Source: Nocardioides dokdonensis FR1436 (GTDB lineage Bacteria > Actinomycetota > Actinomycetes > Propionibacteriales > Nocardioidaceae). From it: a DNA stretch of 64,000 bases. The stretch is from contig NZ_CP015079.1 of assembly GCF_001653335.1 (NCBI RefSeq), positions 3,038,001 to 3,102,000 of the forward strand, in the 5' to 3' direction. Shown here piece by piece: positions 1 to 64,000 of the stretch; position 1 is the first letter of the stretch; every line of letters begins with the position of its first letter. The translations under genes and the position numbers were made by a program. The notes beneath the pieces were generated by a model. The model searched no databases. It was not told the DNA's origin and worked only from the letters and a program-made list of their open reading frames with translations.

Positions 1-1
1 G

Positions 2-1003
2 GCGCCGACGCGGGACCCGGTCACCGCGGTGCGCGCCGAGATCCGCAGCGACGTCACGATCGGGCGCGGCGACGACTTCCAGACCCAGGTCTTCGGGTCG
101 AACGCGCTGCGCCTCGACCACGCCGAGGGGGACGACGACACGGCCGTGCGGTTGCCCGAGGGGCGCGAGCTGCGCCGTCCCGGCAGCGTCTCGCTGGTCG
201 AGGACACCGTCGTGTGGGGGGACCGCGACGGTCGGGTCCGCCCGATCGCGACCGAGGGCTCCCCGGTCGAGCCGATCGTCATCGACGACCTCGGCGAGCC
301 GGCGCCCGACCCCGTGGTCGGCCCCGAGCTGGCCGCCGCCCGCACCCGCCTGGGGCTCACCGTCGACCAGCTGGCCGACCGCACCCGCATCCGCCCGCAC
401 GTCATCGAGTCCATCGAGGTCGACGACTTCGCACCCTGCGGTGGCGACTTCTACGCCCGCGGCCACCTGCGCACCCTTGCGCGGGTGCTGGGCACCGACG
501 CCACCCCGCTGCTCGCGCACTACGACGAGCGGTACGCCGACGCCCCGATCAACCCGCGGCGCGTCTTCGAGGCCGAGCTCGGCTCGGGCGGCGCGATCCG
601 CGCGACCCGTGGCGGGCCGAACTGGTCGGTGCTGATCGCCGCGGTGATGGCGCTGGTGCTGGCCTGGTCGGTCGCGCGCCTGATCACCGACAGCCCCGTC
701 GAGCTGCGCGACCCGGTGCCGCAGCTGTCCACGGCCGGCGCCACCAGTGCCGGCGCGCCGGTGCCGGTGGTGCTCAACGCCGCCGGTGGGGGCGCGGAGG
801 TCGTGGTGCGCGACGGCGCCAACGAGCTGGTCTATAAGGGCTCGCTGTCCTTCGGAGAGGTCAAGGTGCTCCCCAAGGTCTCGCAGCCCGTGCGCGTGCA
901 GTCCAGCGACGGCTCGCTGGAGATCACCGTGGACGGGGTCGAGCAGGGAGCGCTGGGCAGTACCGGCCAGGAGGCCCAGAACACCTTCGTCGCCCGCGAC
1001 TGA
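2..1003 (+). CDS. RodZ-like HTH/DUF4115 membrane protein (5' end possibly outside window)
   Basis: Cytoskeleton-associated RodZ-like protein. The layout is a cytoplasmic Cro/C1-type HTH, one membrane helix, and an extracytoplasmic C-terminal domain. Counted from an in-frame GTG at 29, the HTH_25-type fold spans about residues 98-170 ([20 protein letters not shown]), the helix about 200-221 ([20 protein letters not shown]), and a DUF4115-like domain about 245-315. The reading frame stays open to the left edge and the first 95 residues match no domain I recognise, so the true start probably lies upstream. Its place directly before rimO-pgsA is the usual actinobacterial position of this family. 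Whether it guides cell shape here, as in rods, is inference. Confidence 0.75.
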
Positions 1004-1011
1004 CCCACGAC

Positions 1012-1041
1012 CGCACGGCCGCCCGCACGGGCGGCCGTGCG
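1012..1041. terminator. hairpin after the rodZ-like gene
   Basis: Perfect 13-bp inverted repeat (CGCACGGCCGCCC / GGGCGGCCGTGCG) with a 4-base loop, starting 8 bases after the stop codon at 1003. There is no T-tract, as is common in high-GC actinobacteria. It separates the rodZ-like gene from rimO. Confidence 0.6.
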
Positions 1042-1119
1042 CTGGGTCACCCGAGCCCGTCCCCGCGGCCCCGCGGGTTCGCGTCGGTGCGCGCCCGGCG
1101 GCCATACTCGAGGACAGCC

Positions 1120-2601
1120 ATGACTACCCAGACCCCCACCCCGGACCAGTCCACCGCCCCCGACCTGTTGTCGGTGGCGATGGTGACCCTCGGCTGCGCG
1201 CGCAACGAGGTGGACTCCGAGGAGCTCGCGGGCCGCCTCGAGGCCGGCGGCTTCCGCCTGGTCGAGGACGCCTCCGAGGCCGACACGGTCGTGGTGAACA
1301 CCTGCGGCTTCGTCGAGGCCGCCAAGAAGGACTCGGTCGACACCCTGCTCCAGGCGGCCGACCTCAAGGTCGAGCACGGCGGACGCGCCCAGGCCGTCGT
1401 GGCCGTGGGCTGCCTGGCCGAGCGCTACGGCAAGGACCTCGCCGAGTCGCTGCCCGAGGCCGACGCGGTCCTCGGCTTCGACGACTACCCCGACATCGCG
1501 GCGCGGCTGCGCTCGATCGTCGCGGGGGAGACCCACCAGGCCCACACGCCCCAGGACCGTCGCCGGCTGTTGCCGATCAGCCCGGTCGACCGCGCCGACA
1601 CCGAGTTGGCCGTGCCGGGCCACGGCGACGTCACCACGGTCGGCCAGGGCGGGCCCGCCACCGGCCCCCGCGCCGTACGCCGCCGCCTCGACTCCGGACC
1701 GATGGCCCCGCTCAAGCTCGCCTCGGGCTGTGACCGGCGCTGCTCGTTCTGTGCCATCCCCGCCTTCCGCGGCTCGTTCGTGTCGCGTCGCCCCGCCGAC
1801 GTGCTCACCGAGGCCCGCTGGCTGGCCACCCAGGGCGTGCGCGAGCTCTTCCTGGTCTCCGAGAACTCGACCTCCTACGGCAAGGACCTCGGCGACCTGC
1901 GCCTGCTCGAGACCCTGCTGCCCGAGCTGAGCGCGATCGAGGGCGTCGACCGGGTGCGGGTCTCCTACCTGCAGCCCGCCGAGACGCGCCCGGGCCTGAT
2001 CGAGGCGATCGCCACCACCCCCGGCGTGGTGCCCTACTTCGACCTGTCCTTCCAGCACGCCAGTAACGCGGTGCTGCGCCGGATGCGCCGCTTCGGCGAC
2101 CCGGAGAGCTTCCTGGGTCTCCTCGAGCAGGTCCGCTCCCTCGCCCCCGAGGCGGGGGTGCGCTCCAACGTCATCGTCGGGTTCCCCGGTGAGTCCGAGG
2201 ACGACCTCCAGACGCTGTGCGACTTCCTGGTGGCGGCGCGGATGGACGTCACCGGTGTCTTCGGCTACTCCGACGAGGACGGCACCGAGGCGGCCCGCCT
2301 CGACGGCAAGCTTGACGAGGACGAGGTGCGGGCCCGCACCGAGCACGTCACCGGCCTGGTCGAGCAGCTCAACGCCGAGCGCGCGGAGGAGCGCGTGGGC
2401 GAGCGGGTGCGGGTGCTGGTCGAGAGCCTCGTGGACGAGGACGGCGCCCCGATGGTCGCCGGCCGCTCCGCCCACCAGGGCCCCGAGGTCGACGGCACCA
2501 CCTACCTGCCGGCCTCGGCCGGTCTGCGGATCGGGGACCTCGTCGACGCCGTGGTCACCGACACCGAGGGCGTCGACCTGTTCGCGGAGGAGAGCCGATG
2601 A
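1120..2601 (+). CDS. rimO: ribosomal protein S12 methylthiotransferase RimO
   Basis: Radical-SAM enzyme that adds a methylthio group to the conserved aspartate of ribosomal protein S12. The N-terminal UPF0004 domain carries three Fe-S cysteines near residues 26, 62 and 98 ([27 protein letters not shown]). The radical-SAM CX3CX2C motif is C204, C208, C211 ([13 protein letters not shown]). A TRAM-like domain ends the protein. The ATG at 1120 is chosen because GAGGAC lies just upstream and the protein then starts near the first conserved block. The 493 residues are slightly long because of a hydrophilic insert at about 145-190. It overlaps pgsA by 4 bases. RimO rather than MiaB is supported by the [11 protein letters not shown] start and by context. 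Confidence 0.95.
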
Positions 2602-3242
2602 GCGGGACGACCGGGGGGACCGGCCAGGAGGCCCGTCCCAGCAACTGGAACCTGCCCAACGCGCTCACCACGCTGCGCATCGTGCTGGTGCCGTTCTTCG
2701 GTGCGGCGCTGCTCATCGACGGCGGCGACTCCGCCGTCTGGCGCACCGTCGCCTACGTGATCTTCGCGGTCGCGATGATCACCGACAAGATCGACGGCGA
2801 CATCGCCCGGGCCCGCAACCTGGTCACCGACTTCGGCAAGATCGCCGACCCGATCGCCGACAAGGCCATGACCGGGATGGCCCTCATCGCCCTCGCGATC
2901 ATCGGCGACGTGTGGTGGTGGGTCGCGATCGTGGTGCTGGTGCGTGAATGGAGCGTGACGCTGCTGCGGCTCTCCATCGCCAAGCGGGTCGTGCTGGCCG
3001 CCAAGGACCTCGGCAAGCTCAAGACGACCGTGCAGGTGCTCTCGCTCGGCGCGCTGACCCTGCCGTTGCGCGACCCCGACCTGCCCGCGGTGCTCGACGT
3101 GCCCGGTGAGGTCCTCTTCTACGTCGCCCAGGTCCTGCTCGCCGCGGCGGTCGCGCTGACGCTGTGGTCGGGCTGGGAGTTCTTCCGCGACGTGTGGAAG
3201 CAGCGGGACTCGCTGTCCGGTCCCCGCCCCCCGCGCCCCTGA
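2598..3242 (+). CDS. pgsA: CDP-diacylglycerol--glycerol-3-phosphate 3-phosphatidyltransferase
   Basis: Integral membrane enzyme that makes phosphatidylglycerol phosphate, the first committed step to phosphatidylglycerol and cardiolipin. The full CDP-alcohol phosphotransferase motif is present: D63-x2-D66-G-x2-A-R-x8-G80-x3-D84-x3-D88 (starting [11 protein letters not shown]). Several hydrophobic helices surround it. At 214 residues the length is normal. The ATG overlaps the rimO stop (ATGA), so the two are translationally coupled. The rimO-pgsA order is typical for actinobacteria, which supports PgsA over other CDP-alcohol transferases. Confidence 0.92.
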
Positions 3243-3362
3243 CGGTCGCCCGGGCTATCACGCCGGTCGCGCGGGTATCTACGGCGGAACCTGTCGAGAG
3301 ATCCACGTCACTTGTGGCAGTGGTTCACCCGATGCCGGATCGACACCGTTTCGCCCGGCCCT

Positions 3363-3380
3363 GTTCACGCCCGGCTAACG
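3363..3380 (+). promoter_or_regulatory. possible PhoP (PHO) box before the secreted nucleotidase
   Basis: GTTCACG at 3363 and GCTAACG at 3374 are 11 bases apart on the same face. This resembles the direct-repeat units (GTTCACC-like, 11-bp period) bound by PhoP in Streptomyces. An extra GTTCACC lies at 3323. The box is about 70 bases before the start of a phosphate-releasing ectoenzyme. The match is partial, so this is tentative. Confidence 0.35.
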
Positions 3381-3447
3381 ACTTTGCCGCCCCGTGAGGG
3401 TTACGTTGCCGTCGCCGTATCCGGACGACGTCAAAGGACCCCCACAC

Positions 3448-5721
3448 GTGTCATCTCGTTCCTGGGCAGGGCGCGCCACCCGCCCCCTGGCCGTCGGGCT
3501 CGGGCTGGGCCTCGCGGCCAGCGCCCTCACCCTGACCACCACCACCGCGGCGTACGCCGCCGACCCCGTCGACGTCACCATCGTCGGTATCAACGACTTC
3601 CACGGCCGTCTGCTGCCGGCGCGGGACGCGGGGGGTGCTGCCAAGCTCGCGAGCGCCGTCGACTCGGTGCGCGCCGCGCACCCGAACACGATCTTCGCCG
3701 CGGCCGGTGACCTCATCGGCGCCTCGACCTTCGAGTCGTTCATCCAGCAGGACAAGCCGACGATCGACGCCCTGAACGAAGCGGGCCTCGACGTGTCCGC
3801 GGTCGGCAACCACGAGTTCGACCAGGGTTACGACGACCTGGTCAACCGGGTCATGAAGCCCGCCTCCGACGCCAACCCCTACGGCGGGGCCGAGTGGGCC
3901 TACATCGGCGCGAACGTGAAGATGCGTGACACCGGCTCCGACGCCCTCGAGCCGACATACGTGCAGACGGTCGGGACGGGAGACCAGGCCGTCGAGGTCG
4001 GCTTCATCGGCGCCGTGACCGAGCACCTGCCCGAGCTGGTGACCCCTGCGGGCATCTCGGAGATCGTGGTCACCGACATCGTCGACGAGGTGAACGCGGA
4101 GGCGGACTCCCTCGAGGCCGCCGGCGTGGACGTCATCGTGATGCTCGTCCACGAGGGCGCGCCGAAGGCGAGCTGCACCGACATCGCGGCGCTGGGCGCC
4201 GACACCGACTTCGGCTCCATCGTCAAGGACGTCGACTCCTCGGTGGACGCCATCGTCTCGGGACACACGCACCTGGCCTACGACTGCAAGATCGGGTCCG
4301 CCGAGGCGCCCGCGACGCTGCGTCCGGTCGTGTCCGCCGGCCAGTACGGCTTCAACATCAACCGGCTCAGCTTCAGCGTCGACCCGGCCAGCGGGAGCAT
4401 CGCGGGCGTCGACACCGAGCTCATCAACGTCGCGCGCACCGCGGAGCCCTTCCCGGAGGACGCGGCGGTCAAGAAGATCGTCGACGACGCCGTGGCTGTC
4501 TCCGACGAGCTCGGCGCGGCACCTCTCGGCGAGATCGCCGGTCCCTTCACCCGCGCCAAGCGTGCCGACGGCACCACCGAGAACCGGGGCGGGGAGTCCA
4601 CGGTGGGCAACCTCGTCGGGGAGGTCCAGCGATGGGCCACCGGCACCGACATCGCGTTCATGAACCCCGGTGGTCTGCGCGACGACATCATCGGCCTCGC
4701 CGAGGGTGGCTACCCCGCGACGGTGACCTACAAGCAGGCCGCGATCGTCCAGCCCTTCGCCAACACCCTGGTGAAGATGGGGCTGACCGGCACCCAGCTG
4801 AAGTCGCTGCTCGAGGAGCAGTGGCAGCCGGACGGCTCCTCGCGCCCGTTCCTGCACCTCGGCGCCTCGGACGGCTTCGAGTGGACCTACGACCCGACCG
4901 CGGCGCGCGGCGAGCGGATCACCGGCATGTGGCTCAAGGGTGAGCCCATCGACGCCGGGACCACCTACTCGGTGACCGCCAACTCGTTCCTGGCCTCGGG
5001 CGGTGACAACTTCGGCACCTTCGCCGCCGGTTCGAACCCGACCGACACCGGTCAGTCCGACCTGCAGGCCATGGTCGACTACATGGAGGAGTTCGGCTCC
5101 GAGGCCCCCGTGGCCGTGGACTACGCCCAGCACAGCGTGGGTGTGAGCTTCCCCGACGACGCCCCGGCGACCTACGCCGCCGGTGACACCCTGGCGATGG
5201 ACCTCTCCTCGCTGCTGCTGGCCCCGACCAAGGATGTCGCCGGTCTCAGCGACGACGAGGTCGAGGTCTTCCTGGCCGGCAGGTCCGTGGGCGTCTTCGA
5301 CGTCGACAACACCGTCGTCAGCGACGTCGCCGACGAGAACGGCACCGCCTCGGTCAGCCTGACCGTGCCCGCCTACTCCGGTTCGCCGGACTCGGTGCGC
5401 GTGGTCGGCACCACCACCGGCACCGAGGTCGAGGTCCCGGTCGCGTTCGAGGCCGGCACCGACGCCGTCGTCGAGGCCAAGCGTCGCCCCAAGGGCGCCA
5501 TCAAGGCCGGCAAGCGGCTCAAGGTGACCGCGATCGTCACCATCGACGGTGAGCCCGCCTCCGGCGAGGTCACCCTCACCGGCTCGGGCGTCGACAAGAC
5601 GATCGAGCTGAACAAGAACGGCAAGGCCAAGACCAAGGTCGGTCCCTTCACGAAGGGCAAGCACACCATCCTCGTCAGTTACGGGGACTTCTCGGACCTG
5701 TTGCGCTTCCAGGTCCGCTGA
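3448..5721 (+). CDS. secreted bifunctional metallophosphoesterase/5'-nucleotidase
   Basis: Exported UshA-type enzyme that would remove phosphate from extracellular nucleotides. A signal peptide (hydrophobic GLGLGLAASALTLT, AYA cleavage site before ADPVD) is followed by a calcineurin-like metallophosphoesterase domain with NDFHGRL, GDLIGAS, GNHEFD and VSGHTH metal-ligand motifs. A 5'-nucleotidase C-terminal domain spans about residues 370-560. The last ~90 residues look like a lysine-rich Ig-like domain (GKRLKVTAIVTIDGEPASGE). The GTG at 3448 is preferred over 3394 because AAAGGA sits 9 bases upstream and the signal peptide then begins correctly. A terminator separates it from the secreted nuclease downstream. 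The two enzymes make a plausible nucleic-acid scavenging pair. Confidence 0.88.
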   Translation: MSSRSWAGRATRPLAVGLGLGLAASALTLTTTTAAYAADPVDVTIVGINDFHGRLLPARDAGGAAKLASAVDSVRAAHPNTIFAAAGDLIGASTFESFIQQDKPTIDALNEAGLDVSAVGNHEFDQGYDDLVNRVMKPASDANPYGGAEWAYIGANVKMRDTGSDALEPTYVQTVGTGDQAVEVGFIGAVTEHLPELVTPAGISEIVVTDIVDEVNAEADSLEAAGVDVIVMLVHEGAPKASCTDIAALGADTDFGSIVKDVDSSVDAIVSGHTHLAYDCKIGSAEAPATLRPVVSAGQYGFNINRLSFSVDPASGSIAGVDTELINVARTAEPFPEDAAVKKIVDDAVAVSDELGAAPLGEIAGPFTRAKRADGTTENRGGESTVGNLVGEVQRWATGTDIAFMNPGGLRDDIIGLAEGGYPATVTYKQAAIVQPFANTLVKMGLTGTQLKSLLEEQWQPDGSSRPFLHLGASDGFEWTYDPTAARGERITGMWLKGEPIDAGTTYSVTANSFLASGGDNFGTFAAGSNPTDTGQSDLQAMVDYMEEFGSEAPVAVDYAQHSVGVSFPDDAPATYAAGDTLAMDLSSLLLAPTKDVAGLSDDEVEVFLAGRSVGVFDVDNTVVSDVADENGTASVSLTVPAYSGSPDSVRVVGTTTGTEVEVPVAFEAGTDAVVEAKRRPKGAIKAGKRLKVTAIVTIDGEPASGEVTLTGSGVDKTIELNKNGKAKTKVGPFTKGKHTILVSYGDFSDLLRFQVR

Positions 5722-5726
5722 TCCAC

Positions 5727-5761
5727 CCGGAGGCCCGCCGACCGAGTCGGCGGGCCTCCGG
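5727..5761 (+). terminator. intrinsic terminator after the 5'-nucleotidase
   Basis: Perfect 16-bp stem (CCGGAGGCCCGCCGAC / GTCGGCGGGCCTCCGG) with a 3-base loop and a short pyrimidine run after it, starting 6 bases after the stop. Confidence 0.8.
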
Positions 5762-5798
5762 CCTTTCCAGCCCACCTCCCTCCTCGGAAGGCTTTCCC

Positions 5799-8645
5799 AT
5801 GCCTGTCTCCACCCGGGCCACCCGTCGGTTGGCCCCGCTGCTCGCCGGCACGCTCGGCCTCGCGGCGCTCGCCACCGGCGTCAGCATCGCGCCCGCCTCA
5901 GCCGTCAGTCCCGGCCTCGTCATCAGCGAGGCGTACGGCGGCGGCGGCAACTCCGGCGCCACCTACACCCACGACTTCATCGAGCTGCACAACCCCACCG
6001 ACGCCGCCATCAGTGTCGACGGGATGTCGGTGCAGTACCGCTCCTCCGGAAGCAACAGCGCCGCCACCGGCGTGACCCCGCTGAGTGGCACCGTGCCCGC
6101 GGGTGGTCACTACCTGGTCCAGCAGAACGCCGGAGCCAACGACCAGCTCGACCCGTTGCCGACCCCCGACGCGACCGGCTCGGTCTCCATGTCCGGGACG
6201 GCCTTCACCGTCTGGCTGGCCGAGGGCACCACCGCCCTCAACCCGGTCGCCGGGTCGGTCACCTCCGCTCCGGGCGTCGTCGACCTGCTCGGCGTCAACA
6301 GCAACACCTTCGAGACCGCCAAGACCGGGGCCACCAGCAACTCGACCTCGGCCGGGCGGACGTCGCCCGACGGCGACAACAACCTCGCCGAGTTCACCGT
6401 CGGCGCGCCCGGCCCCCAGAACAGCGGAGGCGGTGGCGGAGAGCCGGAGCCGACCGAACCCGTCGAGGCCACGATCCCGGAGATCCAGGGCAGCGGCGCG
6501 ACCTCCCCGCTCGCCGGGCAGGACGTCGTCACCACCGGCGTCGTCACCGCCGCCCCGCGGTTCCTCTACGGCTTCTACCTCCAGGACCCGCAGGGCGACG
6601 GCGACGCCGCGACCTCCGACGGGGTCTTCGTCTACTACCCGCAGGGCTCCGGCTCGATCAGCGTGCAGCCCGGCGACCACGTCGAGGTCACCGGCGAGGT
6701 CGACGAGTACGCCGGCCAGACGCAGGTGGTCTCCTCCGAGGCCGGCACCGTCGCGCTCGTCGAGCCCGCCGACGAGGTGTCGGCGTACACGGGGCAGTGG
6801 CCGGCCACCGACGCGGCCAAGGAGTCGCTCGAGGCCATGCTCTTCAGCCCGCAGGGTGGGTTCACGGTCACCGAGACCTACAACACCAACCGGTTCGGCG
6901 AGGTCGGTCTGGCCCGCGGCGACAAGCCGTTGATCCAGCCCACCGAGGTGGCCGACGCCCAGGACGCGGCGGCCATCGCCGCGGTCGAGGCCGACAACGC
7001 CGCCCGGGCGATCACGCTCGACGACGGCTCCGGCACCGACTACACCCGCAACAGCTCGCTCACCCCGGCCTACATCTCCAACGAGGCCCCGGTCCGCGTG
7101 GGTGCCGCGGTGGACTTCACCGAGGACGTCATCCTCACCCAGGGCGGTTCGCCGAGCTCGCCGACCTACCGGTTCCAGCCGCTGGTGTCGGTCGACGGGG
7201 AGAACTTCCCGGCGACCTCGCCGGCGACGTTCGAGAACACCCGCACCGAGGCACCCGACGCCGCCCAGATCGCGGCCGACGGCACCCCGGACCTGACGGT
7301 GGCGTCCTTCAACGTGCTGAACTACTTCACCACCCTGGGTGACCCCGACGACGACAACGTCGGCAACGACGGCTGCACCTCCTACACCGACCGGGACGGC
7401 GACGGCACCACCGTGCGCGGCGGCTGCGACCTCCGCGGCGCCTGGGACCCCCAGGACCTCGCCCGGCAGCAGGAGAAGATCGTCGCGGCGATCAACGGCC
7501 TCGACGCCGACGTCGTCGGCCTGATGGAGATCGAGAACTCCGCAGCCCTGGGCGAGGAGGCCGACGAGGCCACCGAGACCCTGGTCGCGGCACTCAACGC
7601 CGACGCCGGTGCCGGCACCTGGGCGGCAAACCCGTCCTCGACCGAGCTGCCCGCCGCCAGCGAGCAGGACGTCATCACCAACGCCCTGATCTTCAAGCCC
7701 GCCGCGGTCGAGCGGGTCGGCGAGGCCCGTGCCCTGGGCGACCAGAGCGCGAGCGGTCAGGCCTTCGGCAACGCCCGCGAGCCCATCGGGCAGGTCTTCG
7801 CCCCCGTCGACGGAGGCGAGGACGTCCTCGTCGTCGTCAACCACTTCAAGTCCAAGGGTTCCGGGACCAACGACGGCACCGGCCAGGGCAACGCCAACCC
7901 CGACCGGGTCGCCCAGGCGACCGCGCTCGAGGCGTGGGTGCCCGCCGTCCAGGGCGACACCGGCACCGACGCGGTGCTGCTCGTCGGTGACTTCAACTCC
8001 TACTCGATGGAGGACCCGCTGCAGGTCCTCTACGAGGGCGGGTACACCAACGTGCAGGAGCTGTCCCCGGTCGAGGAGTGGTCCTACTCCTTCAGTGGGC
8101 TCTCCGGCTCGCTGGACCACGTGCTCGCCAACGAGGCCGCGCTCGAGCTGGTCACCGGTACCGACATCTGGAACATCAACTCCGGTGAGTCGATCGCCAT
8201 GGAGTACAGCCGCTTCAACATCCACGGCACCGACTTCCACGCCCCGGGTCCCTACCGCTCCAGCGACCACGACCCCGTGGTCGTGGGTCTGGACACCAGC
8301 GACGAGGCCGAGCTCGCCGACGCCGACCTGCGCGTCAAGGTGCGTCCGAAGCACCCGAAGGTCGGCCAGCGCAACGTCAAGGTCGAGGTGCGCGTGGTCG
8401 CCGAGGGCACGGTGCCGACCGGCGAGGTGAGCATCGAGCTGCCCGACGGTTCGACGTACACCGCGGTGCTGGACCGCAAGGGGAGGGCCAAGATCAAGGT
8501 CCGCAAGGCCTTCCAGGAGTCCGGCCGCCAGAAGATCGTGGTCCGCTACTCCGGTGACGACGCCGTCGCTGCGACCGAGGAGAGCGTGACCGTGCACGTC
8601 AAGAAGAGCAAGAAGAGCAAGAAGAGCAAGAAGGGCAAGAAGTAG
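5799..8645 (+). CDS. secreted ExeM/NucH-family endonuclease with lamin-tail domain
   Basis: Large exported nuclease of the ExeM/NucH family. A signal peptide ends near APASA (about residue 33). A lamin-tail domain follows (LVISEAYGGGGNSGATYTHD), then a linker, an OB-fold-like region about 225-340 (YhcR type), and an endonuclease/exonuclease/phosphatase domain about 500-835. That domain shows LTVASFNVLNYF, GLMEIENS, VVNHFKSKG, LLVGDFNSY and SDHDPVVV, the last including the catalytic His-Asp. The C-terminus is an Ig-like domain and a very basic tail of KKSK repeats. Such tails may bind DNA or polyanions of the cell surface; this is inference. Family members degrade extracellular DNA. Confidence 0.87.
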   Translation: MPVSTRATRRLAPLLAGTLGLAALATGVSIAPASAVSPGLVISEAYGGGGNSGATYTHDFIELHNPTDAAISVDGMSVQYRSSGSNSAATGVTPLSGTVPAGGHYLVQQNAGANDQLDPLPTPDATGSVSMSGTAFTVWLAEGTTALNPVAGSVTSAPGVVDLLGVNSNTFETAKTGATSNSTSAGRTSPDGDNNLAEFTVGAPGPQNSGGGGGEPEPTEPVEATIPEIQGSGATSPLAGQDVVTTGVVTAAPRFLYGFYLQDPQGDGDAATSDGVFVYYPQGSGSISVQPGDHVEVTGEVDEYAGQTQVVSSEAGTVALVEPADEVSAYTGQWPATDAAKESLEAMLFSPQGGFTVTETYNTNRFGEVGLARGDKPLIQPTEVADAQDAAAIAAVEADNAARAITLDDGSGTDYTRNSSLTPAYISNEAPVRVGAAVDFTEDVILTQGGSPSSPTYRFQPLVSVDGENFPATSPATFENTRTEAPDAAQIAADGTPDLTVASFNVLNYFTTLGDPDDDNVGNDGCTSYTDRDGDGTTVRGGCDLRGAWDPQDLARQQEKIVAAINGLDADVVGLMEIENSAALGEEADEATETLVAALNADAGAGTWAANPSSTELPAASEQDVITNALIFKPAAVERVGEARALGDQSASGQAFGNAREPIGQVFAPVDGGEDVLVVVNHFKSKGSGTNDGTGQGNANPDRVAQATALEAWVPAVQGDTGTDAVLLVGDFNSYSMEDPLQVLYEGGYTNVQELSPVEEWSYSFSGLSGSLDHVLANEAALELVTGTDIWNINSGESIAMEYSRFNIHGTDFHAPGPYRSSDHDPVVVGLDTSDEAELADADLRVKVRPKHPKVGQRNVKVEVRVVAEGTVPTGEVSIELPDGSTYTAVLDRKGRAKIKVRKAFQESGRQKIVVRYSGDDAVAATEESVTVHVKKSKKSKKSKKGKK

Positions 8646-8667
8646 CAGCAGCAGGACCGCTCAGCGG

Positions 8668-8702
8668 CCCGTCCGCACCCCGCTCAGCGAGGTGCGGACG
8701 GG
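8668..8702. terminator. bidirectional terminator between convergent genes
   Basis: Perfect 12-bp stem (CCCGTCCGCACC / GGTGCGGACGGG) with an 11-base loop. The loop contains the stop codon of the minus-strand GH15 gene, and the plus-strand nuclease ends 23 bases upstream. It can therefore serve both converging transcripts. Confidence 0.7.
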
Positions 8703-10477
8703 CTGTTGCTGTTGCGGGCCAAGGCGAAGGCGGCCTGGGTGAGCGTGAGGTGGCTGAAGGCCTGCGGGAAGTTCCCGACCATGCGGCCGGTGGCCGGGTC
8801 GTACTCCTCGGCGTAGAGGCCGACGTCGTTGGCCAGGCCCACCAGCCGGTCGTACAGCGCCGTGGCGTCCTCCATGCGCCCGGCCTCGGCGTAGGCCTCC
8901 ACCAGCCAGAACGAGCAGGCCAGGAACGGGTGCTCGTCACCGTCGAGGCCGTCGACGCCCGAGGAGGTGCGGTAGCGCAGCACCAGCCCGTCGCGCATCA
9001 GGTCCTCCTCGACCGCGCGGATCGTGCCCAGCATCCGGGGGTCGTCGCCGTCGACCAGGCCGAACGCGCCGAGCACCAGCAGCGAGGCGTCGACCTCGTC
9101 GGTGTCGTAGTGCTGGGTGAAGGTGCCGCGCTCCTCGTCGTAGCCGCGGGTCAGCACCTCCTCGCGGACCTCGTCGCGAATGCGCCGCCACTCCTCGACG
9201 GGGCCTTCGAGCCCGTGCTCCTCGACCGCGCGCACCGCTCGGTCGAAGGCCACCCACACCATCGCCTGGGAGTGCGTGAAGTGGCGCGGCTCGCCCCGGA
9301 CCTCCCAGATCCCGCTGTCCGGCTCGCGCCAGTTCTCGGCCAGCCCGGAGAGCAGCGCCGTCTGCAGGGCCCAGGCGTTGGGGTCGGCCTCGTCGGTGGC
9401 CCCGCGCACCCGCTCGAGGGCATCCATCACCTCGCCGATGACGTCGTGCTGCAGCTGGCCGACGGCGGCGTTGCCGACCCGGACCGGACGGGAGTCCTCG
9501 TAGCCGGGCAGGTGGTCGAGCTCGTACTCCTCGAGCCGGCGGGCGCCGTCCACGGCGTACATCACCTGCACGTCGTGCGGGTCGCCGGCGACGGCGCGCA
9601 GCAGCCAGTCGCGCCACAGCATGGCCTCGTCCGAGTAGCCGGCCTCCAGCAGGGAGGCCAGGGTCAGTGCCGCGTCGCGCAGCCAGCAGTAGCGGTAGTC
9701 CCAGTTGCGGGAGCCGCCGAACGCCTCGGGGAGCGAGGTCGTGGGGGCGGCGACGATCCCGCCGGTGGCCTCGTGGGTCATCAGGCGCAGGGTCAGCAGC
9801 GAGCGCTTGACGGCCTCGGGGTGCCGCAGGTCGGTGCGGCACAGCTGGGCCCAGTCCTCGTCTTGGTCGATGGTCTGGCGGATGCGGTCGTCGAGCTCGC
9901 CGAGGTGCTCCACGCGCCGGTGCGAGGGCATCCAGGCCATCGAGTAGGTCAGCTCCTCGCCGGCCTCGACGTCGAACTCGTCGTTGTGCGTGTGGTCGCG
10001 AGCGGTGGGCAGCCGGGGACCGCGCAGGACCAGGAGGTCGGGGCCGGCGACGGCGGTGATGACCTGCTCGCCGCCGATCTCCTCCCGGCGCACCCACGGC
10101 ACCACCTGGCCGTACTCCATCCGTACCCGCCACTGCAGGCACAGGCGCACGGTGCCCTCGACGCCGCGCACCCGGCGCACGACGTCGGCGCGGCCGTCGC
10201 CGCGGGGCATCAGGTCGGTGAGGGTCACCGTGCCGGTCGCGGTGCGGAAGGTGGTCTCGAGGACCGAGGAGGAGGACAGGTAGCGCCGGCTCGACTCGTA
10301 CTCGCCCGCGGGCTCGATCTGCCAGTGCCCGTGCTCCTCGCTGCCGAGCAGGGCCGCCATGCAGGCCGCGGAGTCGAAGCGGGGCAGGCACAACCAGTCG
10401 ATCGACCCGTTGCGGCCCACGAGGGCGGCCGTGCGTCGGTCCCCGATGAGGGCGTAGTCCTCGATGCGCAGAGCCAT
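8684..10477 (-). CDS. glycoside hydrolase family 15 protein (glucoamylase/trehalase-like)
   Basis: Cytoplasmic GH15 enzyme of 597 residues, the length of the bacterial family that includes actinobacterial trehalases and glucan hydrolases. An N-terminal trehalase-like beta domain (IEDYALIGDRRTAALVGRNG, SIDWLCLPRFDS) precedes the (alpha/alpha)6 catalytic barrel. The barrel carries the conserved SRNWDYRYCWLRDA block at about 260-272. No signal peptide is visible. It is divergent from cinA across 31 bases. Substrate cannot be decided from sequence: trehalose and short alpha-glucans are both possible. Confidence 0.88.
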   Translation of the reverse strand: MALRIEDYALIGDRRTAALVGRNGSIDWLCLPRFDSAACMAALLGSEEHGHWQIEPAGEYESSRRYLSSSSVLETTFRTATGTVTLTDLMPRGDGRADVVRRVRGVEGTVRLCLQWRVRMEYGQVVPWVRREEIGGEQVITAVAGPDLLVLRGPRLPTARDHTHNDEFDVEAGEELTYSMAWMPSHRRVEHLGELDDRIRQTIDQDEDWAQLCRTDLRHPEAVKRSLLTLRLMTHEATGGIVAAPTTSLPEAFGGSRNWDYRYCWLRDAALTLASLLEAGYSDEAMLWRDWLLRAVAGDPHDVQVMYAVDGARRLEEYELDHLPGYEDSRPVRVGNAAVGQLQHDVIGEVMDALERVRGATDEADPNAWALQTALLSGLAENWREPDSGIWEVRGEPRHFTHSQAMVWVAFDRAVRAVEEHGLEGPVEEWRRIRDEVREEVLTRGYDEERGTFTQHYDTDEVDASLLVLGAFGLVDGDDPRMLGTIRAVEEDLMRDGLVLRYRTSSGVDGLDGDEHPFLACSFWLVEAYAEAGRMEDATALYDRLVGLANDVGLYAEEYDPATGRMVGNFPQAFSHLTLTQAAFALARNSNSPSAPR

Positions 10478-10508
10478 GTCGCGACCCTACGTGTGCCACG
10501 CTCAGCAC

Positions 10509-11000
10509 GTGGACGACACCGACGAGACCACCCAGGCGATCGTGCGGGCGCTGCACGCCACGCTGCGTGAGCGCGGCGCCACACTGGCCACCGCCGAGTC
10601 GCTGACCGGGGGGCTGCTGGCCGGGCTGTTCACCGCCGTGCCCGGCTCGTCCGCGACCTACGCCGGCGGACTGGTCACCTACGCCACCGAGCTCAAGCAG
10701 TCGCTGCTGGGAGTGCCGGACGCGCTCGTGGCCGAGCACGGCGTGGTGTCCGGGGCCTGCGCGGTGGCGATGGCGCAGGGTGCGCGGACGGTGACCGGGG
10801 CGACGTACGCACTGAGCACCACGGGGGTCGCGGGCCCGGACCGCCAGGAGGGCCACCCGGTCGGGACCGTCTTCGTGGGGGTGGTGGGCCCCGGGGTGGA
10901 ACGGGCCGTGCCGCTGCTGCTGCCCGGGACCCGGAGCGAGGTCCGCAGTCGCACCTGCCGCGAGGCGGTGTCGGTGCTGACGCAGATCCTGGCAGGGTGA
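10509..11000 (+). CDS. cinA: CinA C-terminal-domain family protein (nicotinamide-nucleotide amidohydrolase)
   Basis: Stand-alone C-terminal CinA domain (PncC type), which hydrolyses NMN to nicotinate mononucleotide and ammonia in NAD salvage. Recognisable blocks are [37 protein letters not shown], and the glycine-rich [20 protein letters not shown]. At 163 residues it lacks the N-terminal MoaB-like domain, as usual for actinobacteria. The GTG at 10509 starts the conserved part; the longer ORF upstream overlaps the GH15 promoter and start. It precedes clgR, as in other actinobacteria. Confidence 0.9.
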
Positions 11001-11080
11001 GCCGAGGAAGAACGGGGGCTCCGCTAGTGTTGGCACCCATGCACGCCCGATCCCGAGGCCCGCAGTCAGGAGAACCCCGC

Positions 11081-11392
11081 ATGGTGCTGTTTCGTCGGTT
11101 GCTCGGCGACGTGCTCCGCGCGCAGCGCGTCGAGCGCGGCATGACCCTGCGTGAGGTCTCCGCGGAGGCCCGCGTGAGCCTCGGTTACATCTCCGAGATC
11201 GAGCGGGGGCAGAAGGAGGCGTCCTCCGAGCTGCTCGCCTCGCTCTGCAACGCCCTCGAGGTACCGCTGTCCTCGGTGCTGCGCTCGGTCTCGGACGCGG
11301 TCGCCCTCGAGGAGGCCGTGGCCGCGGCCACACCGATGGTGCCGCGCCCCGCAGCCGCCCGACGCGACAGCGTCGTCGCCTCCGCCGCCTGA
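11081..11392 (+). CDS. clgR: ClgR-type XRE-family transcriptional regulator
   Basis: Small HTH regulator (103 residues) resembling ClgR, the activator of Clp protease and related stress genes in actinobacteria. The Cro/C1 HTH covers about residues 10-65 ([24 protein letters not shown]). The ATG at 11081 has AGGAGA 7 bases upstream; the longer start at 11039 has no clear site. The protein ends in Ser-Ala-Ala. ClgR/PopR proteins are themselves Clp substrates through C-terminal alanines, so this tail may be a degron (inference). Position after cinA supports the assignment. Confidence 0.85.
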
Positions 11393-11397
11393 GCCAG

Positions 11398-11760
11398 GTG
11401 CCGCAGTCGGCCGCTGGTGAGGCGAGAGTCATCACGCTCTGCGGCTCGACCTCGTTCGAGGCTGCGTTCGCGGAGGTCAACCGGCGGCTCACGATGGAAG
11501 GTTGCGTCGTGCTCAGCCTCGGGATGTTCCACCTGCCCGATCTGCCGGGCTACGACTGGACGGCCGACGGCTCGGACCTGAAGGGGCGGCTCGGTGACGT
11601 GCACTTCCAGAAGATCCGCATGGCTGACGAGGTCTACATCGTGGATCCCGGCGGCTACGTCGGTGAGTCGACCCGGCGGGAGATCGCCTACGCGGAGTCG
11701 CTCGGCAAGCCGGTTCGGTATCTGAGTCGCGACGAGGGCCGCGCCCGCCTCTGCGAGTGA
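11398..11760 (+). CDS. nucleoside 2-deoxyribosyltransferase-like protein
   Basis: Short protein (120 residues) with the Rossmann-like fold start typical of nucleoside 2-deoxyribosyltransferase/DUF4406 proteins: ITLCGSTSFEAAFAEVNRRLTMEG. Further on are DVHFQKIRMADEVYIVDPGGYVGESTRREIAYAE split across the second half. In this superfamily the base-exchange enzymes use a glutamate, and GESTRREIAYAE matches the region that contacts nucleotide. The GTG start at 11398 lies 5 bases after the clgR stop, so it is probably co-transcribed. Whether it exchanges bases, trims nucleotides, or only binds them is unknown. Confidence 0.7.
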   Translation: MPQSAAGEARVITLCGSTSFEAAFAEVNRRLTMEGCVVLSLGMFHLPDLPGYDWTADGSDLKGRLGDVHFQKIRMADEVYIVDPGGYVGESTRREIAYAESLGKPVRYLSRDEGRARLCE

Positions 11761-12084
11761 GGTGTGATGGATCCACGCTCCCATGGGCATGGAAGCGCGC
11801 GGATCGCGGCAGTTCCGGGCGGTGCTTCAGCAACCGTTCTGACTGCCCGTTCGGTTGCCGGTTCACCGCTGGCCCCCGTCCGGCCAGGTCGGCGGTGCAT
11901 CGGTAACCGGATGCGGTCGGCACATGGTTGCTGGGTCACCGCTGACCCGCGCGCACGACTATCCGAGGCTCGGCATGAGCGTGCGTCTCCACGGCTGGAT
12001 GTATCCCACCTCAATCGCAGAGGGGGGCGCTGGTACCTACGTTCTCTGTTCGTCGATCGGTCGAAGAGCTCGCGGATGCGTTGA
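11761..12084. other. gene-free stretch with several inverted repeats
   Basis: About 324 bases between convergent genes, visibly less GC-biased than the neighbours. The short ORFs here lack coding character. Structures seen: a 7-bp inverted repeat GCAACCG/CGGTTGC (11830-11858), GGGTCA/TGACCC near 11935-11955, and a perfect 12-bp inverted repeat TCGTCGATCGGT (12050-12061) / ACCGATCGACGA (12088-12099). The last overlaps the end of nei2 and a GTTGATCAAC palindrome, and may terminate the minus-strand operon. Confidence 0.5.
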
Positions 12085-12924
12085 TCAACCGATCGACGAT
12101 CCTGGGAGAGCCCTACCCGGAGTGGTCCCCGGCTCCGGCTGGCAGCGCGGGCACCAGTAGATCGCCCGCTCGCGCCCGGCCGGTCCCTGCTGGGCCACGG
12201 CGATCGGGGTGCCGCAGCGCCGGCAGGGGGAGCGGTCTCGGCGGTAGACCCACATCCGCTCCCGTTCGCGCAGGTCGCCGGTGGTCGACTGCACCGCCCG
12301 CTCCTTGTTGAGCTCGAGCATCTGCCGGCCGCGACGCACCACCCGGGCCAGGCCGCCCACGTCGGCGATCGGCAGGCGGGGGTGCAGGCCCGAGACGAAG
12401 CACAGCTCGGCGACGTACATGTTGCCGAGCCCGGCGAGCCGGGTCTGGTCACGCAGGGCGTCCCCGACCTCGCGGTCGGGCTCCTCCAGCAGTCGGCGCA
12501 GCGCCTCCGGCTCGTCCCAGTCGGGACCCAGCAGGTCGGGGCCCAGGTGGCCCACCACGGAGTCCTCCTCGGCGGTCGGCAGCAGTGCGACGATGCCGAG
12601 GGAGAAGCCGACCGCGGTGACCCGGTCGTCGCCGAGCACGACGCGGGCCTGGTGCGCCGGGCGCGGCCACCGACCGCCCTGCTTGAGCACCCGCCAGGCG
12701 CCCTCCATCTTGAGGTGCGTGTGCAGCGTCAGCGGGGGACCGACGGGCGGGCGCAGCCTCGTCAGCAGGTGCTTGCCACGCGAGGCGGTGCCCTCGACGT
12801 GCGAGCCGACCAGGTCGGCGGTCGCGTGCTGCGGCACCCGCAGGTCCGCCACCGTGAGCGTGTGCCCGGTGAGGGCCCGGTCCAGCAGCCGGGCCGCCCG
12901 GTAGACGGTGTCGCCCTCAGGCAC
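12085..12924 (-). CDS. nei2: Fpg/Nei-family DNA glycosylase (endonuclease VIII type)
   Basis: Bifunctional DNA glycosylase/AP lyase that removes oxidised bases. The mature N-terminus PEGDTVYRAAR follows Met1, so Pro2 and Glu3 are the catalytic residues; PEGD rather than PELPE indicates a Nei-type enzyme. The helix-two-turn-helix region is near 160-180 (LAGLGNMYVAELCF). A C-terminal zinc finger holds two CxxC pairs (CRRCG and CPRCQ). The gene overlaps lhr by 8 bases on the same strand. The lhr-nei neighbourhood also occurs in Mycobacterium, which supports a shared DNA-repair role. Confidence 0.9.
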   Translation of the reverse strand: MPEGDTVYRAARLLDRALTGHTLTVADLRVPQHATADLVGSHVEGTASRGKHLLTRLRPPVGPPLTLHTHLKMEGAWRVLKQGGRWPRPAHQARVVLGDDRVTAVGFSLGIVALLPTAEEDSVVGHLGPDLLGPDWDEPEALRRLLEEPDREVGDALRDQTRLAGLGNMYVAELCFVSGLHPRLPIADVGGLARVVRRGRQMLELNKERAVQSTTGDLRERERMWVYRRDRSPCRRCGTPIAVAQQGPAGRERAIYWCPRCQPEPGTTPGRALPGSSIG

Positions 12925-15900
12925 GGTCGGGGGTCCGCAGTCGTAGCCCGCGCGGGGTGGAGACGAAGCCGGCCTGTGTCAGCGCCTCGCGCAGCGGGGT
13001 CCCGCCCTTGCCCAGGAGCTGCTCCCCGTCGGCCTTCTCGACGGTGAGGCGCCCCAGGGCGCCGCGGCCGGCCGCCGCGGCCAGGGCGGCGACGGCGGGG
13101 CCCAGGAGATCGGCCTCCTCGCTCCAGGTCAGCAGGGTGCGGCCGCCGCGCTCGATGTAGAGCACCAGGCGCCCGTCGACGAGCACGACCATCGCCCCGG
13201 CCTTGCGCCCGGGTCGGTGGCCGGCCTCGCCCTCCTCGCGGGTCGGCCAGGCCAGCGCCGCGCCGTAGGGGTTGGCCGGGTCGGTGGCGGCCAGGGCGAG
13301 GGCGACCGGGGCCTCGTCGCGGCCGCCGGCGTTGTCGGGACGGGCGACGCCCTCGGCGAAGGTGCGCAGCCGGTCGACCGCGCCCGAGGTGCCGAACTGG
13401 GCGGCGCCGAGCCCGGACACGAAGTACCCACGCCGGCAGCGGCCGGTGTCCTCGAAGGCGGAGAGCACCTTGTAGACCGCGGCGAAACCGCCGGGGACGC
13501 GCTCGCTCACGACGGCCCCGCGCGTGACGACGCCGTGCCGGTCGAGCAGCCGCTCGGCCACGGCGTGCGCCCGGCGGGTCGGGTCGGCGTCGATCGCGGG
13601 CAGCAGCGCCCAGCGCCCGGCGGTCTCGGGCGGGCCGGTGCGTGCGGTGGTCGGGCGGGCGCCGGAACCGGTCGTCGACCCCATCCTCGGGCGCCCCATC
13701 CGAGCCCGCGGCGGCGGGCGTCGGGTGCGGTGGCTCGCGTTGCCACCACGGGTCAGGGCGCGCAGCGGCGTCAGGGTGTCGTTGCTGACCCGACCTGCCC
13801 ACACGAGCTCCCACAGCGCCGCGGAGAGCACGGGGTCGCTCGCCTCGACGCCGGCGGCGTGCACGGTGTCGGCGAGCTGGCGGAAGAAGTAGGCGCCGCC
13901 ACCGGCCAGGGCGTCGAGCACCGCCTGCCCGGCCTCGGAGTGCTCGGGCGCCTGCGGCTCGGGCAGGGTCAGGTCGGCGGAGTCGGCCAGGTGCAGCGAG
14001 ACCCAGCCGTCGGAGCCGGGCAACGTGCCGTGCCCCGCCCAGATGACCTCGCCGGAGGCGGTGAGCTCGTCGAGGTACGACGCCTCGTAGTCGCGCACCC
14101 GGGCGGCCAGGACCAGCGGCTCGAGCGCCGACGCGGGCACCGGGCAGCCAGCGAGCTGGTCGATCGCCGACAGCACGCCGTCGACGCCGCGCAGGCCGCC
14201 CCGACCGCTGCCGGCGCGACCGCCCGCGGACGGCGCCGCGGCCCACACGTGCTGCCACGCGCCCAGGAAGCGGCCCAGGGCGTCCGGCTCGACCGGCTCG
14301 ACCTCCTTGCGCAGCCGGGCCAGCGAGCGGCGACGCAGCTTGCGCAGCACCTCGGCGTCGCACCACTCGGTGCCCGAGCCCGCGGGACGGAACTCCCCGT
14401 CGAGCACGCGGCCCTGGGAGCCGAGACGCTGCAGGGTCTGGCGGACGACGGCGGTGCCCAGCCCCAGGCGGGCGGCGACGTCGTCGACGGTGAAAGGGCC
14501 GTGGGTGCGGGCGTGGCGCGCCACCAGGTCGCCGATCGGGTCCTCGACGAGGTCGGTGAACGCGTCGGGCGTGCCCGGCGGGACCGGCACCCCGAGACCG
14601 TCACGCAGGCGCCCGATGTCCTCGATGGCGCTCCACCGCTCGGCACCGGCCATCCGGACCTCGACGATGCGGCGACTGGCGGTGAGCTCCTGGGCCCAGG
14701 CGTCGACGTCGGCGCCGGGCACCGAGCGGGCCACCACCTCCTCCCGGGAGAGCGGCCCGAGCAGGCGCACCAGGTCGGCGAGCCCCTCGGCGTTGCGGGC
14801 CCGGCGGTCCTCGCTGAGTCGTTGCAGCTCGGCCTCGACCTCCTCGAGCACCTCGGGGTCGAGCAGCTCGCGCAGCTCGGCGCGCCCGAGCAGCTCGGCG
14901 AGCAGGCCCTGGTCGAGGGAGAGCGCGGCCGCCCGGCGCTCGGCGATGGGGGAGTCGCCCTCGTAGACGAACTGGGCGACGTAGCCGAAGAGCAGGCTGC
15001 GGGCGAAGGGGGAGGGGGCGTGGGTGGTGACCTCGGCGACCTGCACCTCGCGGCGCTCCACGCGGCGCATCAGCCCCACCAGGCTCGGCAGGTCGTAGAC
15101 GTCCTGCAGGCACTCGCGCACCGCCTCGAGGATGATCGGGAACGAGGGGTAGCGCGAGGCGACCTCGAGCAGCGCTGCGGAGCGCTGGCGCTGCTGCCAC
15201 AACGGTGAGCGCCGCCCCGGGTCACGGCGCGGCAGCAGCAGGGCCCGCGCCGCGCACTCGCGGAAGCGGGAGGCGAACAGCGACGACCCACCCACCTCCT
15301 GGGTGACCAGGTCGTCGACCTCGTCGGGCTCGAAGACCACGAGGTCGGCACCCGGCGGCTCGGCGTCGGTGTCGGGAACCCGGATCACGATGCCGTCGTC
15401 GGAGGCCACGGCCTGGCCGTCGACGCCGTACCGCTCCCGCAGGCGGGCGTTGATGGCCAGCGCCCACGGCGCGTGCACAGGGGTGCCGTAGGGCGAGTGC
15501 AGCACCAGGCGCCAGTCGCCGAGCTCGTCGCGGAAGCGCTCGACGAGGAGCGTGGTGTCGCTGGGCAGCAGGTTCGTGGCCTCGAGCTGCTCGTGCAGGT
15601 AGGTGACCAGGTTGCCGGCCGCGAACTCGTCGAGACCGTTCTCGCGGGCGCGTGCCTCCGCCTTCGCCCTCGGCAGCGCGCCGAGCTCTCGGGTGAAGGC
15701 GCCGACCGCGGCGCCGAGCTCGGCGGGCCGGCCCAGGCCGTCGCCCTTCCAGAACGGCAGCCGGCCCGGGATGCCCGGCGCCGGGGTGACCAGGACCCGG
15801 TCGTGGGTGATGTCCTCGATCCGCCAGCTGGTGGCGCCGAGCGCGAAGATGTCGCCGACGCGGGACTCGTAGACCATCTCCTCGTCGAGCTCACCGACCC

Positions 15901-17581
15901 GGCGACCGGGGCCCTCGCCCCCGACGAGGAAGACGCCGAAGAGGCCGCGGTCGGGGATGGTGCCACCGCTCGTCACCGCGAGCCGCTGGGCGCCGGGCCG
16001 GCCCGTCAGCTCGCCGGTGACCCGGTCCCACACGATGCGCGGGCGCAGCTCGGCGAACTCGTCGCTGGGGTAGCGCCCGGCCAGCAGGTCGAGCACCCCG
16101 TCGTACGCCGAGCGGGGCAGGCCCGCGAACGAGGCCGAGCGTCGCACCAGGTCGTAGAGCTCCTCGACCCCCCACGCCTCCAGCGCCGTCATCGCCACGA
16201 CGTGCTGGGCCAGCACGTCGAGGGGGTTGGTCGGGACCCGCAGCGACTCGATCGCACCCGCGCGCATCCGCTCGACCGACACCGCGGTCTGGGCGAGGTC
16301 GCCGCGGTGCTTGGGGAACAGCACGCCGCGCGAGACCTCGCCGACCTGGTGGCCGGCGCGGCCCACCCGCTGCAGCGCGCTGGCGACGCTGGGCGGGGAC
16401 TCGATCTGCACGACGAGGTCGACCGCGCCCATGTCGATGCCGAGCTCGAGGCTGCTGGTGGCGACCACCGCGGGCAGGCGGCCGCGCTTGAGGTCGTCCT
16501 CGATGAGCGCCCGCTGCTCCTTGGAGACCGAGCCGTGGTGGGACTTCGCGATGACGGGGGCACTGCCCTCGGTGGCCCCGGACTGGCCCATGGCCTGGGC
16601 CGGGATCCGGTCGCCGGGCTCGGCCTCGACCCCGGCCCGCTGGGCGGCGATCTCGTTGAGCCGGGCGGTCAGCCGCTCGGAGAGGCGGCGGGAGTTGGCG
16701 AAGACGATCGTCGAGCGGTGCTGCTCGATCAGGTCGACCACCCGCTCCTCGACGTGCGGCCAGATGCTCGAGACCCGCTCTCCCGCGCCCTCGTCGTCCG
16801 CGTCGGAGGCGTCTGTCCCGCCAGGGCTGGTCATGTCCTCGACGGGCACCACCACCGAGAGGTCCCAGCGCTTCTCGCTGGGCGGGGCGACCACCTCGAC
16901 CGGGGCGGTGCCACCCAGGTAGCGCGCCACCTCCTCGACGGGACGCACGGTCGCGGAGAGCCCGATGCGCTGCGCCGGCCGCTCGAGGAGGGCGTCGAGC
17001 CGCTCCAGGGAGATGCCGAGGTGGGCTCCGCGCTTGGTGCCGGCCACGGCGTGCACCTCGTCGAGGATCACGGTCTGCACCCCGCGCAGCGCCTCGCGCG
17101 CCTGCGAGGTGAGCATCAGGAACAGTGACTCCGGCGTGGTGATCATGACGTCCGGCGGTGTGGTGACCATCTTGCGCCGGTCGGCGGCGCTGGTGTCGCC
17201 CGACCGGACCCCCACCCGGACCTCGGGCAGCTCGGCGCCGAGGCGGGCGGCGGTGTGGCGGATGCCGGTCAGCGGGGCCCTGAGGTTGCGCTCGACGTCG
17301 ACCGCGAGCGCCTTGAGCGGGGAGATGTAGAGGACCCGGCAGCGCTGCTGCTTGTCCTCCGGGGGGGCGTCGGTGAGCAGCCGGTCGATCGACCACAGGA
17401 AGGCGCTCAGCGTCTTGCCCGACCCGGTCGGGGCCACGACCAGCGCGTGCCGCCCGGCGCCGATGGCCTCCCAGGCGCCTGCCTGGGCCGGGGTCGGCTC
17501 GGCGAACGCCGCCTGGAACCAGGTCCGCGTCGGTTCGCTGAAGCGGTCCAGTGCGGGGTGGGCGGCAGCGACGTCGGGCAC
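12917..17581 (-). CDS. lhr: Lhr-family ATP-dependent DNA helicase
   Basis: Large superfamily-2 3'-5' helicase of 1554 residues, the usual size for full-length actinobacterial Lhr. The first ~850 residues form the Lhr core with Walker A (APTGSGKTLSAF, about 50-60), a DEVH box (VILDEVHAVAGTKRG) and motif VI (QRVGRAGHQ), followed by winged-helix and Lhr-specific domains. The remainder is the large C-terminal domain. A low-complexity basic linker (RTRRPPPRARMGRPRM) interrupts it around residue 1285. The GTG at 17581 is chosen because homologous sequence starts at PDVAAAHPALDRF. It is likely transcribed with the upstream GNAT gene and downstream nei2. Confidence 0.93.
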   Translation of the reverse strand: MPDVAAAHPALDRFSEPTRTWFQAAFAEPTPAQAGAWEAIGAGRHALVVAPTGSGKTLSAFLWSIDRLLTDAPPEDKQQRCRVLYISPLKALAVDVERNLRAPLTGIRHTAARLGAELPEVRVGVRSGDTSAADRRKMVTTPPDVMITTPESLFLMLTSQAREALRGVQTVILDEVHAVAGTKRGAHLGISLERLDALLERPAQRIGLSATVRPVEEVARYLGGTAPVEVVAPPSEKRWDLSVVVPVEDMTSPGGTDASDADDEGAGERVSSIWPHVEERVVDLIEQHRSTIVFANSRRLSERLTARLNEIAAQRAGVEAEPGDRIPAQAMGQSGATEGSAPVIAKSHHGSVSKEQRALIEDDLKRGRLPAVVATSSLELGIDMGAVDLVVQIESPPSVASALQRVGRAGHQVGEVSRGVLFPKHRGDLAQTAVSVERMRAGAIESLRVPTNPLDVLAQHVVAMTALEAWGVEELYDLVRRSASFAGLPRSAYDGVLDLLAGRYPSDEFAELRPRIVWDRVTGELTGRPGAQRLAVTSGGTIPDRGLFGVFLVGGEGPGRRVGELDEEMVYESRVGDIFALGATSWRIEDITHDRVLVTPAPGIPGRLPFWKGDGLGRPAELGAAVGAFTRELGALPRAKAEARARENGLDEFAAGNLVTYLHEQLEATNLLPSDTTLLVERFRDELGDWRLVLHSPYGTPVHAPWALAINARLRERYGVDGQAVASDDGIVIRVPDTDAEPPGADLVVFEPDEVDDLVTQEVGGSSLFASRFRECAARALLLPRRDPGRRSPLWQQRQRSAALLEVASRYPSFPIILEAVRECLQDVYDLPSLVGLMRRVERREVQVAEVTTHAPSPFARSLLFGYVAQFVYEGDSPIAERRAAALSLDQGLLAELLGRAELRELLDPEVLEEVEAELQRLSEDRRARNAEGLADLVRLLGPLSREEVVARSVPGADVDAWAQELTASRRIVEVRMAGAERWSAIEDIGRLRDGLGVPVPPGTPDAFTDLVEDPIGDLVARHARTHGPFTVDDVAARLGLGTAVVRQTLQRLGSQGRVLDGEFRPAGSGTEWCDAEVLRKLRRRSLARLRKEVEPVEPDALGRFLGAWQHVWAAAPSAGGRAGSGRGGLRGVDGVLSAIDQLAGCPVPASALEPLVLAARVRDYEASYLDELTASGEVIWAGHGTLPGSDGWVSLHLADSADLTLPEPQAPEHSEAGQAVLDALAGGGAYFFRQLADTVHAAGVEASDPVLSAALWELVWAGRVSNDTLTPLRALTRGGNASHRTRRPPPRARMGRPRMGSTTGSGARPTTARTGPPETAGRWALLPAIDADPTRRAHAVAERLLDRHGVVTRGAVVSERVPGGFAAVYKVLSAFEDTGRCRRGYFVSGLGAAQFGTSGAVDRLRTFAEGVARPDNAGGRDEAPVALALAATDPANPYGAALAWPTREEGEAGHRPGRKAGAMVVLVDGRLVLYIERGGRTLLTWSEEADLLGPAVAALAAAAGRGALGRLTVEKADGEQLLGKGGTPLREALTQAGFVSTPRGLRLRTPDRA

Positions 17582-17641
17582 GGCGCAAGTCTGTCGCACC
17601 GCACCGACACCCGCGCCCACCCCGGAGGGCCGGGCCGGGGA

Positions 17642-18145
17642 TCAGCCCAGGTGCAGCTTCATCCCGTCGTGCGAGGGGACGTAGCCCAGGCGTTCGTAGA
17701 AGCGGCGGGCGTCCTCGCGTGCCCGGTCGGTGGTGAGCTGCACCAGTCCGGCGCCGTGGCTGCGGGCGTAGCCGGTCACCCACTCCAGCAGGGCGGTGCC
17801 GAGACCGAGGTCGCGCACCGAGGTCGCCACCCGGACCGCCTCGACCTGCAGCCGCAGCGTGGCGCCGCGGGAGAGGTCCGGCAGCATCACCAGGTGCAGG
17901 GTGCCCACCACCGTGCCCTCCGGCGCGCGCACCGCCACCAGCAGGTGGTCGGGGGAGCGGTCGATGCGGGCGAAGGCGCGCAGGTAGGGCTCGGGGTCGG
18001 CGGTCTCCCGCTGCCGGCCCAGCTCGTCGTCGGCGAGGAGGGCGACGAGCGCCCCGACGTCGCCGCGGCGCGCACGGGTGACGGCGTACGCCGTGCCGGC
18101 GACGTCGAGGGTGCCCAGCCGGGAGGCGTCGTCGGCGATGCCCAT
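17642..18145 (-). CDS. GNAT-family N-acetyltransferase
   Basis: Single GNAT domain, 167 residues. The acetyl-CoA site lies in the segment VEAVRVATSVRDLGLGTALL (motif A, R/Q-x-x-G-x-G/A type as RDLGLGTAL). Motif B is ARRFYERLGYVPSHDGMKLHL at the C-terminus. It is the first gene of a minus-strand set GNAT-lhr-nei2 with a 60-base gap to lhr. Substrate unknown; no other recognition domain is present. Confidence 0.85.
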   Translation of the reverse strand: MGIADDASRLGTLDVAGTAYAVTRARRGDVGALVALLADDELGRQRETADPEPYLRAFARIDRSPDHLLVAVRAPEGTVVGTLHLVMLPDLSRGATLRLQVEAVRVATSVRDLGLGTALLEWVTGYARSHGAGLVQLTTDRAREDARRFYERLGYVPSHDGMKLHLG

Positions 18146-18236
18146 CAGGCAGCACCGATCGGGCTGGGCAGCAGGTGGGACGTCACGGGGCCGAAGATAG
18201 CGGCTGGTGGGGGTGGGTGTCCCCTAGAGTGCTCGC

Positions 18237-19193
18237 GTGCCCGATGCCCCTCCCGACCCGGACTCCATGATCCACGCCTCCGGGTTGCGCAAGAGCTTCG
18301 GCGACTTCGAGGCGGTGCGCGGGATCGACGTCGACGTGCGGCGCGGGGAGGCGTTCGGCTTCCTGGGCCCCAACGGGGCCGGCAAGTCCTCGACGATGCG
18401 GATGGTCGCGGCCGTGTCGCCGATCAGCGCCGGGCGGCTGCGCATCCTGGGCATGGACCCCGCGGTGGACGGCCCGTCGATCCGCGCCCGGATCGGGGTC
18501 TGCCCGCAGGAGGACACCCTCGACACCGAGCTGTCGGTGCGCGACAACCTCTACGTGTACGGCCGCTACTTCGGGCTGTCGCGCCACGAGGTGCGCGAGC
18601 GGGTCGACGAGCTGCTCGACTTCGTCCAGCTCACCGAGAAGGCCGGCGCCCGCGTCGAGGACCTCTCGGGCGGCATGAAGCGGCGCCTGACCATCGCCCG
18701 GTCGCTGGTCAACCGGCCCGAGGTGCTCCTGCTCGACGAGCCCACCACGGGGCTGGACCCGCAGGCCCGCCACGTCGTGTGGGACCGGCTCTTCCGGCTC
18801 AAGCAGCAGGGCGTCACGCTCGTGCTGACCACGCACTACATGGACGAGGCCGAGCAGCTGACCGACCGGCTCGTGGTGATGGACAAGGGTCTCATCGTCG
18901 CCGAGGGCTCGCCCCTCCAGCTGATCCGCGAGCACTCCACCCGCGAGGTCGCCGAGCTGCGCTTCGGGGTGGCCCGCGAGGGCGAGAGCCACGCGGGCGT
19001 CGCCGACCGGGTCGCCGATCTGGCCGAGCGGGTCGAGGTGCTGCCGGACCGGCTCCTGCTCTACACCGCCGACGGCGAGGAGACCATCGCCAAGGTCCAC
19101 GAGCGCGGCCTGCAGCCGGCCGCGACCCTGGTGCGCCGCGCCACCCTCGAGGACGTCTTCCTGCGCCTGACCGGACGGACCCTGGTCGAGTGA
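18237..19193 (+). CDS. ABC transporter ATP-binding protein (DrrA type)
   Basis: Nucleotide-binding subunit of an ABC-2 type exporter. Walker A is at 44-51 (GPNGAGKSS), the signature at 143-147 (LSGGMKRRL) and Walker B at 163-169 (LLLDEPTTGLD). A DrrA-like C-terminal extension follows (~residues 225-318). GTG at 18237 is used; an ATG at 18267 is a possible later start. It overlaps the first permease gene by 4 bases, and a second permease follows, so the complex is probably a heterodimeric-permease exporter for lipids or hydrophobic compounds. Cargo cannot be named. Confidence 0.9.
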   Translation: MPDAPPDPDSMIHASGLRKSFGDFEAVRGIDVDVRRGEAFGFLGPNGAGKSSTMRMVAAVSPISAGRLRILGMDPAVDGPSIRARIGVCPQEDTLDTELSVRDNLYVYGRYFGLSRHEVRERVDELLDFVQLTEKAGARVEDLSGGMKRRLTIARSLVNRPEVLLLDEPTTGLDPQARHVVWDRLFRLKQQGVTLVLTTHYMDEAEQLTDRLVVMDKGLIVAEGSPLQLIREHSTREVAELRFGVAREGESHAGVADRVADLAERVEVLPDRLLLYTADGEETIAKVHERGLQPAATLVRRATLEDVFLRLTGRTLVE

Positions 19194-19993
19194 GCGGCAG
19201 CACCGCCCCGGCCGGCCCCCTCCAGGGTGCGCTGCGCCTGCTCGACTACTGGGCGACCGTCTACCGCCGCACCTGGCGCGGCAGCATCGTCTCCTCGTTC
19301 GTCACCCCGCTGCTCTACGTGCTGGCGATGGGGGTGCTGCTCGGCGGCTTCGTCGAGGCCGACGCCGAGACGCTGGAGGGCGCGACGTCCTACCTGGCCT
19401 TCGTGGTGCCGGGGATGGTGGCCGCCACGTCGATGACCACGGTCGTCGGTGAGGTCACCTACCCCGTCATGGCGATGGTGAAGTGGAACAAGACCTACTA
19501 CTCGATGACCGCCACGCCGCTGAGCGTGCCGGACGTGGTGCTGGCCCACCTCGGCTTCGTGGCCTTCCGGGTCGCGGTCACCGCGGCGGTGTTCCTGGCC
19601 GTGACCGCGCCGTTCGGCGTCTACGCGTCGTTGCCGGGCGTGCTGGCCGCGTTCGTGGCCCAGGTGCTGATCGGGATGGCCTTCGCCGCGCCCCTGTACG
19701 CCTTCTCGGCCGGCCTGCGCGACGAGAGCGCCTTCTCGATCGTGTTCCGCCTCGGGATGATCCCGATGTTCCTCTTCTCCGGCGCGTTCTTCCCGGTCTC
19801 GAACCTCGACGCACCCCTGGAGGCGCTGGCGGTGGCCACGCCGCTGTGGCACGGCGTGGACCTGACCCGGATGCTCGTCCTGGGCCTGCCGGACTGGTCG
19901 ATGGTGCTGGTGCACGTCGCCTACCTCGCCGTCCTCGTCGTGCTCGGCTGGTGGTGGGCCGTGCGCCGCCTGACCCGGCGGATGGTCCTGTGA
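19190..19993 (+). CDS. ABC-2 type transporter permease (first)
   Basis: Membrane subunit, 267 residues, with about six hydrophobic helices and the ABC-2 motif region near the end of helix 5 (MIPMFLFSGAFFPVSNLDAPLEAL). The GTG start overlaps the ATPase stop (GTGA), and its own stop overlaps the next start, indicating one translationally coupled operon. It differs clearly from the following permease in sequence but has the same fold and length, suggesting an ancient duplication and a permease heterodimer. Confidence 0.88.
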   Translation: MSGSTAPAGPLQGALRLLDYWATVYRRTWRGSIVSSFVTPLLYVLAMGVLLGGFVEADAETLEGATSYLAFVVPGMVAATSMTTVVGEVTYPVMAMVKWNKTYYSMTATPLSVPDVVLAHLGFVAFRVAVTAAVFLAVTAPFGVYASLPGVLAAFVAQVLIGMAFAAPLYAFSAGLRDESAFSIVFRLGMIPMFLFSGAFFPVSNLDAPLEALAVATPLWHGVDLTRMLVLGLPDWSMVLVHVAYLAVLVVLGWWWAVRRLTRRMVL

Positions 19994-20769
19994 TGACCCC
20001 GATCACGGGTGCGGTGGCCACGGGGCTGATCCTGCAGCGCAACTTCATCGCCTACCGGCGGGCCTGGTGGATCTTCGCCACCGGCTTCCTCGAGCCGGTC
20101 TTCTACCTCTTCTCCATCGGCGTCGGCGTCGGCGCGCTGATCAGCGGCTTCGAGGTGGGGGGTCGCGAGATCCCGTACGCCGAGTTCGTCGCACCCGGCA
20201 TGCTCGCGGCGTCCGCGATGAACGGGGCGGTGCTCGACTCGACGTTCAACTTCTTCTTCAAGCTCAAGTACAGCAAGCTCTTCGACCAGATGCTGGCGAC
20301 GCCGCTGACCACCACCGACATCGCCCGCGGAGAGCTGGCCTGGTCGCTGCTGCGCGGCGGCGTCTACTCGCTCGGGTTCCTGCTGGTGATGCTGGCGATG
20401 GGCCTGGTCTCGTCGTGGTGGGCGGTGCTGGTGGTCCCCGCGGCGCTGCTCATCGGCCTGGCCTTCGGCGGGGTCGCGATGGCGCTGACGACCTGGATGC
20501 GCTCCTGGCAGGACTTCGAGCTGGTCACCCTCACGACGCTGCCGATGTTCCTGTTCTCCGCGACCTTCTTCCCGGTCACGACCTACCCCGGGGTGCTGCG
20601 CTGGGTCGTGGAGGCGACCCCGCTCTACCGCGGTGTCGTGCTGTGCCGCGAGCTGACCACCGGCGCGGTGTCGTGGGACTCGGCGTTCTCGGTGGTCTAC
20701 CTGGTCGCGATGGGCGTGGCCGGGCTGCTGGTGGCCCGCCGGCGCCTCGACTCGCTGCTGCTGACCTGA
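19993..20769 (+). CDS. ABC-2 type transporter permease (second)
   Basis: Second membrane subunit, 258 residues, with six predicted helices and the matching ABC-2 block (LPMFLFSATFFPVTTYPGVLRWVVEATPLYRG). The ATG at 19993 overlaps the preceding stop by one base; a GTG at 19990 is an alternative. FNFFFKLKYSKLFDQMLATPLT near residue 80 corresponds to MVKWNKTYYSMTATPLS in the first permease, showing common ancestry. Together with the ATPase they form a DrrABC-like exporter. Confidence 0.88.
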   Translation: MTPITGAVATGLILQRNFIAYRRAWWIFATGFLEPVFYLFSIGVGVGALISGFEVGGREIPYAEFVAPGMLAASAMNGAVLDSTFNFFFKLKYSKLFDQMLATPLTTTDIARGELAWSLLRGGVYSLGFLLVMLAMGLVSSWWAVLVVPAALLIGLAFGGVAMALTTWMRSWQDFELVTLTTLPMFLFSATFFPVTTYPGVLRWVVEATPLYRGVVLCRELTTGAVSWDSAFSVVYLVAMGVAGLLVARRRLDSLLLT

Positions 20770-20788
20770 GCAGCGCATCATGGTGCCC

Positions 20789-20983
20789 GTGAGGCACACG
20801 GAATTCTGGGCACGGCTCGACGAGGCCCTCGGCAAGGAGTCCGCCGGCTCCTGGGCCGAGCTGTTCGTGCTGCCCGAGCTCGGCAGTCGCACCACCAGCC
20901 AGGCCCTCGAGGCCGGCATCGCTCCGAAGCAGGTGTGGGCCGCGGTCTGGAACGCGCTCGAGCTGCCGGAGCGCTACCGGTGA
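20789..20983 (+). CDS. DUF3046 family protein
   Basis: Small acidic protein of 64 residues matching DUF3046: RHTEFWARLDEALG at the start, then AELFVLPELGSRTTSQALEAG and PKQVWAAVWNALELPERYR. No function is established. The family is found almost only in actinobacteria and usually next to recA-recX; here recA lies 8.5 kb downstream. The GTG at 20789 is preferred because family members begin with (M)RHTEFW; an ATG at 20780 would add three residues. Its stop overlaps the MFS start by 4 bases. Confidence 0.8.
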   Translation: MRHTEFWARLDEALGKESAGSWAELFVLPELGSRTTSQALEAGIAPKQVWAAVWNALELPERYR

Positions 20984-22284
20984 CCGCACCGACCACGACC
21001 CCCGGGGACCCCCTCGGAGCGACCACGGTCGCGGCCGTGCAGCGGCGTACCGTCGCCGTGCTGGTGCTGACCCAGGCGGTCGGCGCGGTGGGCATCACCA
21101 TCGGCATCGCGACCGCCTCCCTGCTCGCGCGCGACATCTCGGGCAGCGACGGGCAGGCCGGTCTGGCCCAGACCTTCCAGGTGCTCGGCGCCGCCCTGGC
21201 CTCCTACGTCCTGGCCCGGGTGATGGCGATGCGCGGGCGTCGCCTCGGGCTGACCACCGGCTACCTCCTCGGTGCCTGTGGTGCTGTGCTCGCCGTCGTC
21301 GCCGGCACCATCGACTCGATGGTCGTGCTGCTGCTGGGCGCGGTGCTGCTCGGTTCGACGACCGCCGCCAACAACGCCGCCCGGTACGCCGCCACCGACC
21401 TCGCCGAGCCGGCCCAGCGCGGCCGGGCGCTGGCGATCGTCGTGTGGGCCACCACGATCGGCGCGGTCGCGGGCCCCAACTTGACCGGCCCCGCCGCGGC
21501 CCTGGCCCGGTGGCTCGGGCTGCCCGAGCTGACGGGCCCCTTCGCGCTGGGCAGCATCGGCATGCTGCTGGCCGCCGCCCTCGTGAGCACCCTGCTGCGC
21601 CCCGACCCGCTGCTGCTGGCCCGCGAGGTCGCCGGCACCGCGGGCCAGGTGCCCTCGGGCACCTCGTGGGGCCGGGTGGTCGCCGCCGTGCGCGAGCGCC
21701 CGGTCCTGGTCGCCGCCGTCGTCGGCCTCGCCGGCGCGCACGCCGCGATGGTCGCGGTGATGGTGATGACCCCGCTGCACATGGAGCACGGGGGAGCCGA
21801 GCTGCGCATCATCGGTGTCGTCATCAGCGTCCACGTCCTCGGCATGTTCGCCTTCGCCCCCGTCGTGGGGTGGCTGGCCGACACGCTCGGCCGCCCGGTC
21901 ACCCTCGGCACCGGCGGCGTCGTCCTCGTCGTCGCGCTCGTCATCGCGGGCTCGGCCCCCGAGGGCTCGTCGTGGCAGATCTTCGGCGGCCTCTTCCTGC
22001 TCGGGCTGGGGTGGTCCTTCGCCACGGTCGCCGCCTCGACGCTGGTCGCCGACCACGCGCCGCTCGACGCCCGCGCCGACGTCCAGGGCGCGGCCGACCT
22101 GGTGATGAACCTGGTCGCCGCGGCCGGTGGTGGGCTCGCCGGCGTCGTCGTGGCGCTCGCCGGCTACCGCGCCCTGTCGCTGGGCACCGTCGCGCTGGGC
22201 CTGGCCGTCCTGGCGGCCGCGGTCGCCGCGCACCGCCTCACCCCCGTGGCGGCCGCGGAGCACCCGGGCCACCTGACAGAGTGA
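20980..22284 (+). CDS. MFS transporter
   Basis: Major facilitator superfamily protein of 434 residues with about twelve hydrophobic segments. Between helices 2 and 3 is VLARVMAMRGRRLGL (a loop-2-like basic motif), and a second half repeats the pattern around GWLADTLGRPVTLGTGG. The GTG start overlaps the DUF3046 stop. No substrate can be named; the nearby MTA phosphorylase does not by itself point to one. Confidence 0.85.
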   Translation: MTAPTTTPGDPLGATTVAAVQRRTVAVLVLTQAVGAVGITIGIATASLLARDISGSDGQAGLAQTFQVLGAALASYVLARVMAMRGRRLGLTTGYLLGACGAVLAVVAGTIDSMVVLLLGAVLLGSTTAANNAARYAATDLAEPAQRGRALAIVVWATTIGAVAGPNLTGPAAALARWLGLPELTGPFALGSIGMLLAAALVSTLLRPDPLLLAREVAGTAGQVPSGTSWGRVVAAVRERPVLVAAVVGLAGAHAAMVAVMVMTPLHMEHGGAELRIIGVVISVHVLGMFAFAPVVGWLADTLGRPVTLGTGGVVLVVALVIAGSAPEGSSWQIFGGLFLLGLGWSFATVAASTLVADHAPLDARADVQGAADLVMNLVAAAGGGLAGVVVALAGYRALSLGTVALGLAVLAAAVAAHRLTPVAAAEHPGHLTE

Positions 22285-22289
22285 GCGCC

Positions 22290-23111
22290 ATGAGCCAGAC
22301 GCGTGCAGACATCGCCGTGATCGGCGGCACCGGTTTCTACTCCTTCCTCGAGGACCCCGAGGAGGTGCGCGTCGAGACGCCGTACGGCGACCCCTCGGCG
22401 CCGGTCGCGATCGGCACCGTCGCCGGTCGCAGGGTCGCGTTCCTGCCGCGGCACGGCACCTCTCACGAGTACGCGCCGCACACCATCCCCTACCGCGCCA
22501 ACCTGTGGGCGCTGCGCTCCCTGGGCGTGCGCCAGGTGCTGGCGCCCTGCGCGGTGGGCGGGCTGCGGCCCGAGGTGGCCCCGGGCGACGTGGTGGTGCC
22601 CGACCAGCTGGTCGACCGCACCTACCGCCGGGTCCCGTCGTACGTCGAGGGCGGTGCGGTGCACCTGCCCTTCGGCGACCCCTACTGCGACCGGTTGTCC
22701 GCGGCGGTCGCCGGCACCGCCGACGACGTGCACCGCGGCGGCACGATGGTGATCATCGAGGGCCCCCGCTTCTCCACCCGCGCCGAGTCGCGCCACTACG
22801 CCGACCAGGGCTGGACCCTGATCAACATGACCGGGCACCCCGAGGCGGCGCTGGCCCGCGAGATGCGCCAGTGCTACACCCCGATCGCGCTGGTCACCGA
22901 CATGGACGCCGGCGCCGAGAGCGGTGCGGGCGTCGGCCAGGCGGAGGTCTTCGCACGCTTCAAGGCCAACCTCGAGCGGCTGACCGGTCTGCTCACCGAC
23001 GCGATCGCCGCGCTGCCCGACCCCGACGGCTGCTCCTGCTCGACCTGGGCCGACGGACTCGAGCTGACCTACTCGATCCCGGGCGAGGTCCCGGCGCCGG
23101 TGTTCCCGTGA
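22290..23111 (+). CDS. mtnP: S-methyl-5'-thioadenosine phosphorylase
   Basis: Purine-nucleoside-phosphorylase superfamily member that splits methylthioadenosine with phosphate into adenine and methylthioribose-1-phosphate. The phosphate-binding start IGGTGFYSFLED, the RHGTSHEYAPHTIPYRANLWAL block, and INMTGHPEAALAREM are all typical. At 273 residues the length is normal. The C-terminus ends with CSCSTWADG, a cysteine pair common in this group. ATG at 22290 is used. A 4-base overlap joins it to the epimerase gene. MTA arises from polyamine synthesis and radical-SAM reactions such as RimO. Confidence 0.85.
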   Translation: MSQTRADIAVIGGTGFYSFLEDPEEVRVETPYGDPSAPVAIGTVAGRRVAFLPRHGTSHEYAPHTIPYRANLWALRSLGVRQVLAPCAVGGLRPEVAPGDVVVPDQLVDRTYRRVPSYVEGGAVHLPFGDPYCDRLSAAVAGTADDVHRGGTMVIIEGPRFSTRAESRHYADQGWTLINMTGHPEAALAREMRQCYTPIALVTDMDAGAESGAGVGQAEVFARFKANLERLTGLLTDAIAALPDPDGCSCSTWADGLELTYSIPGEVPAPVFP

Positions 23112-24151
23112 AGGTCCTGCTCACCGGCTCGGCCGGGTTCATCGGCGGCGCCATCGGCGACCGGCTCGAGGCGTCGGGCGACGAGGTGGTGCGCGTCGAC
23201 CTGATGCTGCCGATGGCGCACGGATCCGTCACCGCGCCGTCCGGCACCCACCAGCTCGACGTCCGCGACGCCGACTCCTGGCCGGCCCTGCTCGACGGCG
23301 TCGACGTGGTGTGCCACCAGGCCGCGATGGTCGGCGCCGGTGTCACCGTCTCCGACCTGCCGCTGTACGCCGCCCACAACGATCTCGGCACCGCCGTGCT
23401 GCTGGCCGCGATGCACGAGGCCGGCGTGCACCGGCTGATCCAGGCCTCGAGCATGGTCGTCTACGGCGAGGGCCGCTACACCTGCCCCACGCACGGCGAC
23501 CAGGTGCCGCCGCCGCGTCCTCGCGAGGCCCTCGAGGCCGGCCGGTTCGGCAACCCCTGCCCGGTGTGCGGCGAGCCGCTGGGCTGGGCGCTCGTCGACG
23601 AGGACGCCCGCCTGGAGCCGCGCTCCAGCTACGCCGCCAGCAAGGTCGCGCAGGAGCACTACGCGACCGCGTGGGTGCGCCAGGCCGACGCCGCCGCGGT
23701 GTCGCTGCGCTACCACAACGTCTACGGGCCCGGCATGCCCCGCGACACGCCGTACTCCGGGGTCGCGGCGATGTTCCGCTCCTCGTTGGAGCGCGGCGAG
23801 GCGCCGAAGGTCTACGAGGACGGCGCGCAGATGCGCGACTTCGTGCACGTCGACGACGTCGCCCGGGCCAACGTGGCGGCGCTGCGAGCGGTGCTCGAGG
23901 CGCCCCAGGGCCACCACCGCGCCTACAACGTCGCCTCCGGGCACCCCGTGGGCATCCGCGACGTCGCGACCCTGGTCGCCCGCGGCACCGGCAGCGACCT
24001 GGAGCCTGAGGTGACCGGCGGCTACCGCCTCGGCGACGTCCGGCACATCGTGGCGTCCCCGCAGCGGGCCGCCGACGAGCTGGGCTTCACCGCCACGGTG
24101 CACCCCGACGTCGGCCTGGCCGCCTTCGCCACCGCCCCCCTGCGAGCCTGA
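23108..24151 (+). CDS. NAD-dependent sugar epimerase/dehydratase with Cys4 insert
   Basis: Extended short-chain dehydrogenase of 347 residues. The NAD site is GSAGFIGGAIG at about 7-17, the catalytic pair is Y/K in YAASKVAQEHY, and RYHNVYGPGMPRDTPYSGV matches nucleotide-sugar epimerases. Unusual is an insert of about 45 residues after VVYGEG containing CPTHGD and CPVCGE. These provide three cysteines plus histidine that could bind zinc. It is translationally coupled to mtnP. It may supply a nucleotide sugar for the glycosyltransferases that follow, which is inference. Confidence 0.83.
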   Translation: MKVLLTGSAGFIGGAIGDRLEASGDEVVRVDLMLPMAHGSVTAPSGTHQLDVRDADSWPALLDGVDVVCHQAAMVGAGVTVSDLPLYAAHNDLGTAVLLAAMHEAGVHRLIQASSMVVYGEGRYTCPTHGDQVPPPRPREALEAGRFGNPCPVCGEPLGWALVDEDARLEPRSSYAASKVAQEHYATAWVRQADAAAVSLRYHNVYGPGMPRDTPYSGVAAMFRSSLERGEAPKVYEDGAQMRDFVHVDDVARANVAALRAVLEAPQGHHRAYNVASGHPVGIRDVATLVARGTGSDLEPEVTGGYRLGDVRHIVASPQRAADELGFTATVHPDVGLAAFATAPLRA

Positions 24152-24152
24152 C

Positions 24153-24190
24153 CCGGCCCAGATGTCTCGCCGAGCCGGCGCAGATGTCCC
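24153..24190 (+). repeat. short direct repeat, 22-bp period
   Basis: CCGGCCCAGATGTCTC (24153-24168) and CCGGCGCAGATGTCCC (24175-24190) match at 14 of 16 bases between the convergent epimerase and membrane-protein genes. The second copy abuts the minus-strand stop codon. Function unknown. Confidence 0.5.
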
Positions 24191-25585
24191 TCACCAGGAC
24201 GTGTAGAGCAGGTGCTGGACCAGCACCGCCCAGACGATCTGCAGGGCGAGGCCCCACCGGCGCCACCCGGAGGGCAGCAGCGCGACCGCCAGGGTCAGGA
24301 ACGGGATGAACGGCAGCCAGATCCGCTCGACCTCCGACTTGCTCATCCGCGACAGGTCCGCGACCAGGACGGCGAGCACCGCGCCGAGGACCAGCAGCGC
24401 CACGATGCGCGTGTCGGGGCGCGCCTCCGGGCGTTGGTCGGGGCGCCCGTCGGGACTGCGGCGGGCACGCCGGGCGGCGTGCGCGAGACCGGCCCCCACC
24501 AGTGGACCCGCACTGACGGCGAGCGCGGCCAGGTTGCCCCACATCCAGTACCAGGCGGGCCGGTCGGCGGCGATGCCCTCCCAGTAGCGCTCGGTGAGCA
24601 CGGGGTAGGCCTCCCACCAGGCGAAGCCCGCGAGCGCCATCAGCAGCACGGGGACGAGCGCGGCTGCGACCACCACCGGCAGCGGGCGCCACGAGCGGGC
24701 GGCCAGCAGGACCGCGAGCGCGACCAGCCCCATCAGGCCCATGCCGTAGGACAGCAGCACCCCGCTGCCCAGGACGAGGCCCGCCCCCACCGACCAGGGC
24801 AGCCAGGCGCGACCGGTGCTCACCGCAGCCCGGGCCAGCAGCGCCAGACCGGCGGCCAGCACGGCGGCGAAGACGGCGTCGGCCGAGACGGCCATGAAGA
24901 CCGCGGCGGGGGAGAGGACCAGGAACGGTGCCGCGTCGCGGGCGAGCCGCTCCGCGCCCAGGGAGCGCACCAGCGCCAGCACCGAGACCACGGTCGTGGC
25001 GCCCACCACGGTGACGACGAGACCGGCGGCCAGCGACCCGCCCAGCCCGACCCGGACCAGACCGACGAAGAACAGCAGCGCCAACGGCGGGTGCCCGGCG
25101 GCCTGGGTGGGCCAGTTGTCGGGGTGGCTGTAGGGGATCCGGTCGATGTAGGTGCGCAGCATCTCCGGGACGTCGTCGACCTCGCGCGCGCTCGGCAGGT
25201 ACTCCGAGGAGTGGTCGAGGACCCGCGAGATCCCCTCGGGGCCGTCGACGAGGGCCAGCGAGAGCATCCAGGCCAGCGCCAGCACGTAGGACACCGCCAG
25301 GAGCCGGCCCCACGACGCGGAGGCGGCGAAGCGGGGGAACCACGCCCAGCCCAGGAGCGCGACGAGCAGCGTCGGTGCGGTCCCGGGCCCCACGAGCTTG
25401 GGCTCCCAGAAGCCGTGCAGCGGCGGTGCCGCCCAGGGGTGCGCCGAGCGGCTGGCCCGGCTCCAGGTCTCCCAGTCGAGCAGCACCGGCAGCGCGAACG
25501 CGGCCAGCACCAGCAGCAGCGCCAGCGCGAGCCCGGTGCCGGCCGCCCGCGAGCGGCGTACGGGCGCGGCGGGGGGTGAGGGCAT
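24191..25585 (-). CDS. polytopic membrane protein, GT-C glycosyltransferase-like
   Basis: Integral membrane protein of 464 residues with about ten to twelve hydrophobic helices. A large extracytoplasmic loop after the second or third helix carries LDHSSEYLPSAREVDDVPEM and RIPYSHPDNWPTQAAGHPPL. The pattern of acidic loop plus GHPPL resembles GT-C enzymes (mannosyltransferase/ArnT type), which use polyprenyl-phosphate sugars at the outer membrane face. The final segment RMSKSEVERIWLPFIPFL also resembles this group. It is convergent with the epimerase and divergent from GT2. Enzyme class is a fold-level guess. Confidence 0.65.
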   Translation of the reverse strand: MPSPPAAPVRRSRAAGTGLALALLLVLAAFALPVLLDWETWSRASRSAHPWAAPPLHGFWEPKLVGPGTAPTLLVALLGWAWFPRFAASASWGRLLAVSYVLALAWMLSLALVDGPEGISRVLDHSSEYLPSAREVDDVPEMLRTYIDRIPYSHPDNWPTQAAGHPPLALLFFVGLVRVGLGGSLAAGLVVTVVGATTVVSVLALVRSLGAERLARDAAPFLVLSPAAVFMAVSADAVFAAVLAAGLALLARAAVSTGRAWLPWSVGAGLVLGSGVLLSYGMGLMGLVALAVLLAARSWRPLPVVVAAALVPVLLMALAGFAWWEAYPVLTERYWEGIAADRPAWYWMWGNLAALAVSAGPLVGAGLAHAARRARRSPDGRPDQRPEARPDTRIVALLVLGAVLAVLVADLSRMSKSEVERIWLPFIPFLTLAVALLPSGWRRWGLALQIVWAVLVQHLLYTSW

Positions 25586-25639
25586 GCCCAGACCCTAGAG
25601 GCGAGGCCGGCACTGGGGGCCCGCCCCTAGGGTCGGGGC

Positions 25640-26296
25640 ATGGCTGTCGCTGATCTCGTCCTGCCCTGCCGCGACGAGGCACCCGCCCTCGAGGCACTGC
25701 TCCCGCTCATCCCGGAGGAGTTCTCGGTGATCGTCGTCGACAACGGCTCGCGCGACGCCACGGCCGAGGTGGCACAGCGGCTGGGTGCGCAGGTGGTCCG
25801 CGAGAGCGTGCCGGGCTACGGGGCGGCCGTGCACACCGGCCTGATGGCCGCCACCCACGAGTACGTCGCGTTCATGGACGGCGACGGCAGCTTCGACCCC
25901 GCGGAGCTGCTGGCGCTGCTCGACGACGTCGCGTCGGGCCGCGCCGACGTCGCAGTGGGTCGCCGGCGCCCGGTGGCACGAGGGGTGTGGCCCTGGCACG
26001 CCCGGATGGGCAATGCTCTCATCGTCGCCTGGTTGAGACGGAGGATCGCGATGGACGCGCACGACATCGCCCCCATGCGGGTGGCCCGTCGCCAGGCCCT
26101 GATCGACCTCGGGGTCGAGGACCGCCGCTTCGGCTACCCCGTCGAGCTGCTGCAGAAGCTCACCCTCGCCGGCTGGCGGGTCTCCGAGCGCGACATCGGC
26201 TACCACCCGCGGGCCGAGGGCACCCGGTCGAAGGTCTCGGGGTCCGTCAAGGGCACCGTGCGCACCGCCCGCGACTTCTGGCGGGTGCTCTCGTGA
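25640..26296 (+). CDS. glycosyltransferase family 2 protein
   Basis: Cytoplasmic GT-A transferase of 218 residues without membrane segments. Features: nucleotide-sugar binding start LVLPCRDEAPALEAL, VIVVDNGSRDATAEVA, and the metal-binding DxD as D80-G-D82 (AFMDGDGSFDP). It resembles dolichol-phosphate-mannose-synthase-like GT2 proteins in its short form. It begins a run of five genes overlapping by 4 bases each, ending with a membrane protein, so the products probably act together. A polyprenyl-phosphate sugar made here could feed the GT-C-like protein encoded divergently. Confidence 0.88.
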   Translation: MAVADLVLPCRDEAPALEALLPLIPEEFSVIVVDNGSRDATAEVAQRLGAQVVRESVPGYGAAVHTGLMAATHEYVAFMDGDGSFDPAELLALLDDVASGRADVAVGRRRPVARGVWPWHARMGNALIVAWLRRRIAMDAHDIAPMRVARRQALIDLGVEDRRFGYPVELLQKLTLAGWRVSERDIGYHPRAEGTRSKVSGSVKGTVRTARDFWRVLS

Positions 26297-26973
26297 CCCC
26301 TCCCCGGATGCTGCCCCGGATGCTGGTCGTCGCGAAGGCGCCCGTGGCCGGGAAGGTCAAGACCCGCCTGGGGGCCGACATCGGGCTCGAGGCGGCCGCC
26401 GAGGTGGCCGCCGCCTGCCTCCTGGACACCCTCGCCGCGTGCACCGAGGCCGTCGGCGCCAAGCACTGCCACCTCGACCTGGCCGGTGACCTCGCCGACG
26501 GCGTGCGCGCCGACGAGCTCGTGGCCGCGAGCGCCGGCTGGACCACCAGCCCGCAGCGCGGCGACGGCTTCGACGAGCGCCTGGCCCACGCCCACGCGTC
26601 GGTGGCCGCCACCGGCCCGGGCCCGGTCGTGCAGGTCGGCATGGACACCCCGCAGGTGACGCCCGCCCTGCTCCTCGACGCCGCCGCCGGGCTCGCCGAC
26701 CACGACGCCGTCCTGGGCCCCGCCGACGACGGCGGCTGGTGGGTGCTCGCGCTGCGGGACCCGCTCGCCGCGCAGGCGCTGGTCGGGGTCGAGATGTCCA
26801 CGCCGACGACGTACGACGACACCCGCGCCGCGCTCGAGGCCGCGGGCCTGCGGGTCGGCAGCACCGCCACCCTGCTCGACGTCGACACCGTCGCCGACGC
26901 CGAGGCCCTCCTGGCCGACGCCGCGCCCGGCGCCCGGTTCGCCGCCTCGTGGAAGGTGCTGGTGCCCCGATGA
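26293..26973 (+). CDS. DUF2064 / TIGR04282-type glycosyltransferase-like protein
   Basis: Nucleotidyltransferase/GT-A-like protein of 226 residues: MLVVAKAPVAGKVKTRLGADIGLE at the start is the family signature, followed by QRGDGFDERLAHA, VVQVGMDTPQVTP and GPADDGGWWVLAL. Databases often call this family arsenosugar biosynthesis glycosyltransferase, but no arsenic gene is present here, so that name should not be taken as function. GTG start overlaps the GT2 stop by 4 bases; its stop overlaps the methyltransferase start. The GKVKTRL motif suggests nucleotide or sugar-phosphate binding. Confidence 0.82.
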   Translation: MTPPRMLPRMLVVAKAPVAGKVKTRLGADIGLEAAAEVAAACLLDTLAACTEAVGAKHCHLDLAGDLADGVRADELVAASAGWTTSPQRGDGFDERLAHAHASVAATGPGPVVQVGMDTPQVTPALLLDAAAGLADHDAVLGPADDGGWWVLALRDPLAAQALVGVEMSTPTTYDDTRAALEAAGLRVGSTATLLDVDTVADAEALLADAAPGARFAASWKVLVPR

Positions 26974-27617
26974 TCCAGCGCGACGAACCGTTCTCGACCG
27001 TCTTCGCCCGTGCCCTGCAGGGCATCCCGTGCCGGGTCGTCGGCCTCGACGACGGGCCCTCCGTCCTGCCGATGGGGGAGTGGACCCGCGAGGCGGACGA
27101 GCAGGACCTCGCCGTGCTGGCGCACTGCAGCGGCCCCACCCTCGACATCGGGTGCGGCCCCGGCCGGATGACCGCGAGCCTGGCCCGGATGGGCCACCAG
27201 GTCCTCGGGATCGACGTGGTCCCCGAGGCCGTCGAGCAGACCCGGCAGCGCGGGGTCCCGGCGCTGCTGCGCGACCTCTACGACGCCCTGCCCGACGAGG
27301 GGCGCTGGGAGACCGTGCTCCTGGCCGACGGCAACGTCGGCATCGGCGGCGACCCGGTGGCGCTGCTGCGACGCTCGCGCGAGCTCCTCGGGAGCTTCGG
27401 CCGCGTCGTGGTCGAGGTCGCGGCGCCCGGGACGGCGCTGAGCACCCGGTGGGTCACCCTCGAGGCCGGCGAGGCGCGCAGCCGTCCCTTCCGCTGGTCG
27501 GTGGTCGGGGCCGACGACATCGCGACCGTCGCCGCCAAGGCCGGTCTGGGAGTGACGACCTGCACCGGCGTGGGCAGCGGCGACCGCTGGGTCTCCGTGC
27601 TGCAGGTGCGCGGATGA
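26970..27617 (+). CDS. class I SAM-dependent methyltransferase
   Basis: Rossmann-fold methyltransferase, 215 residues, with motif I LDIGCGPGRMTASLA at about 58-72 and motif II region VLGIDVVPEAVEQTR. The N-terminal 45 residues (FARALQGIPCRVVGLDDG, PSVLPMGEWTREAD) are specific to a group encoded beside DUF2064 and molybdopterin oxidoreductase genes. Coupled by ATGA overlaps on both sides. Acceptor unknown. Confidence 0.85.
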   Translation: MIQRDEPFSTVFARALQGIPCRVVGLDDGPSVLPMGEWTREADEQDLAVLAHCSGPTLDIGCGPGRMTASLARMGHQVLGIDVVPEAVEQTRQRGVPALLRDLYDALPDEGRWETVLLADGNVGIGGDPVALLRRSRELLGSFGRVVVEVAAPGTALSTRWVTLEAGEARSRPFRWSVVGADDIATVAAKAGLGVTTCTGVGSGDRWVSVLQVRG

Positions 27618-28822
27618 GCGCATCACTGCGGCTGCCCGACGAACGCTCCTTCTCGACCCGGCTGCGCAGTGCCGCGGTCGCGGCCCGGGTCGGCACCGTG
27701 CTGGGCGTGTGCTTCGCGCTGGCCTTCCTGACCGGGCTGGTCAGCCACTACGCCCAGAACCCCACCCAGCCGGTCCCGTTCCCGACCAGTCCCGCGTGGG
27801 GCTACCGACTCACCCAGGGGCTGCACATCATCAGCGGCACCGCCGCGGTGCCGCTGCTCCTGGTCAAGCTCTGGACCGTCTACCCGCTGCTGCTGGCCCG
27901 CCCGTCCCTGCGCCTGCGCCGCCTCGCGGTCGAGCTCGCCGAGCGGCTCTCGATCCTCCTGCTCGTCGGCGCCGCGCTGTTCCTGCTGGTCACCGGGCTG
28001 CAGAACATCAGCCACTGGTACCCCTGGGCGTTCTCCTTCCGCTCCACCCACTACGCGATGGCCTGGATCGCGATCGGATCGCTGGTCCTGCACGTCGCGG
28101 TCAAGCTGCCGCTGGTGCGGCACGCGCTGACCCACGACGTCGACGACACCACCCTCGACCGGCCCGGCGCGGCCGAGCCGGGCGCGGCCGAGCCGGGCGC
28201 GGCCGAGCCGGCTGCGGCCGGACCCGGTGCCCTGGGCCGCCGCGGCCTCCTGCGGGCGACGTGGCTGGCCACCGGCGCGGTGGTGCTCGCGACCGCAGGG
28301 TCGACGGTGCCGTTCCTGCGCTGGGTCTCCGTCCTGGCGGTGCGCTCGGGCGAGGGCCCGCAGGGCGTGCCGGTCAACAAGACCGCCGAAGACGCCGGGG
28401 TCACCGAGGCCGCACAGGACCCGGCGTACCGCCTCGAGGTGGTGCACGGCGAGCGCAGCGTCTCCTTGGACCGCGACGACCTCCTGGCCCTGCCGCAGCG
28501 CAGCGAGGAGCTGCCGATCGCCTGCGTCGAGGGCTGGAGCGCCTCCGGCACCTGGAGCGGCGTCCGGCTGCGCGACCTCCTCGACCTGGTCGAGGCCCCC
28601 CAGGACGTCGAGGTGGTCCTCACCTCGCTGCAGGAGTCGGGGCCGTTCCGGGTGACGCTGCTGCAGAGCGGCTTCGTCGACGACGACCGGACCCTGGTGG
28701 CGCTGGGCCTGGCCGGGTCGCCGCTCGACCTCGACCACGGCTACCCGGCCCGCCTGATCGCACCCAACCGACCCGGCGTGCTGCAGACCAAGTGGCTGAG
28801 CCGCATCGAGGTGCGGACGTGA
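27614..28822 (+). CDS. cytochrome b561-like / sulfite-oxidase-type molybdopterin oxidoreductase fusion
   Basis: Membrane-anchored molybdenum enzyme, 402 residues. The first ~180 residues hold four hydrophobic helices with histidines (LHIISG, NISHWYPW, STHYAMAW, VLHVAVKL) spaced as heme-b ligands. A proline/alanine linker of PGAAE repeats follows, then one more helix (LATGAVVLATAGSTVPFL). The C-terminal domain about 265-402 is sulfite-oxidase-like with the molybdenum-ligating Cys304 in PIACVEGWSASGTW. This is a natural fusion of what are separate YedY-type catalytic and YedZ-type heme subunits elsewhere. Substrate unknown; methionine sulfoxide or another S/N-oxide is possible. Confidence 0.82.
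   Translation: MSASLRLPDERSFSTRLRSAAVAARVGTVLGVCFALAFLTGLVSHYAQNPTQPVPFPTSPAWGYRLTQGLHIISGTAAVPLLLVKLWTVYPLLLARPSLRLRRLAVELAERLSILLLVGAALFLLVTGLQNISHWYPWAFSFRSTHYAMAWIAIGSLVLHVAVKLPLVRHALTHDVDDTTLDRPGAAEPGAAEPGAAEPAAAGPGALGRRGLLRATWLATGAVVLATAGSTVPFLRWVSVLAVRSGEGPQGVPVNKTAEDAGVTEAAQDPAYRLEVVHGERSVSLDRDDLLALPQRSEELPIACVEGWSASGTWSGVRLRDLLDLVEAPQDVEVVLTSLQESGPFRVTLLQSGFVDDDRTLVALGLAGSPLDLDHGYPARLIAPNRPGVLQTKWLSRIEVRT
28163..28219 (+). repeat. in-frame 15-bp tandem repeat in the linker
   Basis: Three near-identical 15-base units (CCGGGCGCGGCCGAG type) and a degenerate fourth encode PGAAE repeats in the linker between the heme and molybdenum domains. Length variation between strains would be expected. 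Confidence 0.85.
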
Positions 28823-29244
28823 GCCCCGGCCGTCTCCTGCTCGGCGCCGCCGGCGCGTCGGTGACGGCGTACGGCGCCTGGTTGCTCTGGTCGCGCCGCG
28901 AGCCGGCCGACGTGCTCGACGCCGCCGTGTGGGCCGGGGGTGCGGTGCTGGTGCACGACGTGCTGCTCGCAGCCGTGCTCCTGCTCGCGGGGCTGGTGCT
29001 CGCCCGGCTGGTCCCGGCCGTGGCCCGGGCCCCGGTCGTGGTGGGCGCCGTCGTGCTCGGCAGCCTGAGCCTGGTCGCGGTGCCCGTGCTCGGCAGCTGG
29101 GGGCGCGACACCGACCCGACCAACGAGACGCTGCTCGACCGCGACTACGTCGCCGGGTGGTGGGTGCTGGCGGCGCTGGTGGCCGCGGGCGTGCTCGTCG
29201 GGGTGGCCGTGCGCCTCCTCCGCGCCCGGCACGCGCGTCCCTGA
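28819..29244 (+). CDS. small integral membrane protein, unknown function
   Basis: Protein of 141 residues with about four hydrophobic helices ([79 protein letters not shown]). An extracytoplasmic loop [19 protein letters not shown] is the most polar part. I recognise no family with confidence. GTG start overlaps the stop of the molybdopterin protein by 4 bases, so it may be an accessory subunit of that enzyme. Confidence 0.72.
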
Positions 29245-29252
29245 GACCCGCT

Positions 29253-29270
29253 CGCCCGGCCGGCCGGGCG
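29253..29270. terminator. GC palindrome after the molybdenum operon
   Basis: Perfect 18-base palindrome CGCCCGGCCGGCCGGGCG starting 8 bases after the operon stop and just before the recA control region. It could fold as a hairpin with a 4-base loop. Confidence 0.5.
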
Positions 29271-29293
29271 ACACGCCGACCCTGCCTCCCACC

Positions 29294-29309
29294 TCGAACA
29301 GGTGTTCGG
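29294..29309. promoter_or_regulatory. LexA (SOS) box of recA
   Basis: TCGAACAGGTGTTCGG matches the actinobacterial SOS consensus TCGAAC-N4-GTTCGA with one mismatch at the last base. A -10-like TACAGT lies at 29312-29317, so LexA bound here would cover the recA promoter. RecA genes are classical LexA targets. Confidence 0.88.
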
Positions 29310-29461
29310 CCTACAGTAGGTGCACAGGTGACGCGCAGGACGCCGTTCCCCACAGGCCCGGGCTCCCGGCCCGGTCTTGTCGGTGGTCCCCTCTAGCGTC
29401 GGCCACGACGACAGACCACATGACCGCGGGGCCGCCGGCCCCGCACACGGACGGAGACATC

Positions 29462-30514
29462 ATGGCTGGTGCAGACCGCGACAAGGCGCTCGACGCCGCA
29501 CTGCTCAACATCGAGAAGCAGTTCGGCAAGGGTTCGGTGATGCGCCTCGGTGACGAGACGCGCGCCCCCCTCGAAGTCATCCCCACGGGCTCGATCGCCC
29601 TCGACGTGGCCCTGGGCCTCGGTGGGCTGCCGCGCGGTCGCGTGGTGGAGATCTACGGCCCAGAGTCCTCGGGAAAGACCACGGTCGCGCTGCACGCGGT
29701 GGCCAACGCCCAGGCCGCCGGCGGCATCGTGGCGTTCATCGACGCCGAGCACGCGCTGGACCCCGACTACGCCAAGAACCTCGGCGTCGACACCGACGCA
29801 CTGCTGGTCTCGCAGCCCGACTCGGGTGAGCAGGCCCTCGAGATCGCCGACATGCTCGTGCGCTCGGGTGCCCTCGACCTCATCGTCATCGACTCCGTGG
29901 CCGCGCTCGTGCCCCGCGCCGAGATCGAGGGCGAGATGGGTGACAGCCACGTCGGCCTCCAGGCCCGGCTGATGAGCCAGGCGCTGCGCAAGATGACCGG
30001 TGCCCTGAACAACTCGAACACCACCGCGATCTTCATCAACCAGCTGCGCGAGAAGATCGGCGTCATGTTCGGCTCGCCCGAGACCACCACCGGTGGTCGG
30101 GCGCTGAAGTTCTACTCCTCGGTGCGCCTCGACGTGCGCCGCATCGAGACGCTCAAGGACGGCCAGGACATGGTCGGCAACCGCACCCGCTGCAAGGTGG
30201 TCAAGAACAAGGTCGCGCCGCCGTTCAAGCAGGCCGAGTTCGACATCATGTACGGCAAGGGCATCAGCCGCGAGGGCGGTCTGATCGACGTGGGCGTCGA
30301 GGCGGGCCTGGTGCGCAAGGCCGGCGCTTGGTACACCTACGAGGGCGACCAGCTCGGCCAGGGCAAGGAGAACGCGCGGACCTTCCTGCGCGACAACCCC
30401 GACCTGGCCAACGAGCTGGAGAAGAAGATCCTGGAGAAGCTCGGGGTCGGCCCGCAGGTCGACGCCGAGGTCCCCGCCGAGCTCGCCGAGCCTGTGGGTG
30501 TCGACGACTTCTGA
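29462..30514 (+). CDS. recA: recombinase RecA
   Basis: ATP-dependent strand-exchange protein and co-protease for Lex[17 protein letters not shown] start, Walker A at 66-73 (GPESSGKTT), and the L2 region [20 protein letters not shown] are intact. No intein is present. At 350 residues the length is normal. The ATG at 29462 has GGAG 5 bases upstream; upstream codons in the ORF belong to the leader. A LexA box precedes it, and recX follows, overlapping or nearly so. Confidence 0.98.
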
Positions 30515-30545
30515 GGACCGTCCGCCGCCGTCCTGGGCGGGGGAC

Positions 30546-31142
30546 GTGTCCGTCGGTGTCGATGCCTGGACCCAGCGCGCCGCGCCGGACCCAGGTCACC
30601 AGCCGGTGCCACCGCCCGACCCGGTCGCCGAGGTGCCGCACGCCGACCCCGAGTCGGTGGCGCGCACGATCCTGCTGGACCAGCTCACCGGGCGGGCCCG
30701 CAGCCGCAAGGAGCTCAGCGACAAGCTCGCGGCCAAGCTCGTCCCCGACGACGTGGCCACGCGGCTGCTCGACCGGTTCGAGGAGATCGGCCTCATCGAC
30801 GACGAGGCCTTCGCCCGGTCGTGGGTGGCTGCTCGAGGGCCGGGGGAGGGCGGCACCGGGCGCCGCCTCGCGCCCCGGGCGCTGTCCCAGGAGCTGCGGC
30901 GCAAGGGCATCGACGACGAGATCGTGCGCGAGGTGCTCGACGAGGTCGACCCGGACGACGAGGAGCAGGCCGCCCGGGCCCTGGTGCGCAAGAAGCTGCG
31001 ATCGTTGAGCCGCGTCGACGACGTCACCGCGACCCGTCGGCTGGTCGGGATGCTGGCGCGCAAGGGCTACGGCTCCGGGCTGTGCTTCCTGGTGGTGCGC
31101 GAGGAGCTCGCCGCCGCCGACCGCGACGCGCCCGAGCGGTAG
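30546..31142 (+). CDS. recX: recombination regulatory protein RecX
   Basis: Three-helix-repeat protein that binds inside the RecA filament and limits its activity. ARTILLDQLTGRARSRKELSDK, GLIDDEAFARSWV and AARALVRKKLRSL are characteristic. The start is uncertain: GTG at 30546 follows a G-rich SD-like run and gives 198 residues, while GTG at 30498 would overlap recA by 17 bases. Either leaves a disordered, proline-rich N-terminus. Co-transcription with recA and SOS control are expected. Confidence 0.88.
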   Translation: MSVGVDAWTQRAAPDPGHQPVPPPDPVAEVPHADPESVARTILLDQLTGRARSRKELSDKLAAKLVPDDVATRLLDRFEEIGLIDDEAFARSWVAARGPGEGGTGRRLAPRALSQELRRKGIDDEIVREVLDEVDPDDEEQAARALVRKKLRSLSRVDDVTATRRLVGMLARKGYGSGLCFLVVREELAAADRDAPER

Positions 31143-31177
31143 CCCCGCTGCGGGTCCGGGGTGGCAGGATGCCCCGG

Positions 31178-32020
31178 GTGATCGCCGAGCACCTGCGCCT
31201 GCCTCCGGGCCCCGTCGACCTGGCCGCAATCCCGACCGGGGCCACCCCCGGCTTCGACGGCGGCAAGAGCGACGGCAAGGAGGCGCTCACCGAGCTCGGT
31301 GACGAGCTGAGCGACCTGCAGGAGCGACTGTTCGCCGAGGGTCGCAGCGGCGGGCACCGCAGCCTGCTGCTGGTGCTGCAGGGCATGGACACCTCCGGCA
31401 AGGGGGGCGTGGTGCGCCACACCGTGGCCCTCGTGGACCCGCAGGGCATCGAGGTGACCGCGTTCGGCCGTCCCACCGAGGAGGAGCTGGCCCACGACTT
31501 CCTGTGGCGGGTGCGCAACGCGCTGCCGGCCCCGGGCCGGATCGGCGTCTTCGACCGCTCGCACTACGAGGACGTGCTGGTCGCCAAGGTGCGCGAGCTC
31601 GTGGACGCCGACGAGGTCGAGCGGCGCTACGACGCCATCAACGAGCTCGAGGCCGAGCTGGTCGCCGGGGGCACCCCGGTGCTCAAGTGCTTCCTGCACA
31701 TCTCGCCCGACGAGCAGCGCGAGCGCCTGCTCAAGCGGCTCGACCGGCCCGAGAAGCACTGGAAGTTCGACCCCGTCGACATCGACGACCGCCAGCTGTG
31801 GCCCGAGTTCCGCGACGCCTACGAGACGGCCCTGGAGCGCACCAACACCGAGGTCGCGCCGTGGTACGTCGTGCCCGGCGACAAGAAGTGGTACCGCAAC
31901 CTCGCCGTCGGCCTGCTGCTGCGCGACGCCCTGGCGCACCTCGCCCCGACCTGGCCCCCGGCCGAGATCGACGTCGAGGCCCAGCGCCAGCGGTTGCTCG
32001 ACGAGCAGCCGGTCCAGTGA
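31178..32020 (+). CDS. polyphosphate kinase 2 family protein
   Basis: PPK2-type P-loop kinase that uses polyphosphate to phosphorylate nucleotides. Walker A is LQGMDTSGKGG (about 67-77), Walker B/lid features are GVFDRSHYEDVL, and KHWKFDPVDIDDR and APWYVVPGDKKWYRNLAV are conserved. About 280 residues: a single PPK2 domain. GTG at 31178 fits AGGA 9 bases upstream; ATG at 31169 is an alternative with no spacing to that site. It overlaps the HipA-like gene by 4 bases. Whether it prefers AMP, ADP or GDP cannot be read here. Confidence 0.87.
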   Translation: MIAEHLRLPPGPVDLAAIPTGATPGFDGGKSDGKEALTELGDELSDLQERLFAEGRSGGHRSLLLVLQGMDTSGKGGVVRHTVALVDPQGIEVTAFGRPTEEELAHDFLWRVRNALPAPGRIGVFDRSHYEDVLVAKVRELVDADEVERRYDAINELEAELVAGGTPVLKCFLHISPDEQRERLLKRLDRPEKHWKFDPVDIDDRQLWPEFRDAYETALERTNTEVAPWYVVPGDKKWYRNLAVGLLLRDALAHLAPTWPPAEIDVEAQRQRLLDEQPVQ

Positions 32021-32835
32021 CCTCCGTGGTCCCCGTGGAGGCGCTGGCGCGCGTCGCCGTCACCCGCTACGTCACCCCGCTGCGCGAGGGCGGCAGCCTC
32101 CCCGGCATCGTCGAGGCCGAGGACCTCGGCACCTACGTCTGCAAGTTCCGTGGCGCGGGTCAGGGCCTGCGGGTGCTGGTCGCCGAGGTGGTGGTGGCTG
32201 AGCTGGCCCGCCGCGTCGGGCTGCGCACCCCGCGGCTGGTGGTGCTGGACCTCGACCAGGAGCTGGCCCGCTACGAGGCCGACGAGGAGGTCCAGGACCT
32301 GCTGCGCGCCAGCGTCGGGTGCAACCTGGGCGTCGACTTCCTGCCCGGCTCCTTCGGCTTCGACGGCGCGCTGCCGACCGGCTCGTCGCCGGACGAGGCC
32401 GCCCGGGTGCTGTGGCTCGACGCGTTCTGCGCCAACGTCGACCGGTCCTGGCGCAACCCCAACCTGCTGGTCTGGAACGGCGACCTGTGGGTCATCGACC
32501 ACGGCGCCTCGCTCTACTTCCACCACGGCTGGCCGGGGGGCACCCTGCTCAAGGAGGGCGCGGCCCGGCGCTTCGCCCAGCAGAAGTGGAACGTGGACGA
32601 CCACGTGCTGGTCGAGCACCTCGACCGGCTCCCCGCCGTCGACGCCGCCATCAGCGCCGCGCTCGACCCCGAGGTCCTGCCCGAGGTGCTCGCGCTGGTG
32701 CCCGACGAGTGGCTGGAGCCGGTGCCGGGTGCGGACACGCCCGCGCAGGTGCGCGCGGCGTACGTCGAGTTCCTGGCGGCGCGGCTGGCGACCCGCGACT
32801 GGCTGCCCTCCGGCGCGACGGGCGGCAGCCGGTGA
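32017..32835 (+). CDS. HipA-like kinase-fold protein
   Basis: Protein of 272 residues related to the HipA/PI3K-like kinase fold: CKFRGAGQGLRVLVAEVVVAELARRVGL at the ATP-binding lobe, LWLDAFCANVDRSWRNPNLLVW resembling the catalytic loop D-x-x-x-x-N, and LWVIDHGASLYFHH resembling the metal-binding DxG. There is no HipB-type antitoxin next to it, so this is not an obvious toxin-antitoxin pair. It overlaps genes on both sides by 4 bases (PPK2 before, DUF3037 after), a pairing seen widely for this family. Its substrate is unknown. Confidence 0.78.
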   Translation: MTSVVPVEALARVAVTRYVTPLREGGSLPGIVEAEDLGTYVCKFRGAGQGLRVLVAEVVVAELARRVGLRTPRLVVLDLDQELARYEADEEVQDLLRASVGCNLGVDFLPGSFGFDGALPTGSSPDEAARVLWLDAFCANVDRSWRNPNLLVWNGDLWVIDHGASLYFHHGWPGGTLLKEGAARRFAQQKWNVDDHVLVEHLDRLPAVDAAISAALDPEVLPEVLALVPDEWLEPVPGADTPAQVRAAYVEFLAARLATRDWLPSGATGGSR

Positions 32836-33212
32836 CCGCCCTGGCCTACCAGTACGTGACGTTGCGCTGCGTGCCGCGCGTGGACCGCGAGGAGTTCCTC
32901 AACGTCGGCGTCGTCGTCTACTGCCACGCCCGGGAGTACCTCGATGCCGCCTGGCACGTGGACCGCGCCCGGTTGGCTGCGCTCGACCCCGGCCTCGACC
33001 TCGACCGGGTCTGCGAGGGCCTCGAGGTGGTGCGCGGCGTCTGCGCCGGCGAGCCGGGCTCCGGGGTGGCGGCCTCGCACCCGATCAGCATGCGCTTCGG
33101 GTTCCTCAAGGCGCCGCGCAGCACCGTCCTGCAGCCGGGGCCGGTGCACGGGGGACTGACCCGTGACCCGGCCCGCCAGCTCGAGCACCTGCTGGAGCGG
33201 CTGGTGCTCTGA
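32832..33212 (+). CDS. DUF3037 family protein
   Basis: Small soluble protein of 126 residues: YQYVTLRCVPRVDREEFLNVGVVVYC opens the domain as in DUF3037 proteins. HPISMRFGFLKAPRSTVLQPGPVHGGLTRDP near the end is also typical. No activity is known. GTG start overlaps the HipA-like stop by 4 bases. The family is mostly encoded beside the HipA-like kinase, implying a functional partner or target. Confidence 0.8.
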   Translation: MTALAYQYVTLRCVPRVDREEFLNVGVVVYCHAREYLDAAWHVDRARLAALDPGLDLDRVCEGLEVVRGVCAGEPGSGVAASHPISMRFGFLKAPRSTVLQPGPVHGGLTRDPARQLEHLLERLVL

Positions 33213-33225
33213 GCCGGCGCGCCCG

Positions 33226-33969
33226 TCAGACCGGGACGAGCTCGACGGCACCGACCGCGTAGCGGGCCAGGATGGTGCGGGCGATCTCGGGGTGCGCGCC
33301 GAGCGGCTCGGAGACCGCGACGGCGCCGGCCTCGAGCGCGAGCTCGGCGGCCCGGTCGGGCAGGAAGCCCGGGGCGAGGAACAGCGAGGCGACCGCGATG
33401 TGGCGTCGACCCTCGGCGCGGAACGCCCGCACCGCCTCGCCGGCGGCAGGCGGGGCCGCGGAGGCGAACGCGGCGGTCACGGGCAGCTTGTGGTGGGTGC
33501 CCCACAGGCGGGCCATCCGGGCGACGCTCTGGTTGGCCAGCGCGTCGCTGGTGCCGGCCGCGGCCAGCACCAGGGCGTCGAGCTCCCGCACCCGCGAGCG
33601 CCTCAGCGCCTCGCGCAGCCGCACGTCGAGGACCTCGAGGAACGAGGTCTCCAGACCCAGCACGTCGGTGGCGCGGACCTTCAGCCCCGGGTGCCGCTGC
33701 ATGGCGGCCTCGATCGCCGCGGGCACGTCGACGGTGGCGTGGTGGGCGCGCGTCAGCAGCAGCGGCACGACCACGATCTCGTCGTGACCGGCGCGCACCA
33801 GGCGGTCCACGACGGTCTGGAAGGAGGGCTTGCTCAGCTCGAGGAACGCCTTCTCGATGCGCAGGTCGGGTCGCGTGCTGCGGACCTCGTCGACCAGCGC
33901 ACCGATCGTCTCGGCGGAGCGCGGGTCTCGGCTTCCGTGGGCCAGGGCCACCAGGGCGGGAGCGGTCAT
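33226..33969 (-). CDS. CbiX/SirB-type sirohydrochlorin chelatase
   Basis: Class II chelatase of 247 residues with two similar halves. ALAHGSRDPRSAETIGALVDEV carries the metal-binding histidine, and VVVPLLLTRAHHATVDVPAA has the second HH pair. As the last gene of the sulfur operon it most likely inserts iron into sirohydrochlorin to make siroheme, the cofactor of the sulfite reductase encoded upstream. A 37-base gap separates it from cysH. Confidence 0.85.
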   Translation of the reverse strand: MTAPALVALAHGSRDPRSAETIGALVDEVRSTRPDLRIEKAFLELSKPSFQTVVDRLVRAGHDEIVVVPLLLTRAHHATVDVPAAIEAAMQRHPGLKVRATDVLGLETSFLEVLDVRLREALRRSRVRELDALVLAAAGTSDALANQSVARMARLWGTHHKLPVTAAFASAAPPAAGEAVRAFRAEGRRHIAVASLFLAPGFLPDRAAELALEAGAVAVSEPLGAHPEIARTILARYAVGAVELVPV

Positions 33970-34006
33970 GGGAGGGACCTCCTCGGGTCGGGGGGTGCGA
34001 CGGGAC

Positions 34007-34753
34007 TCATGCGTGGATCCCGCACTCGGTCTTGGTGGTGCCGGCCCACCGGCCGCTGCGGGCGTCGTCGCCGGGGGCGACGCGCCGGGTGCAGGGCCAG
34101 CAGCCGATGGAGGGGTAGCCGTCGTGGACGAGCGGGTTGACCAGGACGCCGTGCTCGGCGACGTAGGCGCCGACCTGGTCGTCGGACCACCGCGCCAGGG
34201 GGGAGACCTTCACCTTCTGCTTGCGCGCGTCCCAGCCGATGACCGGGGCGATGACCCGGTCATGGGTCTCGGCGCGACGCAGCCCCGTCGCCCACGCGTC
34301 GTACGACGCCAGGGTGCGGCGCAGCGGCTCGACCTTGCGCAGCGCGCAGCACAGGTCGGGGTCGGTGCGGAAGAGCTCGGGCCCGTGGGTGGCGTCCTGC
34401 TCGGCGACGCTCTGCTCGGGCAGCACGGTGCGCATGGTGACGTCGAGGGTGGCCTCGACGGCGTCGCGGGTGCCGATGGTCTCGATGAAGTGGTAGCCGG
34501 TGTCGAGGAAGACCACGTCGACGCCGGGCACGACCCGCGAGGCCAGGTGCGCGAGCACCGCGTCACCCATGGAGGAGGTGATCGCGAACCGGTCGCCGAA
34601 GGTGGCCGCCGCCCACTCGATGATGGTCTCGGCGGGCGCCAGCTCGAGCTCCGCACCCCAGTGCGAGACCAGGTCGCGCAGCTCCTCGGGGCTGCGACCC
34701 TCGGTGCTGGTGGCGCGGTTGTCCCGCGCGGCGCGGGTCGTCGCGGTGCTCAT
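34007..34753 (-). CDS. cysH: assimilatory adenylyl-sulfate (APS) reductase
   Basis: Reduces activated sulfate to sulfite with thioredoxin. The protein has 248 residues. Cysteine pairs C135-C136 (DLCCALRKVEPL) and C218-C221 (GCWPCTRRV) bind a [4Fe-4S] cluster, which marks it as an APS rather than a PAPS reductase. The C-terminal TTKTECGIH carries the catalytic cysteine C244. SSMGDAVLAHL and DTGYHFIET complete the PP-loop-like site. ATG at 34753 overlaps the stop of the tiny Cys4 gene (ATGA). Part of a sulfur-assimilation operon. Confidence 0.93.
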   Translation of the reverse strand: MSTATTRAARDNRATSTEGRSPEELRDLVSHWGAELELAPAETIIEWAAATFGDRFAITSSMGDAVLAHLASRVVPGVDVVFLDTGYHFIETIGTRDAVEATLDVTMRTVLPEQSVAEQDATHGPELFRTDPDLCCALRKVEPLRRTLASYDAWATGLRRAETHDRVIAPVIGWDARKQKVKVSPLARWSDDQVGAYVAEHGVLVNPLVHDGYPSIGCWPCTRRVAPGDDARSGRWAGTTKTECGIHA

Positions 34754-34947
34754 CGCGGGCCCTCGTCGACGACGTCGGCCGGGCGCAGCTGCCCGATCAT
34801 CCGCAGCGAGAACGCCCGCAGGCACGAGCGGCAGGCCCACGAGCCGTGCGGGGACGAGACGGTGCCGTCCTCGGCCACCACCTCGTGCGGTCGCAGGTCG
34901 TCGTCCCCGCAGTAGGGGCACTGGTAGGGCACCGCGCGCTCGCTCAT
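34750..34947 (-). CDS. small Cys4 zinc-ribbon-like protein in the sulfur operon
   Basis: A 65-residue protein fitted between sulfite reductase (1-base overlap) and cysH (4-base overlap), so the frame is real. It has two CxxC pairs: CPYCGDDDLRPHE and WACRSCLRAFSLRM. The ligands suit a zinc ribbon or small Fe-S site. Similar tiny proteins sit at this position in other actinobacterial sulfur operons. Role unknown; an electron-transfer or assembly helper of the reductases is one possibility. Confidence 0.8.
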   Translation of the reverse strand: MSERAVPYQCPYCGDDDLRPHEVVAEDGTVSSPHGSWACRSCLRAFSLRMIGQLRPADVVDEGPR

Positions 34948-36644
34948 CAGGCGCCGCCCCGCAGCAGGTCGTCGTCGGCGCGGGCGACCCAGTCGGCGAA
35001 GGGCTCGTCGGCCCCGGTGCGTCCGGCCAGGTAGTGGGTGACCACGTTGTCCACGTAGTCGCCGAGGCCTTCGCTGGTGACCTTGTGGGCGCGCAGCTTG
35101 CGACCGAAGCCGGCGTCGATGCCGGTCGCGCCGCCCAGGTGCACCTGGAAGCCCTCGACCTGACGGCCCTCGTGCATGACCAGCTGGCCCTTGAGGCCGA
35201 TGTCGGCCACCTGGGTGCGGGCGCAGGCGTTGGGGCAGCCGTTGACGTTGATGCTGATCGGCACGTCGAGGTCGGGCCGGCGCTGCTCCAGCTCGGCGAC
35301 GAGGTCGCGAGCCCGGTTCTTGGTGTCGACGATGGCGAGCTTGCAGAACTCGATGCCGGTGCAGGCCATCGTGTTCTGCCGCCAGCCCGAGGGCCGCGCC
35401 GACAGTCCGATGGAGTCGAGGCGGGCGACGAGGTCCTCGATGCGTGCGGGGTCGGCGCCCAGCAGGACGATCTTCTGGTACGCCGTCAGGCGGGCGCCGG
35501 CCAGGCCGAACTCCTCGATCACGTCGGCGAGCGCCAGCAGCGTCTCGCCGGAGATCCGGCCGACCACGGGGGCCACGCCGACGTACTTGAGCCCGTCGAC
35601 CTGGTCGTGCACGCCGATGTGGTCGCGGTGGGCCCGTGGCGAGACGGGGGAGTCGCAGTCGACCAGGCGACGCTGCAGGTACTCGGTCTCGAGGACCTCG
35701 CGGAAGCGCTCCACGCCCCAGTCGGCGACCAGGTACTTCAACCGCGCCCGGTTGCGCAGGCGGCGGTAGCCGTAGTCGCGGAACACGGCGGCCACGCCGG
35801 CCCAGGCGTCGGCCACCTCCTCGAGCGGGATCCACACGCCGAGCTTCTGGGCGAGCATGGGGTTGGTCGAGAGACCGCCGCCGACCCACAGGTCGAAGCC
35901 CGGGCCGTGCTCGGGGTGCACGGTGCCCACGAACGAGATGTCGTTGGTCTCGGGAGAGACATCGTGGGAGGGGTGCCCGGTGAGCGCGGTCTTGAACTTG
36001 CGCGGCAGGTTGGCGTACTCGGGGTCGCCGATGTAGCGGCGGTTGATCTCCTCGAGCGCGGGGGTGCCGTCGATGATCTCGTCGGCGGCCACGCCGGCCA
36101 GCGGCGAGCCGAGGAAGGGGCGCGGCGAGTCGCCGCAGGCCTCGAGGGTGCTGAGACCGGCCGCCTCGAGGCGCTCCCAGATCTCCGGGACGTCCTCGAT
36201 GCGGATCCAGTGGTACTGGATGTTCTGGCGGTCGGTGACGTCGGCGGTGTCGCGGGCGAAGTCGACACCTACGCTGCCCAGGGCCCGCACGGCTGCGGCG
36301 TCGAGCAGCGTGCCGTCGGTGCGCACCCGCATCATGAAGAAGCGGGCGTCGAGCTCCTCCTCGGACAGCACCGCGGTCTTGCCGCCGTCGAAGCCGGGGG
36401 CGCGCTGGGTGTAGAGGCCCATCCACCGGAACCGTCCGCGCAGGTCCGCGGGGTCGATGGAGTCGAAGCCGAGACGCGAGTAGGTGTGCAGGATGCGGGC
36501 CCGCACGTTGAGCGGGTTGTCGTCCTTCTTGGTCTGCTCGTTCTTGTTCAGCGGCTCGCGGTAGCCCAGGGCCCACTGGCCCTCCCCGCGCTTGGCGCGG
36601 GGGCGGGCCGGAGGGGCCGGGGGAGAGGTGAGGAGCTCGGTCAT
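34947..36644 (-). CDS. sir: siroheme-dependent sulfite (nitrite/sulfite) reductase
   Basis: Ferredoxin-type six-electron reductase, 565 residues, with two NiR/SiR half domains. The siroheme-[4Fe-4S] cysteines are C428, C434 (ACTGIEFCKLA) and C470, C474 (NVNGCPNACARTQ). A tyrosine in LYTQRAPGFDGG and a cysteine in EACGDSPRPF match the positions of the Tyr-Cys link described for M. tuberculosis NirA, which reduces sulfite. With cysH, a chelatase and a sulfur leader peptide around it, sulfite is the likely substrate. AAGGA lies before the ATG. Confidence 0.92.
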   Translation of the reverse strand: MTELLTSPPAPPARPRAKRGEGQWALGYREPLNKNEQTKKDDNPLNVRARILHTYSRLGFDSIDPADLRGRFRWMGLYTQRAPGFDGGKTAVLSEEELDARFFMMRVRTDGTLLDAAAVRALGSVGVDFARDTADVTDRQNIQYHWIRIEDVPEIWERLEAAGLSTLEACGDSPRPFLGSPLAGVAADEIIDGTPALEEINRRYIGDPEYANLPRKFKTALTGHPSHDVSPETNDISFVGTVHPEHGPGFDLWVGGGLSTNPMLAQKLGVWIPLEEVADAWAGVAAVFRDYGYRRLRNRARLKYLVADWGVERFREVLETEYLQRRLVDCDSPVSPRAHRDHIGVHDQVDGLKYVGVAPVVGRISGETLLALADVIEEFGLAGARLTAYQKIVLLGADPARIEDLVARLDSIGLSARPSGWRQNTMACTGIEFCKLAIVDTKNRARDLVAELEQRRPDLDVPISINVNGCPNACARTQVADIGLKGQLVMHEGRQVEGFQVHLGGATGIDAGFGRKLRAHKVTSEGLGDYVDNVVTHYLAGRTGADEPFADWVARADDDLLRGGA

Positions 36645-36692
36645 GGCGTGTCCTTCGGGAGCGGGTGCGCGGAGTGCGCGGGAAAGGGCGGC

Positions 36693-36782
36693 TCAGGAAG
36701 GTCGACACATGGAGCTACGGGTGCGACCGAGGTCCACGTGGCGGCGGACCACCAGGTGCACATGGGTCACGTCGAGGCTCAT
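36693..36782 (-). CDS. sulfur-operon leader peptide
   Basis: Reading frame of 29 codons ending 48 bases before sir. It contains VRRHVDLGRTRSSMCRPS, which fits the actinobacterial leader-peptide family (RRHVDL...S..CR) found upstream of sulfate and sulfite assimilation genes. The cysteine codon is fourth from the stop. The likely role is ribosome-mediated attenuation: slow translation at Cys under cysteine shortage would let downstream transcription or translation proceed. Start ATG at 36782 is the most upstream in frame; a later start is possible. Confidence 0.82.
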   Translation of the reverse strand: MSLDVTHVHLVVRRHVDLGRTRSSMCRPS

Positions 36783-36982
36783 GACGAGGAGTCTCAACCT
36801 CTGGACCGTCGTCCCACAAGGCGAATTCTCATGCAGTGGGACGGGTGTCCCGACATGTGGACAGAGAGCGCGGTTCTGCGGCGCACCGCCGCCTCCAGTG
36901 CGTCGTACGTCACACCCTCATGGGTGACGAGCGTGGCTGTGGGGCGTGGGCTCGCTGCCCGTCGCTGCGTAGGCTGACCCCC

Positions 36983-38428
36983 ATGAACGACGACCTGTCC
37001 CGTCTGTCCAGCAGCGCCTACTCCCAGGCACTCGAGGTCATCGCCTCGGTGGAGCCCCGGATCGCCGAGGCGACCCGCGCCGAGCTCGCCGACCAGCGTG
37101 CCTCGCTCAAGCTGATCGCGAGCGAGAACTACGCCTCGCCGGCGGTGCTGATGACGATGGGCACCTGGTTCAGCGACAAGTACGCCGAGGGAACCGTGGG
37201 GCACCGCTTCTACGCCGGCTGCCAGAACGTCGACACCGTCGAGTCGATCGCCGCCGAGCACGCGCGCGAGCTGTTCGGGGCGGAGTACGCCTACGTCCAG
37301 CCCCACTCCGGCATCGACGCCAACCTCGTCGCCTTCTGGTCGATCCTGGCCCACCGGGTCGAGGGCCCGTGGCTGGAGAAGGCCCAGGCCAAGAATGTCA
37401 ACGAGCTCACCGACGCCGACTGGGAGTCGCTGCGCAAGGAGCTGGGCAACCAGCGCCTGCTCGGGATGAGCCTGGACGCCGGCGGGCACCTGACCCACGG
37501 ATTCCGCCCCAACATCAGCGGCAAGATGTTCCACCAGCAGCAGTACGGCACCGACCCGACCACGGGGCTGCTCGACTACGACGCCGTCGCCGCCAAGGCT
37601 CGGGAGTTCAAGCCGCTCGTGCTGGTGGCCGGCTACTCCGCCTACCCGCGCCGGGTGGACTTCGCCAAGATGCGCGAGATCGCCGACGAGGTCGGCGCGA
37701 CGCTGATGGTCGACATGGCGCACTTCGCCGGTCTGGTCGCCGGTGGGGTCTTCACCGGCGACGAGAACCCGGTCCCGCACGCGCACGTCGTCACCACCAC
37801 CACGCACAAGTCGTTGCGCGGCCCGCGCGGCGGGATGGTGCTGGCCACCGAGGAGTACGCGCCCAGCGTCGACCGCGGCTGCCCCATGGTCCTCGGCGGC
37901 CCGCTCTCGCACGTGATGGCCGCCAAGGCCGTCGCGTTCGCCGAGGCCCGCCAGGACTCCTTCCGCACCTATGCCCAGCAGGTCGCCGACAACGCGAAGT
38001 CGCTCGCCGAGGGCTTCCTGACCCGCGGGGCCGACCTGGTCACCGGCGGCACCGACAACCACCTCGTGCTGCTCGACGTCAGCAAGTACGGCCTGACCGG
38101 GCGCCAGGCGGAGACGGCGCTGCTCGACGCCGGTGTGGTCACGAACCGCAACTCGGTGCCCGCCGACCCCAACGGCGCCTGGTACACCTCCGGCATCCGT
38201 CTCGGCACGCCGGCGCTGACCACCCGCGGCTTCGGGCACGACGAGTTCGACACCGTCGCCGACCTGATCGTCGACGTGCTCTCGAACACCCAGGCCGGCA
38301 CCACGAAGGCGGGCGGCCCCTCCAAGGCGTCGTACGTCCTCGGCGACGGCGTGGCCGACCGGGTCAAGGCCGCCTCGGCCGAGATGCTCGACAAGCACCC
38401 GCTCTACCCGGGCCTCGAGCTCTCCTGA
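36983..38428 (+). CDS. glyA: serine hydroxymethyltransferase
   Basis: PLP enzyme converting serine and tetrahydrofolate to glycine and methylene-THF. [43 protein letters not shown] and the PLP-binding TTTTHK276SLRGPRGG are intact. At 481 residues it is longer than the common ~420-residue enzyme because of an insert at about 125-170 ([20 protein letters not shown]), a known long form in actinobacteria. ATG at 36983 is the first fitting start. The final 25 bases overlap the convergent phosphotransferase gene. Confidence 0.93.
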
Positions 38429-39558
38429 GCCCGGCCCGCTGACCTGGCCAGCAGGTCGAGGGCGAGAGCGGTGATGGCCGCGCGCGCAGGCGCGAGGGCC
38501 GCCACCCGCTCCGGCGGACCCTCCACGAGGTCGAAGGGCAGCGCGGACAGCCCGGCGAAGAGGAACAGCTGGAGCGCGTGCGCCCGGCGGAGGGTGGTGG
38601 CGTCCACCACCACCCCCTCCGCCGCCAGCCCGTCGGCGTACGCCGCCAGCACCAGCTCGTCGAGGTCCACCAGGTCGTCGGCAGGTCGCCGGCCGATCTG
38701 GATCTCACCCACGAGCAGCTGGGTGAGGTCGTGGGCGACCGGCTGGAGGTTCCACAGCCCGAAGTCGATGAGCACGAACCCGTCGGCGTCGTCCGGGTCG
38801 GGGAGCAGGTTGTTGGGGCAGGCGTCCCCGTGGGCGGCGAGGGTCGGCAGGGTCTCGATCTCGGCGACGAGGTCGGGCAGGTCCTCGGCCGCGGCGAGCA
38901 GGGGTGCCCGGAGGTCGGCGAACGCCGCGAGCCCCGGGTGCTCCCAGATGCTCGAGCGCAGCACGGGCAGCACCTGACCGGCCACCCGTCCCTCGAGGTA
39001 GCTGCGGACCGTGAGCGGGAAGTCGCCCAGCAGGGCCCGGGCCCGGGTGGCCGGGGAGCCGGCCAGCCGTCCGAGCGCGCGTGCCGCCGCTGCGAACCGG
39101 TCCCTCGTCCAGGGCTGCTGCTGCGCGGGCACGACCTCGAGCCACAGCGCGGCCATCGGTCCGGGCAGGTCGGCGACGTCGTAGGCGTGCGGCATCCGCA
39201 GGCCTGGCGGCAGCACGTCGGCCAGGTCGGAGCGGTAGACCGCGGGCTCGGTGCGCCACGGGAAGGAGGCAGCAGCCTGCTCCCGCAGCTCGGGGGGCAC
39301 CTGCGCGAAGAGCGGGGAGAGCTGCCAGGGGCGCACCGTCTTGACGAAGAACGCGAACGGACGCGACCCCGCCGCGGTGGTCGCCTCGCCGCGGACCCAC
39401 CAGCGTCCGGCCGTGGTCAGGGCGGGGATGTCGTAGGCCACGGTCTCGACGTGGCCCGCCAGGTCAGCGACCGGGGCACCGACCTGTGCCTCGACCAGGG
39501 TGCGCAGCCGCTCCGGGGTCGGGGCGGCCGGCCCCAGCAGGTCGAGCTCGCGGATCAC
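38404..39558 (-). CDS. aminoglycoside-phosphotransferase-fold kinase
   Basis: APH/choline-kinase-fold protein of 384 residues. The Brenner-type catalytic loop is [15 protein letters not shown], and the metal-binding site is [17 protein letters not shown]. The N-lobe (~residues 30-105) carries the lysine in FFVKTVRPW. These proteins phosphorylate small molecules; there is no evidence for antibiotic resistance. It overlaps the glyA end tail-to-tail by 25 bases. Probably a single-gene unit. Confidence 0.8.
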
Positions 39559-39612
39559 CCCTCCAGTGAACGACTGCCCCCGGCGCGGGTCAACGGCAGC
39601 GGCAGGCGTGCC

Positions 39613-41283
39613 TCAGAGGGTGGGGGTGGTGCGGTCCACGACCGCGCGCAGGTCGCCGCCCTCGAGGGTGCCCAGCACGCCGTCGTACGTCGGTGAGAGC
39701 CGCGAGGCGCAGAACAGGTCAGCCACCTCGGCGGGCGCGTGGCGCACCAGCAGGGAGCCCTGGAGCACCGCAGCCATCCGCGAGGCCAGTCGGCGGGCGT
39801 TGCGCTCCATGCCCTCCGGCTCGCCCATCAGCGAGCCGATGAGGGCCAGGGTGTCCTCGACCGCCCGGTCGAGGCGGTGGTCGCCGCCGCGGGCCAGACC
39901 GACCTCGGTGATCCAGGCGTCGAGCGTCGCGGGCTCCCGGGTGAGGGCACGCAGCACGTCGAGGGCGTTGACGTTGCCCGAGCCCTCCCACACCGAGTTC
40001 AGCGGGGCCTCGCGGTAGAGCAGCGGCAGCACCGACTCCTCCACGTAGCCGTTGCCGCCCAGGCACTCCAGCGCCTCGGCGACCATCGTCGGGGTCCGCT
40101 TGCACACCCAGAACTTCGCCAGCGGCAGCGCGATGCGTCGCAGCGCCGCCTCGTGGGGGTCGTCGAGCGCGTCGACGGCCGAGGCCAGGCGCAGCGCCAG
40201 CGCGGTCGCGGCCTCGGACTCGACGGCGAGGTCGGCGACGACGTTCTGCATGAGCGGCTTGTCGACGAGCCGGGAGCCGAACGCCGAGCGGTGCGTGACG
40301 TGCCACGACGCCTCGGAGACCGCGCGGCGCATCAACGAGGCCGAGCCGAGCACGCAGTCGAGGCGGGTGGCGGCGACCATCTCGATGATGGTGCGCACGC
40401 CGCGGCCCTCGTCGCCGAGGCGCACGGCCACGGTGCCGTCCATCTCGAGCTCGGAGGAGGCGTTCGAGCGGTTGCCGAGCTTGTCCTTGAGGCGCACCAC
40501 GTCGAGCTGGTTGCGGGTGCCGTCGGGCAGCACCCGCGGCACCACGAAGCAGGTCACGCCGGCGTCGGTCTGGGCCAGCACCAGGAAGACGTCGTTCATC
40601 GGTGCCGAGGTGAACCACTTGTGCCCGTGCAGCGTGTAGGTCCCGTCGCCGCCCGCCGGCCGGGCCTGCGTGACGTTGGCCCGCACGTCGGAGCCACCCT
40701 GCTTCTCGGTCATGCCCATGCCGGCCAGGGCGCCGAGCTTCTGGCTGGGGGAGCGCACGCCCGGGTCGTAGTGGCGCGAGGCCAGCAGCGGGGTCCACTG
40801 CTGCGCGATCGCGTCGTCGGCCCGCAGCGCCGGGACGGCGGCGTACGTCATCGAGATCGGGCAGCCGTGCCCGGGCTCGGTGTGCGACCAGGCCATGAAG
40901 CCCGCGGCGCGGCGCAGGTGGGCGTGCCGGTCGCCGGCGGCCTGCTCCTCCCACGGTGTCGCGGCCAGCCCGTGGCCCACCGCGCGCTCCATCAGCCAGT
41001 GCCAGGAGGGGTGGAACGCGACCTCGTCGATCCGGTTGCCGTACCGGTCGTACGGCGTGAGCTCGGGGTGGTGCTCGTTGGCGAGCTGCCCGTGCTCGCG
41101 GGCGTCGGCCGAGCCGGCCTCGGCGCCGAGACCGACGAGGCTGTCGAGCACCTGCTGGTCGCCGTGGCGCAGCACGCCCTCGGTGAGGGCGGCGTCGCTG
41201 GTCACGACGTTGTGGCCGGCGAGCGGGGGTGCCTGGTTCGTGACGACGCGCAGGTCCGCGCGAGCGCTGCTGGAGGTCTGCAT
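39613..41283 (-). CDS. AidB-like acyl-CoA dehydrogenase family flavoprotein
   Basis: FAD protein of 556 residues resembling AidB, the alkylation-response acyl-CoA-dehydrogenase homologue. The N-terminus NQAPPLAGHNVVTSDAALTE is the AidB signature. MGMTEKQGGSDVRANVT and TLHGHKWFTSAPMNDVFLV form the FAD/substrate region. ECLGGNGYVEESVLPLLYRE and SVWEGSGNVNALDVLRAL contain the catalytic-type glutamate. Length is typical for AidB and longer than ordinary acyl-CoA dehydrogenases. In E. coli AidB binds DNA and is Ada-controlled; neither is shown here. Confidence 0.88.
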   Translation of the reverse strand: MQTSSSARADLRVVTNQAPPLAGHNVVTSDAALTEGVLRHGDQQVLDSLVGLGAEAGSADAREHGQLANEHHPELTPYDRYGNRIDEVAFHPSWHWLMERAVGHGLAATPWEEQAAGDRHAHLRRAAGFMAWSHTEPGHGCPISMTYAAVPALRADDAIAQQWTPLLASRHYDPGVRSPSQKLGALAGMGMTEKQGGSDVRANVTQARPAGGDGTYTLHGHKWFTSAPMNDVFLVLAQTDAGVTCFVVPRVLPDGTRNQLDVVRLKDKLGNRSNASSELEMDGTVAVRLGDEGRGVRTIIEMVAATRLDCVLGSASLMRRAVSEASWHVTHRSAFGSRLVDKPLMQNVVADLAVESEAATALALRLASAVDALDDPHEAALRRIALPLAKFWVCKRTPTMVAEALECLGGNGYVEESVLPLLYREAPLNSVWEGSGNVNALDVLRALTREPATLDAWITEVGLARGGDHRLDRAVEDTLALIGSLMGEPEGMERNARRLASRMAAVLQGSLLVRHAPAEVADLFCASRLSPTYDGVLGTLEGGDLRAVVDRTTPTL

Positions 41284-41300
41284 GCGGATACCGTAGGCGC

Positions 41301-42326
41301 ATGGCCCCGCAGACCGGTCGATACGCCCGGGCGGGCGCCGCCGGCCGGGCCCACGCCGCCCAGGTGCGTGCCGCGCTCGAGGTGCGGGCCCGTCGGGCCG
41401 GGCACCTGCTGTGGCGCCTGGTGGTCACGACCGTCGGCAGCTGCCTGCGCTACCGGGTGACCGGGCTGGCCGCCGAGGCGGGCTTCTTCGCGATCCTCTC
41501 GGTGCCGCCGTTGATCTTCGCGCTGGTGGGCGGCGCGGGTTTCGTGACCGACCAGTTCACCGCGGCCCAGATCGACGACGTGCGGCGGGCGATCCTCGAG
41601 CTCTCCTCGCGGCTGCTGAGCGACAGCGCCGTCACCATCGTCGAGCGCACGATCGACGACGACGTGGTGGCGGGCGGCCGCTTCGACGTCATCTCCCTGG
41701 GGTTCGTGCTCGCCCTGTGGTCGGGCTCGCGCGCCCTCAACGTCTTCGTCGACACGATCACCGTGATGCACGGGCTCGGCGGGCACCGCGGCATCGTGAA
41801 GACCCGGGCGCTGTCCTTCGTGCTCTACGTGCTGGCCATGATCACCGGGGTGGTCTCGCTGCCGCTGGTGGTGGCGGGACCGACGATGGTGCGCCAGGTG
41901 CTGCCCAACCGGGTCGACATGCTGATGGCGTTCTACTGGCCGGTCGTGGTCGCGGTGTGCATCTGCTTCCTGGCCACGCTCTACCACCTCTCGGTGCCGG
42001 TGCGGACCAACTGGAGCTTCAACCTGCCCGGGGCCACCTTCTCGTTGCTGGCCTGGATCGGCGGGTCCTACGTGCTGCGCTGGGTGCTGACCGTGACCGC
42101 CGCGGAGTCGCGCTCGATCTACGGCCCGCTGGCAGCCCCGATCGCGATCCTGCTGTGGCTCTACCTGCTCGCGCTGGCGGTGCTGATCGGCGCGGCCGTC
42201 AACGCCGCCTTCGACACCGTCTTCCCGCAGTCCGCGACCACGCGCGCCCGCCTGGAGCTGGTGCAGCGCTTCCGGGCGCGCATGTCGCGGGACCGCCTCA
42301 CTCCGCCCGGGGATCCCGTCGAGTAG
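41301..42326 (+). CDS. YihY/BrkB-family membrane protein
   Basis: Polytopic membrane protein of 341 residues with about six helices. RVTGLAAEAGFFAILSVPPLIFALVG matches the family start, LALWSGSRALNVFVDTITVMHG the middle, and SRSIYGPLAAPIAILLWLYLLALAVLIGAAVNAA the end. The family was once misnamed ribonuclease BN; transport or envelope roles are suspected. An upstream divergent AidB-like gene is 17 bases away. Confidence 0.86.
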   Translation: MAPQTGRYARAGAAGRAHAAQVRAALEVRARRAGHLLWRLVVTTVGSCLRYRVTGLAAEAGFFAILSVPPLIFALVGGAGFVTDQFTAAQIDDVRRAILELSSRLLSDSAVTIVERTIDDDVVAGGRFDVISLGFVLALWSGSRALNVFVDTITVMHGLGGHRGIVKTRALSFVLYVLAMITGVVSLPLVVAGPTMVRQVLPNRVDMLMAFYWPVVVAVCICFLATLYHLSVPVRTNWSFNLPGATFSLLAWIGGSYVLRWVLTVTAAESRSIYGPLAAPIAILLWLYLLALAVLIGAAVNAAFDTVFPQSATTRARLELVQRFRARMSRDRLTPPGDPVE

Positions 42327-42336
42327 GTTCGCCCCT

Positions 42337-43434
42337 GTGAACCAGCCGCCCCGCGACCTGACCGAGGGCCGTGAGCGGGGGACGTTCTCGCTGCCCGAGG
42401 CGGTCCGCTCCCCGTGGTTCGAGCTGTCGCGGCGCCTGTTCGCGGCCATGGCGATCCTGGTGGGCACCGTGCTCCTGGTCTACCTGGACCGCGACGGCTA
42501 CCAGGACGGCACCGGCACGCCCGGCGTGAGCCTGATCGACGCGATCTACTACACGACCGTCACCCTGAGCACCACGGGCTACGGCGACATCAGTCCCGTC
42601 TCCGACAACGCTCGTCTGATCAATGCCTTCGTCATCACCCCCGCCCGCATCGCGTTCCTGGTCCTGCTGATCGGCACGACCATCGAGGTGCTGGCATCGC
42701 AGGGCCGCGAGATGTTCCGCGTCGCCCGTTGGAGGAAGCACATGGACCACCACGTCGTCGTCATCGGCTACGGCACCAAGGGCCGCAGCGCGGTGCAGAC
42801 CCTGATCAACAACGGTCTCGACCGGGAGGCGATCGTCGTCGTCGACCCCAGCGAGGTGGCGATGCAGGACGCGCACGCCGACGGCCTGGCCGTCGTCACC
42901 GGCGACGCCACCCGGCGCGGGGTGCTGCGGCGCGCGGGCGTCGCCGAGGCCGAGCAGGTCATCATCACGACCGACCGCGACGACTCCAACGTGCTGGCCA
43001 CGCTCACCGTGCGCCAGCTCAACCCCGACGCCTACATCGTCACCGCGGTGCGCGAGCACGAGAACTCGCCGCTGATGCGCCAGTCGGGCGCCAACTCGGT
43101 GATCACGTCCTCGGACGCCGTGGGCCGCCTGCTGGGCCTGTCCAGCGTCTCGCCGAGCCTGGGCTCGGTGATGGAGGACCTGCTCACCTACGGCGAGGGG
43201 CTCGAGGTCGCCGAGCGGGACCTGCTCGTCACCGAGGTCGGTCGTCCGCCGCAGTCGCTGCCCGACCAGGTGATCTCCGTGGTGCGCGACGAGAAGGTCT
43301 ACCGCTACTTCGACCCCGTGGTCAGCCAGCTGGCCCGCGGCGACCGGCTGATCGTCGTACGCCCGGCCAAGGAGCTGCCGTGGGCGCCGCGTCCGGGCAC
43401 CCACAACGAGGACGCTGCGACCGACGAGGACTGA
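42337..43434 (+). CDS. K+ channel with RCK (TrkA-N/TrkA-C) domain
   Basis: Two-helix potassium channel, 365 residues, with selectivity filter TTGYGD at 79-84 between helices about 35-51 and 95-113. A cytoplasmic RCK domain follows: VVVIGYGTKGRSAVQTL is the nucleotide-binding loop and VVTGDATRRGVLRRAGV the second conserved block. A TrkA-C-like part ends the protein. The architecture is that of MthK-like gated channels. GTG at 42337 starts it 10 bases after the YihY gene. Confidence 0.88.
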   Translation: MNQPPRDLTEGRERGTFSLPEAVRSPWFELSRRLFAAMAILVGTVLLVYLDRDGYQDGTGTPGVSLIDAIYYTTVTLSTTGYGDISPVSDNARLINAFVITPARIAFLVLLIGTTIEVLASQGREMFRVARWRKHMDHHVVVIGYGTKGRSAVQTLINNGLDREAIVVVDPSEVAMQDAHADGLAVVTGDATRRGVLRRAGVAEAEQVIITTDRDDSNVLATLTVRQLNPDAYIVTAVREHENSPLMRQSGANSVITSSDAVGRLLGLSSVSPSLGSVMEDLLTYGEGLEVAERDLLVTEVGRPPQSLPDQVISVVRDEKVYRYFDPVVSQLARGDRLIVVRPAKELPWAPRPGTHNEDAATDED

Positions 43435-43451
43435 GCCGCCCCGCGGTTCAG
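43431..43451. terminator. bidirectional hairpin between convergent genes
   Basis: CTGAGCCGC / GCGGTTCAG with a 3-base loop forms a 9-pair stem (one G-T pair). It includes the stop codons of both the channel gene and the minus-strand secreted protein. Confidence 0.55.
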
Positions 43452-43990
43452 CAGGTGGGGACCCGGCTCCAGGCGAAGTAGCCGAACTTCGCCGACCGCG
43501 AGCGGGTGCGCATCTTGACGCGCACCTTCTGTCGCTGCAGCTCCCCGGTGCTGCTGAACCGGGCGAAGACCTTGCGCCCACCGCTGCGCGTCCAGCCGCT
43601 GTGCGCCGACGACGTCCAGACCTTGCCGACCTCGGCGTTCTTGACCCAGACCTCCGCGCGGCGCTCGGCCTTCTTGTGCCGGTTGCGCATCCGCACCAGC
43701 AGGTGGGAGTAGCCGTCACCGGAGGCCGGCCGGCAGGCCTGGAGCTTGGCGCGCTTGTAGGTCTTCATCGTCTTCCAGCGCTTCGACGGCGCGGCGGCGG
43801 CCGCGGCGACCTGCTCGACCTGCCCGGCGTCGTCGGCGGGGACGTCGTCCGGCCGGGGCGCCGAGGCGGTGACCAGCGAGGGGGAGACCAGGACCGCGGC
43901 GACCACGAGCGCGGCAACGAGCGGCGCCAGCGCTGCGACGAGGCGCGGCTGTCGTGCGGCGGGGGTGGGGCGGTCGTGGGGGTTCGGCAC
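43448..43990 (-). CDS. small secreted basic protein, paralogue A
   Basis: Protein of 180 residues with an N-terminal export signal (LVAALAPLVAALVVAAVLVSPS). The mature basic domain contains TYKRAKLQACRPASGDGYSH, VRMRNRHKKAERRAEVWVKN, ARFSSTGELQRQKVRVKMRT and a final VPTC. Two conserved cysteines (near the start and at the very end of the domain) may form one disulfide. A clear paralogue lies at 44434-45027 on the same strand. No family recognised. GTG at 43990 is chosen because the signal then starts properly. A perfect LexA box lies about 100 bases upstream. Confidence 0.68.
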   Translation of the reverse strand: MPNPHDRPTPAARQPRLVAALAPLVAALVVAAVLVSPSLVTASAPRPDDVPADDAGQVEQVAAAAAAPSKRWKTMKTYKRAKLQACRPASGDGYSHLLVRMRNRHKKAERRAEVWVKNAEVGKVWTSSAHSGWTRSGGRKVFARFSSTGELQRQKVRVKMRTRSRSAKFGYFAWSRVPTC

Positions 43991-44091
43991 GGTGTTCCTC
44001 CGCTGATCGGCTCCGGTGGCGCGGTCGGCTCGGGGGCAGGACGCCCCCGACGGTAGCCGACCCGCTCCGGTGCAGCAGCACCGGCGTTGGG

Positions 44092-44107
44092 TCGAACGCA
44101 CGTTCGA
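44092..44107. promoter_or_regulatory. perfect LexA (SOS) box
   Basis: TCGAACGCACGTTCGA is a perfect match to the actinobacterial SOS consensus TCGAAC-N4-GTTCGA. It lies 20 bases before the start of the 99-residue protein on the plus strand and about 100 bases before the divergent secreted-protein gene. Confidence 0.88.
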
Positions 44108-44127
44108 ACCTGTGGGAGGATCGGGGG

Positions 44128-44427
44128 ATGGCCGGCGGGATGAACAAGCGGGGGAGCGGGGTGCCGCTCGGTGAGCGTCGCCGCAGCGACCGGCCGCCCG
44201 CGGCCGCGCCTGCGCGTCGTACCCCGACGTCCCCGTGCCCGGCCCGGCACTGCTGGGTGGGCGACCCCCTCGACGCGGAGGGGGAGAAGCGGCCGGGGCT
44301 CCTGCTGGAGTGGCGACAGGGCCCGGACGGCTGGCAGGGCCTGGTGGTGTACGCCGCTCATGTGCGGCCCGGCTCGTGGGGCCTGGTGCAGGAGTGGCTG
44401 CCCAGCTCCAGCCTCATCCCGCTGTGA
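44128..44427 (+). CDS. small SOS-box protein of unknown function
   Basis: Protein of 99 residues. The N-terminal ~40 are basic, proline-rich and probably disordered. The rest forms a compact conserved-looking domain: ARHCWVGDPLDAEGEKRPG, LLLEWRQGPDGWQGLVVYAA, GSWGLVQEWLPSSSLIPL. GGAGG is 8 bases before the ATG, so translation is well supported. A perfect LexA box lies immediately upstream. The look recalls small proteins encoded near ImuB/DnaE2 mutasome genes of actinobacteria, but I cannot confirm that. No enzyme motif is visible. Confidence 0.75.
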   Translation: MAGGMNKRGSGVPLGERRRSDRPPAAAPARRTPTSPCPARHCWVGDPLDAEGEKRPGLLLEWRQGPDGWQGLVVYAAHVRPGSWGLVQEWLPSSSLIPL

Positions 44428-44433
44428 GGATGC

Positions 44434-45027
44434 TCAGCGGCGCCGGGACCGCTCGCAGGGCGGGATCTGGGTCCAGCGCAGCGAGCGCACCGGACTGGCG
44501 TCGTGAGGAGTCCGCAGGCGCACCCGGACCCGCTGGGTGACCAGGCGACCCGTGGTCGAGACCCGGGCCAGCGGCGTGGCGCGCCCCGGGCGCACCCACG
44601 GGCTGCGTGCGCCACCGTTCCACGGGAGCGAGTACGCGCGGTCCTTGAACGAGACCTCGGCGCGACGCAACCGCTTGTCGTGGGCGTTGCGCAGCCGCAG
44701 CACGATGCGCCGGAAGCCGTGGCTCTTCGGCGGGCGACACCCCTCGAGGACCGCGCGCCGGTAGGTCGTCAGGCGGGACCAGCTGCGCGGCCGGTGGGTC
44801 CGCTTCTTCTTGCCATTCGACTTCCGGCCCCACACCTGGTCGTTCGCGCCCCGGCTGGTCGACCCCTGGCTGGTCGACCCCTGGCTCGTCGACACCTGGC
44901 TGGAGGGGGCTGCGGAGACGCTCGAGACCTCGCGAGGGGCGGCGGCCGTGCTCGTGGGTGCGAGGGTCAGCGCGAGGGTGGCGGTGGTCGCCGCCGCGGC
45001 GGCGCGCAGGGCGGAGGTCGTCGGCAC
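44434..45027 (-). CDS. small secreted basic protein, paralogue B
   Basis: Protein of 197 residues with an alanine-rich export signal ending near APTSTAAA. A Ser/Thr/Gln linker with STSQG repeats precedes a domain that matches paralogue A: TYRRAVLEGCRPPKSHGF, VLRLRNAHDKRLRRAEVSFK, ARVSTTGRLVTQRVRVRLRT and IPPC near the end. Shared cysteines and Arg/Lys-rich strands suggest the same fold. GTG at 45027 fits the signal. Its stop is 6 bases from that of the SOS-box protein. Function unknown. Confidence 0.7.
   Translation of the reverse strand: MPTTSALRAAAAATTATLALTLAPTSTAAAPREVSSVSAAPSSQVSTSQGSTSQGSTSRGANDQVWGRKSNGKKKRTHRPRSWSRLTTYRRAVLEGCRPPKSHGFRRIVLRLRNAHDKRLRRAEVSFKDRAYSLPWNGGARSPWVRPGRATPLARVSTTGRLVTQRVRVRLRTPHDASPVRSLRWTQIPPCERSRRR
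44853..44903 (-). repeat. 15-bp tandem repeat in the secreted-protein linker
   Basis: Units GGCTGGTCGACCCCT twice and GGCTCGTCGACACCT once (plus strand), then a partial copy. They encode the in-frame STSQG-type linker of paralogue B. Confidence 0.85.
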
Positions 45028-45320
45028 GAGGTCACGGTAGTCCGCCCTGTGACTGCTGGGACGTATGTGACTGCTGTGTCGTTCGTGAGGTCTGTCGGCC
45101 GTGCCGGGCAGGCGCTCTGACCCGTCTCCGGCGGGGACACGCCGGAGACGGCCGGGAGAGCGCCCAGGACCGCGACCACCGGGACGTTGTGGGCGACGGC
45201 GTCGAGACGATGGTGCCTGCTCGGCGTGAAGGGTGCAGGAAGTTGAGGCATCTCGCACGGCGTCCAGGGTGAAATGTGGAGAGCTGTCCAGACGGGTCGG
45301 TCTGGGGGCCTCGTCGGAGG
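45028..45320. other. intergenic stretch with a strong hairpin
   Basis: About 290 bases between two minus-strand genes without a convincing ORF. It holds a perfect 11-bp stem (CCGTCTCCGGC 45122-45132 / GCCGGAGACGG 45141-45151, 8-base loop), a possible terminator for the cupin transcript. The rest probably carries the promoter of paralogue B. Confidence 0.5.
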
Positions 45321-45653
45321 TCAGCCGGAGAGGGAGACGGTGAGCAGGACGACGGCGTCCTGGAGGGCCTCGAGGTCGTGGCGGACCGGCGGGATCACCA
45401 CGTGGTCCCCGGTGCGCGCCTCGACCTGGTCGTCGCCGGCGTGCAGGACCACGGTCCCGTGGATGACCTGCAGGGTGGCCTCGCCGGGGCTCTCGTGCTC
45501 ACCGAGACGGTGTCCGGCAGTGAGGGCGATCAGGGTCTGGCGCAGCGAGTGGCCCTGGCCGCCGTGCATGGTCACGGCGCTGCGGCCGGCGGTGGCTCCC
45601 GCGGCCTTGGCGAGGTGTTCGTGGCCGAGCGTGGTCAACGAAGTGGCGTTCAT
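45321..45653 (-). CDS. cupin-domain protein
   Basis: Single small cupin, 110 residues. Motif 1 region is LGEHESPGEATLQVIHGTVVLHAG and motif 2 TGDHVVIPPVRHDLEALQDAVVLL. Histidines in HESPGE and RHDLEA could bind a metal. Frame choice is supported by motif order and by the stop/start context; the longer minus-strand frames upstream are shadows of the DUF222 gene. Likely a ligand sensor or stress-related cupin; no reaction can be assigned. Confidence 0.8.
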   Translation of the reverse strand: MNATSLTTLGHEHLAKAAGATAGRSAVTMHGGQGHSLRQTLIALTAGHRLGEHESPGEATLQVIHGTVVLHAGDDQVEARTGDHVVIPPVRHDLEALQDAVVLLTVSLSG

Positions 45654-45754
45654 GGCGCCATCCTGCCCGTGCGGATGGTCCTGCGTCAGGGGTCGCCGGG
45701 CAGGGAGCGAGGGGACCTTGGTCCTGTCCACAGATCCGCGCCAGGCCCTTCTCC

Positions 45755-45770
45755 TCGAACTGGCGTTCGA
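45755..45770. promoter_or_regulatory. perfect LexA (SOS) box before the DUF222/HNH gene
   Basis: TCGAACTGGCGTTCGA matches the SOS consensus exactly. A -10 element TAAAAT (45772-45777) follows at once and ends 6 bases before the ATG at 45784, so the box fills the promoter spacer and the mRNA is probably leaderless. Confidence 0.9.
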
Positions 45771-45783
45771 GTAAAATGCGTAC

Positions 45784-47097
45784 ATGATCGAGACCGACAG
45801 CCACGGGCAGCCTCTCGAGGTCGACGACCTCGAGGGTGACTGGTTGCTGGACTTCGCGCACGAGGCGGAGGCCGAGTCCCGCAAGGCCGAGCGGCGTCGG
45901 ATGCGGGTCGTGCTGCGCTGGTGCGAGACGCACGTGGCGGTCGACGACGACCACCGGTTGTCGTGGGGCGAGCAGGAGCGGGTCTGGGACTGCGACGCCT
46001 GGATCGGTGGAGAGGGGGTGCCGGCGGTGGCGGAGTTCGCCGCCGAGCCGCTGGCTGCGGCGATGCGGATGTCGCCGGCCGCGACCACGGCGCTGATGGC
46101 CGATGCGCTGGAGCTGCGGCACCGGCTGCCGCAGATCCATGCCCGGGTCGAGCGGCTCGAGTCCACCTTGTGGCGGGCCAGGCGGGTCGCGAAGGCCACC
46201 CAGTCGTTGTCGCCCGAGGCTGCTGCGCACGTCGATGCGACGCTGGCGCCGGTCGTGGACTCGGTCGGTGCGACCCGCATCGACCGGGCGGTGGCCGAGG
46301 CGGTCGCGCTCTTCGAGCCCGAGACGCTCGAGGAGGCGGAGGAGTCGCAGACGAAGTCGTGGGGCGTGAGCCTGCAGCACCACCGCCCCGACACCTCGGT
46401 CTCGGGACAGTGGGGCGGCACCTCGTGGCTCTCGATCACCGGTGACACCCCCACGTTGCAGCGGCTGCACGACCTGATCCTCGACACCACCCAGCCCGCC
46501 ACCGGCCCCGAGGCCGAGCCGGACCTCGGCCTCGGCGTACGCCAGATCCGGGCGCTGGCTGCAGTCCTCGACGGGCTCGGTGTGCCCCGCCCCCGGGTCC
46601 GGCTCAACATCGACATCAGCGCCGAGGACCTCACCGACCACGACAGCGCGGACACCGCAGGTGGAGTGGGCACGGTCCAGGGCCTGGGGCCCGCGACGCT
46701 GGCCAAGATCCGCGACTGGCTCGCCGGCGCCCAGGTCAGCGTGCTCCCGGTCCTGGACATGGCCCGCACCGACTCCGTCGACGCCCACGACCCGCCCCGG
46801 TGGATGCACGAGCTGGTCACCCGCCGCGACACCCACTGCGTCTTCCCGTTCTGCGACGTCCCCGCCAGCCGCTGCGACCTCGACCACATCGAGCCCTACG
46901 TCCACCCCGACGACGGCGGCCCACCCGGCCAGACCCATCCAGGCAACCTCGCGCCGGCCTGCCGCCACCACCACCGCGCCAAGACCATCGACGCGTGGAG
47001 CTACGAGCGCACCGAGCACGGCGACTACCTCTGGACCAGCCCCACCGGGCAGGTCTACGCCGTCACCCGGCACGGCACGCTCGAGCTCAGGTCCTGA
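45784..47097 (+). CDS. DUF222 / HNH endonuclease-domain protein (13E12 repeat family type)
   Basis: Protein of 437 residues with an N-terminal helical DUF222 domain and a C-terminal HNH nuclease motif. C352 and C357 (HCVFPFCD) begin the zinc-binding half, and RCDLDHIEPY plus GNLAPACRHHHRAKT give the HNH core with further ligands. Such 13E12-type proteins are abundant in actinobacteria, and some in M. tuberculosis belong to the LexA regulon. Here too a perfect LexA box and -10 directly precede the start. Unlike degenerate copies, all nuclease residues appear present. Target DNA unknown. Confidence 0.88.
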   Translation: MIETDSHGQPLEVDDLEGDWLLDFAHEAEAESRKAERRRMRVVLRWCETHVAVDDDHRLSWGEQERVWDCDAWIGGEGVPAVAEFAAEPLAAAMRMSPAATTALMADALELRHRLPQIHARVERLESTLWRARRVAKATQSLSPEAAAHVDATLAPVVDSVGATRIDRAVAEAVALFEPETLEEAEESQTKSWGVSLQHHRPDTSVSGQWGGTSWLSITGDTPTLQRLHDLILDTTQPATGPEAEPDLGLGVRQIRALAAVLDGLGVPRPRVRLNIDISAEDLTDHDSADTAGGVGTVQGLGPATLAKIRDWLAGAQVSVLPVLDMARTDSVDAHDPPRWMHELVTRRDTHCVFPFCDVPASRCDLDHIEPYVHPDDGGPPGQTHPGNLAPACRHHHRAKTIDAWSYERTEHGDYLWTSPTGQVYAVTRHGTLELRS

Positions 47098-47187
47098 GCT
47101 TCCCCTCGTCTGCTCGACCCTCGGCGTTCGAAGGCAGTGTCTGTCAGGCTCTGGACCCCGGGCTACTGCGGTGGTACGACGGAAGGC

Positions 47188-48126
47188 ATGACGAGACTCG
47201 AGAGTGGCCAACTCCTTGCCGAGCTCGAGCCGACGGTGGCGGACAACCTCAACCGGCACCTGGGCCTGGCCGACGAGTGGATGCCCCACGAGTACGTCCC
47301 GTGGAGCCTGGGCCGCGACTTCGCCGACCTGGGTGGGGAGCCCTGGGAGAGCGCCCAGTCGCAGCTCTCACCGATCGCGCGGACCGCGCTCGAGGTCAAC
47401 CTGCTCACCGAGGACAACCTGCCCAGCTATCACCGCGAGGTGGACCGCGCCTTCGGCCGTGACAGCGCCTGGGGCACCTGGGTCAACCGGTGGACGGCCG
47501 AGGAGGGCCGACACGCCTTCTGCATCCGGGACTACCTGCTCGTCACTCGCGGCGTCGATCCGAACGAGCTCGAGCGGGCCCGGATGGAGACGATGGAGCT
47601 CGGCTACGACACCCAGGACAAGGCGCTGCTCAACGTGTGCGCCTACGTGTCCTTCCAGGAGCTGGCGACCCGTGTCTCGCACCGCAACACCGGCCGCTAC
47701 ACGGAGGAGCCGATCGCCGAGAAGCTCCTCACCCGGGTGGCCAAGGACGAGAACCTGCACATGATCTTCTACCGCAACATCGTGCAGGCCGCGCTCGAGC
47801 TCGCCCCGGACCAGACGATGCGTGCGATCACCGACGAGGTGCTCGACTTCCAGATGCCCGGCAACATCATCCCCGGCTTCAGTCGCAAGGCCGTTCAGAT
47901 GGCCAAGGCCGGGATCTACGACCTCCGGATCCACCACGACGACATCGTCAGCCCGTTGCTGCGGCAGTGGGGTGTCTTCGAGGTCGAGGGGTTGCAGGCC
48001 GAGGGTGAGAAGGCGCGCGACGAGCTCGCCGCCGCCGTGGCTGCCCTCGACGCCGAGGCCGCTCGGTTCGTCGAGCGACGAGACGAGGTCGCGGCCCGCA
48101 AGGCGGCCCGCCAGGCGGACGCCTGA
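47188..48126 (+). CDS. desA: acyl-ACP desaturase
   Basis: Soluble diiron desaturase of 312 residues that introduces a double bond into acyl-ACP. Ligand motifs are TEDNLPSYH, WTAEEGRHAF and KDENLHMIFYR, i.e. two E-x-x-H type pairs plus single glutamates. It resembles the DesA-type proteins of mycobacteria. ATG at 47188 is used although the SD-like GGAAGG ends only 1 base before it. A hairpin follows at 48143. Confidence 0.9.
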   Translation: MTRLESGQLLAELEPTVADNLNRHLGLADEWMPHEYVPWSLGRDFADLGGEPWESAQSQLSPIARTALEVNLLTEDNLPSYHREVDRAFGRDSAWGTWVNRWTAEEGRHAFCIRDYLLVTRGVDPNELERARMETMELGYDTQDKALLNVCAYVSFQELATRVSHRNTGRYTEEPIAEKLLTRVAKDENLHMIFYRNIVQAALELAPDQTMRAITDEVLDFQMPGNIIPGFSRKAVQMAKAGIYDLRIHHDDIVSPLLRQWGVFEVEGLQAEGEKARDELAAAVAALDAEAARFVERRDEVAARKAARQADA

Positions 48127-48142
48127 GACCAGAAATGTCGAA

Positions 48143-48170
48143 AGGCCGGCATCCTGTCGGAAACCGGCCT
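48143..48170. terminator. hairpin between desaturase and tRNA genes
   Basis: AGGCCGG / CCGGCCT with a 14-base loop, 17 bases after the desaturase stop and 20 bases beyond the 3' end of the minus-strand tRNA-Val. It could terminate both transcripts. Confidence 0.5.
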
Positions 48171-48190
48171 CTGACCTGCAGTGGAACTGG

Positions 48191-48262
48191 TGGGCGATAC
48201 TGGGTTTGAACCAGTGACCTCTTCCGTGTCAAGGAAGCGCGCTACCGCTGCGCCAATCGCCC
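48191..48262 (-). tRNA. tRNA-Val (GAC)
   Basis: Folds as a full cloverleaf: acceptor GGGCGAT/ATCGCCC with discriminator A, anticodon loop TTGACAC giving GAC, T-loop TTTGAACC. CCA is not encoded. First at the 3' end of a minus-strand Gly-Cys-Val cluster. Confidence 0.95.
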
Positions 48263-48263
48263 G

Positions 48264-48334
48264 AGGTGGAGACGGGATTTGAACCCGTGTAGACGGATTT
48301 GCAGTCCGTTGCCTCGCCTCTCGGCCACTCCACC
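48264..48334 (-). tRNA. tRNA-Cys (GCA)
   Basis: Acceptor GGTGGAG/CTCCACC with U discriminator, anticodon loop CTGCAAA giving GCA, T-loop TTCAAATC. One base separates it from tRNA-Val, so they are processed from one transcript. Confidence 0.95.
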
Positions 48335-48366
48335 AAGGAGGTCTAACCAAGAGAGAGACCTCTCCG

Positions 48367-48439
48367 AGCGGACGACGAGGCTCGAACTCGCGACCTCAAC
48401 CTTGGCAAGGTTGCGCTCTACCAACTGAGCTACGTCCGC
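48367..48439 (-). tRNA. tRNA-Gly (GCC)
   Basis: Acceptor GCGGACG/CGTCCGC with U discriminator, anticodon loop TTGCCAA giving GCC, T-loop TTCGAGCC. First gene of the minus-strand tRNA cluster. Confidence 0.95.
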
Positions 48440-48556
48440 TTGCCGCCTGGGGTTTCCCCTGGGCTGCGAAAGGAACATTAGCGGAACCCCCAGGTCGCGC
48501 CAAATCAGGGTCCGGTTCGCGTGGCGTGGCGCCTCCTGCGGCCTACAGTGAGCGCC

Positions 48557-49405
48557 GTGCGCGCCTGGGTGAACGGACAACTCCTCGCTGATGCCCACCA
48601 GCCGGTGGTGCAGGTCAGCGACCACGGCTTCACGGTGGGGGACGGGGTGTTCGAGGCCGTCAAGGTCGTCGACGGCCGGCCCTTCGCCCTGGACCGCCAC
48701 CTCGCCCGGCTGCTGAGCAGCACCGCGGGGATGGGCCTGCCGCTGCCGGACGAGGACGCCGTCCGCCGTGGGGTCGACGCGGTCCTCGCCGCGGAGCACC
48801 TGACCCTCGGGCGTCTGCGCATCACCGTGACCGGGGGACCGGCGCCGCTGGGGTCCGGGCGAGGGGACGCTGCGCCGACGATCGCGGTCGTCGCCGCGCC
48901 GATGCCGCCGGCCGCGTCCTCGGCCCGCGTCGCGACCGTGCCGTGGCCGCGCAACGAGCGCGGCGCCCTCGCGGGCCTCAAGACCACGTCGTACGGCGAG
49001 AACGTGGTGGCGCTGGCCGAGGCCAGGCGCCGCGGTGCCGACGAGGCCGTCTTCGCCAACCTGGCCGGCCACCTCTGCGAGGGCACCGGCTCCAACGTCT
49101 TCTACGCCGTCGGCGGCGAGCTCCGGACCCCGACGCTGGCCAGCGGCTGCCTGGCCGGGGTGACCCGAGCGCTCGTCCTCGAGTGGGTGGGTGCCCGCGA
49201 GGTCGACGAGCCGATCGAGGTGCTGCTGCAGGCTGACGAGGTCTTCCTGGCCTCCACCACCCGCGACGTGCAGCCCGTCTCGCACTGGGACGAGCGTGAC
49301 CTGGGGGAGCCGGGCCCGCTGACCCGGGCCGCGGCCCGCGTGTGGCGCGAGCGGGAGGCCGAGGTGCTGCGGAGCCGGGGTCCGGATGCGGGCCCTTCCC
49401 GGTGA
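48557..49405 (+). CDS. pabC: class IV aminotransferase, aminodeoxychorismate lyase-like
   Basis: PLP fold-type IV enzyme of 282 residues. VSDHGFTVGDGVFEAVKVV opens the domain, RLRITVTGGPAPLGSG follows, GLKTTSYGENVVALAEA carries the PLP lysine, and EGTGSNVFYAVGGELRTPTLASGCLAGVTR the cofactor phosphate region. Best fit is 4-amino-4-deoxychorismate lyase in folate synthesis; a branched-chain or D-amino-acid transaminase is less likely given length and no partner genes. GTG at 48557 is preferred; GTG at 48548 is possible. It lies between the two tRNA-Val genes. Confidence 0.8.
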   Translation: MRAWVNGQLLADAHQPVVQVSDHGFTVGDGVFEAVKVVDGRPFALDRHLARLLSSTAGMGLPLPDEDAVRRGVDAVLAAEHLTLGRLRITVTGGPAPLGSGRGDAAPTIAVVAAPMPPAASSARVATVPWPRNERGALAGLKTTSYGENVVALAEARRRGADEAVFANLAGHLCEGTGSNVFYAVGGELRTPTLASGCLAGVTRALVLEWVGAREVDEPIEVLLQADEVFLASTTRDVQPVSHWDERDLGEPGPLTRAAARVWREREAEVLRSRGPDAGPSR

Positions 49406-49445
49406 TGCGCTAAAGTCTGCGACCGCACCTCCGGGTGCACCAGCG

Positions 49446-49517
49446 GGGCGATTGGCGCAGTGGTAGCGCGCTTCGTTCACACCGAAGAGGTCACTGGTTC
49501 GAACCCAGTATCGCCCA
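49446..49517 (+). tRNA. tRNA-Val (CAC)
   Basis: Acceptor GGGCGAT/ATCGCCC with discriminator A, anticodon loop TTCACAC giving CAC, T-loop TTCGAACC. Nearly identical to the GAC isoacceptor at 48191 except in the anticodon arm. A -10-like TAAAGT lies at 49411 and a strong terminator follows. Confidence 0.95.
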
Positions 49518-49524
49518 CCGTATT

Positions 49525-49567
49525 GAACAGCCCCCGACCTGCGGAACGCGCAGGTCGGGGGCTGTTC
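49525..49567 (+). terminator. strong intrinsic terminator of tRNA-Val
   Basis: Perfect 19-bp stem (GAACAGCCCCCGACCTGCG and its complement) with loop GAACG, starting 8 bases after the tRNA. Confidence 0.88.
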
Positions 49568-49615
49568 TGCTTCGTGGCCCGCGCGGACTCATCGAGCTGC
49601 GCCGCCCGAGCGTAG

Positions 49616-49738
49616 GGCGACAGCGACCTCGAGCTGGAACAGGCGCCCGAGCCGACCACCCTGATCGGCACGTCCGTCGACGTCGCCCCCGATGAGGAGC
49701 CCGCCGGGGCAGCGTCGCCACGCCACCAGGCCGACTGA
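49616..49738 (+). pseudogene. gene remnant upstream of the amide module
   Basis: The 331-base gap between the tRNA and fmdB contains a coding-like stretch bounded by TAG at 49613 and TGA at 49736, with no start codon. It reads SDLELEQAPEPTTLIGTSVD... and looks like the C-terminus of a lost gene. Bases 49658-49729 match 52103-52174 at about 70 percent. No family recognised. The remainder (49739-49848) holds only the fmdB leader with a GAGGAG site. Confidence 0.4.
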
Positions 49739-49848
49739 TCAGGGAGCCTAGGGCGCGTCCTTACCTGGTTCTGGCGATGATCGGCCCCGGTGCCGGCTGT
49801 TAAGCCAGTGGATGCACGCATCCCGCGCACACCACGAGGAGCATCCTG

Positions 49849-50139
49849 ATGGCGACCTACGTCTACCGGTGCGACACCGACGGGCCGGTCGACGTCCCCC
49901 TGCCGATGGGGACCGCACCCTCGAGTCTCCCGTGCCCCCGGTGTGCCCGCGAGGCGGTCCGCCTCTTCTGCCCGCCCCGGGTGTCGACGGGCTCTCGCCG
50001 GATCGTCGAGGCGATCGACCGCGCCGAGCGGAGCCGAGACGCCCCGGAGGTGGTCACCAGGGTCCCGGGCGCCGGCGCACGTCGCCCGCCGGTAGCAACG
50101 GCGACGAACCCCCTCACCCGGCGACTGCCACGACCCTGA
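49849..50139 (+). CDS. FmdB-like zinc-ribbon protein
   Basis: Small protein (96 residues) resembling FmdB, the putative regulator encoded with formamidase. ATYVYRCDTDGPVDVPLPMG and LPCPRCAREAVRLFCPPR follow the family pattern. The second CxxC is intact (C29, C32) but the first has only C8, with DTD in place of the partner cysteine, so zinc binding may be altered. GAGGAG lies before the ATG. It is the first gene of the fmdB-amiS-fmdA set. Confidence 0.78.
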   Translation: MATYVYRCDTDGPVDVPLPMGTAPSSLPCPRCAREAVRLFCPPRVSTGSRRIVEAIDRAERSRDAPEVVTRVPGAGARRPPVATATNPLTRRLPRP

Positions 50140-50157
50140 GACACGGAGGTAGCGCAC

Positions 50158-50784
50158 ATGGGAATGGTCGGTCTGCTCTATGTGGGAGCGGTGCTCTTCA
50201 TCAACGGCCTGATGCTGCTCGGCTACGTCGAGGCGAGGTCCGCCGGACCACTGAACATCTTCGTCGGTCTGCTGCAGGTGGTGACCCCGACGTACCTGAT
50301 CTTCACCGCCAACGGTGACGGCGACGTCATCCTGGGCGCCTCGGGCCTGTACCTCTTCGGCTTCACCTACCTCTACGTCGCCTTCAACGTCCTCGGTGGG
50401 TTCGACGGCACCGGCCTCGGCTACTTCTCGCTCTTCGTGGCCGTGTGCGCCCTCGTCTACTCCGCGCTGAACTTCGGTCGGCTGGACGACAACGCCTTCG
50501 GTGTCATCTGGCTCTACTGGGCCTTCCTGTGGATGCTCTTCTTCCTGGTGCTCGGGCTCGGTCACGACGAGCTGGCGAGGTACACCGGAGCCGTCGCGGT
50601 GGTCCAGGGCTGGCTCACCGGGGTCGTGCCCGCCTTCCTGCTGATGACCGGCAGCTGGGCCGGCAACATCGACACCGCCGCCATCGTGCTCGCCGTGGCA
50701 GCGGTCGTGCTCTTCGGCGGCGCCTATCCCCGCTACCGGGGCCGCCCAGCCGCGCCAGTGCCCGCCACCGAGGCCACTCGCTGA
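50158..50784 (+). CDS. amiS: AmiS/UreI-family amide/urea channel
   Basis: Integral membrane protein of 208 residues with six helices. LLYVGAVLFINGLMLLGYV, TYLYVAFNVLGGFDGTGLGY and GVIWLYWAFLWMLFFLVLG match the acetamide/urea channel family, which lets small amides pass by diffusion. It lies 18 bases after fmdB and 33 before the amidase, so it most likely admits formamide or acetamide for FmdA. Confidence 0.9.
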   Translation: MGMVGLLYVGAVLFINGLMLLGYVEARSAGPLNIFVGLLQVVTPTYLIFTANGDGDVILGASGLYLFGFTYLYVAFNVLGGFDGTGLGYFSLFVAVCALVYSALNFGRLDDNAFGVIWLYWAFLWMLFFLVLGLGHDELARYTGAVAVVQGWLTGVVPAFLLMTGSWAGNIDTAAIVLAVAAVVLFGGAYPRYRGRPAAPVPATEATR

Positions 50785-50817
50785 CCCTCCAACACCCGCC
50801 CAAGAAAGGTTCCGACC

Positions 50818-52071
50818 ATGCCCGAGCTCGTGTTCCCCCTCGACTCCACCAAGCGTTTCACCGACCAGGAGCTGCTGGGACACAACCGCTGGCATCCCGA
50901 CATCCCGGCCGCGGTGCACGTGAAGCCCGGTGACTCCTTCCGGGTCCACTGTCGGGAGTGGTTCGACGGTGCGATCCACAACGACGACTCCGCCGACGAC
51001 GTGCGCGACGCCCCGCTCTCGACCGTCCACGTCCTCAGCGGGCCCATCGCGGTCGAGGGCGCCAAGCCGGGAGACCTGCTCGTGGTCGACATCCTCGACC
51101 TCGGTCCCATCCCGCAGGAGGACTCCGGGCCGCTGGCCGGACAGGGCTGGGGCTACACCGGCATCTTCGCCAAGCAGAACGGCGGTGGCTTCCTGACCGA
51201 CCAGTTCCCCGACGCCTACAAGGTGATCTGGGACTTCATGGGCGGGACCGCGACCTCGCGGCACGTGCCGCACGTGTCGTTCACGGGCATCGTGCACCCC
51301 GGCCTCATGGGCACCGCCCCGTCCGCCGACCTGCTGTCACGGTGGAACCGGCGCGAGGGCGACCTGATCGCCCAGGACCCCGACCGCGTGCCGCCCCTGG
51401 CGCTGCCGCCACTGCCGGAGGACGCCATCCTCGGTGGTCTCGAGGGCGATGCCTTCGAGCGGGCCGCCGCAGAGGCCGCGCGGACTGCGCCGCCGCGTGA
51501 GAACGGCGGGAACCAGGACATCAAGAACTTCACCAAGGGGACCCGGGTGTTCTACCCGGTCTACGTCGACGGTGCCCACCTGTCGATGGGGGACCTGCAC
51601 TTCAGCCAGGGCGACGGCGAGATCACCTTCTGCGGTGCCATCGAGATGGGTGGCTTCATCGACCTGAGGGTCGAGCTGATCAAGGGCGGCATGGAGGCCT
51701 ACGGGGTGGGGGAGAACGCCATCTTCATGCCCGGCAACGTCGACCCGCAGTACAGCCAGTGGTTGGCCTTCTCGGGCACGTCGGTCACCCTCGACGGGAC
51801 CCAGCACTACCTCGACTCCCACCTGTCCTACCAGCGGGCCTGTCTGCACGCGATCGACTACCTCACGACGTTCGGCTACGCGCCGGAGCAGGCCTACATG
51901 ATCCTGGGAGCTGCTCCGATCGAGGGCCGGCTCTCCGGCGTCGTGGACATCCCGAACTCCTGCTCGACGGTCTACCTGCCCACGGCGATCTTCGACTTCG
52001 ACGTGACCCCCGGTGCCGACGGACCCGCGAGGATCGACCCCGGCATGGGGGTCCCGAGATCGTCCTTCTGA
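50818..52071 (+). CDS. fmdA: formamidase/acetamidase
   Basis: Cytoplasmic amidase of the FmdA/AmdA family, 417 residues, releasing ammonia and formate (or acetate). Conserved blocks: HNRWHPDIPAAVHVKPGDSF, REWFDGAIHNDD, HVLSGPIAVEGAKPGDLL, TGIVHPGLMGTAPS, KGTRVFYPVYVDGAHLSMGD, HFSQGDGEITFCGAIEMGG. AAAGG precedes the ATG. Neighbouring FmdB and channel genes support formamidase; substrate range cannot be fixed by sequence. Confidence 0.92.
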   Translation: MPELVFPLDSTKRFTDQELLGHNRWHPDIPAAVHVKPGDSFRVHCREWFDGAIHNDDSADDVRDAPLSTVHVLSGPIAVEGAKPGDLLVVDILDLGPIPQEDSGPLAGQGWGYTGIFAKQNGGGFLTDQFPDAYKVIWDFMGGTATSRHVPHVSFTGIVHPGLMGTAPSADLLSRWNRREGDLIAQDPDRVPPLALPPLPEDAILGGLEGDAFERAAAEAARTAPPRENGGNQDIKNFTKGTRVFYPVYVDGAHLSMGDLHFSQGDGEITFCGAIEMGGFIDLRVELIKGGMEAYGVGENAIFMPGNVDPQYSQWLAFSGTSVTLDGTQHYLDSHLSYQRACLHAIDYLTTFGYAPEQAYMILGAAPIEGRLSGVVDIPNSCSTVYLPTAIFDFDVTPGADGPARIDPGMGVPRSSF

Positions 52072-52102
52072 GCGACTGAGCGACTGAGCGATTGACCGGC
52101 TC

Positions 52103-52174
52103 AGCCTGGTCGGCACGTCCTTCGATGTCGCCTCGGGTGAGGAGCTTGCGACGGCAGCGTCGTGGCGCAATCAG
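52103..52174 (+). repeat. diverged copy of the 49658-49729 sequence
   Basis: Starting 32 bases after fmdA, a 72-base stretch matches 49658-49729 codon for codon at about 70 percent (GGCACGTCC, GTCGCC, GAGGAGC, GCAGCGTCG shared). The fmdB-amiS-fmdA set is therefore bracketed by two remnants in direct orientation. Confidence 0.6.
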
Positions 52175-52188
52175 GGGCGACTGGAGTC

Positions 52189-52230
52189 GTCGTGCTGCTC
52201 GACATCGACCACTCGCTGCAGCACGTCCTC
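52189..52230 (+). pseudogene. fragment related to the spermidine-synthase-like gene
   Basis: Reads VVLLDIDHSLQHVL and matches 57557-57598 inside the intact spermidine-synthase-like gene (AVLLDIDHSPQHVL) at 36 of 42 bases. No upstream part of the gene remains. It ends next to the carbamate kinase stop. Probably debris of a second copy. Confidence 0.55.
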
Positions 52231-52236
52231 GGTCGC

Positions 52237-53160
52237 TCAGACCGGGTACCGACCGTCCGGCGTGACGATGGTGCCGGCCTTGCCGCCGAGGATCGCGGCG
52301 GCGTCCTCCAGCCGACCGACCGCGGCCATGTTCCCGGTGACCTCGACGAAGCGGCAGACCGCCTCGACCTTCGGGCCCATGGAGCCGGCCGCGAACTCCT
52401 CGCGGCGCAGCGCGACCGCCGAGGCGCGCAGGATGGGTTCGGGGTGGGCGGTGCCGAAGCCGCGCACCACGTGCGGCACGTCGGTGAGGACCAGCAGGAC
52501 GTCGGCGTCGAGCGCCTCGGCCAGCACCGAGGTCGTGAGGTCCTTGTCGACGACCGCCTCGACGCCCTCGAGCCGACCCTCCTCGTTGCGGATGACCGGC
52601 ACGCCCCCGCCGCCGGCGCAGACCACGATCGCGCCGCTCTCGAGCAGCAGCCGGATCACCCTCGTCTCGATCACGCGCAGCGGCGTGGGCGAGCCCACGA
52701 CCCGTCGCCACACGTCGCCGTCGGGCTTGACCGTCCAGCCCCGCTCCGCGGCCAGCCGCTGCGCCGTCGGCTCGTCGTAGACCTCGCCCACGAACTTCGA
52801 CGGGTCCGCGAACGCGGGATCGCCGGCCTCGACCAGGGTCTGGTTGATGATCGCGGCGACCTGGCGGCGGGGGAGCGCGTTCTGCATCGACTGGAGCAGC
52901 CAGTAGCCGATCATCCCCTGCGTCTGTGCCCCGAGGACGTCGAACGGGTACGGCGTGGTCAGGTTGGGGTCGGACGCGCTCTGCAGCGCCAGCACCCCGA
53001 CCTGCGGACCGTTGCCGTGTGTGATCACCAGCTCGTGCTCCGCGGCCAGCGGGGCCAGCGCGGCCACGGCCGTGGCCACGTTGTGCTCCTGCACCTCGGC
53101 GTCCGGCGTCTGGCCGCGGCGCAGCAGCGCGTTGCCGCCGAGCGCGACGACGATGCGCAC
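52237..53160 (-). CDS. arcC: carbamate kinase
   Basis: Last enzyme of the arginine deiminase pathway: carbamoyl phosphate + ADP gives ATP, CO2 and ammonia. The protein has 307 residues. RIVVALGGNALLRRGQ, ITHGNGPQVGVLALQS, VCAGGGGVPVIRN, EAVVDKDLTTSVLAEAL and GSMGPKVEAVCRFVE are typical. GTG at 53160 starts the conserved part, one base after the arcB stop. Operon order arcA-arcB-arcC. Confidence 0.94.
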   Translation of the reverse strand: MRIVVALGGNALLRRGQTPDAEVQEHNVATAVAALAPLAAEHELVITHGNGPQVGVLALQSASDPNLTTPYPFDVLGAQTQGMIGYWLLQSMQNALPRRQVAAIINQTLVEAGDPAFADPSKFVGEVYDEPTAQRLAAERGWTVKPDGDVWRRVVGSPTPLRVIETRVIRLLLESGAIVVCAGGGGVPVIRNEEGRLEGVEAVVDKDLTTSVLAEALDADVLLVLTDVPHVVRGFGTAHPEPILRASAVALRREEFAAGSMGPKVEAVCRFVEVTGNMAAVGRLEDAAAILGGKAGTIVTPDGRYPV

Positions 53161-53161
53161 C

Positions 53162-54163
53162 TCAGCCGCCCAGGGTGGCCACGAGCACGGCCTTGATCGT
53201 GTGCATCCGGTTCTCCGCCTGGTCGAAGACGATGGAGTGCTTCGACTCGAAGACCTCGTCGGTGACCTCGAGCGCCGACATGCCCGTGGCCTGGTAGAGG
53301 TCCTCACCGACCTTGGTGTCCCGGTCGTGGAAGCCGGGCAGGCAGTGCATGAACTTCACCCGCGGGTTCCCGGTGAGTGCGAGCAGGTCCATGTTGACCT
53401 GGTAGGCCTTGAGCAGGTTGATGCGCTCGGCCCAGACCTCCTTCGGCTCGCCCATGGAGACCCAGACGTCGGTGTAGACGAAGTCCACGTCCTTAACGCC
53501 CTCGGCGACGTCGTCGGTGAGGGTGATCCGGGCTCCCGTCGCAGCCGCGATCGCCCGTGCCTGCTCGACCACGGTGTCGTGGTTCCACAGCTCCTTCGGA
53601 GCCACGATCCGCACGTCCATGCCCATGAGCGCTCCCGCGACCAGCAGGGAGTTGCCGACGTTGTTGTGGGCGTCGCCCACGTAGGCGAACGCGACGTCGG
53701 AGTCGTTCTTGCGGGTGTGCTCGCGCATCGTCAGCATGTCGCAGAGCGACTGGGTCGGGTGCCAGTCGTCGGTCAGCCCGTTCCACACCGGCACCCCGGA
53801 GTGCTCGGCCAGGGACTCCACGTTGCGCTGCGCCGAGCCGCGGTACTGGATGCCGTCGTACATCCGACCGAGCACGCGTGCGGTGTCCTCCATCGACTCC
53901 TTGTGGCCGATCTGCGAGCCGCTCGGGTCGAGGTAGGTCACGTTGGCGCCCTGGTCGAAGGCGGCCACCTCGAAGGCGCACCGGGTGCGGGTCGAGGTCT
54001 TCTCGAAGATCAGCGCGATGTTCTTGCGGATCAGGCCCGGCTGCTCGGAGCCGGCGTACTTGGCCCGCTTGAGCTCGGCGGCGAGGTCGAGCAGGAAGCG
54101 CCACTCCTTCTGGGTGAAGTCGATCTCCTTGACGAAGCTGCGGTTGCGCAGGTTGAACGCCAT
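53162..54163 (-). CDS. arcB: ornithine carbamoyltransferase (catabolic)
   Basis: Converts citrulline and phosphate to ornithine and carbamoyl phosphate in this context. The protein has 333 residues. Carbamoyl-phosphate motif STRTR is at 57-61, [19 protein letters not shown] follows, and the ornithine-side HCLPGFHD is near 270. Position between arcA and arcC indicates the catabolic rather than the biosynthetic enzyme. Confidence 0.94.
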
Positions 54164-54164
54164 C

Positions 54165-55388
54165 TCAGATCCCCTCCCGCTCGATGGGGCAGGTCATGCA
54201 GCGCGGTCCGCCGCGGCCCCGGCCCAGCTCGTTGCCCTGGATGGTGACGACCTCGATGCCGTTCTTGCGGAGGTGGGTGTTGGTCGTGACGTTGCGCTCG
54301 TAGGCGACGACCACGCCGGGACTGACGGCCAGGACGTTGCAGCCGTCGTCCCACTGCTCGCGCTCCGCGGACTTCACGTCCTGGGTCGCGGTGAGCACCT
54401 TGACCCGGTCCAGTCCCAGGGAGTCGGCGATGGCGGCGTACATGTCCTCGGGAGCGTGCGCGGTGACCTTGAGCTCCTTCTCCGAGTCGCCGGGCTCGAT
54501 CGTGTACGACGGCAGCAGGCCCAGGCCTGCGTACGACGTGAAGGTCTCGGCGTCGAGCATCGTCATCACCGTGTCGAGGTGCATGAAGGCCCGCTTGACG
54601 GGCAGGGAGAGCGCCACGATCCTCGTGGCCCTCCCCGCCGCGAACAGCCTCTGTGCCAGGCGTTCGACGCCCTGCGGCGTGGTGCGCTCGCTCATCCCCA
54701 CCAGCACCGCGCCCCGACCCAGCACGAGCATGTCGCCGCCCTCGGCGGTGGCCCGGCCGTTGACCTGGCCCTCGGACCAGACCTGGAAGTCCTCCTCGGC
54801 GAACTGCGGGTGCCACCGGTAGATCGCCTCGTAGTGGATCGTCTCGCGCACCCGTGCCTTCATCCGCATCGAGTTGATGGCCACGCCGTCGTAGATCCAC
54901 GCCGAGGTGTCTCGCGTGAACAGGTGGTTGGGCAGCGGCGGCAGGAAGAGGTCGTCGAGGTCGAGCGCGGAGATGACCACCGACGGCGGCTGCTCGACGC
55001 GCTCGAGGAGCTCGCGCTTGGTCATGCCGCCGATCAGGTAGCTCACCAGCGTCTCGTCGTCCATGGCCGAGAACGTGTTGTGCAGCGCGTCGGTGGCCAT
55101 CGGGCCGTAGACCCGCTCGTCGAAGGAGGCGTCCAGGATGTGCGTGCGAGCCTCCGGGATCGCCACCGTCTCGCGGAGCAGGGTGTCGAACATGTGGACC
55201 CGCACGTCGAGGTCGCGCAGCGTCTCCGCGAACGCGTCGTGCTCCTGCTTGGCCCGCTTGACCCACAGCACGTCGTCGAAGAGGTAGGAGTCCTTGTTGG
55301 TCGGGGTCAACCGCTTGAGCTCCAGGTCGGGGCGGTGCAGGATCGCCTGCCGCAGGACGCCCACCTCTGAATCCACGTGCAACGTCAT
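54165..55388 (-). CDS. arcA: arginine deiminase
   Basis: Hydrolyses arginine to citrulline and ammonia, first step of the pathway. 407 residues of the guanidino-modifying fold. [69 protein letters not shown] and the C-terminal [14 protein letters not shown] with the catalytic cysteine are present. Strong AGGAGG before the ATG at 55388; the long N-terminal extension of the ORF is untranslated leader. Confidence 0.95.
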
Positions 55389-55568
55389 GAAAGCCTCCTG
55401 GACCTCGTCGACCGGCCTCGTGGCCGTCCGCCCCACCCTCCGTGAGAGGCGGCGGCCCGCGCGAGGGCGAAGGGCCGCTGGTCCCGGGACCTTCGGCACC
55501 ATCGGCGTGGGTCGCTCTGCTGCTTCGCTGGCCTGTGTCAGACATCCGACAGCGTTGAAGGGCTGGAC
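55389..55568. promoter_or_regulatory. divergent control region between arcABC and the transporter
   Basis: 180 bases between arcA and the divergent YfcC-like gene, without ORFs. A small palindrome TGTCAGACA (55536-55544) with a further GACA lies 25 bases before the transporter start and could be an operator. No clear ArgR or FNR-type site is seen. Confidence 0.4.
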
Positions 55569-57095
55569 ATGAGCACCGAGACACCCCCGGCGTCACCCGC
55601 GGCGGCGGACAGCACGAAGCGCCGCTTCAGCTTCCCCAGCGCCTTCACCGTCCTCTTCGCGGTGACGGTCGCGGTGTGGCTGGTGGCGTTCCTGGTGCCC
55701 ACGGGCACCTACCGGATGAGCGAGGAGACCGGGGGGCCGGTGCCGGGCAGCTACCAGGGCGTGGAGTCGGGGCTCTCCTTCGGCGACCGGGTGATGGAGC
55801 TGTTCCTGGCGCCGATCAACGGCCTGTACGGCGTCCAGTCGGCCGAGACCGGCTTCATCGGCCCCTACGAGAGCGGTGAGCTCTTCGGGGCGGCCGGTGT
55901 CTTCCTGTTCGTGATCGCCATCGGCATCTTCATCACCATGTCGATGCGCACCGGTGCCATCGACAACGCCATCGCCCGCGTGGCCCAGCGCTACGGCTCC
56001 AAGGGTGCCGTGGTGATCGTCCTGCTCATGGTGCTGCTGTCCATCGGCGGCACCACGGAGGGCATGGCCGAGGAGACGCTGGGCTTCTACGCCCTGGTCG
56101 TGCCGCTGGTGCTGAGCCTGGGCTACGACCGGATGGTGGCCGCCGGCACCATCTTGATCGGCGCCGGCATCGGGGTGCTCGCCTCGACCGTGAACCCGTT
56201 CGCCACCGGGGTGGCCTCCGACGCGGCCGGGATCTCCATCGGTGACGGCATCGGCTTCCGGCTGCTGATGTACGTCGTCCTGGTGCCGGTCGGCGTGCTC
56301 TACGTGCTGCGCTACGCCCGCAGGGTCAAGCGCGACCCCTCCACCTCGTTGACGACCACCCAGCCCGGTGACGACGAGCTCGCGGCCCGCGGTGTCGAGC
56401 AGGTCACGATGACCGGTCGCCAGAAGGCGGTGATCGCCGTGGTCGCCGCCACCTTCGCGTTCATGATCTTCGCCATCGTGCCGTGGGCCCAGGTCGTCAA
56501 CGGGCCGGCAGCGGACAGCTTCGCCTGGCAGCTCGACTGGTACTTCCCGGAGCTCGCCGCGCTGTTCATCGTGATGTCGATCGTGGTCGGGCTCATCGGG
56601 GGACTGGGGGAGAAGGGGCTGACCGACACCCTCGTGCGGGGTGCCGGGGACTTCATCGGCGTGGGGCTGATCATCGTGCTCGCGCGGGGCGTCACGGTGA
56701 TCATGAACAACTCGCTGATCACCGACACGGTCCTGAACTCCATGGAGAACGCCGTCAGCAACACCTCCGCCGGGCTCTTCGGAGGGTTGATGTTCCTGCT
56801 CAACGTGCCGCTGGCGTTCCTGGTCCCCTCGACCTCGGGGCACGCCGCGCTCGCGATGCCGATCCTCGCGCCGCTCGCGGACTTCGCGAACGTCCCGCGC
56901 TCCCTGGTGGTGACCGCCTTCCAGTCGGCGTCCGGCGTCGTCAACCTGGTCACGCCCACCTCCGCGGTCGTGATGGGCGGGCTCGCGCTGGCCAAGGTGC
57001 GCTACGACCAGTACCTGCGCTTCGTGGCGCCGCTCCTGGTGTTCCTGCTGGCGGCCTGCACCCTGCTGATCGCCGGGGCCGCGGTGCTGTCGTAG
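55569..57095 (+). CDS. YfcC-family transporter, probable arginine/ornithine exchanger
   Basis: Polytopic membrane protein of 508 residues with about 12 helices. [29 protein letters not shown] at the start, [21 protein letters not shown] in the middle, and [24 protein letters not shown] and [21 protein letters not shown] near the end match YfcC (DUF1576-independent, IT superfamily) proteins. In many bacteria such genes lie with arc genes and act as arginine/ornithine carriers. Substrate assignment rests on context. Confidence 0.85.
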
Positions 57096-57124
57096 CGCCG
57101 CCCCCCGGGGCGTAGCCTCGGCGC

Positions 57125-57823
57125 GTGGCGTTGGACATGCAGGAGCTCGGCTGGGCCGAGACCCCGATCGGGGTGATCAGCCTGCGTCGTCGCCACGAGC
57201 CGGGCGTCGGTCACGACGTCTACGAGGTCAAGATCGACGACGAGTTCCTGATGTCGAGCCTCTTCCACGTGGTGGAGACCGAGCTCGCGCACCTGGGTCT
57301 GGCCCGGGCCGAGGGCGAGCGGCTGCACGTGCTGGTCGGGGGACTGGGGCTGGGCTACACGCTGGTGGCCGCGCTCGAGGACGACCGGGTCGAGCAGGTG
57401 CAGGTGGTGGAGGCGGTCGCCGCGGTCATCGACTGGCACCGCCGTGACCTGCTGCCGGACACCGCCGGCCTGGCCGCGGACCCGCGCTGCGACCTCCACC
57501 TGGGCGACTTCTTCGCCCTGGTCGCCGACGGCGCCACCCCGCGGGCGACGTACGACGCCGTGCTGCTGGACATCGACCACTCGCCCCAGCACGTGCTGCA
57601 CCCCAGCCACGCCGCCTTCTACACCGCCGACGGGCTGCGACGCATGGCAGCGCGGATCGTGCCCGGTGGCGTCTTCGCCCTGTGGTCCGACGACCCGCCC
57701 GACCCGGTCTTCCAGGCCGCGCTCGCCGAGGTCTTCGTCGAGCCGGTCGCGCACGTGGTCACCTTCGCCAACCCGCTCACGGGTGGCGAGTCGGCGAGCA
57801 CGGTCTACGTCGCCACCAGGTAG
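57125..57823 (+). CDS. spermidine-synthase-like protein
   Basis: Rossmann-fold protein of 232 residues in the spermidine synthase/methyltransferase group. LHVLVGGLGLGYTLVAALED is the nucleotide-binding loop, VQVVEAVAAVIDWHRR follows, and VLLDIDHSPQHVLHPSHAAFYT corresponds to the active-site aspartate region. Missing N-terminal beta-domain makes it shorter than true spermidine synthases (~280), so aminopropyl transfer is doubtful. The last 47 bases overlap the convergent BASS gene. Confidence 0.75.
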   Translation: MALDMQELGWAETPIGVISLRRRHEPGVGHDVYEVKIDDEFLMSSLFHVVETELAHLGLARAEGERLHVLVGGLGLGYTLVAALEDDRVEQVQVVEAVAAVIDWHRRDLLPDTAGLAADPRCDLHLGDFFALVADGATPRATYDAVLLDIDHSPQHVLHPSHAAFYTADGLRRMAARIVPGGVFALWSDDPPDPVFQAALAEVFVEPVAHVVTFANPLTGGESASTVYVATR

Positions 57824-58721
57824 CCAGGCTCAGCCCGGTCGCGACGTCCCACAGGCCCCACAGGGCCGCGACGAGCACCACGCCGCCGAGGTCGGCGAAG
57901 AACCCCAGCGCGAGCACCACCGCCAGTGCGGTGTTGCGCACGCCCAGCTCGAACGTCATCGCCCGGACGCCCCGCTCCGGGAGCCGGCAGGCGCGGGCCG
58001 TGCCGTAGCCGACCCCGAGCGCCAGGAGGTTCTGCGCCGCGATCGCCAGGGCCACCACGCCGACGTAGTCGATGAAGGTGCGCAGCTGCCCGGCCAGACC
58101 GCCGACGACCACCAGGAGCAGCAGCACCAGCACCCCGGGCTCGACGTACCTCTTGACCCGGGTGGTGAGGGCCGGCCACCGCCAGGCCACGAGGAGACCG
58201 GCCGCGAAGGGCAGGCCGATCAGCAGCGCCACCTCGCCGACCACGTCCCACGGCTCGAGGGAGACCTCGCGCATCAACGCGTCGGCGGCCGGGCTGAGCC
58301 CGGTCCAGAACGCGAACGCCGCCGGGGTCGCCACCACGGCCAGCACCGTGGAGACACCGGTGAGCGAGATCGAGAGCGCGACGTCGCCGCGTGCCCGGTG
58401 GGTCAGCAGGTTCGACAGGTTGCCCGCCGGGCAGCAGGCGACGAGCAGCATCCCGATGGCGACCGAGCCGCGGACGTCGAGCGCCATCACGAGCAGCACC
58501 GTCAGGCCGGGGGCGACGACGTACTGCGCGACGAGGCCCACCGCGATGACCGCCGGGCGCCGGACCACGTCGCGGAAGTCCGTGAGCCGCGTGTCGAGCG
58601 CGATGCCGAAGAGGAAGAGCCCGACCACGACTTTGACGACCACCTGGACGCCGTCGGGCAGGTCGAGGCTCAGCCGGTCGATGTCGGGGGCCAGGGCCAC
58701 CAACTGGCAGTGAATTGTCAT
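57777..58721 (-). CDS. bile acid:sodium symporter (BASS) family protein
   Basis: Membrane transporter of 314 residues, ten helices in two similar halves. VVKVVVGLFLFGIALDTRLTDF, VACCPAGNLSNLLTHRARGDVALSIS (with the crossover motif) and TFELGVRNTALAVVLALGF are BASS signatures. ATG at 58721 gives the normal N-terminus. It diverges from an arylsulfatase gene across a 47-base region containing palindromes. Organic anions, possibly sulfated ones, are plausible substrates (inference from context). Confidence 0.85.
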   Translation of the reverse strand: MTIHCQLVALAPDIDRLSLDLPDGVQVVVKVVVGLFLFGIALDTRLTDFRDVVRRPAVIAVGLVAQYVVAPGLTVLLVMALDVRGSVAIGMLLVACCPAGNLSNLLTHRARGDVALSISLTGVSTVLAVVATPAAFAFWTGLSPAADALMREVSLEPWDVVGEVALLIGLPFAAGLLVAWRWPALTTRVKRYVEPGVLVLLLLVVVGGLAGQLRTFIDYVGVVALAIAAQNLLALGVGYGTARACRLPERGVRAMTFELGVRNTALAVVLALGFFADLGGVVLVAALWGLWDVATGLSLATWWRRRPCSPTRHP

Positions 58722-58762
58722 GTGGCAGTAGGATGACAGTATTGGCGGCACGGCGCTACGGT
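58705..58762. promoter_or_regulatory. shared promoter/operator between BASS and arylsulfatase genes
   Basis: TGTCAT (58716-58721) and ATGACA (58733-58738) form an inverted repeat with 11-base spacing; TGGCAGT is repeated at 58705 and 58723. On the plus strand ATGACA plus TACGGT (58757-58762, 18-base spacing) fits a -35/-10 pair whose start would coincide with the GTG at 58769, i.e. a leaderless transcript. The palindrome suits a TetR-type dimer. Confidence 0.5.
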
Positions 58763-58768
58763 TCCCCG

Positions 58769-61072
58769 GTGACGACTTCCTCGGGCTCCGCACCGATCCC
58801 CGGCCGCCAGCTCATCACCTCGCGGGTGCACGGCTCCGAGCCCCGCTTCGTGGGTTACCCGCAGCCACCGGCGGGCGCACCCAACGTGGTCATGGTGGTC
58901 CTGGACGACGTGGGGTTCGCCCAGCTGGGCTGCTTCGGCGCCACGCTCGAGACGCCGAACATCGACCGGCTCGCCGAGCAGGGCCTGCGCTACAACCGCT
59001 TCCACGTCACCTCGGTCTGCTCCTCGACCCGCGCCGCGCTGCACACGGGGCGCAACCACCACGCCGTCGGGATGGGGGTCACCGAGGAGGCGGCCCTCGG
59101 CTTCCCGGGCTACACCGGCCGGATCCCGCCGTCGGCAGCGATGCTCGCGCGCCTCCTGCGCGACGCCGGCTACAACACGATGTCGGTCGGCAAGTGGCAC
59201 CTCACCCCGAAGCACGAGTACTCCTCGGCCGGTCCCTTCCACCGCTGGCCCCTGGGCATGGGCTTCGAGCGGTTCTACGGCTTCCTCGGCGCCGAGACGA
59301 GCCAGTGGGCCCCCGAGCTGGTGCGCGACAACACCCAGGTCGACCCGCCCCGGACCCCGGAGGAGGGCTACCACCTCACCGAGGACCTGGTCGACGAGTC
59401 GATCCGGATGATCCAGGACCAGCAGCAGGCCGAGGCCCGCAAGCCGTTCTTCCTGCACCTGGCCACCGGCGCGGCCCACGCCCCGCACCAGGTGCCGCCC
59501 GAGTGGGTGACGCCGTACGAGGGCCAGTTCGACGACGGCTGGGAGGTCTGGCGAGAGCGTGTCTTCGAGCGCCAGCTCGCCGCCGGGGTGGTCCCGCCCG
59601 AGACCCTCCTGACCGAGCGTCCCTCCTGGGTGCCGGACTGGGACGGGCTGCCCCCCGAGCAGCGCCGGCTGTTCGCGCGCTACATGGAGGTCTTCGCCGG
59701 CTTCATGACCCACACCGACCACCACCTCGGGCGGCTCTTCGACCACCTGGACGAGCGGGGCATCGCCGACGACACCCTGGTCATGGTGCTCTCGGACAAC
59801 GGGGCGAGCGCCGAGGGAGGGGTCACCGGCACCCTCAACGAGGCGGCCGGCTGGCTCGGTCACCAGGAGGACGTCGAGGCCTCCATCGCCCGCAGCGACG
59901 AGATCGGCGGCCACGGCGCCTACAACCACTACCCGTTCGGCTGGGCCTGGGCGGGCAACACCCCGCTGCGCCTGTGGAAGCGGCACGCCTGGCTCGGCGG
60001 CGTGCGTACGCCGCTCGTCGTGCGGTGGGGCGCACGGGTCGCCGACCCCGGTGGCGTCCGGGGGCAGTTCTGCCACGCCGTCGACCTCTTCAGCACGATC
60101 CTCGACGCCGCCGGCGTCCCGGTGCCCGAGACCGTCGACGGCATCACCCAGCAGCCCGTCGACGGCACCTCGATGCTCGCCTCGTTCACCGAGCCGGACG
60201 TCGCCGAGCACCGCCGCCTGCAGTACTTCGAGATGATGGGTTCGCGGGGGCTCTACCAGGACGGCTGGAAGGCCACGACCAACTTCGTGCCCAACCAGTT
60301 CAACGAGCGCGACGCGATCCCGGGCAGCCACGACTTCGCGACCGACCGCTGGTCGCTGTTTGACCTGACGCACGACTTCTCCGAGGCCACCGACCTCGCC
60401 GACGAGCACCCCGACGTCGTCAAGCGGCTCGAGGCGATGTGGTGGGCGGAGGCGGGTCGCCACCAGGTGCTGCCGCTCTTCGAGTTCCCCGACTCGATGG
60501 CCCACATGCACCCCGGCCCGTTCCCGGCCCCGCACCGGGTCAGCTACACCCCCGGTGGCGGCCCCATCCAGGACAGCCAGCTCCCGTCGCTGTTCGGCGG
60601 GTTCGAGCTGAGCGCGGAGGTGGTGGTCCCCGAGACCGGCGCCGAGGGGATCCTCGCCGCGATCGGCGACGCCCACGGCGGGTGGGGCTGCTACCTGCTC
60701 GACGGCGTCCCGGTCGCCGCGTTCGCGATGCTCGACGGCCTGGTGCGCGTCGCCGGCACCGAGCCGCTCGCTCCGGGGCGGCACCGGATCGGGGTGCAGT
60801 ACGTGCCCGGTGCCGAGCCGCTCGCCCGGGTGCTCGTCGACGGGGTCGAGTGCGCTGCGGCCCCGCTCCCGGGACTCTTCTTCTTCCCGAACCTGTCCAC
60901 CGCCGCGGTGGGCATGTTCATCGGTCGTGACCGCGGCCTGCCGCTGTGCCGCGACTACCGCCCGCCCTTCGCCTTCACCGGCGAGCTCCTGCGGGTCGAC
61001 ATCGAGGGGGGCAACCCCGAGGCGCGGGCCGACGAGGAGACCCGGTTGCGCGCGGCGCTGGGCTCGGACTGA
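58769..61072 (+). CDS. type I arylsulfatase
   Basis: Formylglycine-dependent sulfatase of 767 residues. Metal ligands begin in MVVLDDVGFAQLGCFG (D46-D47); the modification site is C84-S-S-T-R in VTSVCSSTRAALHTGRN, needing a formylglycine-generating enzyme. VGKWHLTP, THTDHHLGRLF and VLSDNGASAEGG add further active-site residues. A C-terminal ~190-residue domain resembles that of Pseudomonas-type arylsulfatases. No signal peptide, so the enzyme is probably cytosolic. GTG at 58769 is used; an ATG at 58733 is possible. A TetR gene follows after 12 bases. Confidence 0.9.
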   Translation: MTTSSGSAPIPGRQLITSRVHGSEPRFVGYPQPPAGAPNVVMVVLDDVGFAQLGCFGATLETPNIDRLAEQGLRYNRFHVTSVCSSTRAALHTGRNHHAVGMGVTEEAALGFPGYTGRIPPSAAMLARLLRDAGYNTMSVGKWHLTPKHEYSSAGPFHRWPLGMGFERFYGFLGAETSQWAPELVRDNTQVDPPRTPEEGYHLTEDLVDESIRMIQDQQQAEARKPFFLHLATGAAHAPHQVPPEWVTPYEGQFDDGWEVWRERVFERQLAAGVVPPETLLTERPSWVPDWDGLPPEQRRLFARYMEVFAGFMTHTDHHLGRLFDHLDERGIADDTLVMVLSDNGASAEGGVTGTLNEAAGWLGHQEDVEASIARSDEIGGHGAYNHYPFGWAWAGNTPLRLWKRHAWLGGVRTPLVVRWGARVADPGGVRGQFCHAVDLFSTILDAAGVPVPETVDGITQQPVDGTSMLASFTEPDVAEHRRLQYFEMMGSRGLYQDGWKATTNFVPNQFNERDAIPGSHDFATDRWSLFDLTHDFSEATDLADEHPDVVKRLEAMWWAEAGRHQVLPLFEFPDSMAHMHPGPFPAPHRVSYTPGGGPIQDSQLPSLFGGFELSAEVVVPETGAEGILAAIGDAHGGWGCYLLDGVPVAAFAMLDGLVRVAGTEPLAPGRHRIGVQYVPGAEPLARVLVDGVECAAAPLPGLFFFPNLSTAAVGMFIGRDRGLPLCRDYRPPFAFTGELLRVDIEGGNPEARADEETRLRAALGSD

Positions 61073-61084
61073 GAGGCTCGCTCC

Positions 61085-61666
61085 ATGACGGAGGAGAACC
61101 CGGGGCTGCGCGAGCGCCGCAAGGCCAGCACCCGACGCGCGCTCGAGGACGCGGCCCTCGAGCTCTTCGCGCGCGACGGGTTCGACGCGACGACCATCGA
61201 GACGATCGCCGCGGCCGCCGACGTGTCGCCCCGGACCTTCTTCCGCTACTTCGCCTCCAAGGACGACGTCGTCAACCCCCAGCGCGAGGCTCGCCAGGCC
61301 CAGCTGCGCGACGAGGTGCGGGGGCTGGCGGCCACGCTCACCGATCTGGAGGCGGCGGCGGCGGCCTTCGCCGCGCTGTGCCCGTCGTTCGAGGCCGAAC
61401 GCGACCGGATGCTCCTGCGTCGCCAGGCGGCCGCGACCTCGCCCGCGCTGCGCGGGCGGATGCAGGACGTCGTGCACTCGTGGCAGCGCACGCTCCTCGA
61501 GGCGCTCGCCGCACGCCGCGGCGTCGACGTGCGCGAGGTGGAGGTCCAGGTCGCCGCCGCGACGGCCGTCGCGCTCTGGCAGACCGCGATCATGCGGTGG
61601 TTGAGCGACGACGGAGCCGCCCTGGCCGACGAGCTCGCGGCCTGCTTCTCCGCCCGCCAGGTGTGA
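61085..61666 (+). CDS. TetR-family transcriptional regulator
   Basis: 193-residue regulator with N-terminal TetR HTH at about 12-58 (TRRALEDAALELFARDGFDA, TTIETIAAAADVSPRTFFRYF). Ligand domain is MftR-like in look (LRGRMQDVVHSWQRTLLEAL). It follows the arylsulfatase at once and probably controls the BASS/arylsulfatase promoter region, whose palindrome would fit. Confidence 0.88.
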   Translation: MTEENPGLRERRKASTRRALEDAALELFARDGFDATTIETIAAAADVSPRTFFRYFASKDDVVNPQREARQAQLRDEVRGLAATLTDLEAAAAAFAALCPSFEAERDRMLLRRQAAATSPALRGRMQDVVHSWQRTLLEALAARRGVDVREVEVQVAAATAVALWQTAIMRWLSDDGAALADELAACFSARQV

Positions 61667-61669
61667 TCC

Positions 61670-62470
61670 CTAGGGACGGGCGCCGCGCAGCACGTGCGCG
61701 CTCATCGGACCAGAGACGGGCCCCTCGCCCAGCAGCGCCGTGAGCTCGTCGGCGACCCGCTCGGTGGCCTCCGCGAGGTCGCCGCGCTCGGCGAGCCCGG
61801 CACGCAGCGGCGACCCGGTGCACACGCCGCGGGCGAAGCTGCGGGCCGAGGGAGCCCGGCTGGTGAGCGCGACGGTCTCGACCTCGACGTCGACGAGACC
61901 CGCGGCCCGGGCGTCCGCCCGGAACCGCGCGACGTCGGCGTACCCGTGCGGGACCCGCACCACGAAAGCGGGCGGGTCCTCGGGGAAGACCCGCTCCAGC
62001 GCCACGACCAGCTGCGCGGCGAGGTGGTTGGTCTCCACGGTGTCCCAGGTGCTCACCAGCAGCGAGCCACCGGGTGCCAGCACCCGGGCGGCCTCGCCCA
62101 GCGCGGCGACCCGGTCGGGGAAGAACATCACCCCGAACTGGCAGACCACCACGTCCACCGAGCCGTCCTCGAACGACAGGTCCATCGCGTCGGCCTGGCT
62201 CCACCGCGCCTGCGGCACCCGCCCGCGCCCGTGGTCGACCATCGCCTGGTTCAGGTCGGTGGCGGTGACCTGGGCCGCCGGGAGGGCGGCGACCAGCTCC
62301 GAGGTCAGTCGGCCGGTGCCGGCCGCCAGCTCGAGCACGCTGCTGGGGTGGCAGGCGGCGACGCGGGCCGCCATGTCCTCGGCGTACGGCGCGAAGAGCA
62401 CCGGGCCGAGCAGCGCGTCGTAGGCGGCGGGCATGTCGGCCGCCCACGTGGTGTCGGCGTCGGGAGCCAT
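61670..62470 (-). CDS. class I SAM-dependent methyltransferase (UbiE/MenG-like fold)
   Basis: 266-residue methyltransferase: VLELAAGTGRLTSELVAALP is motif I, VTATDLNQAMVDHGR motif II, and FEDGSVDVVVCQFGVMFFPDRVAALGEAARVL motif III with post regions. Methyltransf_11/25 type. It ends 3 bases after the convergent TetR gene. Acceptor unknown. Confidence 0.87.
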   Translation of the reverse strand: MAPDADTTWAADMPAAYDALLGPVLFAPYAEDMAARVAACHPSSVLELAAGTGRLTSELVAALPAAQVTATDLNQAMVDHGRGRVPQARWSQADAMDLSFEDGSVDVVVCQFGVMFFPDRVAALGEAARVLAPGGSLLVSTWDTVETNHLAAQLVVALERVFPEDPPAFVVRVPHGYADVARFRADARAAGLVDVEVETVALTSRAPSARSFARGVCTGSPLRAGLAERGDLAEATERVADELTALLGEGPVSGPMSAHVLRGARP

Positions 62471-62594
62471 CTGTCGACGATAGACCCGGGCGGCCCGCGT
62501 GGGAACGGGCGGAAACCGATGCGTCGTTCGCCCGGCGTGCTGGATACGATCGCCGGGTCAGCCCTCCCGGGCCCCGCCACGAATGGAGCACCCT

Positions 62595-64000
62595 GTGTCC
62601 GACCTCAAGATCGCCCTCGTCCACGCCGGTGAGCGTGAGGTGCGGGAGGTCACGACGGGCACCAAGGCGTGGGAGCTCTTCGCCGAGGACCCGGCCGTGG
62701 TCGTGGCCCGCGTCAACGGCGACCTGAAGGACCTCGCCCACGAGCTCGCCGACGGCGACGAGGTCGAGGGCGTGCTGATCGACAGCCCCGACGGCCACGA
62801 CGTGCTGCGCCACTCCACCGCCCACGTGATGGCCCAGGCCGTCCAGGACCTGTTCCCCGACGCCAGGCTCGGCATCGGCCCGCCCGTCGTCGACGGCTTC
62901 TACTACGACTTCGACGTCGAGACCCCCTTCGTGCCCGAGGACCTGGTCAAGATCGAGTCGCGGATGCGCAAGATCATCAAGGAGGGCCAGAAGTTCTCCC
63001 GCCGGGTCACCAGCGACGCCGACGCGCTCACCGAGCTCGCCGACGAGCCGTACAAGATCGAGCTCATCGGTCTCAAGGGCGGAGCGGCCGACACCGAGGG
63101 TGCCGCCGTCGAGGTCGGCGCCGGCGAGCTGACGATCTACGACAACGTCGACCGGAAGGGCGAGACCGCCTGGTCGGACCTGTGCCGCGGCCCGCACCTG
63201 CCCACCACCAAGCGGATCCCGGCCTTCAAGCTGATGCGCTCCGCGGCGGCGTACTGGCGCGGGGACGAGAAGAACAAGCAGCTCCAGCGCATCTACGGCA
63301 CCGCCTGGGAGTCCAAGGAGGCGCTCGAGGCGCACCTGCACCGCATCGAGGAGGCCGAGCGCCGCGACCACCGCAAGCTCGGTCGCGACCTCGACCTGTT
63401 CAGCTTCCCCGACGAGATCGGCTCCGGCCTGCCCGTCTTCCACCCCAAGGGCGGGGTGATCAAGCGGGAGATGGAGGACTACGTCCGTCGTCGGCACATC
63501 GAGGAGGGCTTCGAGTACGTCGGCACCCCGCACATCGCCAAGGAGGGTCTCTTCCACACCTCCGGGCACCTGCCCTACTACGGCGAGGGGATGTTCCCGG
63601 CGCTCGACGTCGATGGCATGGACTACCGCCTCAAGGCGATGAACTGCCCGATGCACAACCTCATCTACCGCTCGCGGCAGCGTTCCTACCGCGAGCTGCC
63701 GCTGCGCCTCTTCGAGTTCGGCAGCGTCTACCGCCACGAGAAGTCCGGGGTCGTGCACGGCCTGACCCGCGTCCGCGGCTTCGCCCAGGACGACTCGCAC
63801 TCCTACGTGACCGCCGAGCAGGCGCCCGACGAGATCCGCCACCTGCTCGACTTCGTGCTCGGGCTGCTGCGCGACTTCGGTCTCGACGACTTCTACCTCG
63901 AGCTGTCCACCCGGGACGCCTCGAAGGACAAGTTCATCGGCTCCGACGAGGACTGGGAGGTGGCGACCAAGGTCCTCGAGGACGTGTGCCTCAGCACCGG
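62595..64000 (+). CDS. thrS: threonyl-tRNA synthetase (3' end outside window)
   Basis: Class II synthetase, 468 codons visible. TGS domain about 1-65, editing domain with [17 protein letters not shown] and [10 protein letters not shown], catalytic domain from ~245 with [21 protein letters not shown] (zinc cysteine in MNCPMH) and motif 2 [13 protein letters not shown] at 62595 has GGAG 6 bases upstream. A -10-like TACGAT is at 62545. The gene runs off the right edge. Confidence 0.95.

Follow-up and report, generated by a model that had tools for sequence, protein, structure and literature searches.

5-Methylthioxylose (MTX) is a capping sugar of lipoarabinomannan (LAM) in mycobacteria. Among the MTX genes of Mycobacterium tuberculosis, MtxS is Rv0539 and MtxT is Rv0541c, as named in a passage of PMC8780516. 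According to the relevant part of PMC11127046, the MTX route starts at 5'-methylthioadenosine (MTA) and relies on a decaprenyl-phosphate donor as well as on a GT-C enzyme; the same text, dated 2024, calls it unclear whether MTX addition exists outside LAM assembly. The Sco3746 family is presented in passages of PMC5449189 as a group of Sec/Tat dual-inserted molybdenum (Mo) proteins.

The reading that we favor, with moderate confidence, is that a gene cluster of the soil actinobacterium Nocardioides dokdonensis FR1436 makes and maintains an MTX-type decoration (a 5-deoxy-5-methylthio-pentofuranose) on a surface glycan, the Mo enzyme keeping the sulfur reduced; the sugar-pathway part of this reading is well supported. 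A preliminary description had presented the cluster as an undescribed system, which is half right: since the core matches the mycobacterial MTX genes, it is known in kind, and what is new is its association with a SAM-dependent methyltransferase and a Sco3746-type heme-b/Mo fusion, and its patchy occurrence across Actinomycetota, this host with no Emb match included.

Organization of the locus

The window, i.e. the whole stretch of 64,000 nucleotides analyzed, carries the following features:

22290..23111, + strand, mtnP, MTA phosphorylase by family model (NF005876, 400 bits)
23108..24151, + strand, NAD-dependent sugar epimerase of the SDR type (PF01370, 155.8 bits)
24191..25585, - strand, GT-C-like membrane glycosyltransferase, in the MtxT position (PMT_2, 25.0 bits, cut-off 26.1)
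25586..25639, no strand, gap of 54 bp separating the divergent genes for GT-C and GT2 (from coordinates)
25640..26296, + strand, GT2, in the MtxS position (PF00535 Glycos_transf_2, 77 bits)
26293..26973, + strand, DUF2064 protein, nucleotidylyltransferase-like (PF09837, 96 bits)
26970..27617, + strand, class I SAM-dependent methyltransferase (Methyltransf_25, 38.3 bits)
27614..28822, + strand, Sco3746-type heme-b/Mo fusion (PF00174 Oxidored_molyb, 80.6 bits)
28819..29244, + strand, small membrane protein (no family match; in 67 of 80 loci)

The preliminary description had placed the unit at 23108-29244 and had listed the genes from the epimerase onward, with an overlapping five-gene operon. 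All these genes are found at their positions, and at each of the four junctions in the five-gene run the stop of one gene and the start of the next share 4 bp. The extent did not stand, as mtnP (22290-23111), the key clue, had been left outside: the unit starts one gene upstream, and mtnP ends within the first 4 bp of the epimerase gene (23108-23111), which brings such overlaps to five. Judging from its coordinates, the 54-bp gap between the GT-C and GT2 genes is a probable promoter region. Matches to Glycos_transf_2, DUF2064 and Oxidored_molyb exceed the model cut-offs, those to PMT_2 and to Ni_hydr_CYTB (fusion protein, 23.8 bits, cut-off 30.1) fall just below. A recent island was considered and discarded, the GC fraction being 0.74-0.75 in the four 2-kb bins at 22001-30000 and 0.68-0.76 over the window, with no sign of foreign origin.

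Conservation and co-occurrence

Eighty loci of up to 20.7 kb, mostly from Nocardioides and close kin and some of them cut by contig ends, were collected through similarity to DUF2064. All 80 contain GT2; the GT-C gene occurs in 79, the epimerase in 77, the methyltransferase in 75, the Mo fusion in 74, the gene for the small membrane protein in 67, and mtnP in 60. Three of the six loci devoid of the Mo fusion (L036, L088, L105) are long enough to show its absence.

In a survey of 197 Actinomycetota genomes the Mo fusion, counted when scoring over 200 bits, was found in 27, and every one of these has GT2. The earlier claim that sugar transfer is coupled to an enzyme of the sulfite-oxidase fold was right. 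The methyltransferase was found in 25 genomes, 24 of which carry the Mo fusion too; Fisher values for such genome counts take no account of phylogeny. The Mo fusion is missing from 11 of the 38 GT2 genomes, and from three of the 27 in which GT2 scores at least 250 bits; its absence from these 11 genomes and from L036, L088 and L105 indicates that it is not required for sugar synthesis. When 29 Mo fusion copies were collected without regard to their neighbors, 21 had at least three of the GT2, DUF2064, methyltransferase, GT-C and epimerase genes within about 10 kb; the remaining eight are L145, L146, L147, L153 (on a 4-kb contig), L156, L157, L158 and L160. The core is spread patchily over Actinomycetota, including a Nocardioides-type genome without an Emb match, and DUF2064 is patchy even within the host genus (22 of 36 genomes). 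The genes do not assort independently, numerous lineages keeping them together in several different arrangements, and their presence side by side in the 80 loci and their co-occurrence in the 197 genomes bear out the notion of one pathway.

Predicted steps of sugar synthesis and transfer

MtnP scores well over the cut-off of its family model (306 bits), by which it is assigned as an MTA phosphorylase, and its closest solved structures are the MTA phosphorylases 9vs8 and 1wta; it would cleave MTA to 5-methylthioribose-1-phosphate. This product would be converted to an NDP-sugar by the DUF2064 protein, which we propose to be a CofC-like 5-methylthioribose-1-phosphate nucleotidylyltransferase. 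K15, G20, KTRL (23-26), GMDTPQ (116-121) and DGGWW (146-150) are invariant in 25 aligned rows. Residues 21-206 match the CofC model TIGR03552 with 34.4 bits (E = 1.6e-8), below the cut-off of 105; among solved structures 3cgx is matched with E = 1.4e-25, and CofC 6bwg weakly, with E of about 0.006. A literature search on DUF2064 yielded nothing.

The epimerase is proposed to act on the NDP-methylthiopentose, turning the ribo into the xylo form. It carries a conserved CxxH...CxxC insertion; Y175-x3-K179 and C126/H129/C151/C154 show a conservation of 95% or more over 77 rows, and identity to the L105 and L109 orthologues is 60-64%. GT2, whose best solved match is the dolichol-phosphate mannose synthase 5mlz (E = 1.4e-14), is by similarity, and by its correspondence with MtxS, a candidate polyprenyl-phosphate methylthiopentose synthase, which would load the sugar onto polyprenyl phosphate. 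The GT-C gene lies on the opposite strand beside GT2 and DUF2064, and its product, in which H165-P166-P167, D236 and R421 are conserved, may, by its correspondence with MtxT, act outside the membrane, moving the methylthiopentose from the lipid carrier to the surface glycan.

The methyltransferase is a putative tailoring enzyme, which may methylate the sugar, or an intermediate of the pathway, once more. Its predicted model is confident (pLDDT 95.8), and the best fold and sequence matches are XhnM1 (9klx, 9khp) and 5bp9; besides XhnM1, for which a literature search found no paper, both types of search returned mixed O-, N-, C- and S-methyltransferases, none decisive for substrate. The small membrane protein, matched by no family model and conserved at H46-D47, P89 and R108 (67 rows), is probably an accessory to the Mo fusion.

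The heme-b/Mo fusion protein

The fusion is made up by a four-helix heme-b domain, a twin arginine, a fifth transmembrane helix and an extracytoplasmic Mo domain. Five long helices appear in the predicted model, and H71, H146, H160, R209-R210 and C304 are invariant in all 24 aligned rows. A long form of the Mo domain features an extra loop of 14 residues. A literature search for Rv0218 with molybdoenzyme found nothing.

As to a place of the Mo domain among reductases or oxidases, the Mo-cysteine loop points to MsrP and overall scores to sulfite oxidase. The loop, CVEGWS-x4-W-G, aligns without gaps to CVEAWS...W-G of E. coli MsrP. Over its full length the domain is matched with higher scores by sulfite oxidases and SoxC than by MsrP. 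The SoxC, SorA and SorT models give 37.9, 21.9 and 18.4 bits (cut-offs 420, 600 and 570), the MsrP model NF003767 30 bits (cut-off 207); in a sequence search of solved structures sulfite oxidase 1ogp has E = 6.6e-14 and MsrP 1xdq E = 3.1e-7, and in Foldseek the top rank goes to sulfite dehydrogenase/oxidase (2ca3, 2.6e-7; 1xdq, 1.4e-6).

Taken together, the loop at the active site, the chemistry of sulfur and the association with sugar genes suggest, for direction as for substrate, a methylthio-sugar sulfoxide reductase. Anchored in the membrane and exposing its Mo domain on the outer side, the enzyme would draw electrons from the quinol pool via heme b and convert the sugar methyl sulfoxide back into the thioether, a reaction like that of MsrPQ on methionine sulfoxide; the outcome would be a surface thioether that can be oxidized and then renewed.

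It is somewhat unlikely that, the core yielding a methylthio-sugar all the same, the fusion works oxidatively, making the sulfoxide or oxidizing sulfite or another small sulfur compound, with electrons passed to quinone. Such a role would suit the solved structures ranking ahead of 1xdq and the SoxC score, higher than that of MsrP, the more so as the SoxC match begins at residue 302 and hence includes Mo cysteine 304. The gap-free alignment of the loop to MsrP argues against it, as do the sulfite oxidase chain matches, which begin past the loop (in the sequence search of solved structures, at profile position 293 or later), whereas the 1xdq match of that search (252-383) spans it; moreover, no dimerisation domain was found among the Pfam families matched by the 24 fusion rows. 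Redox potentials also disfavor the oxidative role, reduction of a sulfoxide by menaquinol being favored over oxidation of a thioether by menaquinone. On the other side, MSX in LAM could originate from air oxidation, which counts against the sulfoxide-reductase reading that we prefer. More tentatively, and with a likelihood that we set a little short of even, a methylthiopentose coat in many Actinomycetota, not in LAM-makers alone, may serve as a renewable trap for reactive oxygen and chlorine species, restored with electrons from the quinol pool by a dedicated sulfoxide reductase of the Sco3746 family, whose gene accompanies those for the carbohydrate under repair.

Fate of MTA and nature of the sugar

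Neither MtnA nor MTA/SAH nucleosidase matches were found in the host genome, and delivery of the MtnP product to the cluster only fits the host as judged by these two families. The cluster as sole general outlet for the product was rejected: ten genomes have MtnP, MtnA and GT2, so that diversion of MTA to the pathway is not exclusive. Among the 197 genomes GT2 is found in 19 of the 36 that have mtnP and lack mtnA (17 are without GT2), vs. 10 of the 71 that have both. No mtnP match reaches the threshold in three Mo-fusion genomes (G161, G201, G265).

The genes might make a glycoconjugate of a plain or otherwise 5-modified pentose, the adjacency of mtnP reflecting inherited gene order only. We regard this as improbable, even if mtnP lies within 9 kb in just three of 20 loci outside Nocardioides-type genomes (L105, L106, L109), and is distant from GT2 or on a separate contig in the seven genomes of the f3 group. 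In those three loci mtnP still adjoins the epimerase, though both have changed place with respect to GT2; of the 27 genomes matched strongly for GT2, 25 possess mtnP, against 82 of the remaining 170; and the corresponding mycobacterial genes are named as MTX genes in PMC8780516.

Production of an arsenosugar by DUF2064 and GT2, suggested by the database names of TIGR04282 and TIGR04283, was dropped as very improbable. Arsenosugars are 5-deoxy-5-substituted pentofuranosides, and their chemistry parallels that of a methylthiopentose; yet both models stay below cut-off (TIGR04282 at 130.8 bits, cut-off 134; TIGR04283 at 38.1 bits, cut-off 182), a shortfall consistent with the preliminary view that the label is unsupported, no radical-SAM family or arsenic-specific enzyme scored above cut-off in the eight proteins, and MtnP would supply sulfur. 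A chance gathering of unrelated genes, to which the varying gene order and the members missing in some genomes might point, is for practical purposes refuted by the five overlaps, the conservation in 80 loci and the co-occurrence in 197 genomes.

Comparison with known systems

The cluster shares with the MTX pathway the MTA phosphorylase, epimerase, GT2, DUF2064 and GT-C genes. The correspondence was drawn from one Mycobacterium locus (L105, Mycobacterium sp. GA-1199) and one Mycolicibacterium locus (L109), to which the core genes are 40-64% identical, and from published gene numbers. In L105 the run GT2(+)-DUF2064(+)-GT-C(-) has mtnP and the epimerase on its upstream side, an order that fits the numbers and the strand mark of Rv0539 and Rv0541c as given in PMC8780516; identity to the window is 54-56% for mtnP, 60-61% for the epimerase, 58-59% for GT2, 47-50% for DUF2064 and 41-44% for GT-C. 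The window operon differs by adding the methyltransferase, the Mo/heme-b fusion and the small membrane protein, all found in L109 and lacking from L105. The acceptor may differ as well. Searched with PF04602 (Emb arabinosyltransferase), the complete host genome gave no match, and presumably has no LAM-type arabinan; LAM arabinan would then not be the acceptor, and by this indirect sign neither would the LAM mannose cap. The locus and its relatives predict MTX addition outside LAM assembly in easily grown laboratory genera, and provide the DUF2064 protein with a testable function, that of a 5-methylthioribose-1-phosphate nucleotidylyltransferase. The arsenosugar genes have in common the DUF2064 and GT2 pair, and differ in the model cut-offs missed and in the source, sulfur rather than arsenic.

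The fusion exhibits the traits of the Sco3746 family, i.e. five transmembrane helices, a twin arginine before the fifth, conserved heme histidines and a C-terminal Mo domain. The passages of PMC5449189 on the family name no substrate, and its main text is without the words glycosyl and operon, whereas here the enzyme is linked to sugar genes, so that Sco3746-type proteins gain a concrete substrate hypothesis. Should the enzyme turn out to reduce the sulfoxide of MTX, the chemistry of surface sugars would become part of the defence against oxidative stress. MsrPQ is akin in the MsrP-like Mo-cysteine loop outside the membrane, the membrane partner with heme b, the donor, which is likely quinol, and a neighboring two-component system (hprSR in E. 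coli, a kinase/regulator in relatives of the cluster). The cluster enzyme differs in being a single fused polypeptide with a b561-like membrane part, in scoring far under the MsrP cut-off, and in its linkage to sugar genes.

The locus in the window

The N. dokdonensis FR1436 genome is complete (one contig, 4.38 Mb, completeness 100). In the window, recA is preceded by a set of eight genes:

22290-23111, + strand, mtnP
23108-24151, + strand, SDR epimerase
24191-25585, - strand, GT-C-like membrane protein
25640-26296, + strand, GT2
26293-26973, + strand, DUF2064
26970-27617, + strand, methyltransferase (MT)
27614-28822, + strand, Mo/heme-b fusion (MO)
28819-29244, + strand, small membrane protein (SMP)

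Overlaps of 4 bp (ATGA or GTGA) are found at five junctions; that between mtnP and the epimerase ties a sulfur-nucleoside enzyme to the sugar genes. Among the matches listed, the nearest named loci by DUF2064 protein are those of Nocardioides cremeus (77%) and N. kribbensis (73%).

Conservation and co-occurrence

Named genomes were scanned with the DUF2064 protein, and the best 80 of 182 loci (up to 20.7 kb each) were analyzed by profile search. In this set, GT2 is found in 80/80, GT-C in 79/80, the epimerase in 77/80, MT in 75/80, MO in 74/80, SMP in 67/80, mtnP in 60/80, and recA in 29/80 loci. Twenty of the best 80 of 182 belong to non-Nocardioides-type genera (Amycolatopsis, Micromonospora, Saccharopolyspora, Actinophytocola, Kutzneria, Actinokineospora, Lentzea, Phycicoccus, Nostocoides, Brevibacterium, Microlunatus, Mycobacterium, Mycolicibacterium), and gene order varies among them. 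MO is relocated alone in L089, L091 and L098, together with MT in L110. MT is absent from L096, L103 and L108, both MT and MO from L105 (Mycobacterium sp. GA-1199), MO from L036 and L088; L067, L086 and L107 are too short to judge. In L048, a Nocardioidaceae locus, MT, MO and SMP have moved as a unit and lie beyond mtnP, which suggests that the three form a separable module. DUF2064 is patchy in the genus of the host (22/36 genomes), with a match in 97/149 searched genomes of the host's family.

To avoid selection by DUF2064, 197 Actinomycetota genomes were searched with the MO alignment (MO > 200 bits; GT2 E <= 1e-45; MT E <= 1e-35; mtnP E <= 1e-75). MO resides in 27/197 genomes, spread over 12 families. 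GT2 is found in 38/197 genomes, including 27/27 MO genomes (Fisher p ~1e-24, kinship ignored), and MO in 24/25 genomes with MT (p ~2e-26, kinship ignored). About 10 kb around 29 MO copies outside the host were scored for GT2, DUF2064, MT, GT-C and epimerase. At least three of these five genes are found, in several arrangements, at 21/29 copies, one or two at 5/29 (L145, L146, L157, L158, L160), none at 3/29 (L147, L156, and L153, a 4-kb contig). L147, the second MO copy of genome G241, and L156 thus lack any core pathway gene within ~10 kb; these fusions may be paralogues with another substrate. In four genomes of family f4 (L141, L145, L146, L150; possibly mycobacteria) MT and MO lie between DUF2064 and GT-C, or apart from GT2. 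MT and MO have probably been gained or lost among relatives, these four genomes carrying both, L105 neither nearby.

Proposed sugar supply from methylthioadenosine

By family, MtnP would convert S-methyl-5'-thioadenosine (MTA) to 5-methylthioribose-1-phosphate. Since neither MtnA nor an MTA/SAH nucleosidase is matched in the host genome, this product has no return to methionine there through these two known steps. mtnP is found in 107/197 Actinomycetota genomes, in 24/27 MO and 24/25 MT genomes, and in 25/27 genomes with GT2 >= 250 bits (a line drawn afterwards; 29/38 at the looser threshold). GT2 is present in 19/36 mtnP+ mtnA- vs. 10/71 mtnP+ mtnA+ genomes. A strict MTA-diversion model is disfavoured, because the latter ten, seven of them from family f3, hold both MtnA and the core, and because GT2 is missing from 17 mtnP+ mtnA- genomes.

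Proposed sugar pathway steps

The epimerase, an SDR protein with YxxxK, would convert ribose to xylose, a change at C3. Residues 126-154 (window 23483-23569) make up a CxxH...CxxC insertion, kept in at least 95% of 77 rows; it resembles a zinc-binding element and seems unusual for this family. DUF2064 is a putative nucleotidylyltransferase acting on a sugar-1-phosphate, because the CofC model aligns to residues 21-206 (E 1.6e-8, under the cut-off of the model) and all 25 rows share K15, G20, KTRL 23-26, GMDTPQ 116-121 and DGGWW 146-150 without variation. By analogy, the same activation logic would explain DUF2064-GT2 pairs labelled arsenosugar, the arsenosugar product being likewise a 5-substituted pentofuranose. 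The best solved relative of GT2 is dolichol-phosphate mannose synthase; GT-C would carry out transfer on the extracytoplasmic side, by analogy with MtxT.

MT is the weakest step of the proposed pathway. Its structure model is confident, and its relatives by sequence and fold leave several substrate types. MO occurs without MT in genomes G161, G201 and G231, as in the three MT-less loci L096, L103 and L108.

The Mo/heme-b fusion

MO fits the Sco3746 family, described in PMC5449189 as membrane proteins of dual Sec/Tat insertion. The structure model has five long helices (pLDDT 81.7), and H71, H146, H160, R209-R210 and C304 are invariant in 24/24 rows. MoaA was found in the host. Overall sequence and fold scores prefer sulfite oxidases over MsrP, and the Mo cysteine falls within the match to the SoxC model; no cut-off of the NCBIfam models is reached. 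The loop CVEGWSxxxxWxG, in contrast, aligns gaplessly with E. coli MsrP (CVEAWS...W-G), and 23/24 rows fit a stricter pattern. We infer, as to both direction and substrate, that MO may be a quinol-fed reductase of methylthio-sugar sulfoxides, because of this loop, the partial occurrence of 5-methylthioxylose (MTX) in lipoarabinomannan (LAM) as its sulfoxide (PMC8531672), the antioxidant properties proposed for MTX, and a 2009 study, cited in PMC10503756, whose title concerns a carbohydrate as substrate of M. tuberculosis MsrA.

A long form of MO features 14 extra residues between TM1 and TM2 (35 vs. 21 in the window) in 5/24 aligned rows (L089, L091, L100, L106, L110; pattern unfitted in 5 rows). 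The TM4-TM5 linker (window 28160-28225) is in this strain a short tandem repeat of GAAEP units; residues 192-198 are gapped in 72/74 rows.

Putative histidine kinase and response regulator ORFs, read by eye, occur in several relatives (L092, L094, L087, L089, L142 and L155 included), either in the interval from epimerase to GT-C or alongside the cluster; the window has none at this position. The kinase group, which is probably mixed, is found in 26/47 and the regulator group in 14/47 loci. Their position recalls hprSR, adjoining msrPQ in E. coli.

Relation to the mycobacterial MTX pathway

A literature search covering few subscription journals found no description of the core outside LAM-makers or of the joined MT/Mo module, and, among the papers listed, none holding both an MTX word and Sco3746. 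Titles and abstract openings of the methylthioxylose papers listed place no MTX on glycans outside mycobacteria. In the matching text of PMC11233589, MTX is paired with 'molybd', the molybdenum word being a staining reagent; in that of PMC10503756 and PMC5911930, 'sulfoxide reductase' belongs to the title of a cited reference. Since no Emb-type gene (PF04602, the arabinosyltransferase family searched) is matched in the host genome, the acceptor there presumably differs from LAM arabinan.

The core pathway is of an already known kind, its genes corresponding to the MTX genes of mycobacteria. In L105, mtnP and the epimerase come first, followed by other genes and then by GT2(+), DUF2064(+) and GT-C(-); both order and strands are consistent with the numbers and strand mark of Rv0539 (MtxS) and Rv0541c (MtxT). 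The M. tuberculosis mtnP, epimerase and DUF2064 genes we take to be Rv0535, Rv0536 and Rv0540. Window and L105 proteins are 54-56% (mtnP), 60-61% (epimerase), 58-59% (GT2), 47-50% (DUF2064) and 41-44% (GT-C) identical.
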